Program-made: the position numbers and the translations under genes | Assembly (NCBI GenBank): GCA_903828955.1 | Contig: CAIKOA010000002.1 | Coordinates: 1 to 34,494 of the forward strand | Length of the DNA stretch: 34,494 nucleotides | DNA from: an uncultured Microcaldota archaeon | GTDB taxonomy: Archaea > Micrarchaeota > Micrarchaeia > Anstonellales > Bilamarchaeaceae | Direction of reading: 5' to 3' | The notes under the pieces: generated by a model | Told to the model about the DNA's origin: nothing | Seen by the model: the letters and a program-made list of their open reading frames with translations, nothing else | The model's database searches: none | Shown: positions 1 through 34,494 of the stretch, piece after piece | Numbering within the stretch: position 1 is the first letter of the stretch | Layout of the letters: each line of letters opens with the position of its first letter

Positions 1-1
1 A

Positions 2-391
2 GAGATAACTGTTTATCCACAGGAAGTGGGGAAGCTGGTATGCGAATACCCGATAATATTGGGGTTCTTCACATTTGATTATTCATATATGTATCCGCTA
101 TGGCTGCTCTCGGTGGTGCTGGCATTCATCAATGTATTCCTGTTCAGAAGGAGGACCAGCCTGAGCTACCTGAAATCAATTGTGTATTCATTCGTGCCTG
201 TTGTGCTTGCACTGCCCAACTACGGGCTATTTTCAATCTGCTTCATGGCGAACATTGTTACGCTGCAGACTATTGGAGAGGCTGCGCTCATTGTAAAGAA
301 ATTAATTACGGGCGAACTTGAGGAGAAAGGAGAGGTGGAAAAGGAAAGAAAATTTGAGGAGAGATTAAGGAAGGGGAAACATTCCAGGTAA
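2..391 (+). CDS. C-terminal part of a membrane protein (5' truncated by window edge)
   Basis: The frame is open from the first complete codon of the window. An internal GTG at 26 could serve as a start, but nothing marks it as the true one, so the gene probably begins upstream. The visible 129 residues hold about three hydrophobic segments (roughly residues 15-50 and two between 65 and 95), followed by a charged Glu/Lys/Arg tail that should be cytoplasmic. No family was recognised. It ends 62 nt before the convergent coiled-coil gene. The gap between them is A-rich and has no clear hairpin. Confidence 0.7.
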   Translation, partial: EITVYPQEVGKLVCEYPIILGFFTFDYSYMYPLWLLSVVLAFINVFLFRRRTSLSYLKSIVYSFVPVVLALPNYGLFSICFMANIVTLQTIGEAALIVKKLITGELEEKGEVEKERKFEERLRKGKHSR

Positions 392-453
392 AAATGAATT
401 GCGGCGGAATTGAAAAGAAAAATTAGAAAAAAGAAATTATTGTTGAAGAAGGC

Positions 454-2193
454 TCACTTCTTCTTTTTCTTCTTGTCTTCGGCCTGCCTGTGCTTCAGGT
501 TGTCCGCATCCTGCATGAGCCTCCTGCGCTCATCTGCCTTTTCATCGACCATCTCGCGCTGAGCCCTCGAGCCTTCGCGGGCGGTGGAGACCATCTCGTT
601 GAATTGCTCGCCTTCTGCGCCCATCTGCCTGTATTTGGACATGAGCTCCGCGCTTTCGCGCATGAGGGATTTTATGCGGTTGCGGACTTCCGCAATCTTC
701 TCATCGATGCTTGCCTCCTCGTATTCGAGGGAGCCGAGCTTCTCGCGGTAGCCTCCTTCGATTTTATCGAGTTCGGAAAGGTACTTCTTCACATATTCGA
801 GCTCCGCGGCCTTCTTTATTTTATCAAGGTCGCCCTGGCTTTCGGATACATAGGATTGCAGTTCGTCCATCTTCGCGGAATAATCTTCGGAGTATTGCCT
901 GAACCACTGCTCGACCTTCTCGATGCGCTCGAGCTCCGAACGGAGCTGCTCAAGTTGCGCCATCCTGCGTTCCAGGTTGGACTGGATGTGGTCGATGCGC
1001 TCGGCAACGAGATTTTTGGAGTCGCCTGCGTCCTGGACCGCCTCTTCCACCTTGCGGACTTTCTCCTCCATGTCTTCGAGCGCCGCGCGCGCACTTGTCA
1101 GCGTTTCGTTGAGTTCCGCCTCGTGGTGCTCGATTGACTGCATCATGTCGCGCATCTGCACCATGCGGTTGCGGTCGCGCATAACCTCCTGCTCGCCCTT
1201 TTCAAGCTCGCCGGAAAGTTCGGTGCTCACTTCGGAAAGTGCTTTCCAGCTCTTCTCTATGCTGGACTTTGTCTTGGAAAGAAGTGTGCGGGCCTCCGAA
1301 TCGGTCTTTGAGAATGCTTCCTGCATCTGGTCGATTTCCCCGATTTTTCCTGGGAGGCTGGAGATGCGCTCGCGCGCCTCGATTATCCTTTTTTCCTTTT
1401 CAAGGAGCGCGTACTCGAGGTTTTCGAGGCTTGCCTCGAATTCCTTCTCTAAAGAAAGGTAGCCTTCGCGGTGCATCCTTTCCTTGTCGCCTTCGAGGTC
1501 TTTCAGCTCTTCTTTGCTGCTTTTTATGATAGTGAGGTATTCATCGAGCCTGCCCTTCAGTTTGCCGGTCTGTGCTGCGGGAAGGTCGAGGAATTCGCTT
1601 TTTTCGAGCTTCTTCTTCATAGGTTCAAGAGGCTCCTGCGAAGGGATGTATGAGGGAGTCGAATAGCTTTCGGTTTCCTCCAGCGTGAGCTTCTGCTCCT
1701 TCTTTGGGGAAGGCGCTGCGCCTGATGAGGCCTTCCTTGATTTTGCAGACGGGATTATCGCTGAGAACAGGGATTTCTTCTGCGCGGAAATCGGGTGCAT
1801 GGGCTCGAGTTCGAGCTCCACAGGGCCCTCCTCCGGCTCTTCCTCTTCTTCTGCTTTCGGTTTAGGAACGTGCTTTGCTTCGGGCGGCTTTGGAGAAATT
1901 ATTGCCCTCTGCGAAAGTGAAGCGGCTTTTGGTGGCAGTGCCTTTCGCGCGGGTTCGGATTTTTCCTTCATGATCCAGACCGCGTGGAGCGCGCCCATGT
2001 GGTGCACGAGGTTGATGACGCCCTCTTCCTCAAGGATGTGGAGCCATTTCTCCACTTCCTTGCGGTTCATTTTCAGTTCTCTGGACAGCTTGCCGACCTC
2101 CACTTCCTTTTTAGTGGAGAGTATTTCGATAAGCTTGTCTATGTCCGTCGCAATCAAAAAGTCTTCTTCATCAACCCCTATCAAGCATTCCAC
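454..2193 (-). CDS. winged-helix / long coiled-coil protein downstream of L10e
   Basis: This 579-aa protein is not one I recognise. Residues about 15-75 look like a winged helix-turn-helix, with a recognition-helix region around LSRELKMNRKEVEKWL. A Pro/Glu/Ala-rich linker (about 78-200) follows, then an almost uninterrupted heptad-rich coiled coil (about 205-565). The protein ends in six lysines. The start is GTG at 2193, one base after the L10e stop codon; the frame is closed just upstream by TAG, so no longer start exists. Co-transcription with a ribosomal protein gene is likely. The wHTH-plus-coil design recurs in the 242-aa gene at 22146-22874. A role on DNA, in chromosome structure or as a scaffold are all possible, but none is shown. 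Confidence 0.85.
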   Translation of the reverse strand: MECLIGVDEEDFLIATDIDKLIEILSTKKEVEVGKLSRELKMNRKEVEKWLHILEEEGVINLVHHMGALHAVWIMKEKSEPARKALPPKAASLSQRAIISPKPPEAKHVPKPKAEEEEEPEEGPVELELEPMHPISAQKKSLFSAIIPSAKSRKASSGAAPSPKKEQKLTLEETESYSTPSYIPSQEPLEPMKKKLEKSEFLDLPAAQTGKLKGRLDEYLTIIKSSKEELKDLEGDKERMHREGYLSLEKEFEASLENLEYALLEKEKRIIEARERISSLPGKIGEIDQMQEAFSKTDSEARTLLSKTKSSIEKSWKALSEVSTELSGELEKGEQEVMRDRNRMVQMRDMMQSIEHHEAELNETLTSARAALEDMEEKVRKVEEAVQDAGDSKNLVAERIDHIQSNLERRMAQLEQLRSELERIEKVEQWFRQYSEDYSAKMDELQSYVSESQGDLDKIKKAAELEYVKKYLSELDKIEGGYREKLGSLEYEEASIDEKIAEVRNRIKSLMRESAELMSKYRQMGAEGEQFNEMVSTAREGSRAQREMVDEKADERRRLMQDADNLKHRQAEDKKKKKK

Positions 2194-2194
2194 C

Positions 2195-2716
2195 TCATCC
2201 TACCAGGACTGAGAAACTTCCGGAGAGCTTCATCTTTGCGCGCCTGAATGCAAGCCTCACGACCTCTTCATTCTCCTTGCCCTTGTAGGTATGGACGGTG
2301 AAGATTTCCTGATTTCTGCTAAGCCTGGCGGCCCTGTCTGTGGGCTTCCCGAAAGATTGCCTCATCCCTTTCTGGATACGGTCTGCACCCGCGCCTGCCA
2401 CCATCTTGTTTTCCCTAACGATGTGGTGCGGATACGGCCTTACGATGAAGTAGTAGTTGCCGGGGAGCTTTGTTTCGAGGACCTTGTTCGCCGACTGCCG
2501 TGCCGATTCGAGGGCGTTGTCCCTCATCACGATTGCAGCCTTCGGGGCAAGGTGGTACACTGCGGTGTAGTCCTTCTTGCTCGTTCCCATCCTGTGGACG
2601 TTTAGCTCCTTGTGGGGCATCGTCTTAATGTAGGATCTCCTTGGCTTCCTCTTTGAAAAGCGTGTCCATGCGACTTTCTTCGGTTCGCGCCCGCATCTTG
2701 CTGGTCTTAATCCCAT
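2195..2716 (-). CDS. rpl10e: 50S ribosomal protein L10e (uL16 family)
   Basis: This 173-aa protein is the archaeal/eukaryotic L10e (uL16) of the large subunit, which sits near the A-site tRNA corridor. The family N-terminus (MGLRPARCGR), the basic RRSYIKTMPHKELNVHRMG segment, the RPYPHHIVRENK stretch and the GADRIQKGMRQSFGKP stretch are all present, and the length is normal. The ATG at 2716 is preceded by a Shine-Dalgarno-like GAGGAG about 6 nt upstream. A TATA-like box on the minus strand lies at 2771-2780. It is the first gene of a two-gene unit with the coiled-coil protein. Confidence 0.98.
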   Translation of the reverse strand: MGLRPARCGREPKKVAWTRFSKRKPRRSYIKTMPHKELNVHRMGTSKKDYTAVYHLAPKAAIVMRDNALESARQSANKVLETKLPGNYYFIVRPYPHHIVRENKMVAGAGADRIQKGMRQSFGKPTDRAARLSRNQEIFTVHTYKGKENEEVVRLAFRRAKMKLSGSFSVLVG

Positions 2717-2770
2717 CTAAATCTCCTCAATATGTATTTTGTATTTGAATAGGAAAATATGATGACGACG

Positions 2771-2826
2771 GTTTAAAAAGGTTTTCTTGGTGGCGGATTT
2801 GAGGGTGTTATAATATATTATAAACT
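2771..2826. promoter_or_regulatory. divergent promoter region between L10e and the 545-aa gene
   Basis: Two TATA-like boxes sit back to back. The one at 2771-2780 reads CTTTTTAAAC on the minus strand and would drive L10e with a leader of about 30 nt that carries its SD. The one at 2817-2826 (ATTATAAAC core) is about 26 bp before the ATG at 2848, the spacing of a leaderless archaeal transcript. Confidence 0.6.
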
Positions 2827-2847
2827 GTGTGGTTGAATTAATATAAT

Positions 2848-4485
2848 ATGCAGAAATGGATGCGCTTAGCGCAGCTCGAATTGCGCAACATGCGCGATGC
2901 GAAGAACACGCTGAAGCTCGCAAAGGCGCTGGAGGAGCCGCTGGCGATGGAAAAAATCCGCGGCGGAATGCCGAAGCGCCTTCCGGCCGGGGTGAGCCCG
3001 GAGGAGTTCCGGCAGATGAACGCCAACGAGCAGCTCTGGGACTGTGCGAAGACGATCACGCGCCTCAGGCGGGGAAGCGAGCTTGAGCCGGTGGTGAGCG
3101 ACAGGGCGGTGGCGATGTACGTCAGCATATTCGCAAAGTCGCAGCCAGAATTCGAAATCGCTGAGGGGGAGGGCGCCGAGGAGAGCATAGGGAGGCTCTG
3201 CGCGGCCGTGCGCGCGTGGAAAGAGGAGCGGATGAGGGTATCCGCGGAGATGCAGGCAGAGGCATATTCTGACGTTGTGGATGTCAAAGCCGCGATAAGC
3301 GGGCAGGCGAGGAGGAGGGTCAGGAGAGGGCTCTCCGGCGTCGCGCGGAGTATCGAGAAGAGCTCGGCCGAGGCGGCGGGAATCGTCGCGCACGTATTCG
3401 TAATGAACAAACTTGCGGAAATCCTCGGCACCGGGCAGCTGAACTCGCTGGCGTATCTTGCGAGTTTCGGGATAGGCAATGCGAAGAGGATAATGAAGCT
3501 GGATTCTGAGATCGAAAGCGCGGCGCGTGGAAAAGGCAGAGGCAGCAAGACCGGTCTGATGAGGGAAAAATTCGGGATTTGCTGCAAGAAGGCGGTCGCG
3601 GAGCTGCGGGCGCAATCCGAAATTGATAAGGAGGAGCGCGTTTGGGAAGGAGAAGTCCCTGCCGAAGGCGAATGCGGGGTTTTCACAGCGGTGCGCGGAA
3701 ACGGGCGTACCGAGACTGAGGATGAGCGGAGGCTCAGGGCGGAATACCCGGGGCTCTACAAGAGAATAATTCACACCCTTACAAAAGCGGAGTTGGAGGC
3801 GCGCGAACTGAAGAAGGAGGTGCGCTTTGCAATCAGGGAAGGCGTGCCTGCGGAATTCGTAAGGGAATGCGTCAGGATGGGGATACGGGATTCCGAAGGG
3901 ATAATCGATTTGTATCTGGCTTCTGGGAAGGAAATGCCTGCGGAGAAAAAGGAGGAGGCGCCTGCTGAAATGGAGCCACCGAGGGCGAAGAAGGTTTGGG
4001 GCGGAAGAAATCGGGCAAATGGGAATAACGGCGCTGCCGAAGGAAGCGCGGAAAATGGAAGAAGGCAGATACTGAACAAAGGGGACATAGTGGGCACGAT
4101 CCAATTAAGCGACGAGGCGCGTGCGCACATACGGGCGGCGGGACTCAGCCCAAAGGATGTGCTGAATTCGATGATTGGGGGCTTCAACATGGGGCATAAG
4201 GGAAATGCTGCGGTGGGCGGCGCGCACTTCCGCGGGGACAACATCAGGAAGAACATACGGAGATATCTTGCGGCTGAGTACAGGGGAAGGAAAACCGATG
4301 CGCCCGATGTGGATAAACTCCTGGATTACCTGAAATCAATTGAAGTGGTGCAGGAATTCGGGAGCAGCGCATACACGCGCACTAAGGACGATGCGATGTC
4401 GATCAATACGAACCCCGGGAATGAAATCGGCAAGGACATAATTACGACCGTAAATGCGGTGCTTATTGAATTGAGGAATGCCTGA
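2848..4485 (+). CDS. unrecognised 545-aa alpha-helical basic protein
   Basis: I do not recognise this family. The protein is rich in Ala, Arg and Glu, is predicted largely helical, and has no membrane segment or signal peptide. Residues 1-300 form one helical region. A low-complexity linker rich in Glu, Pro, Asn and Gly (about 365-410) separates it from a C-terminal domain (about 412-545) containing GFNMGHKGNAAVGGAHFRG and KDIITTVNAVLIELRNA. Codon use is more GC-rich (many GCG, CGC, GAG) than in neighbours such as hisS. ATG 2848 follows a TATA box at leaderless spacing. It converges on the HisA-like gene with a 6-nt gap. It could be an acquired gene or a lineage-restricted one. Confidence 0.8.
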   Translation: MQKWMRLAQLELRNMRDAKNTLKLAKALEEPLAMEKIRGGMPKRLPAGVSPEEFRQMNANEQLWDCAKTITRLRRGSELEPVVSDRAVAMYVSIFAKSQPEFEIAEGEGAEESIGRLCAAVRAWKEERMRVSAEMQAEAYSDVVDVKAAISGQARRRVRRGLSGVARSIEKSSAEAAGIVAHVFVMNKLAEILGTGQLNSLAYLASFGIGNAKRIMKLDSEIESAARGKGRGSKTGLMREKFGICCKKAVAELRAQSEIDKEERVWEGEVPAEGECGVFTAVRGNGRTETEDERRLRAEYPGLYKRIIHTLTKAELEARELKKEVRFAIREGVPAEFVRECVRMGIRDSEGIIDLYLASGKEMPAEKKEEAPAEMEPPRAKKVWGGRNRANGNNGAAEGSAENGRRQILNKGDIVGTIQLSDEARAHIRAAGLSPKDVLNSMIGGFNMGHKGNAAVGGAHFRGDNIRKNIRRYLAAEYRGRKTDAPDVDKLLDYLKSIEVVQEFGSSAYTRTKDDAMSINTNPGNEIGKDIITTVNAVLIELRNA

Positions 4486-4491
4486 GAATCT

Positions 4492-5016
4492 TCAGAGCTG
4501 GGGTTCTGCAATCCTTGCGAAAACTCCCTTTACGTTCTTGTTCTGCTCTGCGTTTACGATTACCCTTTTGCCTTTTCTCATCAGTTCCTTTACGGTTTCT
4601 TCGGATTCCCCATCCAGGTAAATATCGTATACATCATCAGTGGAGCCCTTGTAGCGGGGGGACATTTTCCCGACCAGGAGGCGCTTCTGCTCAGCGAATT
4701 GGGAAAGGTCGAGCTTGGATGGGAGAGGAACTACTACGCGCGCATTTATGTCCAGGAGCGGCTTAATCATTGCGGGTTCTGGGCGCACTTCAACTTCTAT
4801 GTACATGAGAAAAGTGAGATGGTCGTAAACGTCGTAATTCACGCGCTTCCCGTTCATTGCGTCCAAATCTACTATGTGGATTAGCTGCGCGCCATATTCT
4901 TCCTTTAGTTTTTTTGCGACCTTGATTGCGCTCCCTATTGGCTTCAGGGTGCCCATCGCCATTATGTGGGCGCGCTTTCCCTTTATGTAAATTAGGGGCG
5001 CCTCCATCGTGCTCAT
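4492..5016 (-). CDS. short HisA-like half-barrel protein downstream of hisS
   Basis: This 174-aa protein resembles the start of a HisA/HisF-type TIM barrel: a first strand at PLIYIKGKRAH, a helix around PIGSAIKVAKKLKEEYGA, then the strand IHIVDLDAMNGKRVNYD, which is close to the HisA motif for the second strand. HisA is normally about 240 aa, and the later phosphate-binding glycine motifs are not evident, so histidine-pathway isomerase activity is doubtful. ATG 5016 has a strong SD (GGAGG about 10 nt upstream). It lies 62 nt downstream of hisS on the same strand, so a link with histidine or tRNA charging is suggested by context only. Confidence 0.8.
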   Translation of the reverse strand: MSTMEAPLIYIKGKRAHIMAMGTLKPIGSAIKVAKKLKEEYGAQLIHIVDLDAMNGKRVNYDVYDHLTFLMYIEVEVRPEPAMIKPLLDINARVVVPLPSKLDLSQFAEQKRLLVGKMSPRYKGSTDDVYDIYLDGESEETVKELMRKGKRVIVNAEQNKNVKGVFARIAEPQL

Positions 5017-5078
5017 GCGGATGCGCCTCCTTTTGAAGTTTTGTTCTTTTCGGGATTTTGTTTCATTTCTTTTTTCGC

Positions 5079-6290
5079 CTACTCGTTTATTTTTTTGATT
5101 GCTTCCTGGATTGTTAGGAGGGATTCCTCTCCGCTCTTCATGTCACGGAGATTTACTTTCTTTGCTTCGACTTCCTTCTTTCCGAGGATTATTACGTAGG
5201 GGATTGAAAGTGAGCTTGCGTAATCAAGCTGCTTGCGCAGGTTTCTTTCCATAAGGTCGGTTTCTGCGCAGATTCCGCTTTTACGGAGCTTGTCTGCGAC
5301 TTCAGCTGCCTGCGGGTAAGTATCTGGGAAGGAGGCTACGAACACCTGGGTGTAGGTTTTCTTTCCGTCGCCTTCGCCCATGAGCATGAGCATCCTTTCC
5401 ACTCCGAGGCTTATGCCTGCTGCTGGGGCTCCCCTTCCGTAAATTCCAAGGAGGCCGTCATATCTTCCGCCCCCTGCAAAGGAGCCTGAGAAGCCTTCTG
5501 CGCGGAATTCATATACGGGCCCTGAGTAATATCCGAGGCCGCGGATAATGAGCGGATCAAAAGTGAATTTGGGGTAGAAATCCAGGATTTCGCGGACTTC
5601 CTTCACTCCTTCGGGTGCGTATTTTTCGAATGCATCGAGCTTCTTTTCGTTTGAGCCCTTAGTGAAGAAGAGCGGGAGTATTTCCTTGGAAGCGGAGCCG
5701 AAAAAGGGCTCGAGCTGGCGTTCAACTTCTTCCCTCCCTATTTTATCGGCTTTATCGAGGACGCGGAAGATGCCATTCGCTTTTTCTTCGAGTTTGAATT
5801 TTTCAACTATTGAATTGAGGATTTTGCGGTTGTTGAGGAGGATTTCGAATTTTCCAAAGCCTACTCTTGCGAGCGCGGTGGAGGCGACATCTAGGAGTTC
5901 GGCTTCGGTGCGCATTGAAGAGGAGCCTATAATGTCTGCATCGGCCTGCCAGAATTCGCGGAAGCGGCCTTTCTGGGGCTCTTCCCTTCTCCATACAGGG
6001 CCGATTTGGTAGCGTTTAAAGGGCTGGGGGAACTGGGAGTTTGCTGCGACCCTGGAAAGGGGGACTGTGAGGTCAAAACGGAGGGCTAGTTCTGAATCCT
6101 TTATTTCGAAGAGCTGGCCTGCGATTTCATCGCCGCTTTTTGCGCGCAGCGTCGTGAGGTACTCTAGCGCAGGGGTTTCCAATGGCTGGAAGCCGAATTC
6201 CCTGTAGACTTCGGCGACTGCGGAGAAAATCCTTTCTCTCTGCATCATCTGCTGCGGGAGAAAGTCCCGCATCCCTTTAGCTAGCTTCAT
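5079..6290 (-). CDS. hisS: histidyl-tRNA synthetase
   Basis: Class II aminoacyl-tRNA synthetase that charges tRNA-His in the cytosol. The family start KGMRDFLP is visible, as are motif 2 (RYQIGPVWRREEPQKGRFREF with ADADIIG), the histidine-specific signatures RGLGYYSGPVYEF and GGGRYDGLLG, motif 3 (GISLGVERML), and a C-terminal anticodon-binding domain around VFVASFPDTY. At about 403 aa the length is normal. ATG 6290 is preferred over ATG 6296 because the SD-like GAGGT then sits about 8 nt upstream; for 6296 it would be only 2 nt away. The upstream region carries a TATA box and a perfect 20-bp palindrome. Confidence 0.96.
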   Translation of the reverse strand: MKLAKGMRDFLPQQMMQRERIFSAVAEVYREFGFQPLETPALEYLTTLRAKSGDEIAGQLFEIKDSELALRFDLTVPLSRVAANSQFPQPFKRYQIGPVWRREEPQKGRFREFWQADADIIGSSSMRTEAELLDVASTALARVGFGKFEILLNNRKILNSIVEKFKLEEKANGIFRVLDKADKIGREEVERQLEPFFGSASKEILPLFFTKGSNEKKLDAFEKYAPEGVKEVREILDFYPKFTFDPLIIRGLGYYSGPVYEFRAEGFSGSFAGGGRYDGLLGIYGRGAPAAGISLGVERMLMLMGEGDGKKTYTQVFVASFPDTYPQAAEVADKLRKSGICAETDLMERNLRKQLDYASSLSIPYVIILGKKEVEAKKVNLRDMKSGEESLLTIQEAIKKINE

Positions 6291-6330
6291 GAACATTACC
6301 TCTGAATTAGTTGAAAAACGAAGGCAAAGT

Positions 6331-6343
6331 TTATATATTATAG
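6331..6343 (-). promoter_or_regulatory. TATA box of hisS
   Basis: On the minus strand an AT-rich run (ATAATATATAAAC) lies about 45 bp before the hisS start. That places transcription start near 6310 and leaves a short leader carrying the SD. A second TATA-like run (CTTTTATACT) lies at 6348-6357. Confidence 0.5.
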
Positions 6344-6362
6344 GAACAGTATAAAAGGGGGT

Positions 6363-6382
6363 TTTGTAACCATGGTTACAAA
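6363..6382. promoter_or_regulatory. perfect 20-bp palindrome upstream of hisS
   Basis: The 20 bases are fully self-complementary, centred on CCATGG with arms of TTTGTAA/TTACAAA. The palindrome lies just upstream of the hisS TATA boxes and downstream of the 104-aa gene's stop. A dimeric regulator could bind it. There is no loop and no following T-run, so a terminator is less likely. Confidence 0.5.
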
Positions 6383-6422
6383 CGATCTGATGTTGATTCT
6401 GAATCGCTTAACCCCACAAGGG

Positions 6423-6737
6423 CTATTTCTTTGATACTTCCACAGTATATGGATTTGAAAATGAGAATTTGCTCCCGGATTGGGAAATGGCTTTACCTTC
6501 TCTCTTGGCCTGATTGATTTGGGATATTGCAAGCCTGAAATCTACCATTGCAATCCCAAAAACCGCAAAAAAAACAACGAAGATGATGGTTAGCGAGGCG
6601 GAATCCCCAAAAAGGCCAATGCGCGGGGCAAATACTATGAACACGAGTATCAAAAAAACAATAAAGGCCGCGGGCAAGTGTTTGAATCGGAATACGGTTT
6701 TTTCTTCTGTTTCGGTCTTTTCGTAAATAATGCCCAT
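6423..6737 (-). CDS. small two-helix membrane protein
   Basis: A 104-aa unrecognised protein. Two hydrophobic segments (about residues 22-40 and 50-68) are joined by a short loop with RIGLFGDSAS. A polar C-terminal tail of about 35 residues is rich in Gln, Lys and Ser. ATG 6737 lies 1 base after the stop of the upstream 82-aa gene and has a GGAAAGG element before it. The longer start at 6758 would overlap that gene, so I prefer the shorter form. It is probably translated together with the 82-aa gene. Confidence 0.65.
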   Translation of the reverse strand: MGIIYEKTETEEKTVFRFKHLPAAFIVFLILVFIVFAPRIGLFGDSASLTIIFVVFFAVFGIAMVDFRLAISQINQAKREGKAISQSGSKFSFSNPYTVEVSKK

Positions 6738-6738
6738 T

Positions 6739-6987
6739 CTAATCCTTTCCTTCAACATCCCAGATGTATTTCCCGCGGTTGGGCACTTCCTGCACGGAAA
6801 CGCGTATCACGTAGCCGCCTTCCTTCATGAATGCGCCCAAACCATCAAGCATCGCCTTGTTGACCGGGTCGGTATTCACCCAGGAAAGGGATTTATTAGA
6901 AACCAGGCAGTCCGCAAGCGCCTCTGCATCTGTTTCTGAGAATCCTAATGCAACTAACTTGTCCTGAACCTCTTCCTTGGCCGCCAT
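6739..6987 (-). CDS. small acidic protein with UBA-like N-terminal helices
   Basis: An 82-aa unrecognised soluble protein. The first 30 residues (VQDKLVALGFSETDAEALADCL) have the spacing of a UBA-like three-helix bundle, here only a resemblance. The rest holds a helix with GLGAFMKEGGY and a beta-rich end with VIRVSVQEVPNRGKYIWDVEG. A TATA-like ATTAAAAA at about 7008-7015 on the minus strand lies about 25 bp before ATG 6987, so the transcript may be leaderless. It is paired with the two-helix membrane protein directly downstream. Confidence 0.65.
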   Translation of the reverse strand: MAAKEEVQDKLVALGFSETDAEALADCLVSNKSLSWVNTDPVNKAMLDGLGAFMKEGGYVIRVSVQEVPNRGKYIWDVEGKD

Positions 6988-7053
6988 GAAATTATATTTG
7001 TTGTTAAGGTTTTTAATGGTTAGGAAGCAAAAGACGCAACGCGGGTGGAATTC

Positions 7054-8064
7054 ATGAGCATCATTATCGGGCTTACTGGAGAGAATTGCGCAGGCAAGGG
7101 AACTATCGCTGAATACCTTAAGAAAAAAAGCTTCTATTACCTCTCCCTTTCCGACGTAATACGGGAGGAGCTCGCCTCAAAGGGAAAGGAGATCACCCGC
7201 GCAAATTTAATTGAGGAAGGAAACTACATGCGAGAGCATCTCGGCTCCGGAATCCTCTCAAAGAAAACGATTGAAAAAATGGAAAAGGACCGGAATTATG
7301 TAGTTGATTCCGTCCGCAACCCTGAGGAAGCGCAGGAGCTAAAGAAGCTGAATAATTTCTTCTTTGTATATGTTACCGCTCCTGCGGAAATCCGCTTTGA
7401 GCGGATGCATGCGCGAGGACGGGAGAGCGACCCGCAGACCCTGGAGGCATTCCAGAAAATAGAAGAGATGGAATTGAAGAATGCGGAAAAGAGCAAGCAG
7501 AATTTGCTCGAAACTTTTGCGCTTGCAGACAGGAAAATAGTGAATGATTCGAGCGTGGAGGCGCTGCACGAGAAGATAGATCTGCTTCTTGCGAGCCTTT
7601 CAGCGGAATTCAAGTCGCACCGCCCGAGCTGGGACGAGTATTTCATGGGAATCGCAAAACAGGTTTCAACGCGAAGCAACTGCATGAAGAGGAAGGTTGC
7701 CGCGATAATTGTGAAGGACAAGAGGCTTATTTCCACCGGATATAACGGGACCCCGCGGGGCACTAAAAACTGCAACGAGGGCGGCTGCCCGAGGTGCAAT
7801 TCCTTTGCCGCCGCAGGCACAAAATTGGATGAGTGCTATTGCGCGCACGGGGAAGAGAATGCGATTGTGCAGGCGGCATACCATGGGATTTCCGTAAAGG
7901 GAGGGACCCTGTATACTACTTTTGTCCCTTGCTTATACTGCACGCGCATGATAATCAATGCGGGAATAGAGGAAGTGGTGTATAATGCGGATTACCCTGT
8001 TACCGAAGCCCCTGAGAATTTATTCAGGCAGGCGGGAGTAAAAATAAGGAAAATGAAAATCTGA
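7054..8064 (+). CDS. P-loop nucleotide kinase-like / dCMP deaminase fusion
   Basis: A 336-aa two-domain protein. Residues 1-185 form a P-loop kinase-like domain with Walker A GLTGENCAGKGT (6-17) and a lid-like RGRESDPQTLEAF segment, similar to dNMP/dephospho-CoA kinase relatives. Residues 190-336 are a deoxycytidylate deaminase. The zinc ligands are H265, C293 and C296 (HGEENAI, PCLYC), the proton-shuttle glutamate is E267, and an extra Cys cluster (240, 245, 248, 261, 263) suggests a second zinc. The deaminase would convert dCMP to dUMP for thymidylate synthesis. The same domain order occurs in yeast DCD1 and in bacterial AvcD antiphage deaminases. ATG 7054 has GGTGG 6 nt upstream; GTG 7045 is the alternative. 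Convergent with scpB. Confidence 0.92.
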   Translation: MSIIIGLTGENCAGKGTIAEYLKKKSFYYLSLSDVIREELASKGKEITRANLIEEGNYMREHLGSGILSKKTIEKMEKDRNYVVDSVRNPEEAQELKKLNNFFFVYVTAPAEIRFERMHARGRESDPQTLEAFQKIEEMELKNAEKSKQNLLETFALADRKIVNDSSVEALHEKIDLLLASLSAEFKSHRPSWDEYFMGIAKQVSTRSNCMKRKVAAIIVKDKRLISTGYNGTPRGTKNCNEGGCPRCNSFAAAGTKLDECYCAHGEENAIVQAAYHGISVKGGTLYTTFVPCLYCTRMIINAGIEEVVYNADYPVTEAPENLFRQAGVKIRKMKI

Positions 8065-8066
8065 AT

Positions 8067-8657
8067 CTATTCAGACATTCCTTCTTCTTTTTCTTCTCCA
8101 GTTTCCAGAGGATTTGAATCGATTGGGGCAGAAGGGGTTGCCGCTTCAGTGGATTTGGCTTGTTTTTCAGCTCCCTGCCCCATTAGGTTCGCCTCCGCAA
8201 TCGGTTTTCCCTGCTCGAAATAGGCGCGGAATTTATCAGTCAGGAAGAGCCGGGAGCTCCTTCCAAACCTCCTCTGGAAAATAAAGCCCCTCTCCACAAG
8301 CTCCTTCACATCATCGTAAATCATTGGGCCGATTCTACGGACCACTTCGGATTTGAGAATTCCGTTGTGCCTCGCAATATAAGAGAGGGTGCGGAGCGCG
8401 CTCCTGCTTATTTCGGATTCCTGCGCGAACTGCCGTGCAGCCGCAAGGTATTCTTCGCGCACGCGCATAAGGTAAGCATCATTTGCTTCGAATATTTCCA
8501 GGGCGCTCCCATTCTTGTTGTATTCTTCGATGAGCTCCTGCACTATTGATTTGACGTGCCCGGCCGAAGCTATCCCAGTGAGCTTTTTGAGCTCCGGGAG
8601 CGAAAGCTCCCTGCCGCTCATGAAGAGGGCTGCCTCTATAAGGCGCCTGGGTTCCAT
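8067..8657 (-). CDS. scpB: segregation and condensation protein ScpB
   Basis: A 196-aa kleisin-interacting subunit of the SMC-ScpAB complex, which organises and segregates the chromosome. The family start EPRRLIEAALFMSGRELSLPEL opens the first of two winged-helix domains. The second follows with SRSALRTLSYIARHNGILKSEVVRRIGP and a beta hairpin FQRRFGRSSRLFLTDKF. The tail (about 165-196) is acidic and disordered. ATG 8657 is chosen for its GGTGA SD 6 nt upstream. It overlaps the end of scpA by 22 nt, as expected for coupled translation. No smc gene is in the window. Confidence 0.93.
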   Translation of the reverse strand: MEPRRLIEAALFMSGRELSLPELKKLTGIASAGHVKSIVQELIEEYNKNGSALEIFEANDAYLMRVREEYLAAARQFAQESEISRSALRTLSYIARHNGILKSEVVRRIGPMIYDDVKELVERGFIFQRRFGRSSRLFLTDKFRAYFEQGKPIAEANLMGQGAEKQAKSTEAATPSAPIDSNPLETGEEKEEGMSE

Positions 8658-9319
8658 CCGTTCACCTTTATGAAAATTTCTCCCCACCACTTGTCCTGCC
8701 GCAGCCCCACTGCCTTTTCCTGCGCAAGGTGGAGAAGGGGCGAGAGAGTCAGTATCATTTCCTGTGCGTTTTTCCCTTCAACAAGCCTGGAAAAGAGAAC
8801 AAGCCCTTCCTCATCCGCTTCCCCTTTCATTTTGGAATAAAGCTTGTGCATTTCCGCTTCAATGTCATAATCCGGAAGCGGGAAATCCATTATTTCCGGG
8901 ATGGCAGAAACCTGCTTCTTCGGGCGTTCCACATCGTCGTATTTTATTACCCGCTCCATTTCCACGATGAGTTCATCGAGCGTGATCTGCCCGCGCGGGG
9001 GAAGGCGCGGCTTCAGTGAAAGGATAGGTATTTCCTCCCCATCCATCTCTATTGATTCTGCCTGCATTTCCTCTGCCGCGGGCTCGGTCCACACCCTAAG
9101 TGCATTGCTCTTGTATTTGAGAAGTATTGCAGAAGCGAGAATGATGTTTGCAGGGATGTGGAAATCCACTTTCTCCATCTGCCTTACCATTCCAAAGAAC
9201 CCGTCAGAGATCTTCACGATGTCTATGTCCCACGGGTCCAGCTTCTCGGTGATGACCAGCTCTATCAGTAGTTGCTTCCAGCTGGGCTTTCCGACAATGG
9301 ACGTCAGGGGGAGGTCCAT
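8636..9319 (-). CDS. scpA: segregation and condensation protein ScpA (kleisin)
   Basis: A 227-aa kleisin. The N-terminal segment carries the ScpA signature of a conserved LLxLI-type helix and KLDPWDIDIVKI, and it is followed by the helix ILASAILLKYKSNAL. The middle is acidic and variable. The C-terminal winged helix (about 170-225) has GLVLFSRLVEGKNAQEMILTLSPLLHLAQEKAV. Kleisins bridge the two heads of the SMC dimer. ATG 9319 fits the family N-terminus; the longer open frame to 9481 runs over the divergent CBS gene start and is not used. Operon with scpB. Confidence 0.93.
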   Translation of the reverse strand: MDLPLTSIVGKPSWKQLLIELVITEKLDPWDIDIVKISDGFFGMVRQMEKVDFHIPANIILASAILLKYKSNALRVWTEPAAEEMQAESIEMDGEEIPILSLKPRLPPRGQITLDELIVEMERVIKYDDVERPKKQVSAIPEIMDFPLPDYDIEAEMHKLYSKMKGEADEEGLVLFSRLVEGKNAQEMILTLSPLLHLAQEKAVGLRQDKWWGEIFIKVNGWNPGAL

Positions 9320-9380
9320 GCTATTGAATAGGGCTGGAATGCTTATAAACCTTTTCTGCCTCTTAAACCACGGTGAGAGT

Positions 9381-10481
9381 ATGCGTATGTTAAAAGCAAA
9401 TGTAATCGACGGCGAGGAACCCCTTTCAAAGGCACTGAACATGTATCTTACAAGCGGAACTGTTGCAGTCGTGACTTCCAAAGGAAAATATTACGGAATC
9501 ATAGACGACCGCAATATACGCCAAGGGATCAAGGATGCGAGCAGGACCAAGTCGATCCATGCTGCAATACGCGCACCTTCCCTGGAAGAAGGCGCAACAC
9601 TGGACGAGGCGATCCGCTCATTCATGGCAGGGCATTTCAAGTCGTTGCCGGTTGTGCGCTCCGGCCAGATTGCCGGGGTGATGACGCGCGCGGAAGTGAT
9701 GGGGGAGATGGTAACGCAGAGGGTCGTCCCCAAGACGCGAGTTTCCGCATTGATGGCAAGCCCGCTATATACTGTTGACAGTGAGGAAGAGCTCGGGGTT
9801 GCGCGCACTTTAATGAAGAAATGGAACGTGCACCGCATTGCGGTTACACGCGGGACAAGGGTGGTGGGGGTTGTTTCCACTTTCGACATTACCTCATCGC
9901 TTCTGAAGCCCTCTGGGCGCGACCGCTTCATGATGATTGCCGACATCACGAACCCGGACATGAAGCCTGTGCACGAGTTCATGCGCGATAAATTCATAAT
10001 CGCAAATGCTAGCGACCCGCTCGAGGATGCGGTGCGCAAGATGGCAAAGGAGAACGTTTCGGATGTAATCATAATGGAAGGGAACAACCCTGCAGGAATA
10101 CTCAGCGCAGTGGACGTGATGAAATTCGTGGTAAGCCTGATCTCCGAAGGCCCCGTTGTCTACATAAGCGGCCTTGGGGAAGACGATATGTCCTTCTACG
10201 GGGACATAAAGGAATCCATCAAAGCAATCCTCAAGAAATTCGGCAAGACCTTCGAAATAGGGGATGTGCAGGTGCATTTCAAGAAAGGGAAAAAGATGTA
10301 CGAGATGAACACGCACATCGACCTCGGGAACAATTCTTTAATTGTAAATTCAGAGGGGTATGACCTGAAAACCGCCGTGGATGCGAATGTAAACGAAATA
10401 AAAATGCTTCTTACCAAGAAAAAAGGGTATGCGAGGGACAAAAAGAGGTACGCAGAGGGCTTCTATGAAGGGCCAGGTTAG
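9381..10481 (+). CDS. four-CBS protein with C-terminal HPF/RaiA-like domain
   Basis: A 366-aa protein. Two tandem CBS pairs occupy about residues 1-175 and 190-255; each CBS has the pattern of a hydrophobic strand followed by G(V/I)(V/I)xxxD (for example GIIDDRN, GVVSTFDI, GILSAVDV). CBS pairs commonly bind adenine nucleotides such as AMP, ATP or SAM. Residues about 258-347 match the S30AE/HPF fold: YISG, a VQVHF strand, THIDL, then SEGYDLKTAVDANVNEIKMLL, close to the bacterial SAEGQDMYAAIDGLIDKL motif. HPF proteins bind the small subunit and silence idle ribosomes. Energy-sensed hibernation is therefore an inference. ATG 9381 or 9387 (GGTGA upstream). It overlaps the next gene by 17 nt. Confidence 0.88.
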   Translation: MRMLKANVIDGEEPLSKALNMYLTSGTVAVVTSKGKYYGIIDDRNIRQGIKDASRTKSIHAAIRAPSLEEGATLDEAIRSFMAGHFKSLPVVRSGQIAGVMTRAEVMGEMVTQRVVPKTRVSALMASPLYTVDSEEELGVARTLMKKWNVHRIAVTRGTRVVGVVSTFDITSSLLKPSGRDRFMMIADITNPDMKPVHEFMRDKFIIANASDPLEDAVRKMAKENVSDVIIMEGNNPAGILSAVDVMKFVVSLISEGPVVYISGLGEDDMSFYGDIKESIKAILKKFGKTFEIGDVQVHFKKGKKMYEMNTHIDLGNNSLIVNSEGYDLKTAVDANVNEIKMLLTKKKGYARDKKRYAEGFYEGPG

Positions 10482-10902
10482 CAACGAGCTTCTCGTTGTT
10501 GTCGGCTTCATATTGCTGATAATGATACCTCTGCTCTACATTATGTACTTCCGCATGGATACGATTCGCGGGGATTTGGGCATGCTGCAAGCGCACTTTT
10601 CGGTTGCGCGCATCGCTTTCCTCATTAATGCAATCGGGTACATGGGGGACGGCTCTGCGATGATTACGGAAATTTATGTGCCTCCGGAGGTCACTCAGTT
10701 CAGTATCGGAGGGGCGCAAAAAGAAGTGGTGTTCAGCATGAGCACCCCCTCGGGAAAGAACGATCTCGTGCAGCCGGTTGCATTCACGGTGAAGACAGAC
10801 CCGGCGTTAGTATGGGGGCAGAGCGGAAAGTACAAGGTCGAGTTATATAACGACCAAGGCACAGTATGGGTTTCCCCGCAGCCCCTGCCTTCTGAAACCT
10901 AG
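10465..10902 (+). CDS. class III signal peptide (type IV pilin-like) protein
   Basis: A 145-aa secreted or membrane-anchored protein. The N-terminus MKGQVSNELLVVVGF has the archaeal class III prepilin motif: a short charged leader, Gly-Gln cleavage site, Ser and Glu at the canonical places, then a hydrophobic helix to about residue 27. The prepilin peptidase would cut after G3. The remaining part is beta-rich and ends in a Trp/Pro-rich tail, as in small pilins or pseudopilins. ATG 10465 is used because the motif requires it; it lies within the end of the CBS gene. No other pilus genes are in the window. Convergent with endoQ, overlapping it by 4 nt. Confidence 0.85.
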   Translation: MKGQVSNELLVVVGFILLIMIPLLYIMYFRMDTIRGDLGMLQAHFSVARIAFLINAIGYMGDGSAMITEIYVPPEVTQFSIGGAQKEVVFSMSTPSGKNDLVQPVAFTVKTDPALVWGQSGKYKVELYNDQGTVWVSPQPLPSET

Positions 10903-12137
10903 AAGTCCATTAGGCTTTTTTGCCCGTGCACAACTGATGCGGGCACGTTCTTTTTATCGAGCGAAAGCTCCCCGAATTCCCCATCGTAGCCAGGGCGCCA
11001 GTAAAGTTTTCCTTCCCTCGCGTTCACTATTGAATCAGCAAGGCCCTTGTCGGTTGCAAGCCTGAGCTGCTCTTTTGGCGCTTCCAGGGCCGCAAATTCG
11101 TTTCCGAAATAGTTTACAATCCTGAAGTATTCTTCCTGCACTTCCTTGGTTTGCCCGCCTTTGTTGCGAACTGCCGCAATTATTGTTTCGAGGGGAACGA
11201 GCCTTGTGAAGGGAACGGAACGCTCGGGGACGTAGCCTTGCGGGCGGTCGCCCAAATCCAATACGCGGTGCATCACTCCCACGGTGACCTGCTTTCCACA
11301 TTTCGGGCAGCGGTTTCCCACCCTCTTTGCATCAACCGGGTTCATGCATACGTTGCAATTCCTGTGCCCGTCCCAGTGGTATTTCCCTTCTTCCGGGTAG
11401 AATTCATATGTTTTTACAAACCCTTTCCGGGTAACGATTGCGTCTATTACGGATTTGTAGGTGATTTTTTCAAGCTCGAATACGTTCGCTTCCCTCCCTA
11501 GTTTTTGCGGGGAGTGCGCATCGCTGTTCGAGATGAGGGAAACGGAATCCAATTTGCTAATCATCCAGTTCATTTCCGGGTCGCTTGAGAGCCCGGTTTC
11601 CAAGGCTTTTATGTGCGTAGCTTTTTTCCCGAATGCCTCTTCCAGGGAATCGAATCCGCTCTTTGAGCCGAAAATCCCAAACCAGGGCGTCCATGCATGC
11701 GCAGGGACCATGAAGATTTCTTTTGAGATCCTTTCGCAGGTGTCCAGGAGCTCTGCCACATCCATCATGAGAATTGGGCGGCCGTCTTCTGCGAGGTTTC
11801 CGTATCCCTTGATTGCATCATTTAGTTGCTCGACTACTTCGAAAGAGGGGGCAAAAAGCACCGTGTGGATTTTCTTGGTTTTTCCCTTCACTTCAAAAAT
11901 ATTGCTCACTTCTGAAGTGAGCATGAAATTTATATCGTTGTGGGTCAAGATTCCTTCCCCTACTGGTTTTAGGCCCTGCTTAAGCTCCCTGAGCCATTTT
12001 GGATGGGTGAAATCCCCGGTCCCGAGAAGGGAAATCCCTTTTATGCGCGCCCACTCCGCAAGCCCGTCCAAATCAGAGCGCGGGCTGGTCGCACGGGAAT
12101 ATTTTGAGTGCAGGTGGAGGTCCGCGATTATGCGCAT
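10899..12137 (-). CDS. endonuclease Q (PHP-domain DNA repair nuclease)
   Basis: A 412-aa protein matching archaeal EndoQ, which nicks DNA 5' of deoxyuridine, hypoxanthine and related deaminated bases. The PHP nuclease domain opens with MRIIADLHLHSKYS (metal-binding H8 and H10), continues with GTGDFTHP, VPAHAWTPWFG and LISNSDAHSP, and covers about residues 1-235. A C4 zinc finger (C261, C264, C277, C280) and a helical C-terminal domain follow, as in the family. ATG 12137 matches the family start. A TATA box at 12158-12168 (TTTTTAAAAAT on the minus strand) sits at leaderless distance, so it probably has its own promoter. A longer frame to 12203 is possible but unlikely. Confidence 0.92.
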   Translation of the reverse strand: MRIIADLHLHSKYSRATSPRSDLDGLAEWARIKGISLLGTGDFTHPKWLRELKQGLKPVGEGILTHNDINFMLTSEVSNIFEVKGKTKKIHTVLFAPSFEVVEQLNDAIKGYGNLAEDGRPILMMDVAELLDTCERISKEIFMVPAHAWTPWFGIFGSKSGFDSLEEAFGKKATHIKALETGLSSDPEMNWMISKLDSVSLISNSDAHSPQKLGREANVFELEKITYKSVIDAIVTRKGFVKTYEFYPEEGKYHWDGHRNCNVCMNPVDAKRVGNRCPKCGKQVTVGVMHRVLDLGDRPQGYVPERSVPFTRLVPLETIIAAVRNKGGQTKEVQEEYFRIVNYFGNEFAALEAPKEQLRLATDKGLADSIVNAREGKLYWRPGYDGEFGELSLDKKNVPASVVHGQKSLMDF

Positions 12138-12193
12138 AACCTGATTTCGATAGGGGATTTTTAAAAAGAATACTGTTGCCTTACCCGGTAGGA

Positions 12194-12283
12194 TTATCCG
12201 CATGAATCGATGATCTCTTGGAACATGATGAATGCTTCGGAATCAGAGAATTGCCCTGTGGGGACTTCGTCAGAAAAGCGCAT
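12194..12283 (-). CDS. candidate 29-aa small ORF whose promoter is split by the TnpB element
   Basis: A short frame, ATG 12283 to TAA 12194, encodes 29 residues beginning MRFSDEVPTGQF and ending FQEIIDSCG. The same frame stays open upstream for about 17 codons to the end of the transposon. Amino-acid composition looks protein-like, but the ORF is very short and unrecognised. If the element at 12309-13500 were removed, TTTAT from one side and AAAAG from the other would join into a TATA box about 28 bp before this ATG. It could equally be the remnant of a longer gene or chance. EndoQ follows 56 nt downstream on the same strand. Confidence 0.35.
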   Translation of the reverse strand: MRFSDEVPTGQFSDSEAFIMFQEIIDSCG

Positions 12284-12308
12284 ACTGGAAATTTCAACGG
12301 GTGCTTTT

Positions 12309-12450
12309 GTGAACCTCCCGGCCGTTACTAGGCAGGGCTTCCTGCTTCATTGAGGATGCTTGCGCTTTTTATGGAAAGCATAGAGGCTTCCTCTTCACAG
12401 GCTTGACATTCCGCAGTTCCTGCGGTAGCTCTTCTGAGTATGTTAATTGC
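12309..12450 (-). ncRNA. candidate omega-RNA (reRNA) at the tnpB 3' end
   Basis: In TnpB systems the guide scaffold overlaps the 3' part of tnpB and ends at the element's right end, with the guide taken from flanking DNA. Here that would cover the last codons of tnpB, the hairpin at 12332-12345 and the GGGAGGTTCAC end. The guide would start at 12308 and run toward 12290. The 5' limit is arbitrary. Confidence 0.35.
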
Positions 12451-13476
12451 TGCGTTAAGGTCGCGGTGCATTGATGCCCCGCAGGCACAGGAGTGCCACC
12501 TTTCCGCAAGCGTTTTCTTTTTCACTGAGCCGCACTGGCTACATTCTCGGGTAGTTCCGGCAGTGTTCACAAGCACTACTTTGCAACCAGCTTCTTCCGC
12601 TTTGTATGCAAGCATGCGCGCAAACTCTGCCCAGCCACAGTCCAATATTGATTTTGCAAGGAAACTTCTGGACATCTTACCAGTTTCCAGGTTTTCCATC
12701 GCAACCAGGGAATATGAATCAGCTAGCATCCGGCTGGCTTTGTGTAGGAAATCCTTTCTTTTATTTACGAGTTTTTCATAGGAAATGGCTAAACAGTGTT
12801 TCGCTTTAAAACGATTTTTGCTGCCTTTTTTCTTTTTGGAAAGTAGCCTATTCGCACATTTTAGCTTATGCTCGGCTTTTTTGAGATGACTGGGGTTCTT
12901 GACAACATTCCCATCGCTCAGATATGCAAAGTGTTCTATTCCCAAGTCAATCCCAACTAGGGGTTTTTCTTCTCTTTTTTCCAAGGTTTTCTCTGTTTCA
13001 GAAGTAAATATCGCAAACCATTTCTCGGAAGAATATTTCTTTATAGTGAGGGTTTTTATTTTGCCTTCGATTTCCCTGTGCTTCCGGATGTTTATGCTGC
13101 TGATTCCCGAGAGTTGCAGCTTGTTATTAAGAGTGAACCCGAACTGCGGATAGGTAAACGATTTTATTCTTTCTATTGGCTTGAACCTAGGGAAACCGGC
13201 CTTTAAGCCGGCTTTCTTTCTGGACTGCATCCCTCTAATGGATTTGTAGAGGCGGTCTGCAACGTTTTGGGCGGTTTGCGAAAACAGGAGTGTTCCTTTA
13301 GTTTTTGAGTATAGCTCCTGCCTTATTGGGGCCCTGCCGGTTTTTTTATATCGTTCTTTTACATATTCAAGGAGAGAATTCCAGACGTTCTTGCACTCAA
13401 CAAGATATTTGTTGAGCTCCTTTTCCTGGATTTTTGATGGGTATAACCGGTATTCCCAGGACCGTAATAACTTCAT
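12328..13476 (-). CDS. tnpB: RNA-guided endonuclease TnpB (IS605 OrfB)
   Basis: A 382-aa TnpB of normal length with all catalytic parts. The N-terminal OrfB helix-turn-helix region (LRSWEYRLYPSK) is followed by the wedge and REC regions. The RuvC-like nuclease residues are D177 (VGIDLGIEHFA), E261 (AMENLETGKMSRS) and D339 (MHRDLNAAINIL). A C4 zinc finger is formed by C312, C315, C330 and C332. TnpB uses an omega-RNA to cut DNA next to a short target-adjacent motif, which helps the element persist. The TATA box TTTATAAAG at 13505-13497 lies about 28 bp before ATG 13476, partly from host DNA. GC content is lower than in the neighbours, as expected for recent transfer. Confidence 0.95.
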   Translation of the reverse strand: MKLLRSWEYRLYPSKIQEKELNKYLVECKNVWNSLLEYVKERYKKTGRAPIRQELYSKTKGTLLFSQTAQNVADRLYKSIRGMQSRKKAGLKAGFPRFKPIERIKSFTYPQFGFTLNNKLQLSGISSINIRKHREIEGKIKTLTIKKYSSEKWFAIFTSETEKTLEKREEKPLVGIDLGIEHFAYLSDGNVVKNPSHLKKAEHKLKCANRLLSKKKKGSKNRFKAKHCLAISYEKLVNKRKDFLHKASRMLADSYSLVAMENLETGKMSRSFLAKSILDCGWAEFARMLAYKAEEAGCKVVLVNTAGTTRECSQCGSVKKKTLAERWHSCACGASMHRDLNAAINILRRATAGTAECQACEEEASMLSIKSASILNEAGSPA

Positions 13477-13626
13477 GAATTAATGTGAATTCTATTCTTT
13501 ATAAACGAGCGGAGAGGGTGGGGTTCCGGTATTCCAGTGCTTTTAGTCTATTCATCCCCGCTCTGAAGTGCACGGATTTCTTGGCATGTTTATTAACCAA
13601 AATTTCTGAGTTAGAGTTAAGTATTT

Positions 13627-13643
13627 ATAGGAGAACTTCCTAT
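13627..13643. promoter_or_regulatory. guaA-B promoter with a small inverted repeat
   Basis: The TATA-like GTATTTATAG (13621-13630) lies about 26 bp before ATG 13652. It overlaps ATAGGA (13627-13632), which is mirrored by TCCTAT (13638-13643) across 5 bases. The repeat falls between TATA box and start, where a repressor would act. The repeat is short and could be chance. Confidence 0.4.
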
Positions 13644-13651
13644 TCTTAATT

Positions 13652-14608
13652 ATGGCTTTTAATCCTGAGAATTTCATCAAGGAGGCAACTTCAGATATAA
13701 AGACCAAAGTGGGGAAGAAGCGCGCAATAATTGCGGTTTCCGGGGGAGTGGACTCCATGGTTGCCGCCACGCTTGCATCAAAGGCAATCCCCGGGCAACT
13801 GGTTGCTGTTTTTGTGGATACCGGCTTTATGAGGAAAAATGAGGCCATCCATGTGAAGGAGGCTTCGGAAAAGGTAGGGATTCCGCTTAAGGTTGTGGAT
13901 GCGTCTGAACGCTTTATTGGAAAACTTGAAGGAGTTAGCGACCCGGAAGAGAAAAGAAAAATCATTGGTGGGCTCTTCATCAAGGTATTCGAGGAAGTTG
14001 CGAAAAAGGAGAGAGTGGATGTGCTTGTGCAGGGAACAATCGCCCCTGATTGGATTGAGAGCGGAGGCTCAGGGAGGCAAATGATAAAGAGCCACCACAA
14101 TGTGGGTGGCCTTCCGAAGAACATGAAGCTGGAGCTCTGCGAGCCCCTGAGAGAGCTCTATAAGCACGAGGTTCGCATGACCGGGAAGGCGCTTGGGCTT
14201 CCCCCATATGTATTTGAGCGGCAGCCATTTCCCGGGCCTGCGCTTGCGGTGCGCATCGTAGGCGAGATTACGCGCGAAAGGCTGGAAATTGTGCGGGACG
14301 CGTGCGCAATAGTCGAAGAGGAGATTGATTCCGCTTCCACAAAAGGGAAAATGGAGAGGCCCTGGCAATATTTTGCCGCGATATTCCCCTCCAAGACCGT
14401 CGGGGTTGCCGGGGACGAGAGAATTTACAAATATACGATTGTTGTGCGCGCAGTGCGGAGTTTAGATGGGATGACTGCAAACTTCTCCATAATTCCGCAT
14501 GAGGTGCTAGGGGCGATTTCCACCAGAATTACTAATGAGATTCGCGGTGCCGGAAGAGTGGTTTACGACATTACGAACAAGCCGCCATCAACGATTGAGA
14601 TGGAGTAA
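13652..14608 (+). CDS. guaAB: GMP synthase, ATP-pyrophosphatase subunit B
   Basis: A 318-aa stand-alone synthetase subunit that adenylates XMP and aminates it to GMP, using ammonia from a separate glutaminase subunit (not in the window). The PP-loop SGGVDS is at 30-35. The family motifs VFVDTGFMRKNE, LVQGTIAPDWIESGG, KSHHNVGGLP, FERQPFPGPALAVRI and the C-terminal dimerisation end RVVYDITNKPPSTIEME are all present. Archaea usually split GMP synthase this way. It is probably leaderless (TATA about 26 bp upstream). A T-rich run follows the stop codon. Confidence 0.96.
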   Translation: MAFNPENFIKEATSDIKTKVGKKRAIIAVSGGVDSMVAATLASKAIPGQLVAVFVDTGFMRKNEAIHVKEASEKVGIPLKVVDASERFIGKLEGVSDPEEKRKIIGGLFIKVFEEVAKKERVDVLVQGTIAPDWIESGGSGRQMIKSHHNVGGLPKNMKLELCEPLRELYKHEVRMTGKALGLPPYVFERQPFPGPALAVRIVGEITRERLEIVRDACAIVEEEIDSASTKGKMERPWQYFAAIFPSKTVGVAGDERIYKYTIVVRAVRSLDGMTANFSIIPHEVLGAISTRITNEIRGAGRVVYDITNKPPSTIEME

Positions 14609-14625
14609 ATTTTTCTTTTTATTTC
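14609..14625 (+). terminator. T-rich terminator of guaA-B
   Basis: Directly after the stop codon the plus strand is T-rich (ATTTTTCTTTTTATTTC), the usual form of an archaeal intrinsic terminator. It lies in the 24-nt gap before the convergent unknown gene. Confidence 0.45.
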
Positions 14626-14632
14626 TGGAGAA

Positions 14633-14965
14633 TTACGCCTTCTTATTTTCAAAAACATCCAGAACAACGCGCTTGAAATTGCTAAAGAGCTGCCTTTTCG
14701 GGAAATAATCCCCCTCGTGGTAGATGGGGAGGGACTCCCATTTGTGCTGGAGATTCATCGCCTTTTCCGCGTGGGCCATGTTCGTGTGGTGCCCTGCACT
14801 ATCTGCCTTTGTAATGGAATCGGCAATCCTTTCCAGGGAGAAATCTGAAACTACGCAGGGGCATTTGTCCGTGCTTTTCTTGTAAACCAGCTGCTCTTCA
14901 GGCATTTCGGTTTTCACTGGGATCATCGAGAGCATTGGGTGTTTCACTTTCTCTTTCCTTGGCAT
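14633..14965 (-). CDS. unrecognised 110-aa protein with a CxC motif
   Basis: A soluble 110-aa protein with no recognised family. It has a KCPCVVSDFSLERIADSI segment (two cysteines), several histidines in SAGHHTNMAHAEKAMNLQHKW, and an aromatic C-terminus. The Cys and His residues could bind metal, but the spacing matches no motif I know. ATG 14965 is preferred to TTG 14971 because AAGGGA lies 6-7 nt upstream. A TATA-like AATTATAAATATC lies upstream on the minus strand near 14985-14997. Confidence 0.65.
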   Translation of the reverse strand: MPRKEKVKHPMLSMIPVKTEMPEEQLVYKKSTDKCPCVVSDFSLERIADSITKADSAGHHTNMAHAEKAMNLQHKWESLPIYHEGDYFPKRQLFSNFKRVVLDVFENKKA

Positions 14966-15141
14966 GGTCAATCCCTTCTTAGTTGATATTTATAATTACT
15001 TAGGAAGGATTTATAAATACCTATGATTATCCATATTTGACCACATCCAACCGAGAAAAACCGGGCGTAAGGAGATGCTCAAAGAGTTACGAAAGGAAAT
15101 TCAAACTGATATTCGATACTGTTTTTTCTTTGGGGGAACCG

Positions 15142-15171
15142 GCCCTTTCTTTTTTACAAAAAAGAAAGGGC
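15142..15171. terminator. perfect 14-bp inverted repeat downstream of tRNA-Glu
   Basis: GCCCTTTCTTTTTT (15142-15155) is mirrored exactly by 15158-15171 with only 2 bases between. On the minus strand it begins 6 nt after the end of tRNA-Glu, so the transcript would carry C-rich, then T-run sequence right after the tRNA. It probably ends the tRNA transcript, by the T-run or by the cruciform-like structure. Confidence 0.55.
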
Positions 15172-15177
15172 AGAAAT

Positions 15178-15251
15178 GCTCCTGCCGGGATTCGAACCCG
15201 GGCTACCGGAGTGAAAGTCCAGTGTCCTTGGCCGGGCTAGACTACAGGAGC
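15178..15251 (-). tRNA. tRNA-Glu (anticodon UUC)
   Basis: The minus strand folds into a 74-nt cloverleaf. The 7-bp acceptor is GCTCCTG/CAGGAGC. The anticodon stem CTGGA/TCCGG holds the loop CTTTCAC, which gives anticodon TTC. The T arm is CCGGG-TTCGAAT-CCCGG. There is no intron and no encoded CCA. A TATA-like box (CTTTTAATATT) lies upstream around 15286-15297. Confidence 0.96.
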
Positions 15252-15327
15252 TAATTGTGAGCTAGCGAAACAGTTTATTCATAGGAAAATATTAAAAGGG
15301 TAAGTAAGTGTTTGGGGGGTTTGGGCG

Positions 15328-15365
15328 GTGACGGACTAAGGGGGCGCTCCCCCTTGGGCTGTCAC
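15328..15365. terminator. long stem-loop at the tmk stop codon
   Basis: AAGGGGG-CGCT-CCCCCTT (15338-15355) forms a perfect inner stem. GTGAC (15328-15332) and GTCAC (15361-15365) extend it outward with a few wobbles. The tmk stop codon (15364-15362) lies in the outer arm. The structure would protect or terminate the tmk mRNA. Confidence 0.5.
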
Positions 15366-15940
15366 TTCTGCCCTTTCAGCATCATCAGGATTTCGGTGTG
15401 GATTTCCTCTGCCGGCCGCGTCGCATCAAGCGTGACCCACCTGCTGCACATGAAGGAATCCTCCTTGAGCATAAGGAAGCGGTTGCGGACCTTGGAAAGG
15501 TAATCCACATCTAGGTCGTAGCGGTCCGGAGGGACCCCCTCGTTTTTCTTCTGCTCCTGCTTGCGCGAGCATGCGACTTCCGCCGGCAAATCCAGGAGGA
15601 AAACTATGTCCGGGCGTATGAAGCCGATATCCGAAACAATGTCCTTTGCCTGCCCATAGGAGAATTCATCGACTTCGTATGCGATTGTGGACATCACGTA
15701 GCGGTCGATTACGGAAAGGCTGTGGGTTTCTTCCATCTTCTTCTGCTCGTTTGCGATGTCCGCCAGGAAAAGGAGGAAAAGCCCGCGGGGGTGCACCGCT
15801 TCCTTGTTTCTGAGGTAATCCCAAATCGGGGAAAATTGCTTGGTGGGGTATTTGAACGAAGTGATTTCCATCTTTTTCTTAAGGAGCGCAATCTGCGTGT
15901 CCTTCCCGCATCCGTCGATTCCCTCAAATAGCACCCGCAT
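15362..15940 (-). CDS. tmk: thymidylate kinase
   Basis: A 192-aa dTMP kinase that makes dTDP from dTMP and ATP. The P-loop FEGIDGCGKDTQ is at 6-16 and the DRY substrate motif at 79-81 (SVIDRYVMSTIAYE). The strand PDIVFLLDLPAEVACSRK precedes a lid-like region with basic and acidic residues. Length is slightly short of the usual 200-210 aa. ATG 15940 has GGTGGGG about 8 nt upstream. It is divergent from pyrB and probably a single-gene unit closed by the hairpin at its stop codon. Confidence 0.95.
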   Translation of the reverse strand: MRVLFEGIDGCGKDTQIALLKKKMEITSFKYPTKQFSPIWDYLRNKEAVHPRGLFLLFLADIANEQKKMEETHSLSVIDRYVMSTIAYEVDEFSYGQAKDIVSDIGFIRPDIVFLLDLPAEVACSRKQEQKKNEGVPPDRYDLDVDYLSKVRNRFLMLKEDSFMCSRWVTLDATRPAEEIHTEILMMLKGQK

Positions 15941-16022
15941 GTAAAATCCCCACCTTGAATTTTGAAGAAAAATACATTAGGAAACGCATAAAATAAATAC
16001 CTTATCTATGCGCGCACGCGAT

Positions 16023-16050
16023 GGGTTTATATGCGTATATTTGCAAACCC
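16023..16050. promoter_or_regulatory. pyrB promoter with flanking inverted repeat
   Basis: A TATA-like run (GTTTATATGC, 16025-16034) is bracketed by GGGTTT (16023-16028) and AAACCC (16045-16050). The inner part, ATATGCGTATAT, is also nearly symmetric. SD sequence GGGTGGG follows before ATG 16069. A pyrimidine-responsive regulator could bind here, which is inference. Confidence 0.4.
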
Positions 16051-16068
16051 CTAAAGAAGGGTGGGTTA

Positions 16069-16965
16069 ATGGACTTAATATCATTCAGGGAGCTCGAAAA
16101 GAAGGATGTGGAAGACTATTTCCAGCGCGCTGAGGAAATGGACCATCAGCTTGCAAGGAAAAAGGTGGAGAAGCTCGACGGGATCGTCGCAACGATGTTC
16201 TTTGAGCCATCCACACGGACGAAACTCTCTTTCCAGTCCGCCGCGGAAAGGCTAGGGATGCAAGTGGTTGATTTCCTTGGGGAAACAAGCTCGCTCAAAA
16301 AGGGGGAAAGTTTTGAGGATACGATCCGCACGGTGGACGGGTATGCGGACGTAATTGTGATTAGGCACCCGATGGAAGGCTCGGCAAGGCTTGCCTCCGA
16401 ATTCGCAAAGGCCCCGGTCCTAAACGGCGGGGATGGAGGGAACCAGCACCCTTCGCAGACTCTTCTCGACCTTTATACCCTCAAGAAAATGAAGGGGGAA
16501 TTTAAGGGGATGAACGTGCAGCTCGTGGGGGATTTGAAGCACGCGCGCACGATGAGGTCTCTTCTTTTCGGGCTCTCGATGTTCGGTGCGAACGTGAAGC
16601 TTGTTGCCCCGCGCGGGCTCGAGATGGCCCCTGAAGCGGTTGAGGAAGTGAAGAAGAAATTCGGGGCAAAACTGGAATTCTCCGAAGAGATCGATTTTGC
16701 CGGAGCGGATGTCGTGTATGTCTGCAGGATCCAGGAAGAGCGGTTCGAGGACAAATACGAGGCAATGAGCATGAAGAAGAAATTCACCATCAAGCCGGAG
16801 TATCTGCGCGGGGTGAAGAATGATATGATAATACTGCACCCGCTCCCGAAAATCGATGAGATTCCTCCGGAAGTGGACAAGAGCCCGCATGCAAGGTATT
16901 TCGACCAGGCAAGGAACGGGATACCGATGCGCATGGCTATCATAAAGAAAGCGTTGGAGGGGTGA
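16069..16965 (+). CDS. pyrB: aspartate carbamoyltransferase, catalytic subunit
   Basis: A 298-aa enzyme of pyrimidine synthesis that joins carbamoyl phosphate to aspartate. The carbamoyl-phosphate motif FEPSTRT is at 45-51. The loop SLKKGESFEDTIRTV supplies the catalytic Ser and Lys. HPSQTLLDLYTL and the aspartate-binding HPLPKIDEIPPEVD are both present. ATG 16069 is chosen over 16021 because it has GGGTGGG upstream and matches the family start. The stop codon is followed 5 nt later by pyrI, so the two subunits should be made together as the allosteric dodecamer. Confidence 0.97.
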   Translation: MDLISFRELEKKDVEDYFQRAEEMDHQLARKKVEKLDGIVATMFFEPSTRTKLSFQSAAERLGMQVVDFLGETSSLKKGESFEDTIRTVDGYADVIVIRHPMEGSARLASEFAKAPVLNGGDGGNQHPSQTLLDLYTLKKMKGEFKGMNVQLVGDLKHARTMRSLLFGLSMFGANVKLVAPRGLEMAPEAVEEVKKKFGAKLEFSEEIDFAGADVVYVCRIQEERFEDKYEAMSMKKKFTIKPEYLRGVKNDMIILHPLPKIDEIPPEVDKSPHARYFDQARNGIPMRMAIIKKALEG

Positions 16966-16970
16966 AGAAA

Positions 16971-17405
16971 ATGCTTACGGTAGATACGATAGATAACGGG
17001 ACTGTTGTGGACCACATAAAAGCAGGAATGGGAAGGAAGGTCCTGGATTTGATGGGAATCGACCAGAACTACCCGCACAGGGTCGCCCTCATGATCAATG
17101 TGCCGAGCAAGAAGACCGGGAAGAAGGACATACTGAAAATCGAAGGGATATTGGTCTCGGACGAGAAAACGGACCTGATTGCGCTCGTTTCCCCGAAAGC
17201 AACGGTGAACCATATCCAGGGGGGCAAAGTGGTGAAAAAAAGCCAGGCAGAGCTTCCGGAGAAGATAAGCGGGGTTGGGAAATGCCCGAACCCCAAATGC
17301 ATATGCAACTCCGAGAAAGTGCCGACAAGGTTCACTGCGGAGCCGGCGGATGGATACCGCTGCGGATACTGCGAAAGAAGGTTTGCCGCGAGCGAACTGG
17401 TCTGA
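16971..17405 (+). CDS. pyrI: aspartate carbamoyltransferase, regulatory subunit
   Basis: A 144-aa regulatory chain that binds nucleotide effectors and joins catalytic trimers. The allosteric domain starts with TVDTIDNGTVVDHIKAG and VLDLMGI. The C-terminal zinc domain has four cysteines in the family pattern (GKCPNPKCICN and YRCGYCERRF). ATG 16971 is chosen because the GGAGG at the end of pyrB is then about 9 nt upstream; GTG 16962 would overlap pyrB. Several stem-loops follow the stop codon. Confidence 0.96.
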   Translation: MLTVDTIDNGTVVDHIKAGMGRKVLDLMGIDQNYPHRVALMINVPSKKTGKKDILKIEGILVSDEKTDLIALVSPKATVNHIQGGKVVKKSQAELPEKISGVGKCPNPKCICNSEKVPTRFTAEPADGYRCGYCERRFAASELV

Positions 17406-17443
17406 GCGGGGGCTTCCGCCCATCTTTAAAATTCTTTCTTTTA

Positions 17444-17534
17444 CCGTTTTTGGCCTTCTGTATCCCTACGGCAAAAACGGTTCGCCAACGCAATTGGCGA
17501 GAATTCGCCCGCAGGCGAATCAGATATCCAAAAA
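17444..17534. repeat. cluster of stem-loops between pyrI and prs
   Basis: Four inverted repeats lie in about 100 nt: CCGTTTTTGGCC/GGCAAAAACGG (17444-17480, one bulge), TCGCCAA/TTGGCGA (17482-17500), ATTCGCC/GGCGAAT (17503-17520, loop CGCA) and AACCC/GGGTT just after. The second and third share TTCGCC arms and a CGCA loop. The 188-nt gap has no ORF. The set may stabilise or end the pyrBI mRNA or be a dispersed repeat. No known riboswitch was recognised. Confidence 0.55.
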
Positions 17535-17562
17535 CCCTTAGGGGTTCTGCGGGATAGGTTTA

Positions 17563-17571
17563 TCTTTAAAA
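17563..17571 (+). promoter_or_regulatory. prs TATA box
   Basis: CTTTAAAAC lies about 26 bp before ATG 17594, and no SD sequence precedes the ATG, so prs is probably transcribed without a leader. Confidence 0.45.
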
Positions 17572-17593
17572 CACTTTCTTATATCTCTTATTT

Positions 17594-18439
17594 ATGCGGT
17601 TTGTGTGCCCGTCTTTTTCGGATATTTACGCCCCTAATGTGGAAGTGAAGAACTTCCCGGATGGGGACTCATATGTTAGGGTTCCCGATGCAAAGGAAGG
17701 GGCTGGAAAGGACGTTTTCCTCTTTACAAGGCTTTATCCGAACCAGGATGCATCCATATTCCAGACTATTCTAGCGCTTAGAGCAATAAAGGCGGCAAAG
17801 CCAAAGAGCATAACGCTGGTTGTGCCTTACCTTCCTTATTCTAGGCAGGATAAGGTATTCAAGGACGGGGAAGTGAAGAGCGCGGAAATCCTCTGCGAAA
17901 TTCTTGCGCGCGAAGGGGCTGGAAAGCTGGTAACCTTTGACTGCCATTTCCTAAAGAAGGAAGGGGAATTCACTTACGGCGGCTTGAAGATAAAGAATAT
18001 TTCCCTGAATAAGAAGATAATCGAGAAAGCGAGGGAAATTGCGGGCGGAGAAATCGAGATAATGAGCCCGGATGAAGGGGCGAACTACCTTGTGAGTGAT
18101 GTGGGCGGGACTAGCATGAAGAAGGTCCGCGGCGATTACGTTAAAGGCAACGAGGCTTACCGGGAAATAAAGGAAATGAAGATGAGCGCGGATGTGTTGG
18201 GAAAGAGTGTGCTCATAATTGATGATATGATTTCTACGGGCTCGACAATGCTGAAGGCGGTTGAGAACGTTAAAGGGGGCGGGGCAAAAAAAGTGATTTG
18301 CGCGGCTGCCCATGGGTTTTTCCTTAAGGATTCGCTCGCAAAACTAAATGCGAGCGGGGAAGTTTTTGTTTCGGACACCATTCCGTCTCCGGTGTCCGCG
18401 GTTTCAATAAAGCCGGTCCTGGATGGATTGTTCAAATGA
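17594..18439 (+). CDS. prs: ribose-phosphate pyrophosphokinase (PRPP synthase)
   Basis: A 281-aa enzyme that makes PRPP from ribose 5-phosphate and ATP, the shared precursor of purines, pyrimidines and histidine. The substrate-loop motif FPDGDSYVRV is at 21-30, the ATP/flexible-loop region PYLPYSRQDK at 78-87, and the PRPP-binding loop VLIIDDMISTGSTM at 206-219. The length fits the short archaeal (class III-like) form. Its stop overlaps the next gene's start as ATGA. Confidence 0.96.
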   Translation: MRFVCPSFSDIYAPNVEVKNFPDGDSYVRVPDAKEGAGKDVFLFTRLYPNQDASIFQTILALRAIKAAKPKSITLVVPYLPYSRQDKVFKDGEVKSAEILCEILAREGAGKLVTFDCHFLKKEGEFTYGGLKIKNISLNKKIIEKAREIAGGEIEIMSPDEGANYLVSDVGGTSMKKVRGDYVKGNEAYREIKEMKMSADVLGKSVLIIDDMISTGSTMLKAVENVKGGGAKKVICAAAHGFFLKDSLAKLNASGEVFVSDTIPSPVSAVSIKPVLDGLFK

Positions 18440-19575
18440 AGATTGCATATTTTACCGACACCTACCTCCCGAATAACGACGGAGTGGTCACTGCGCTCCT
18501 TAATTACCGCGAGGGATTGGAAAAAAGGGGCCATGAGGTATTTATATTCACTCCGGGAAGCAAGAAGCAGAAGGAGGAGAACGCGGACAAGCACGTCTAT
18601 TATTTCACTTCAGCGGTTTTCAAGCCTTATCCGGATTACAGGCTCTCCCTCTTCCCTTTCCTCTCCGCAAGGAAGCTTGTGAAAAGCGTGGGCGTTGATT
18701 TGGTGCATTCGCACGGGATTGCAACCACAGGGCTTGCGGCAATCCAATGCGCAAACGCAATGAAGGTGCCTGCGATTGCCTCTTTCCATACGATGGTGCC
18801 AAGCGCAACCCATTACCTGACCGGAAGAAAGGACATGCAGGAGATGCTGGAGAAAGTCGCATGGGGATACCTGAAATGGTACTATGGCTTCTTCAGGAAG
18901 GTGATCGTGCCGAGCAGATTTACCGAGAAAATCCTGAATGAGCACGGGATAAAGCACACCATCGTTATCCCTTCGGGGATAGATTACAAATTTTACAGCT
19001 CCGGAAACGGGGAAGCGGTGCGCAAAAAGCACAAACTCGGGAAGAAGAAGGTGGTCCTGCACGTGGGAAGAGTCGTGAAGGAAAAGAACCTTGAGCTGAT
19101 TATAAACGAGGCGCAGTCCATCATAAACAAGGAGCCTAACGCGGTTTTCCTGATTGTCGGGAAGGGGCCTGCAGAAGAGGAATACAAGAACCTTGTGAAG
19201 ATGAAGGGGCTTACGGAGAATTTCATATTCACCGGATTCGTCCCGAAGAACGAGCTCCCCGACTATTATGCTGCTGCGGACGTGTTCGCATTCCCTTCCT
19301 ATTTCGACACCCAGGGGCTGGTCGCACTTGAGGCGATGGCTGCAGGGCTTCCGGTGGTTGCGCCTGAAAAATCAGGCTCGGGAGACTTCATAAAGGACGG
19401 GGTAAGCGGCTACGCATTCAAGGAAGAGGTGGATTTCCGGGAAAAATTGCTCCTTGCCCTTGAGAATGGAAAGGAGCTCGGGCAGAAGGGCAGGGAAATC
19501 GCAAAGGAGTACGATGCGGATGGCAGAGTGGAAGAGCTCCTCAAGTTCTACCAGGAGATATTGAATAAAAAATAG
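18436..19575 (+). CDS. GT4-family glycosyltransferase
   Basis: A 379-aa GT-B enzyme of family GT4. The N-terminal Rossmann domain begins MKIAYFTDTYLPNNDGVV with DLVHSHGIATTG and the SFHTMVP loop. The C-terminal nucleotide-sugar domain has LHVGRVVKEKNLE, a GFVPKNELPDYYAAAD segment and the EX7E-like signature around PSYFDTQGLVALEAMAAGLPVV. This pattern resembles lipid glycosyltransferases such as diacylglycerol glucosyltransferases, so membrane glycolipid synthesis is plausible. The acceptor cannot be read from sequence. It overlaps prs by 4 nt and so is translationally coupled to it. Confidence 0.92.
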   Translation: MKIAYFTDTYLPNNDGVVTALLNYREGLEKRGHEVFIFTPGSKKQKEENADKHVYYFTSAVFKPYPDYRLSLFPFLSARKLVKSVGVDLVHSHGIATTGLAAIQCANAMKVPAIASFHTMVPSATHYLTGRKDMQEMLEKVAWGYLKWYYGFFRKVIVPSRFTEKILNEHGIKHTIVIPSGIDYKFYSSGNGEAVRKKHKLGKKKVVLHVGRVVKEKNLELIINEAQSIINKEPNAVFLIVGKGPAEEEYKNLVKMKGLTENFIFTGFVPKNELPDYYAAADVFAFPSYFDTQGLVALEAMAAGLPVVAPEKSGSGDFIKDGVSGYAFKEEVDFREKLLLALENGKELGQKGREIAKEYDADGRVEELLKFYQEILNKK

Positions 19576-19599
19576 GAATTTTGGGCAGGGAGGCAATCC

Positions 19600-22149
19600 C
19601 TACATCTTCATTTCCTTTATCATGTCCGCGAATTCTCCCCAGGTCTGGAGAAGGACGGAACCCGCCTGCACTTCGAGCTTGAGCATTGTTGCCTCGGGGT
19701 TTCCCGTTGAAATGTATTCGTAGAAGGAATCCTTCTCGCCTTCATCCTCGAACACAACGATGTTCAATCCCTTGTTTATTGAAGAGAGGATGCCTGGGAC
19801 GATGCGGCCCGGCTCATCATAGAGGTGGACATACATGTCCTGCCCGATTACGGTTATCCGCGAATCATAGCCTGGCTCTTTCCCGAGCGGGCTGAACGGA
19901 ATCGCGTTGTTTATGCAGATATCCCTCAGTTTGCGGAAGAACGCGAGCTGCTTCATGCCCCTTCCTGTCTCCTTTTCCCATGAAGAAATCCCGTAATATT
20001 CAAGCTCCTTCTTCACAAAGCCCATCCCTTCCAGCCTTGAGAGCACGTACTCGAGGTTATAGTCGCTGATGAATATGGGCTTCCCCTCATAGAGCATTCC
20101 CTTGAATCCCCCCTTCAGTTCTCCAAGCTTGAGAGGGGTGTTTTTCCATTTGTAGAGTTCGTTTATCTTCTGGAAAATGCCCAGCAGCACTTCCTTCTTC
20201 ATCGGTATCTTGCGGGTGGATTGCGGCGGGAAGTCCGGAATGTCAAGGCCGTACATCGCCACCCCCTGCTTTGCAAAGAGAACGCCGACTATCAATGCCA
20301 CAAAAGCGATTCCCACGGACCCGAGGAAGAATGGCTCGGTGAATATGCTCTTCATCGATGGCTTGCTAACGGCAACATCGGCAGAATAAGTTCCAAGCTT
20401 GAACGTGAATTTATTCTTCCCTGAGTCGAGCGGGGCGCCATTCACCTTTGCGGCTTCCACCGTGACTGACTGGGAACTGGTGAAAGTTTTTGACTTTGCC
20501 TGGTTCCCGTTTATGTAGTAGCTTCCGCTCAGCGGAATCGGCTGCCCGTCAAGAAGGAATTTGAATGTGTAGATGTCTTCCCCGTAGTTTGGCTTTACGG
20601 AGCTGATTGAGAGTTCGCCTACGCGCATGTATGAGCGCGCATATTGCTTTTCTTGGGCATCAACAATCTCCAGGATGTAGTCCCCCCCCGTGAGCCCAAA
20701 ATTATATGCAAAGGTGGGCTGTGAATTGAGCGCAACCTTGCTTGTGGATATCGATTGGCGGTCCACTTCCCCGGTTGAATTCTTCACGGAAAGGAACAGC
20801 CTTTCCTCTCCCCCCTCCTCCCTCAAATCTACGACAATGTCCATCTGGGTGGGCTCGACTGCGGCCGGGGGGATGCTGTGCCCGAGCGTGTAGATGTCTC
20901 CATTGGTGCTCTTCTGGATGTAAGAAACAATGAGGAAGCCCTTTTTGCTCTCGTTGTCGAATGCGAGTATTCTTGCATATTTCTGGTCCCCCTCAAACGT
21001 GGTGGTGAAGAACTCTACGGTGGAGCCTGCTGCGCCGAGCGGCACCATTTCTGCGTTTCCTGCAATTGAATTAAGCCAGGGCATCGTGAGTATCAATGCA
21101 TAAACATCACTTGCCGCATCGGTCCCGTTGCCCCAGCCCCCGTCCAGCGTCTGCGGGAAGAAGAGCATCGTCCCGCCTCCGTAGCTGAATGAACCTATGC
21201 AACCCTGGATGGGAACCCCCCCGCCAACTGAGTAAAGCGGGCTCCTCATCGTTATATTCGTGCATGAAATGGAGCTGGTTGGCTCAAACGAAATCTTCAT
21301 TTTTCCAAGGGACGCGGTGTTGGCCCCGACAACCGCGCCCTGTTTGCTGTACATCTTGTCAAAGGGCTGGCCGATGTAGATCACGGTTACGCCCCTGGAA
21401 AGAAGGTCGTCCAGCTTTGAGCCCTTGTCCGCCAGCATCTGCTCGGGGATGTATCCGCTTGGAACAATCACGAGCGATTGCGATGGGATGGATTTGAGGT
21501 CGTCAAAGCCTATCTCGTTAACCGTCATATGGTAGCCTGAAAGCCTCCTCTCAAGCGAAGCGGCGAACTCCGGGTAGTTCTCTGCCTGGTAGCGGCTGCT
21601 CCTTAGAATGAAAACGGAGGATGGAACCGGAGTGTTGTAAATGTCCACATAGACCGGAACCGCTTCCGCAGTTCCATTGACTGCCATCTGCAGGTACGCG
21701 GTATGGTAGGGCTTTCTCCAGTCAACTGATTCGCTCGCCGTGAGTATGTCCTGCTTTATTATGTTCCCTGAAAAGGACTGCAATTCCTGCGGGTTGAGGA
21801 TTTGGTAAGTTGGGGAAATGGCTGACTGCATGAAGATGGTCATGGTTGCTAGGAGCAGGACCACGAGCAACACTGCGCCGCCGGCCTTCTGCACCAGTCC
21901 GGATTCAAGTATCGAGGGCTTTCTTGGGGGCGGGGCCTCCTTTTCGTGCCCGGGAATTCCTTCCTCTTCGATCTGAACCTGGGCTGCCGCGCCCTTTGGC
22001 TTCAGGAAAGAGAGTATGGAGTCTTTCACTGTGTCGGCAAGCTGCTTTTCCACCTTGCGGTACTTTGATTCGTAGGAATACCTTTTCCGCACCTCAAAGC
22101 GGAAGGATTGTTTTTTTATCTTTATGTCGGGGGCCGCCATTCTTCTCAC
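19600..22149 (-). CDS. large two-TM surface protein of the VirB4-like operon
   Basis: An 849-aa protein I do not recognise. A basic cytoplasmic N-terminus (1-88) leads to TM1 (about 90-110). A large outer-face region (about 111-604) has beta-rich domains, including a SLVIVPSGYIP stretch with a Rossmann-like look and later Ig-like segments (ELSISSVKPNYGEDIYTFKF). TM2 spans about 606-628. The cytoplasmic tail (about 632-849) seems to hold a winged-helix-like part (KKELEYYGISSWEKETG) and an alpha/beta end. It is the last gene of the operon. GTG 22149 overlaps the previous stop as GTGA with GGAG 8 nt before it; ATG 22140 is the alternative. It may be the pore or adhesin partner of the ATPase, which is inference. 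Confidence 0.85.
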   Translation of the reverse strand: MRRMAAPDIKIKKQSFRFEVRKRYSYESKYRKVEKQLADTVKDSILSFLKPKGAAAQVQIEEEGIPGHEKEAPPPRKPSILESGLVQKAGGAVLLVVLLLATMTIFMQSAISPTYQILNPQELQSFSGNIIKQDILTASESVDWRKPYHTAYLQMAVNGTAEAVPVYVDIYNTPVPSSVFILRSSRYQAENYPEFAASLERRLSGYHMTVNEIGFDDLKSIPSQSLVIVPSGYIPEQMLADKGSKLDDLLSRGVTVIYIGQPFDKMYSKQGAVVGANTASLGKMKISFEPTSSISCTNITMRSPLYSVGGGVPIQGCIGSFSYGGGTMLFFPQTLDGGWGNGTDAASDVYALILTMPWLNSIAGNAEMVPLGAAGSTVEFFTTTFEGDQKYARILAFDNESKKGFLIVSYIQKSTNGDIYTLGHSIPPAAVEPTQMDIVVDLREEGGEERLFLSVKNSTGEVDRQSISTSKVALNSQPTFAYNFGLTGGDYILEIVDAQEKQYARSYMRVGELSISSVKPNYGEDIYTFKFLLDGQPIPLSGSYYINGNQAKSKTFTSSQSVTVEAAKVNGAPLDSGKNKFTFKLGTYSADVAVSKPSMKSIFTEPFFLGSVGIAFVALIVGVLFAKQGVAMYGLDIPDFPPQSTRKIPMKKEVLLGIFQKINELYKWKNTPLKLGELKGGFKGMLYEGKPIFISDYNLEYVLSRLEGMGFVKKELEYYGISSWEKETGRGMKQLAFFRKLRDICINNAIPFSPLGKEPGYDSRITVIGQDMYVHLYDEPGRIVPGILSSINKGLNIVVFEDEGEKDSFYEYISTGNPEATMLKLEVQAGSVLLQTWGEFADMIKEMKM

Positions 22150-22874
22150 TGCACCTGCTCCAGGTAGCCCTGGCGCACAAGCTTGTCGAGGGCTCCTTCA
22201 ACCCTTGCTTCCGGAACTAGGTTGTGCTTTGCGAATTCCGGGATGTTTATGGTGCCGTTATGGTCCATTATCCATTCCTGTATCCTGGAAATCAGCACCC
22301 CTTCGGAAACCGCCCCGTGCAGCTTGTCGAAGCTGATTTTCAATTCATCGTTTTCGTTCTTCATCTCGTAGTTTTCCTTGCTCAGGCTCTTCACCTGCGC
22401 CTTGTAGAGGAGCGAGGACCTCCGCAGGTTCTCAACCTCCCTCTTCAAATCATCATAATCCTTGTAGAGTTTCTTATAGTCCGCATTCGCATAGTCGTCC
22501 AGCTGGCGCATCGTTTCCTCCATGAGCTGGTAGACGACACTGTTCTCGATTTCGTAATAAGGGTCCACCAAGGTGAGCATGTTGAGGAGATAGCGGAGCA
22601 AGTCGAGCTTTCTCTTTGTGGGAGCGATTGTAGTGGGTATCGAATATACCACTTCGATCTCGCTTTTCTTGAACTTCATCATGGAGAAGAGGTAGGGGGT
22701 CTTGTCTATGCTCCTGCTTTCTACGTAAGCGATGCTGACCCCTTCTTTTTCCTGCGCAACTTTGAGGAATGAAATCGAGCGGAGCGCCTTTGCAACGTCT
22801 GCAAAGGTTCCCTTTAATTTCACCCTTATGCGGAATCCGTCTATTTTTGGAGGGGAGAGCGATTCTTCTGGCAT
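22146..22874 (-). CDS. coiled-coil protein with C-terminal winged helix (VirB4-like operon)
   Basis: A 242-aa soluble protein of no recognised family. The N-terminal alpha/beta region (about 8-85) contains FRIRVKLKGTFADVAKALRSI. A helical middle is followed by a coiled coil (about 130-185). Residues about 190-242 look like a winged helix (ISRIQEWIMDHNGTINIPEFA and ARVEGALDKLVRQGYLEQ). It lies 4 nt after the upstream gene and overlaps the large surface protein. A cytoplasmic adaptor that binds DNA or the ATPase would fit. Confidence 0.85.
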   Translation of the reverse strand: MPEESLSPPKIDGFRIRVKLKGTFADVAKALRSISFLKVAQEKEGVSIAYVESRSIDKTPYLFSMMKFKKSEIEVVYSIPTTIAPTKRKLDLLRYLLNMLTLVDPYYEIENSVVYQLMEETMRQLDDYANADYKKLYKDYDDLKREVENLRRSSLLYKAQVKSLSKENYEMKNENDELKISFDKLHGAVSEGVLISRIQEWIMDHNGTINIPEFAKHNLVPEARVEGALDKLVRQGYLEQVQ

Positions 22875-22878
22875 TCAA

Positions 22879-23430
22879 TCACTTCTTTCTTGCAGCCTTC
22901 TGGGCAGGCTTTGGAGCATGCTTCGGGGCTGCTTTTGGCGCGGGTTTTTGCGCGGGTTTTGGAGCATGCCTGGGACTCAGCCTCTTTGCGATTTCCTGCG
23001 GGGTTTCCCTCTTCTTCCCTTCCTGCGGGGAAAGGGCGCCTGCAAGCGTTGGCTTTGCGCCTGCCCATTCCCTGGTTTCAAGCCCGGGAGTGTAGCTCAG
23101 GATTGCGAGCGCCGCAATCATGATGCCGAGCACGAGCGCAAAGAAAAGGTTCACGAAGCTGAACGGCGCGCCCAGCAGGAGCGGGGCGAGGAATAATATT
23201 GCGACCACTATCACTGCGGCGGTTGCGTGAAGGACCGCCATCTTCTCGAAGTTCTGCCTCTTCTTCCTGTAGGTTTCAAGGTCGGCATCGCAAACCATGA
23301 GCACGTTGTTCTGGAGTGTCCCGGTTTTCTGCTTCATCTTCTTTATGAAGCGTATCACTGCATCTTCCTTTATCGGGTTCCCGTTTTCTATTTCCTTCTT
23401 GCAGACAATGCAAACGTTTGCCATTTTCAT
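22879..23430 (-). CDS. Cys-motif two-TM protein with Lys/Ala/Pro tail (VirB4-like operon)
   Basis: A 183-aa membrane protein. A CxxC pair (C7, C10) and C47 in the N-terminal 60 residues suggest a small metal-binding knuckle. Two TM segments lie at about 66-84 and 90-113. The C-terminal 40 residues are a repeat-like tail of KPAPKAAPKHAPKP type that is strongly basic. GGAGG is 9 nt before ATG 23430, and the gene starts 4 nt after the ATPase stop. The function is unknown. The tail could bind nucleic acid or the cell membrane. Confidence 0.82.
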   Translation of the reverse strand: MKMANVCIVCKKEIENGNPIKEDAVIRFIKKMKQKTGTLQNNVLMVCDADLETYRKKRQNFEKMAVLHATAAVIVVAILFLAPLLLGAPFSFVNLFFALVLGIMIAALAILSYTPGLETREWAGAKPTLAGALSPQEGKKRETPQEIAKRLSPRHAPKPAQKPAPKAAPKHAPKPAQKAARKK

Positions 23431-23434
23431 CCCC

Positions 23435-25009
23435 CTATTCCTCCAGTATAACCTGGGTTATGTCGCGGTCCAGGATATCCGCCTTTCTTTTATCGCTCAT
23501 CGTGAATATGTTGATGATGATCGTATCCTCAATCCCGACTTCCTTCAGGAACATCGTGAGGTTAGAGCGGTCCACCCCGAACCTTTCCAGCAGGATGATG
23601 AACGAAACCACGTCCAGGTGCCTGTTCTTCTGGTCGAAGAGGCGGACAACCTCCTCAATCCTTGCCTCGGAGAGGCCGAATTCAAGCAGCCTTCTCTTCA
23701 AATTATCCTTCTGGAATGAAACGCTTCTTGCCACATCAATCGACTCCCTTTGCTCCTTTGAGAGGGCCTTCCCAAGGTCCAGGAAGAACTCTCGCAGGGG
23801 CTCTTCCCCTTCTATCTTTTCTACAAGGAACGTGGATGGGTAGGGTGTTGCGCCTGAGAAAGACATGTTCACTGCGCAGGAACCTACCCCTACTTTTGAG
23901 ATTTCCTCCCTCATGAAATCGCTGAAGTTCAGCGACCCTTGGAGGTAATCGAGGAATTTTTCGAACTTAACTTTCAGTATGAACGTTGTGCCCACGTTTG
24001 AAAAAATTGCTTCCGCAATGTCGGTTGGGTTCTGGGACGCAACTATGAGCGCGAAGTTGTATTTTCTTCCTTCGCGGATGATCATTACCGCGTCGCTGGT
24101 TTCCTCTTTTGCGATTTTCCATGCTTCGTCCAGCACCACGATGAGGCGCAGGCCCTTTGTCTTTGCCCAACCAGTGACACGCATGTGCTCCTCGATGAAT
24201 TGGAGCATTGCAAGGGCGCCGAGCGCCCTGAATTTCTCATCCGGAAGCCCTGAAAGGTCCAGGGCGACTAAGCCGGATTCCGTAAGTTCATCCAGGCTTA
24301 CCGTGCTTTGCTGCGCGAAGAAGTCCTCCCCTGATTTTGTGAATTGCTTGAGGCGGTAAATTGCATTTTCGAGTTCTGCCGGGAATTCATAAGTGCCCAT
24401 CGAGGCCCGCTCTTCCAGGAGTTTTACTACGTCTTTGAGTGTTGGCGGCTGCAATGGCCGCCCTAGTTCATCCCTCTGCTCGCGCGAATCCATCTTGAAC
24501 TTGTTGTTCGTGTATGCCTTTTCGATTCCCTGTTCCGTGAGCCTTTTTTGTTCCGGGTACTGGTCGATATCCGTGAGGATTCCGACTGTGCGCATTACCT
24601 GTTTTATCCGATCATACGGCTTCATGCCTCCTAGGTCCAGGAGGTTCATGTATGAGCCTTTTCCGAGCGAGATTACCTTCCCCCCGGTCATGCGCACCCA
24701 GTCCTTGTATTCCCCTGCCCAGTCGATAATGAGCGCGTTGGAATTCCAGACGAACGAGGCGCGGCTCAGGAACGTTTTAATGAAATATGATTTGCCTGAA
24801 CCTGAAATCCCCACGATTGCGATGTGTGGGTTCGTAACGTCCTGGTAGGTCCAGTAGAACGGGACCTGGAGCATCTTTGTCCTTCCCACGTAAATTGAAT
24901 TGGACGGGTCCTTGCAAATCATGCTCATGGGCGGTTCTGGCGGGTGCACAAGGATGTTCCTGCTTGACAGGTCCTTGTTCGGAAGCTTGTTGATTGATAA
25001 TCTTCCCAT
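23435..25009 (-). CDS. VirB4/HerA-type P-loop ATPase (C-terminal VirB4-like)
   Basis: A 524-aa ATPase of the HerA/FtsK superfamily, closest in pattern to VirB4/TraC. Walker A is GISGSGKS (67-74), Walker B is LIVVLDEAW (289-297), then REGRKYNFALIVASQNPTD with the conserved Gln, and SNVGTTFILK. These are the hallmarks of conjugation and DNA-transport motors that form hexamers. A helical C-terminal domain (about 410-524) is extra and unrecognised. The protein lacks the VirB4 N-terminal domain, which seems to be encoded by the gene just upstream. The ATPase should face the cytoplasm. Archaeal relatives include CedB of the crenarchaeal DNA-import system. The substrate is not shown here. Confidence 0.93.
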   Translation of the reverse strand: MGRLSINKLPNKDLSSRNILVHPPEPPMSMICKDPSNSIYVGRTKMLQVPFYWTYQDVTNPHIAIVGISGSGKSYFIKTFLSRASFVWNSNALIIDWAGEYKDWVRMTGGKVISLGKGSYMNLLDLGGMKPYDRIKQVMRTVGILTDIDQYPEQKRLTEQGIEKAYTNNKFKMDSREQRDELGRPLQPPTLKDVVKLLEERASMGTYEFPAELENAIYRLKQFTKSGEDFFAQQSTVSLDELTESGLVALDLSGLPDEKFRALGALAMLQFIEEHMRVTGWAKTKGLRLIVVLDEAWKIAKEETSDAVMIIREGRKYNFALIVASQNPTDIAEAIFSNVGTTFILKVKFEKFLDYLQGSLNFSDFMREEISKVGVGSCAVNMSFSGATPYPSTFLVEKIEGEEPLREFFLDLGKALSKEQRESIDVARSVSFQKDNLKRRLLEFGLSEARIEEVVRLFDQKNRHLDVVSFIILLERFGVDRSNLTMFLKEVGIEDTIIINIFTMSDKRKADILDRDITQVILEE

Positions 25010-25018
25010 GGAATTTCC

Positions 25019-25834
25019 TCACAATGTGCTCTCTTCAAGCTCTCTCGGGCCCGAGGGGAAAGCGTATTCCCATTCAAAGCACTTCTTCATTTCCTCTGCG
25101 GTAAGCTGTTCCACCTGCACGTTAAGAGAGTTCTGGAGCGTCACTTTCAGCTCCCGGACCTGTGCGCGAAGGGTTGCAACTGCCGCATCCTTTGAAACTC
25201 CGGAAGCGGTAGTCATTGCATATGCGAGAACGCCCATTGGGCGGACTCCTTTTATGAGGCGTTGCAGCTGGTTGTCCCACATCGCGATTTCCCTCTCGTA
25301 TTTATCCACTTTGAGCACGTCGGGCTCTGCCTTGTCCTTTTCCCGTGATAGGCGCAATTGCGCTTCCGCCTTCCTTGTTTCAATTAACTTTCTCTTCTCT
25401 CCCACGTCCTCTGCATAGAGGAGGTAGGCAATCTTCACTACATAACGCATGTTTGAGATTGCGCGCTCGAAGTACTGGTTGTATGCGATGTTCTGCTCCT
25501 GGGAGCGCTCGGTTGCGGATTCGAAAATCCTTATCCCTAAAAATGCGGATGCGTAGTATTCCTCCCCGACCTTCTTTATTATTACGTCCTGCGTAGATGG
25601 AGTCTCGTAGCCGGTGTCGGTGAGCATTACTATTCTTGCGCGTTCAGTGATTAGCGGGAGCGCAAGGTAGCCGTATTTGAAGAAAATTACCGCGCCTAAG
25701 CAGCCGAGCCCTGCGAAAAGGCCCCCGAAAAGCCCGAGGAAACAATTTGCGCTTGAGGCAAATGCCATAATCGCGCCAAGGGCGCAAAGGCCGATGGACA
25801 TCATCATTATCTGTTTAGACTGGAACTGGGGCAT
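25019..25834 (-). CDS. two-TM protein with VirB4 N-terminal-like domain
   Basis: A 271-aa first gene of the operon. A PrgI-like hairpin of two TM helices (about 8-28 and 30-58) opens it. The remaining part resembles the N-terminal domain of VirB4: an AFLGIRIFE strand, a charged coiled stretch (RKAEAQLRLSREKDKAEPD), a RLIKGVRPMGVLAYAMTT strand, and a closing QVRELKVTLQNSLNVQVEQL helix-strand. The resemblance is by eye. Together with the next gene it would make up a split VirB4. ATG 25834 has GGTG about 8 nt upstream. A TATA box at 25865-25880 drives the operon. Confidence 0.85.
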   Translation of the reverse strand: MPQFQSKQIMMMSIGLCALGAIMAFASSANCFLGLFGGLFAGLGCLGAVIFFKYGYLALPLITERARIVMLTDTGYETPSTQDVIIKKVGEEYYASAFLGIRIFESATERSQEQNIAYNQYFERAISNMRYVVKIAYLLYAEDVGEKRKLIETRKAEAQLRLSREKDKAEPDVLKVDKYEREIAMWDNQLQRLIKGVRPMGVLAYAMTTASGVSKDAAVATLRAQVRELKVTLQNSLNVQVEQLTAEEMKKCFEWEYAFPSGPRELEESTL

Positions 25835-25864
25835 CTATGAACACCGCGAGAATATTTCATTTAA

Positions 25865-25880
25865 GGTTTATAAATATATA
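25865..25880 (-). promoter_or_regulatory. promoter of the five-gene VirB4-like operon
   Basis: The minus strand has TATATATTTATAAACC about 38 bp before ATG 25834. It is located after the purB stop codon, so the operon has its own promoter even though purB lies upstream on the same strand. Confidence 0.5.
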
Positions 25881-25918
25881 TAGAAGGAAAAGAAGGATAA
25901 GTGAGGAAAGGTGCAATT

Positions 25919-27232
25919 TTATTTAACTGCGTTTTCCACTATTTTTTCCGCTTCACCAGTGTAGGTGGAGGGGTCGAAAAGCGCATCCAGCTCCTTCTGG
26001 CTGAATTTCTTGCCTTGCGGTCTCGCTGAGAAAACCTCCTTGAAGTCTTTCTTTTCGCTGAATGTCTTTTGGGCAAGTTCCCGGACCAGTTCGTGGGCTT
26101 CCTGCCTTCCGGTTCCCCTCATTACCAATTCCATCATTACGCGCTCGGCCATTACGAGGCCGCGCGTGAGTTCCAGGTTTTTCTTTATGTTTTCTGGGAA
26201 GAACTGCAATCCTTCCAAAACCGCGGTCATCTCCTTAGCCATGTAATCCGTAACTATGAAGCTTTCCGGGAAAATGAAGCGCTCGTTTGCGGAGTTTGTG
26301 AGGTCGCGCTCGTGTTCAAGCGGGATGTTTTCGAGTGCGGTCTGCACATTCGCCCGGACAAGTCTTGCAAGCGAGCAAATCCGTTCAGATTTGTGCGGGT
26401 TCCTCTTGTGCGGCATTGTGGAGGAGCCGACCTGCTTTTTTCCAAAGGGCTCGCCAACTTCTCCAATTTCAGGCCTGGAGAGGTTGCGGATTTCCTTTGC
26501 AATTTTTTCGATTGTTGCAGCAGTAATCGCAAGTGCGCAGAGAACCTCCGCGTGCCGGTCCCTCTGGATTACCTGGTTTGCAATAGGGGAGGGGGAAACG
26601 CCTAATTCCTTCATTACGAGTTCCTGCAATTTCATCCCGTCCTTTCCAAAGGCGGCCATCGTGCCGGTTGCGCCGCTCATCTTTCCAAATGAAATTCTTT
26701 CCTTTGCTTCCTTCAATCTTGCGAGGTCACGCTGGATTTCCGAATAATATAGCGCGAACTTCATCCCGTAAGTGGTCGGGTTTGCGTGCTGGCCGTGCGT
26801 TCTTCCTATGCACACGGTTTTCTTGTGCGCAAGCGCAAGCTTTTTCAAAACCGCTGCGAGTTTTTCGAGGCGGGACTCCATCTGGGAAATTCCTTCCCTA
26901 AAGATGAGCGCGGTCGCGGTATCTTCAATATCATAAGAAGTGGAGCCGATGTGAATGTAGCCGCCTGCGCTTCCGCTTTGTTCAGCGAGCGCCTTCACCA
27001 TCGCCATTAAATCGTGGTGGATTTCCTCTTCAATTTGGAGGACGCGCTCAAGTTTTACTTTTTTCGAGCCGGCCTCGATTGCAGAAGGCGCCTCCTTTGG
27101 GATGTGCCCGAGCTTTGCGTGCGCGCGTGCCAATGCGATTTCTACATCCATCCATTTGCGGAGCTTGTTTTCCTCGCTGAATATTTCGCTCATTTCAGTC
27201 TTGTATCTGGAATCTAAAGGAGAAATTGCCAT
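25919..27232 (-). CDS. purB: adenylosuccinate lyase
   Basis: A 437-aa enzyme that acts twice in purine synthesis, cleaving SAICAR and adenylosuccinate with release of fumarate. The fumarase-superfamily signature GSSTMPHKRNPHKSE is complete. HIGSTSYDIEDTATA, GRTHGQHANPTTYG (catalytic His) and the MSGATGTMAAFG loop are also seen. Length and the short archaeal start MAISPLDSRYKTEM are normal. It is the upstream neighbour of the VirB4-like operon but is probably transcribed separately. Confidence 0.97.
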   Translation of the reverse strand: MAISPLDSRYKTEMSEIFSEENKLRKWMDVEIALARAHAKLGHIPKEAPSAIEAGSKKVKLERVLQIEEEIHHDLMAMVKALAEQSGSAGGYIHIGSTSYDIEDTATALIFREGISQMESRLEKLAAVLKKLALAHKKTVCIGRTHGQHANPTTYGMKFALYYSEIQRDLARLKEAKERISFGKMSGATGTMAAFGKDGMKLQELVMKELGVSPSPIANQVIQRDRHAEVLCALAITAATIEKIAKEIRNLSRPEIGEVGEPFGKKQVGSSTMPHKRNPHKSERICSLARLVRANVQTALENIPLEHERDLTNSANERFIFPESFIVTDYMAKEMTAVLEGLQFFPENIKKNLELTRGLVMAERVMMELVMRGTGRQEAHELVRELAQKTFSEKKDFKEVFSARPQGKKFSQKELDALFDPSTYTGEAEKIVENAVK

Positions 27233-27286
27233 AATCCCACATGAATATAGAGAAGAAGTGGATTAAAAAGCTTGCTTTAAGCCCCT

Positions 27287-27694
27287 TTAATTGGTTGCCA
27301 GTTGCTTTTTCTTCTGCTCCGGTTGGAATGATGGAAGTGCTTCAATGTCCTTCTTGATTGCTACCGAGCCAACGTTATAATTATTCGCCGGGTTAGTAAA
27401 CGAAGCATGGGGTTGATTTTTGAGCAGAGTTTCCCTTTCTTTTGTTTTGGTTGCAAGTTGTGAAACGCGATCTTCATGTTGTTTTACTTCTACAGGATTG
27501 GCCATACGGCGAGCGCCAAAGAGGAGATCTTTCGTCTTGTCGTGCTCTTTTTTATTCAAGGAGGCGATTTCTTGGTCGAGTTGCATTAGCTTCTTTGCTG
27601 TCTCTGGAGGTACAAGAGCGGCAGAATATGTAGCAGTCCCATCCTGTTGAAGCGGGGATTTTGCTTCAACGTAATAGACCTTTTCCTTCTCCAT
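27287..27694 (-). CDS. unrecognised 135-aa polar protein
   Basis: A soluble protein of no recognised family. A short beta-like N-terminus (KVYYVEAKSPLQQDGTATYSAAL) is followed by a coiled-coil stretch (about 30-95, with IASLNKKEHDKTKDLL) and a disordered tail rich in Asn, Gln and Lys. Its codon use is less GC-rich than that of the neighbours. A run of alternating TA on the minus strand near 27725-27740 serves as TATA box for ATG 27694. Confidence 0.65.
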   Translation of the reverse strand: MEKEKVYYVEAKSPLQQDGTATYSAALVPPETAKKLMQLDQEIASLNKKEHDKTKDLLFGARRMANPVEVKQHEDRVSQLATKTKERETLLKNQPHASFTNPANNYNVGSVAIKKDIEALPSFQPEQKKKQLATN

Positions 27695-27762
27695 TAAAGC
27701 ACCAAATGATATTCGCGCTTAAAGAATATATATATATATCGGAAAAACCGCCTTCCGAAAAC

Positions 27763-27800
27763 GTTAGTTTTAAAATAACAACCGTTAGTTAAAAACTAAC
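27763..27800 (+). promoter_or_regulatory. promoter and operator of the MNT-HEPN pair
   Basis: GTTAGTT at 27784-27790 and AACTAAC at 27794-27800 form a perfect 7-bp inverted repeat with spacer AAA, ending at the base before ATG 27801. A further GTTAGTT lies at 27763-27769, 21 bp upstream (two helical turns). The TATA-like TTTTAAAAT (27768-27776) lies between them. Autoregulation by the HTH-bearing antitoxin is the natural reading. Confidence 0.6.
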
Positions 27801-28472
27801 ATGTTGGAAATGCTCCTCCGCTCAGGTGCGGAAGTGAAAGTGCTCGGAGTGGTCCTTTTCTCGGATGGGCTCCACCTGCGGGAGATTGCGCGGAGGGCGG
27901 GAATTTCCCCTGCGGAAGCGAAAAAGGAGCTGGGCACGCTTGTTTCCCTAGGGGTGCTGAAGCCGGAAAGAAAGGGGAACCTTGTTCTCTTCCATACGGA
28001 TTCCTCCTGCCCTTTCTTTGCGGAATTGAAAGGACTCTACCTGAAAACCGAGGGGGTTTTCTCCCAGCTGCGGGAGGGGCTTTCCGAGATAAAGGGGATA
28101 GAATTTGCATTTGTTTATGGGAGCTTTGCGCGCGGGCAGGAGAAGGAGAAGAGCGATGTGGATTTGATGATTGTTGGGAAGCCGGATATGGATGAGCTTC
28201 ACCGGAAAATAATGAAAGTTGAGGAGAAAGTTGGGAGGGAAGTAAATTACTCAGTTTATTCTGCCGACGAATTTCACCGGAAACGTACCCTCAGCGGATT
28301 TTTAAGGGAAATTACCGCAGAAAAGAAGGTATTTGTGGCCGGTGGGGAAAATGAATTTGAGCGACTTGCTGGAAAAGAAAGCAATCCGAAAGGCGGAGCC
28401 GGACCCTCTCCAGGCAAAGGAATGCCTAAAGGCGGCGGAAAGGGACCTGGAAGTCGCAAAGGGAAACCTTGA
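27801..28472 (+). CDS. HTH-MNT nucleotidyltransferase (candidate antitoxin)
   Basis: A 223-aa protein. A winged helix-turn-helix (about 10-65, with LHLREIARRAGISPAEAKKEL) precedes a minimal nucleotidyltransferase domain (about 95-180) with GSFARG (107-112) and the acidic pair in SDVDLMIVG (D119, D121). In type VII toxin-antitoxin systems MNT proteins inactivate HEPN toxins by adding AMP to a Tyr. The final 30 or so residues are a Gly/Lys/Pro tail that overlaps the HEPN gene in another frame and looks like overprinted rather than selected protein. Leaderless ATG 27801. Confidence 0.9.
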   Translation: MLEMLLRSGAEVKVLGVVLFSDGLHLREIARRAGISPAEAKKELGTLVSLGVLKPERKGNLVLFHTDSSCPFFAELKGLYLKTEGVFSQLREGLSEIKGIEFAFVYGSFARGQEKEKSDVDLMIVGKPDMDELHRKIMKVEEKVGREVNYSVYSADEFHRKRTLSGFLREITAEKKVFVAGGENEFERLAGKESNPKGGAGPSPGKGMPKGGGKGPGSRKGKP

Positions 28473-28773
28473 GAAGAGCCATGATTGGGCTTTCAGCATT
28501 GCTTACAATTCCATGCTTCTTGGAGCGCGTGCGCTCATGTTTGCGGATGGATACCGGATTATGGGCGAGGAAAGGCACAAGACCGCAATTGAATATGCGG
28601 ATGTGAAATTAGGTGAGAAAAACCGGGAATTAATTGCTCTTTTTGACCGCATGAGGTCCAAACGGCATACCGCGGTTTATGAGAAAGCGGATTCCATTTC
28701 TGGATATGAGGCAAAATTCGCAATAAAAACCGCGGAAGAATTTCTTGTTAAAATTAAGGAAAAGATGCGGTAA
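28351..28773 (+). CDS. HEPN-domain protein (candidate RNase toxin)
   Basis: A 140-aa HEPN protein. The helical core has ECLKAAERDLEVAKGNLEKSHDWAFSIAYNSMLLGARALM, and the catalytic-type motif is R100-x5-H106 (in FDRMRSKRHTAVY) followed by Y110, the place where MNT partners AMPylate. HEPN toxins of this class are RNases. ATG 28351 has GGTGGGG just upstream and gives the family start. The gene overlaps the MNT gene by 122 nt. Together they form one two-gene unit. Confidence 0.88.
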   Translation: MNLSDLLEKKAIRKAEPDPLQAKECLKAAERDLEVAKGNLEKSHDWAFSIAYNSMLLGARALMFADGYRIMGEERHKTAIEYADVKLGEKNRELIALFDRMRSKRHTAVYEKADSISGYEAKFAIKTAEEFLVKIKEKMR

Positions 28774-28785
28774 TTTCTTGCAAAA

Positions 28786-29508
28786 TCAGTCCTGCTCCTT
28801 CCTTCTTTTGCCGTAAATCATCTTCCTTCTCGGCTTTGCATCCGCAGGCTGCATCCCGTAGTTCTTGCTTTTCTTCATTTTCACGGGTTCTCCAGAGCTT
28901 GATTTTCTTCCGAAGAAGGGGATTCCCTCCCAGAAGGAGAGCGGTTTTTTGGGCTGCTCTTGCTTGGTTGAAGAAGGCTCGTTTGGAAGCGGCTGCTCAA
29001 CTTGGGAAGGCTCTTTCTGGACGTGCTCTTGAATGGATGGGCGCTGCCCGGCCGCCTCGGAAAAGTCTTCGGGGGAGAGAGGTTTCCGGCCTTCAGCTGC
29101 GGTCCGTCTTCCCTGGGGTTTCGGATTGCCAAAATTCAATTTCATTGGGGGCTTCTTCCCTTCAATGTCTATGAGCATCCATCTTCCTTTTTCCTCCAAT
29201 TTCTTCTTGAGGACTGTGTAGATTGCCTCCATCTTTATTGCTTTTACGTTCGAGCTGGTTGCAATCACCTTTATGTCTGCAGGAGTTTCTCTCAGCGCAG
29301 TAATCGCATTGAAGAATTCCCACCGGTTTCCGAATTCAACCCTTAAGGCGAGCTTTACGGTTTTCCCGCTGAAAACTATCCCCTTTTCAGTGCGCTCAAT
29401 CTGGAAGCCGTCCGCGCGCCCTATTGCCTCATATGCGTCCAAAAGTGACTGGGGAAGGCCGGTTTGCGGCTTTTTTGCTGTGAGTATTTTTTCGAGTAGT
29501 GGAAGCAC
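28786..29508 (-). CDS. unrecognised 240-aa protein with disordered basic tail
   Basis: The N-terminal part (about 1-130) is alpha/beta: an AYEAIGRADGFQIERTEKGIVFSG stretch, a helix around RWEFFNAITALRE, and a VYTVLKKKLEEKGRW-like end. Residues 130-240 are disordered, rich in Pro, Gln, Ser and Lys, and end in basic PRRKMIYGKRRKEQD. It resembles no family I know. The start is GTG 29508, with TATA-like sequence 26 bp upstream and no SD, so it is likely leaderless. It is divergent from AMMECR1 with a shared TATA element. Confidence 0.7.
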   Translation of the reverse strand: MLPLLEKILTAKKPQTGLPQSLLDAYEAIGRADGFQIERTEKGIVFSGKTVKLALRVEFGNRWEFFNAITALRETPADIKVIATSSNVKAIKMEAIYTVLKKKLEEKGRWMLIDIEGKKPPMKLNFGNPKPQGRRTAAEGRKPLSPEDFSEAAGQRPSIQEHVQKEPSQVEQPLPNEPSSTKQEQPKKPLSFWEGIPFFGRKSSSGEPVKMKKSKNYGMQPADAKPRRKMIYGKRRKEQD

Positions 29509-29530
29509 AGGAAACTAACCCAGAAAGCAA

Positions 29531-29537
29531 TTATAAA
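29531..29537. promoter_or_regulatory. shared TATA element between two divergent leaderless genes
   Basis: TTATAAA (29531-29537) is 25 bp from the AMMECR1 ATG (29559) and 26 bp from the GTG of the divergent gene (29508). It is nearly symmetric, reading TTTATAA on the other strand. One box could serve both genes. Confidence 0.5.
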
Positions 29538-29558
29538 CCTACCCGCGGAAATCTGCGC

Positions 29559-30131
29559 ATGCGGGAGGAAGAGGGGCAGGAGCTCGTAAGGGCTGCTCGC
29601 GAAGCGATAGAATATTATTTCCAGTATAATGACGAGCCGCAGGTTTTGAAGGGCGTGGATTTGGATAAATATTCCGAGCCGCGCGGGGTTTTTGTAACGC
29701 TCAAAAAGAAGGGGGAACTCCGCGGATGCATCGGTTATCCGCTTCCCATGTTTCCATTAGGAAAGGCGGTCGTGAAGAGCGCGCTTGCGGCTGCATTTGA
29801 GGATTTCCGGTTCACTCCGCTTTCTGAAAACGAATTGAAGGACTTGGAAATAGAATTAAGCGTTCTTACCGTTCCGGAAAAGATTTCAGTGAAAAAACCG
29901 GAAGAATATTTGAAGAAAATCAAGATTGGGAGGGATGGGCTAATAATCGAATACGGAATGTATTCCGGGCTTTTCCTTCCGCAGGTTCCAACCGAGCAGA
30001 AATGGGGAATGCAGGAGTATCTGGACCATTTGTGCATGAAGGCGGGAATGCCTCCGGGAACCTGGAAACAGCCGGGAGTTGTATTGAAATCCTTCCAGGC
30101 GGAAATATTTGAGGAGAAACGAAAGAAATGA
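29559..30131 (+). CDS. AMMECR1-domain protein
   Basis: A 190-aa member of the AMMECR1 family, found in archaea and eukaryotes. The signature LRGCIGYPLP is at 54-63, with a conserved Cys in a surface cleft; the rest fits the family (SALAAAFEDFRFTPLSENEL, ELSVLTVPEKI, GLFLPQVPTEQKWGMQEYLDHLC). The function is not settled, and an enzymatic role of the Cys has been suggested by structure. ATG 29559 fits the family start, and the longer frame from 29499 is not needed. It overlaps the next gene as ATGA. Confidence 0.93.
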   Translation: MREEEGQELVRAAREAIEYYFQYNDEPQVLKGVDLDKYSEPRGVFVTLKKKGELRGCIGYPLPMFPLGKAVVKSALAAAFEDFRFTPLSENELKDLEIELSVLTVPEKISVKKPEEYLKKIKIGRDGLIIEYGMYSGLFLPQVPTEQKWGMQEYLDHLCMKAGMPPGTWKQPGVVLKSFQAEIFEEKRKK

Positions 30132-30868
30132 AATCCGAAGTGATAAAACGGCAAAAAGGCTGCTATCTCCGGCTTCCGGAGGAATTCTCCAAATTTGATG
30201 CTGTGGAAATGTTTGAACTGAAGCCGGGATATTATTTGCTTTCGGTTCCGCTTGCGGAAAAAGGGGCGGCCCCTGTTGCTGGAGCGAAACCTCAAATTCC
30301 TGAAATTAAGCCTTCTGCACAAGAACAGAAAGAGGCGGCGGTGCTCAGCAAGCTTGCCTCTTTTGGGTTTTCGAAAAGGTCGCCTTCCCAATTGAACAAG
30401 GTAATGAATGCAGAAGAGAAGAGAGTACTAGAGGAACTCGTGAAATCCGGAAAAGTCCTCTATGTGCACAACAAGAAATATGAGGAAGGAATTTACATAA
30501 TTGAAACCGGCTCGCAGAAATCTCCGCAAAAGCAGGCGGAGCCCAGCGCAATGGAAAACCAGCTTTTTGCAAATGGATACCTGATTCTGGATGGGAGCAG
30601 GGATGCGCAGGCGCTTTCTGAGCGGCTGATGAAGCAGAAGAATTCGGTGGTTGGGATAAGGGGATTTGACGGGAAATACTATATCGTGACTGCGGTTTAT
30701 TTTGGGAAGGTTGCTGAAGCGCTTTCTGGAATGGGGGATGAGATAACTCCTGCGGATGCGGCTGCAAAGGGGGGCCTTGCAATAGATGGGTGCAAAGCGG
30801 TCCTTAAACTGCTTGCGGAAAAAGGGGACTATATAGAGAAGAAGGGCGGCTTCTACGTGAGGATATAA
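30128..30868 (+). CDS. AbrB-like / winged-helix protein coupled to AMMECR1
   Basis: A 246-aa protein of uncertain family. Residues 1-42 resemble a SpoVT/AbrB swapped-hairpin (VIKRQKGCYLRLPEEF and VEMFELKPGYYLLSVPL). After a linker, two similar alpha/beta units follow, at about 75-125 (EKRVLEELVKSGKVLYVHNKKYEEGIYII) and 135-246, each ending in a short beta hairpin such as KKGGFYVRI. These look like winged helices. Overlap with AMMECR1 by 4 nt implies a shared job. DNA binding is inferred from fold resemblance only. Confidence 0.75.
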   Translation: MKSEVIKRQKGCYLRLPEEFSKFDAVEMFELKPGYYLLSVPLAEKGAAPVAGAKPQIPEIKPSAQEQKEAAVLSKLASFGFSKRSPSQLNKVMNAEEKRVLEELVKSGKVLYVHNKKYEEGIYIIETGSQKSPQKQAEPSAMENQLFANGYLILDGSRDAQALSERLMKQKNSVVGIRGFDGKYYIVTAVYFGKVAEALSGMGDEITPADAAAKGGLAIDGCKAVLKLLAEKGDYIEKKGGFYVRI

Positions 30869-30870
30869 CT

Positions 30871-31965
30871 ATGATAATAAAGGACCCGGTGCATGGAAAC
30901 ATTCCTTTCAATGAGTTTGAGGGGAAGATAATTGATTCCCCGGAATTCCAGCGCTTGCGCGGAATACGGCAGCTTGGGATGACTTACCTTGTTTACCCTG
31001 GAGCGATGCATACGCGCTTTGAGCATTCGGTTGGGACGATGCATCTTGCTTCGCGCATGTGCGACCGCATGGGGATTTCCGGCGACGAAAAGGAATTGAT
31101 AAGGATTTATGCGCTCCTGCACGATGTGGGGCATGCGGCATTTTCGCATGAGAGCGAGAAGGCGCTCGGAGATAAGTTCGGTGAGCACGAAGAAAGGGGC
31201 AAGAAAATAATCTCCGGCCCGCTTAAGGATGTGCTTTCTGAAAAGTTCTCGGCTTCTAAACTCCTTTCCGGTGGAAAGGGGCTCTGCGGGATGATAACTG
31301 CAGGGGATTTGGGCGCAGACAGGATGGACTATTTACTGCGTGATGCGCACCACATCGGGGTATCTTACGGGGCGGTGGATATTGACAGGATACTTTATAC
31401 TCTTAGAATTGAGAAAAAGAAAATAGTTTTGGAAAGAGGCGGGCTGGAGGCTGCTGAATCTCTCCTTGTGGGAAGGTTCATGATGTTTTCAACCGTCTAT
31501 TTGCACAAGACCGTGCGCATAGGTTCGGCAATGCTGAACAAGGGTATTTCCCTTGCACTTGCGGAAGGGATGGACCCGCAGGTTGTGCTCAGCGGAACGG
31601 ACGTAATCGCATTGAACGAAATCCTGAAAACAAAGAACGGGGGGGCCTATGCATCTGCTCTTCTTGAGCGGAGACTGTACAAGCTTGCCTATGCCGCGGA
31701 TGGTGTTCTGGGGGAGCCGGACAGGATTGCTGCGGAACTCTCGGATTCCTGCGGATGCGATGTTCTTGTGGATTCGCCGCCTTCCTTTGCAAAACGGGGG
31801 GAAGTCGAAGTGAAGGCTGAAGGCGGGCTGCGGGAGATTGCGGATGTTTCTGATTTGGTGCAGTCGCTTGCGCACGCGGAAGAAAGAAGGAAGAAAACGC
31901 TCATCCTGTGCCCGCAGGAGAATAAGGAGAAAGTAAGAAAAACCGCTGAAAAGCTCCTTAGGTAA
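30871..31965 (+). CDS. HD-domain phosphohydrolase (dNTPase-like)
   Basis: A 364-aa protein of the HD superfamily. The start IIKDPVHGNIPFNEFEGKIID is typical of SAMHD1/dGTPase-like HD proteins. The metal ligands are in FEHSVGTMHLA (H52), ALLHDVGHAAFSH (H84, D85) and AGDLGADRMDYLLRDAHHIG. The C-terminal part (about 290-364) is an alpha/beta domain ending KTAEKLLR. A deoxynucleotide triphosphohydrolase role would match the nucleotide genes nearby, but HD proteins act on other phosphates too. It starts 2 nt after the AbrB-like gene (GAGG 8 nt before ATG) and is probably in the same transcript. Confidence 0.88.
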   Translation: MIIKDPVHGNIPFNEFEGKIIDSPEFQRLRGIRQLGMTYLVYPGAMHTRFEHSVGTMHLASRMCDRMGISGDEKELIRIYALLHDVGHAAFSHESEKALGDKFGEHEERGKKIISGPLKDVLSEKFSASKLLSGGKGLCGMITAGDLGADRMDYLLRDAHHIGVSYGAVDIDRILYTLRIEKKKIVLERGGLEAAESLLVGRFMMFSTVYLHKTVRIGSAMLNKGISLALAEGMDPQVVLSGTDVIALNEILKTKNGGAYASALLERRLYKLAYAADGVLGEPDRIAAELSDSCGCDVLVDSPPSFAKRGEVEVKAEGGLREIADVSDLVQSLAHAEERRKKTLILCPQENKEKVRKTAEKLLR

Positions 31966-32134
31966 GGGTTGGCACAAGAATTCCCGCAATGTGGATTGCA
32001 ATCACTATTACGACTACCGCAATCAGGAATGCTTTTGCGTCCATCGACTTTCCGCCAAGGTCGGTTGTGGGTGAAAGCCCCATGATGCCGGCAGAAGCCA
32101 TGGGCATCGATACGTTATCTCTTTTCAAAGACAT
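31958..32134 (-). CDS. Sec61-beta / SecG-type preprotein translocase subunit
   Basis: A 58-aa protein that I found by reading the minus strand. A soluble N-terminus with SAGIMGLSPTTDLGGKSMD is followed by one TM helix (AFLIAVVVIVIAIHIAGIL, about 35-53). That matches archaeal Sec61-beta in order, length and the SAG motif near the start. The subunit is part of the SecYE-beta translocon in the cell membrane. It overlaps the convergent HD gene by 8 nt and is divergent from the PAC2 gene. ATG 32134 lies about 30 bp after a TATA-like run. Confidence 0.85.
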   Translation of the reverse strand: MSLKRDNVSMPMASAGIMGLSPTTDLGGKSMDAKAFLIAVVVIVIAIHIAGILVPTLT

Positions 32135-32187
32135 GGGGAATACGGTGTATAAGAATAATTAAAAACCTTATATCCGGAGTAAACGGC

Positions 32188-32904
32188 ATGCACATCGAAT
32201 ATAAGCAGCTCAAGCCCATTGACCTCGAAGGGGCGACGACCATCGTAGGGTTCCCGACTGCGGGGCTTGTGGGAAGCATCGCGGCTTCCTACCTTACTTC
32301 TAAACTGGACATGGAGATGGTGGGGTACTTTTCAAGCGAGAAGATACCGCCGGTAACGGCAATACACGACTATAAACCTATGCCGCCTTTGCGCGTTTAT
32401 GCGTCCAAGAAATTCAAATTGCTTGTGATTCTTTCCGAGATAGTCACCCCGATTTCCATTTCGAACGAGATGGCGCGGGAAATCTCCAAGATGGCCCTCA
32501 AAGTCAAGTCCCCGCTCGTGATTACCCTTGGCGGCATTTCCATGCACCAGGACGAGAATGCTGTTTACGGGATTTCCACCAATGAGGAGCTTGTTGCTTC
32601 CCTTGAGAAGAAGGGCGAAATAAACAGGGTGAAAGAAGGCGCGACCACTGGGGTTGCAGGGCTTCTTCTTACTCCCGGGATGACTAAGGCGCCGGTGCTT
32701 TCGCTCTTGGCGGAAACAATGGAGGAGCAGCCGGACCCCAAAGCCGCTTCGAATGTTTTGCGGGTGCTTGCGAAATTGCTTGGAATAAAATTGGATACTG
32801 CGGAACTGGAAGCGGAGGCGAAGATACTTGCCAATGCGACCAAGGAGGCGGTTGCCGGGGCAATGCAGAGCAAGCGGAAGCAGATGGGCTCGATGTACGG
32901 TTGA
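32188..32904 (+). CDS. PAC2-family protein (proteasome assembly chaperone-like)
   Basis: A 238-aa protein of the PAC2 family, whose archaeal member PbaA binds proteasome alpha rings or acts as a peptidase-like partner. The motifs TTIVGFPTAGLVGSIAASYL, IPPVTAIHDYKPMPPLRVY, ILSEIVTPISISNEMAREI and GLLLTPGMTKAPVLSLLAETME are all family-like. ATG 32188 has GGAG 8 nt upstream. It is followed by a T-rich run and tRNA-Leu. No proteasome gene lies in the window. Confidence 0.9.
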   Translation: MHIEYKQLKPIDLEGATTIVGFPTAGLVGSIAASYLTSKLDMEMVGYFSSEKIPPVTAIHDYKPMPPLRVYASKKFKLLVILSEIVTPISISNEMAREISKMALKVKSPLVITLGGISMHQDENAVYGISTNEELVASLEKKGEINRVKEGATTGVAGLLLTPGMTKAPVLSLLAETMEEQPDPKAASNVLRVLAKLLGIKLDTAELEAEAKILANATKEAVAGAMQSKRKQMGSMYG

Positions 32905-32913
32905 ACCCCAACT

Positions 32914-32937
32914 CTTCTATTTTTATTATTTTATAAG
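32914..32937 (+). promoter_or_regulatory. T-rich end of the PAC2 gene and tRNA-Leu TATA box
   Basis: CTATTTTTATTATTTTATAAGC serves both as a T-rich 3' end for the PAC2 gene and, at its right edge (TTTTATAAGC), as TATA box about 40 bp before the mature tRNA-Leu. Confidence 0.4.
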
Positions 32938-32972
32938 CGTAAATAGACTGCTCCTTTAGACTATTTTTCCAC

Positions 32973-33057
32973 GCAGGGGTGGCGGAGCCTGGAAAACGCG
33001 CAGGACTTAAGATCCTGTGGCTTAGTGCCTACGCAGGTTCAAATCCTGCCCCCTGCA
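32973..33057 (+). tRNA. tRNA-Leu (anticodon UAA)
   Basis: An 85-nt tRNA with a long variable arm. The acceptor is GCAGGGG/CCCCTGC with discriminator A. The anticodon stem CAGGA/TCCTG holds loop CTTAAGA, which gives anticodon TAA. The variable arm GGC-TTAGT-GCC and the T arm GCAGG-TTCAAAT-CCTGC complete the fold. No intron and no encoded CCA. A run of seven T follows (33058-33064) and probably terminates transcription. Confidence 0.97.
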
Positions 33058-33238
33058 TTTTTTTGTTTTCATCACATCCGATAAAAACATAAAAAACCAC
33101 AAATACATACCTTTATTAATGCCAACTTCGTAAATAACACTAGAGAAAACGAAAAAATTCTGGTTTTCTTTATCCTCCTATCGAAGATTAGAGACGATAA
33201 ATGAAATCAAGTTTTTCGAAGATATAGGTGGATAAAAA
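33058..33238 (+). promoter_or_regulatory. AT-rich leader of the DEAD-box helicase
   Basis: This 181-nt stretch has no ORF of note. It starts with the T-run after tRNA-Leu. AGAAAAC (33144-33150) and GTTTTCT (33163-33169) can pair in a hairpin, and CGAAGATTA/CGAAGATATA repeats lie at 33182 and 33217. GGTGG about 8 nt before ATG 33239 is the SD. A long structured leader fits cold- or stress-controlled translation, which is inference. Confidence 0.4.
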
Positions 33239-34494
33239 ATGAAATTCGGAGAGATGAGCATAAGCGATAGAACAATCGCTGCGCTCGAAGAAATGGGATA
33301 TGTCGATGCAACAGAGGTTCAGGAGAAGACAATACCTCTAATGCTTGCGGAAAGGGACGTGATGGTGCGCAGCCAGACCGGCACAGGGAAGACTGCGGCA
33401 TTTGGAGTCGGGCTAATCGAAGTGATAACGAAAAAACGCGGGCGTAAGGCGCTCATTCTTGCGCCAACGCGCGAACTTGCGGCGCAGATTACCAAGGAAC
33501 TGCGCTCGATTGCAAAACACCACAACCTCAATATATTTGCGATCTATGGCGGAACCGGAATGGGGAAGCAGGTTTCGCTTTTGCGGAAAGGCTTTGACAT
33601 TGTAGTTGCTACTCCGGGAAGATTGCTTGACCACGTGCGCCAGGGAACGATTAGATTGGAATACGTAAACTGGATCGTGCTGGATGAGGCGGACAGGATG
33701 CTGGACATGGGCTTCAAGCCGGATATTGACAAGGTTCTCAGCCTGATTGGGCAGGAAAGGCAGGTTGCGCTTTTCTCTGCAACCCTCGATGGGGAAGTGC
33801 AGGGGATTGCGCGAAGGTTCATGGAAAATCCGGAAATAGTTGAGGTAGGGGAAGTTGGGAAGGTCGAGCAGATAGATGAACACTTCATAGAGCTCAGCAG
33901 GGCCGAGAAATTGGACCGCTTAAAGGAAATATTGAAAAGCGAGCCGATGTCAAGGACATTGATTTTCCTGGGCTCGAAAATAGGAGTCGAGAAAATCTGC
34001 AGGAAGCTGAATGCCGCAGGGATTTCCGCAAACTACCTTCATGGGGGGCTGAGCCAGGGGCAGAGGGACCGTGCAGTGCGCGGGTTCCAGGAGGGCTCAT
34101 ATAGAATACTCGTAGCTACGGATGTTGCTGCCCGCGGAATCCATGTGGACAATATCTCGCACGTGATAAACTACGACCAGGCAGAGTCTGACAAGATGCA
34201 CACCCACCGGATAGGAAGGACCGGAAGGATGGGAAAAGGCGGAAAGGCAATTACTTTTGTAGAAACTGACCCGCTTCCGAAAAAGCACTATGGGGGGCAC
34301 GGGGGCAGGCCGCAATCCTCAGGCTATGGAAACAGGCCGGAGCGCGGAGGATACGGAAGGCCACGCCAGAGGGAAGGATATGGAGGGGGCCCCAGAAGCC
34401 GGGATGAATCTGGAGGGGAATCCGATTCGTACGGAGGCGAGAGGCGCTCTTCTTCGCATTCTTCGGGATTCAGGGGCAGGCCGCGCGACCGCAG
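33239..34494 (+). CDS. DEAD-box RNA helicase (3' end outside window)
   Basis: At least 418 residues of an ATP-dependent RNA helicase, cut by the window edge. All motifs are in order: the Q motif region (TEVQEKTIP), motif I SQTGTGKT (45-52), PTRELA (76-81), TPGR (125-128), DEAD (149-152), SAT (180-182), then YLHGGLSQGQRD, ATDVAARGIHV and HRIGRTGR. From about residue 350 a Gly/Arg/Ser-rich, RGG-like tail continues to the edge, likely for RNA binding. Archaeal helicases of this type unwind RNA during ribosome assembly and at low temperature. ATG 33239 has GGTGG upstream. Confidence 0.96.
   Translation, partial: MKFGEMSISDRTIAALEEMGYVDATEVQEKTIPLMLAERDVMVRSQTGTGKTAAFGVGLIEVITKKRGRKALILAPTRELAAQITKELRSIAKHHNLNIFAIYGGTGMGKQVSLLRKGFDIVVATPGRLLDHVRQGTIRLEYVNWIVLDEADRMLDMGFKPDIDKVLSLIGQERQVALFSATLDGEVQGIARRFMENPEIVEVGEVGKVEQIDEHFIELSRAEKLDRLKEILKSEPMSRTLIFLGSKIGVEKICRKLNAAGISANYLHGGLSQGQRDRAVRGFQEGSYRILVATDVAARGIHVDNISHVINYDQAESDKMHTHRIGRTGRMGKGGKAITFVETDPLPKKHYGGHGGRPQSSGYGNRPERGGYGRPRQREGYGGGPRSRDESGGESDSYGGERRSSSHSSGFRGRPRDR

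What the first reader, a model, noticed from the sequence alone, without database searches (positions are those of the whole stretch)
19600..25834. Five-gene VirB4/HerA-type membrane operon with unrecognised partners
Seen: five co-directional genes with spacings from -4 to about +9 nt, their own TATA box, one clear VirB4-type ATPase, three membrane proteins and one wHTH-coiled-coil protein. Known: VirB4/HerA motors with membrane partners drive conjugation and the archaeal Ced/Ted DNA-import systems. Inference: this is a DNA- or protein-moving machine not matched to a named one. No relaxase, VirD4, VirB11 or pilin gene lies in the operon, so it is not an ordinary conjugation locus.
Basis: partly seen in the sequence, partly recalled or inferred. 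Interest (0 to 1): 0.82.

Follow-up and report, generated by a model that had tools for sequence, protein, structure and literature searches.

The report
Archaeal type IV secretion-like motor operon
These five genes look like the motor end of a molecular transport machine, related to the ones bacteria use for conjugation, that most members of an archaeal phylum of tiny cells carry in their chromosome but that appears not to have been described, so it is a strong candidate for how these cells move DNA or protein to or from a neighbour.

Summary
Five co-directional genes (g1-g5) sit at 25834-19600 with spacings of +9, +4, +4 and -4 and a TATA element conserved in the genus. Order g1-g2-g3-g4-g5 holds in 43 of 44 Micrarchaeota loci with room for all five. 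g2 is a VirB4/CedB/CedD-type ATPase, not HerA; HerA and NurA lie elsewhere. g1 folds like the VirB4 N-terminal domain plus two TM helices (Foldseek: top five hits all TrwK/VirB4). The same genome has a sister operon (VirB2-like pilin, VirB6-like protein, second g1, second ATPase, second g4), four more tandem pilin genes and two arrays of six VirB6-like genes. In other families pilin or VirB6-like genes lie directly upstream of g1, and one family has pilin, VirB6-like, g1, g2 and a g5-like gene in one operon. No relaxase or VirD4 was found. Best reading: motor module of a chromosomal, vertically inherited T4SS-like machine, the archaeal counterpart of the Patescibacteria T4SS and of Ced/Ted. 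Substrate, direction and VirB6 homology are unproven. I found no published description.

The parts
25019..25834 (-). g1: two TM helices (VirB3/PrgI-like position) plus a VirB4 N-terminal-type domain, encoded separately from the ATPase (271 aa)
   Evidence: AlphaFold model pLDDT 79.8; Foldseek top 5 all TrwK/VirB4 of R388, E 4e-3 to 9e-3, prob 0.98-1.00, next hit E 0.095; 63-member alignment
23435..25009 (-). g2: VirB4/CedB/CedD-type ATPase (524 aa) with Walker A (G..G.GKS) and Walker B (DEAW) motifs; C-terminal ~100-aa helical domain is a separate gene in some relatives
   Evidence: Pfam/NCBIfam; motifs conserved in 41 orthologs; strong matches in most phylum genomes
22879..23430 (-). g3: N-terminal CxxC zinc-ribbon-like segment (Cys not kept in all relatives), hydrophobic membrane segment(s), basic Ala/Pro/Lys tail (183 aa)
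   Evidence: sequence; present between g2 and g4 in relatives
22146..22874 (-). g4: coiled coil with C-terminal winged-helix-like end (242 aa); paralog sits beside the second ATPase
   Evidence: weak wHTH and coiled-coil profile matches; paralog p4 in L092
19600..22149 (-). g5: cytosolic N-tail, TM 83-109, large extracellular region 125-596 of beta-sandwich and alpha/beta domains, TM 606-625, cytosolic C-terminal domain (849 aa)
   Evidence: AlphaFold pLDDT 84.3; Foldseek hits to Ig/MG-type domains, low TM-score; g5-like gene in the single-operon form
25867..25882 (-). TATA-type promoter element of the operon
   Evidence: TATATTTATAAA, conserved in genus mates

Best explanation
The operon encodes the cytoplasmic and membrane motor module of a chromosomal T4SS-like machine that is near-universal in the Micrarchaeota. 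g1 anchors the motor to the membrane and supplies the VirB4 N-terminal half; g2 is the ATP-burning half. g4 (coiled coil plus winged helix) and g3 probably act as adaptor or cargo-handling parts. g5 is a two-pass membrane protein with a large ectodomain that probably forms the envelope- or S-layer-crossing scaffold or the contact surface. The motor works with VirB6-like membrane proteins and VirB2-like pilins encoded elsewhere in the same genome, and with, or next to, a second paralogous motor (pilin, VirB6-like, p1, p2, p4). The most likely use is contact-dependent movement of macromolecules between the micrarchaeon and a partner cell, as proposed for the Patescibacteria T4SS. Shown: gene content, order, conservation, ATPase family, VirB2-type pilin profile matches, co-occurrence. 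Supported by a model: the g1 fold. Inferred: VirB6 identity, assembly into one machine, roles of g3-g5, substrate, direction.
For: Synteny 43/44. g1 fold matches VirB4. g2 and p2 score best with CedB, CedD and CD1110 VirB4 models, above HerA models. The pilin family matches T4SS_pilin PF18895 (7 of 12) and TrbC/VirB2 PF04956 (5 of 12), best E about 1e-5, and one relative's pilin passes the Pfam cut-off. Own genome: 13 VirB6-like genes and 5 pilin-like genes. In f12, f13 and f17, VirB6-like genes directly precede g1; in L045, L068 and L071 pilin genes do. f21 has one operon with all types plus g5-like E=2e-22. Co-occurrence of strong g2-type match and VirB6-like genes: 117 both, 9 neither, 1 VirB6-like only. 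G ATPases form one clade.
Against: The VirB6-like family matches no Pfam, NCBIfam or PDB VirB6/CedA entry, so it is VirB6-like by position, size and topology only. g1 matches VirB4 by fold at modest TM-score (0.39) and E 4e-3. No experiment. The two motors might serve different jobs. Co-occurrence counts are clustered by family and so are not independent.
Confidence: 0.8

Rival explanations
1. A Ced/Ted-type DNA importer: the machine takes up DNA from kin or a neighbour for recombinational repair or as a nucleotide source. (This and the next rival are two uses of the same T4SS-like machine.)
For: g2/p2 are closest to CedB/CedD among named NCBIfam models; two paralogous ATPases recall the CedB/CedD pair (PMC11868833); no relaxase; pilin, VirB6-like and VirB4 gene set as in Ced/Ted (PMC9905601).
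Against: Scores are far below the CedB/CedD cut-offs; 13 VirB6-like genes, 5 pilin-like genes, giant surface proteins and g5 have no counterpart in the Ced/Ted systems as described in the papers read; CedB/CedD preference is not consistent for g2 orthologs.
Confidence: 0.3
2. A host-directed protein secretion or contact apparatus, like the Patescibacteria T4SS or the nanohaloarchaeal giant-protein/VirB4 pairs.
For: Same mix as in Patescibacteria: chromosomal, relaxase-free, separate VirB4-N-like protein (TrsD), pilin arrays (PMC12102498); large surface proteins lie in line with a VirB6-like array here; a Micrarchaeota relative is reported as host-dependent, with pili-like contacts seen for such cells (PMC5498576); nanohaloarchaeal precedent (PMC10266531).
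Against: No effector or secretion signal was sought or found; some Micrarchaeota families have lost the system.
Confidence: 0.5
3. A decayed or integrated conjugative element.
For: The core parts belong to the conjugation family.
Against: Near-universal in the phylum, identity falls with taxonomic distance, housekeeping neighbours such as purB, prs and hisS, no relaxase or VirD4.
Confidence: 0.04
4. A HerA-like DNA-repair or segregation motor anchored in the membrane.
For: Shares the HerA/VirB4 superfamily domain DUF87.
Against: Genuine HerA (C32) and NurA (C9) are elsewhere; partners are VirB4-N, pilin and VirB6-like.
Confidence: 0.03

Closest known systems
Ced system of Sulfolobales (CedA, CedA1, CedB, CedD)
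   Same: VirB4-type ATPases in two paralogous forms, VirB2-like pilin, polytopic membrane protein beside them, no relaxase, chromosomal
   Different: ATPase scores far below CedB/CedD cut-offs; N-terminal half is a separate gene; VirB6-like and pilin arrays, g3, g4, g5 extra; phylum-wide core
Ted system of Thermoproteales (TedA, TedB, TedC)
   Same: pilin-VirB6-VirB4 gene set; array pilins start with signal-peptide-like segments (by eye), as in TedC
   Different: no direct TedA/TedC comparison could be run; duplicated motor modules
T4SS of Patescibacteria (PMC12102498)
   Same: chromosomal, mostly without relaxase, separate VirB4-N-like gene (TrsD), VirB3/PrgI-like TM part, tandem pilin arrays, reduced-genome partner-dependent cells
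   Different: archaeal; TM part fused to VirB4-N in one gene; two motors; VirB6-like arrays of six; g5
Rickettsiales vir homolog T4SS
   Same: duplicated VirB6 paralogs and scattered loci (from my own knowledge and paper abstracts only)
   Different: bacterial diderm system; no sequence link tested
HerA-NurA
   Same: superfamily ATPase domain
   Different: separate genes in this genome; g2 scores better with VirB4/Ced models

Membership tests
Type IV secretion system (broad) | VirB4-family ATPase | tested here: met
   VirB4/CedB/CedD/TraC profiles above HerA; tree separates them from own HerA (branch 92/82)
Type IV secretion system (broad) | VirB4 N-terminal domain with membrane anchor | tested here: met
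   g1 model and Foldseek to TrwK/VirB4; modest TM-score
Type IV secretion system (broad) | VirB2-like pilin | tested here: met
   sister operon and array of four in the same genome; Pfam T4SS_pilin/TrbC. Not inside the window operon itself.
Type IV secretion system (broad) | VirB6 polytopic channel protein | tested here: inconclusive
   13 conserved polytopic proteins, in relatives beside pilin and VirB4 genes; no profile match to VirB6
Conjugation system | relaxase and VirD4 coupling protein | tested here: not met
   PF03432 and PF02534 absent from the 95.6% complete genome
Ced system | CedB or CedD equivalog above curated cut-off | tested here: not met
   g2 scores 72 bits with CedB (cut-off 700) and 77 with CedD (cut-off 600)
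Ced/Ted system | imports DNA | not testable with these tools
   needs experiment
HerA-NurA | HerA with adjacent NurA | tested here: not met
   HerA at C32, NurA at C9, neither near g2

The most novel reading that the evidence does not exclude
A phylum-wide archaeal T4SS-like machine with two paralogous split-VirB4 motors, arrays of VirB6-like channel proteins and arrays of variable-ended pilins, used by Micrarchaeota to exchange macromolecules with their host cells; it would be the archaeal twin of the Patescibacteria epibiont T4SS.
Probability: 0.45. Interest if true: 0.9.

Novelty: new variant of a known kind. Interest (0 to 1): 0.75.

Why it matters
How DPANN archaea with small genomes draw on their hosts is an open question. 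A near-universal, vertically inherited T4SS-like machine gives a concrete, testable candidate apparatus, extends T4SS-derived machines to a phylum where I found none described, and parallels the Patescibacteria, where T4SS genes were found essential for epibiotic growth (PMC12102498).

Tried and rejected
Plain HerA (rejected: HerA and NurA lie elsewhere). Mobile element (rejected: housekeeping neighbours, phylum-wide, identity follows taxonomy). PDB profile searches with g1, g5, VirB6-like and pilin alignments gave nothing useful (the ABC-transporter match to the VirB6-like profile is most likely TM-composition noise). Plasmid searches found only distant VirB4/TraC and no VirB6-like match. Pilin-to-VirB6-like profile comparison was weak (probability 10%), so the CedA1-CedA relation reported for Ced could not be confirmed here. 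CedB/CedD one-to-one orthology with p2/g2 was considered but is not consistent across members.

Full report
What is there. The window is a whole 34.5-kb contig of a 1.22-Mb, 95.6% complete genome; its closest public relatives are Candidatus Micrarchaeota. The five genes are present as described at 25834-19600 on the minus strand, with spacings of 9, 4, 4 and -4 nt. A TATA element before g1 is conserved in genus mates. Neighbours tested are mostly housekeeping genes: adenylosuccinate lyase, PRPP synthetase, GMP synthase, HisRS, ScpB, plus a glycosyltransferase.

It is more than chance. A g2 search finds a match in 43 of 43 genomes of the family (in a few of these the match is a fragment or only the paralog) and in 235 of 245 in the phylum sample, most with a strong match. 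Profile HMMs find g1, g2, g3, g4, g5 in that order in 43 of 44 loci with room for all five; the exception (L049) has g5 inverted. Identity of g2 falls with taxonomic distance (83-86% in the genus, mostly 67-78% in the family, about 51-69% further out), as expected for vertical descent.

What the parts are. g2 is a VirB4-superfamily ATPase; the best named models are CedD, CedB and VirB4 CD1110/TraC, all well below their equivalog cut-offs and above HerA models. The AlphaFold model of g1 (63-sequence alignment, pLDDT 79.8) is two long N-terminal helices followed by an alpha/beta domain. Foldseek against the PDB returns TrwK/VirB4 of the R388 T4SS as hits 1-5 (E 4e-3 to 9e-3, probability 0.98-1.00), then a drop to E 0.095. 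So g1 and g2 together look like a VirB4 split into two genes, with a membrane anchor. g4 is a coiled coil with a winged-helix-like end. g3 is a small membrane protein with a CxxC segment in many members. g5 (pLDDT 84.3) has a 470-residue ectodomain of beta-sandwich and alpha/beta folds between two TM helices and a structured cytosolic C-terminus; its Foldseek matches are generic Ig/MG-type domains with low TM-score.

The rest of the machine. Searching the same genome with g2 led to a paralogous operon on contig C19 (L092): an 81-aa two-TM pilin-like protein, a 318-aa polytopic protein, p1 (g1 paralog), p2 (ATPase, 46% identical to g2), p4 (g4 paralog) and a 49-aa protein similar by eye to the N-tail of g5. 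The pilin family matches Pfam T4SS_pilin in 7 of 12 members and TrbC/VirB2 in 5 of 12, and one relative's pilin passes the curated cut-off. A profile of the polytopic protein finds 13 such genes in this genome: one here, six in an array on C18 and six in an array on C32. The pilin profile finds four more tandem pilin-like genes on C18, with signal-peptide-like starts (by eye) and near-identical cores. The C18 array runs, with a 4-nt overlap, into a 1571-aa lipoprotein-like gene, followed by a 1384-aa surface-type gene.

Linkage to the window operon. In families f12, f13 and f17 (G053, G086, G089, G061) the g-operon is preceded by four or five VirB6-like genes and two tandem g1 copies. In L045, L068 and L071, one to three pilin genes lie directly upstream of g1. 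In family f21 (L151) a single operon holds pilin, VirB6-like, g1-type (E 2e-49), g2-type (E 1e-136) and g5-like (E 2e-22) genes. Among 127 genomes of at least 88% completeness, 117 have both a strong g2-type match and VirB6-like genes, 9 have neither, and one (G106) has VirB6-like genes only. The genomes are related and the absences cluster in a few families, so this is supporting, not independent, evidence. The ATPase tree puts all G copies in one clade (98/99), the close P copies next to it, divergent P copies outside, and VirB4 references and HerA further out.

Function. No relaxase (PF03432) or VirD4 (PF02534) was found in the genome; HerA and NurA are present elsewhere. I therefore read the operon as the motor module of a domesticated T4SS-like machine. 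The strongest parallel is the Patescibacteria T4SS: chromosomal, mostly relaxase-free, with separate VirB4-N-like TrsD and pilin arrays, and with T4SS genes essential for epibiotic growth in one strain (PMC12102498). The Ced and Ted systems of other archaea share pilin, polytopic protein and VirB4-type ATPases, including the CedB/CedD pair (PMC9905601, PMC11868833). Contact-dependent exchange with a partner cell is my preferred use (about 0.5), DNA import about 0.3; neither is shown.

Limits. VirB6 homology could not be shown by profile. Substrate and direction are unknown. Novelty was checked only in an open-access library without preprints: searches joining Micrarchaeota with VirB4 or type IV secretion, and broader DPANN and T4SS searches, returned no report of such a machine in Micrarchaeota. 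The paper on the ARMAN relative Mia14, searched for key terms, describes type IV pili and speculates on conjugative elements, but the passages seen name no VirB4-type machine (PMC5498576). The nanohaloarchaeal VirB4 report (PMC10266531) is the closest DPANN precedent I found.

Noticed in passing
window 12328-13476 (-): TnpB/IS605 OrfB-type gene with OrfB and Cas12f-like TNB domains.
   Followed up: partly
L178:13709-15471 (-), own contig C18: Four tandem pilin genes with near-identical cores and differing ends, which may reflect gene conversion or variation.
   Followed up: partly
L169:1667-6382 (-) and L179:7487-11641 (-): 1571-aa lipoprotein-like and 1384-aa Cys-rich surface-type proteins in line with the VirB6-like array.
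   Followed up: partly
L094:4046-6049 (-), own contig C14: A fourth DUF87 ATPase (667 aa) matching TrwB_AAD_bind over its cut-off; could be a coupling-protein stand-in.
   Followed up: no
L035, L036, L040-L044, L069, L146, L140, L152: The C-terminal ~100-aa domain of g2 is a separate gene in several lineages.
   Followed up: no
families f16, f18, f20, f24 and part of f21: Micrarchaeota families that lack both a strong g2-type ATPase and VirB6-like genes; their lifestyle might be informative.
   Followed up: no
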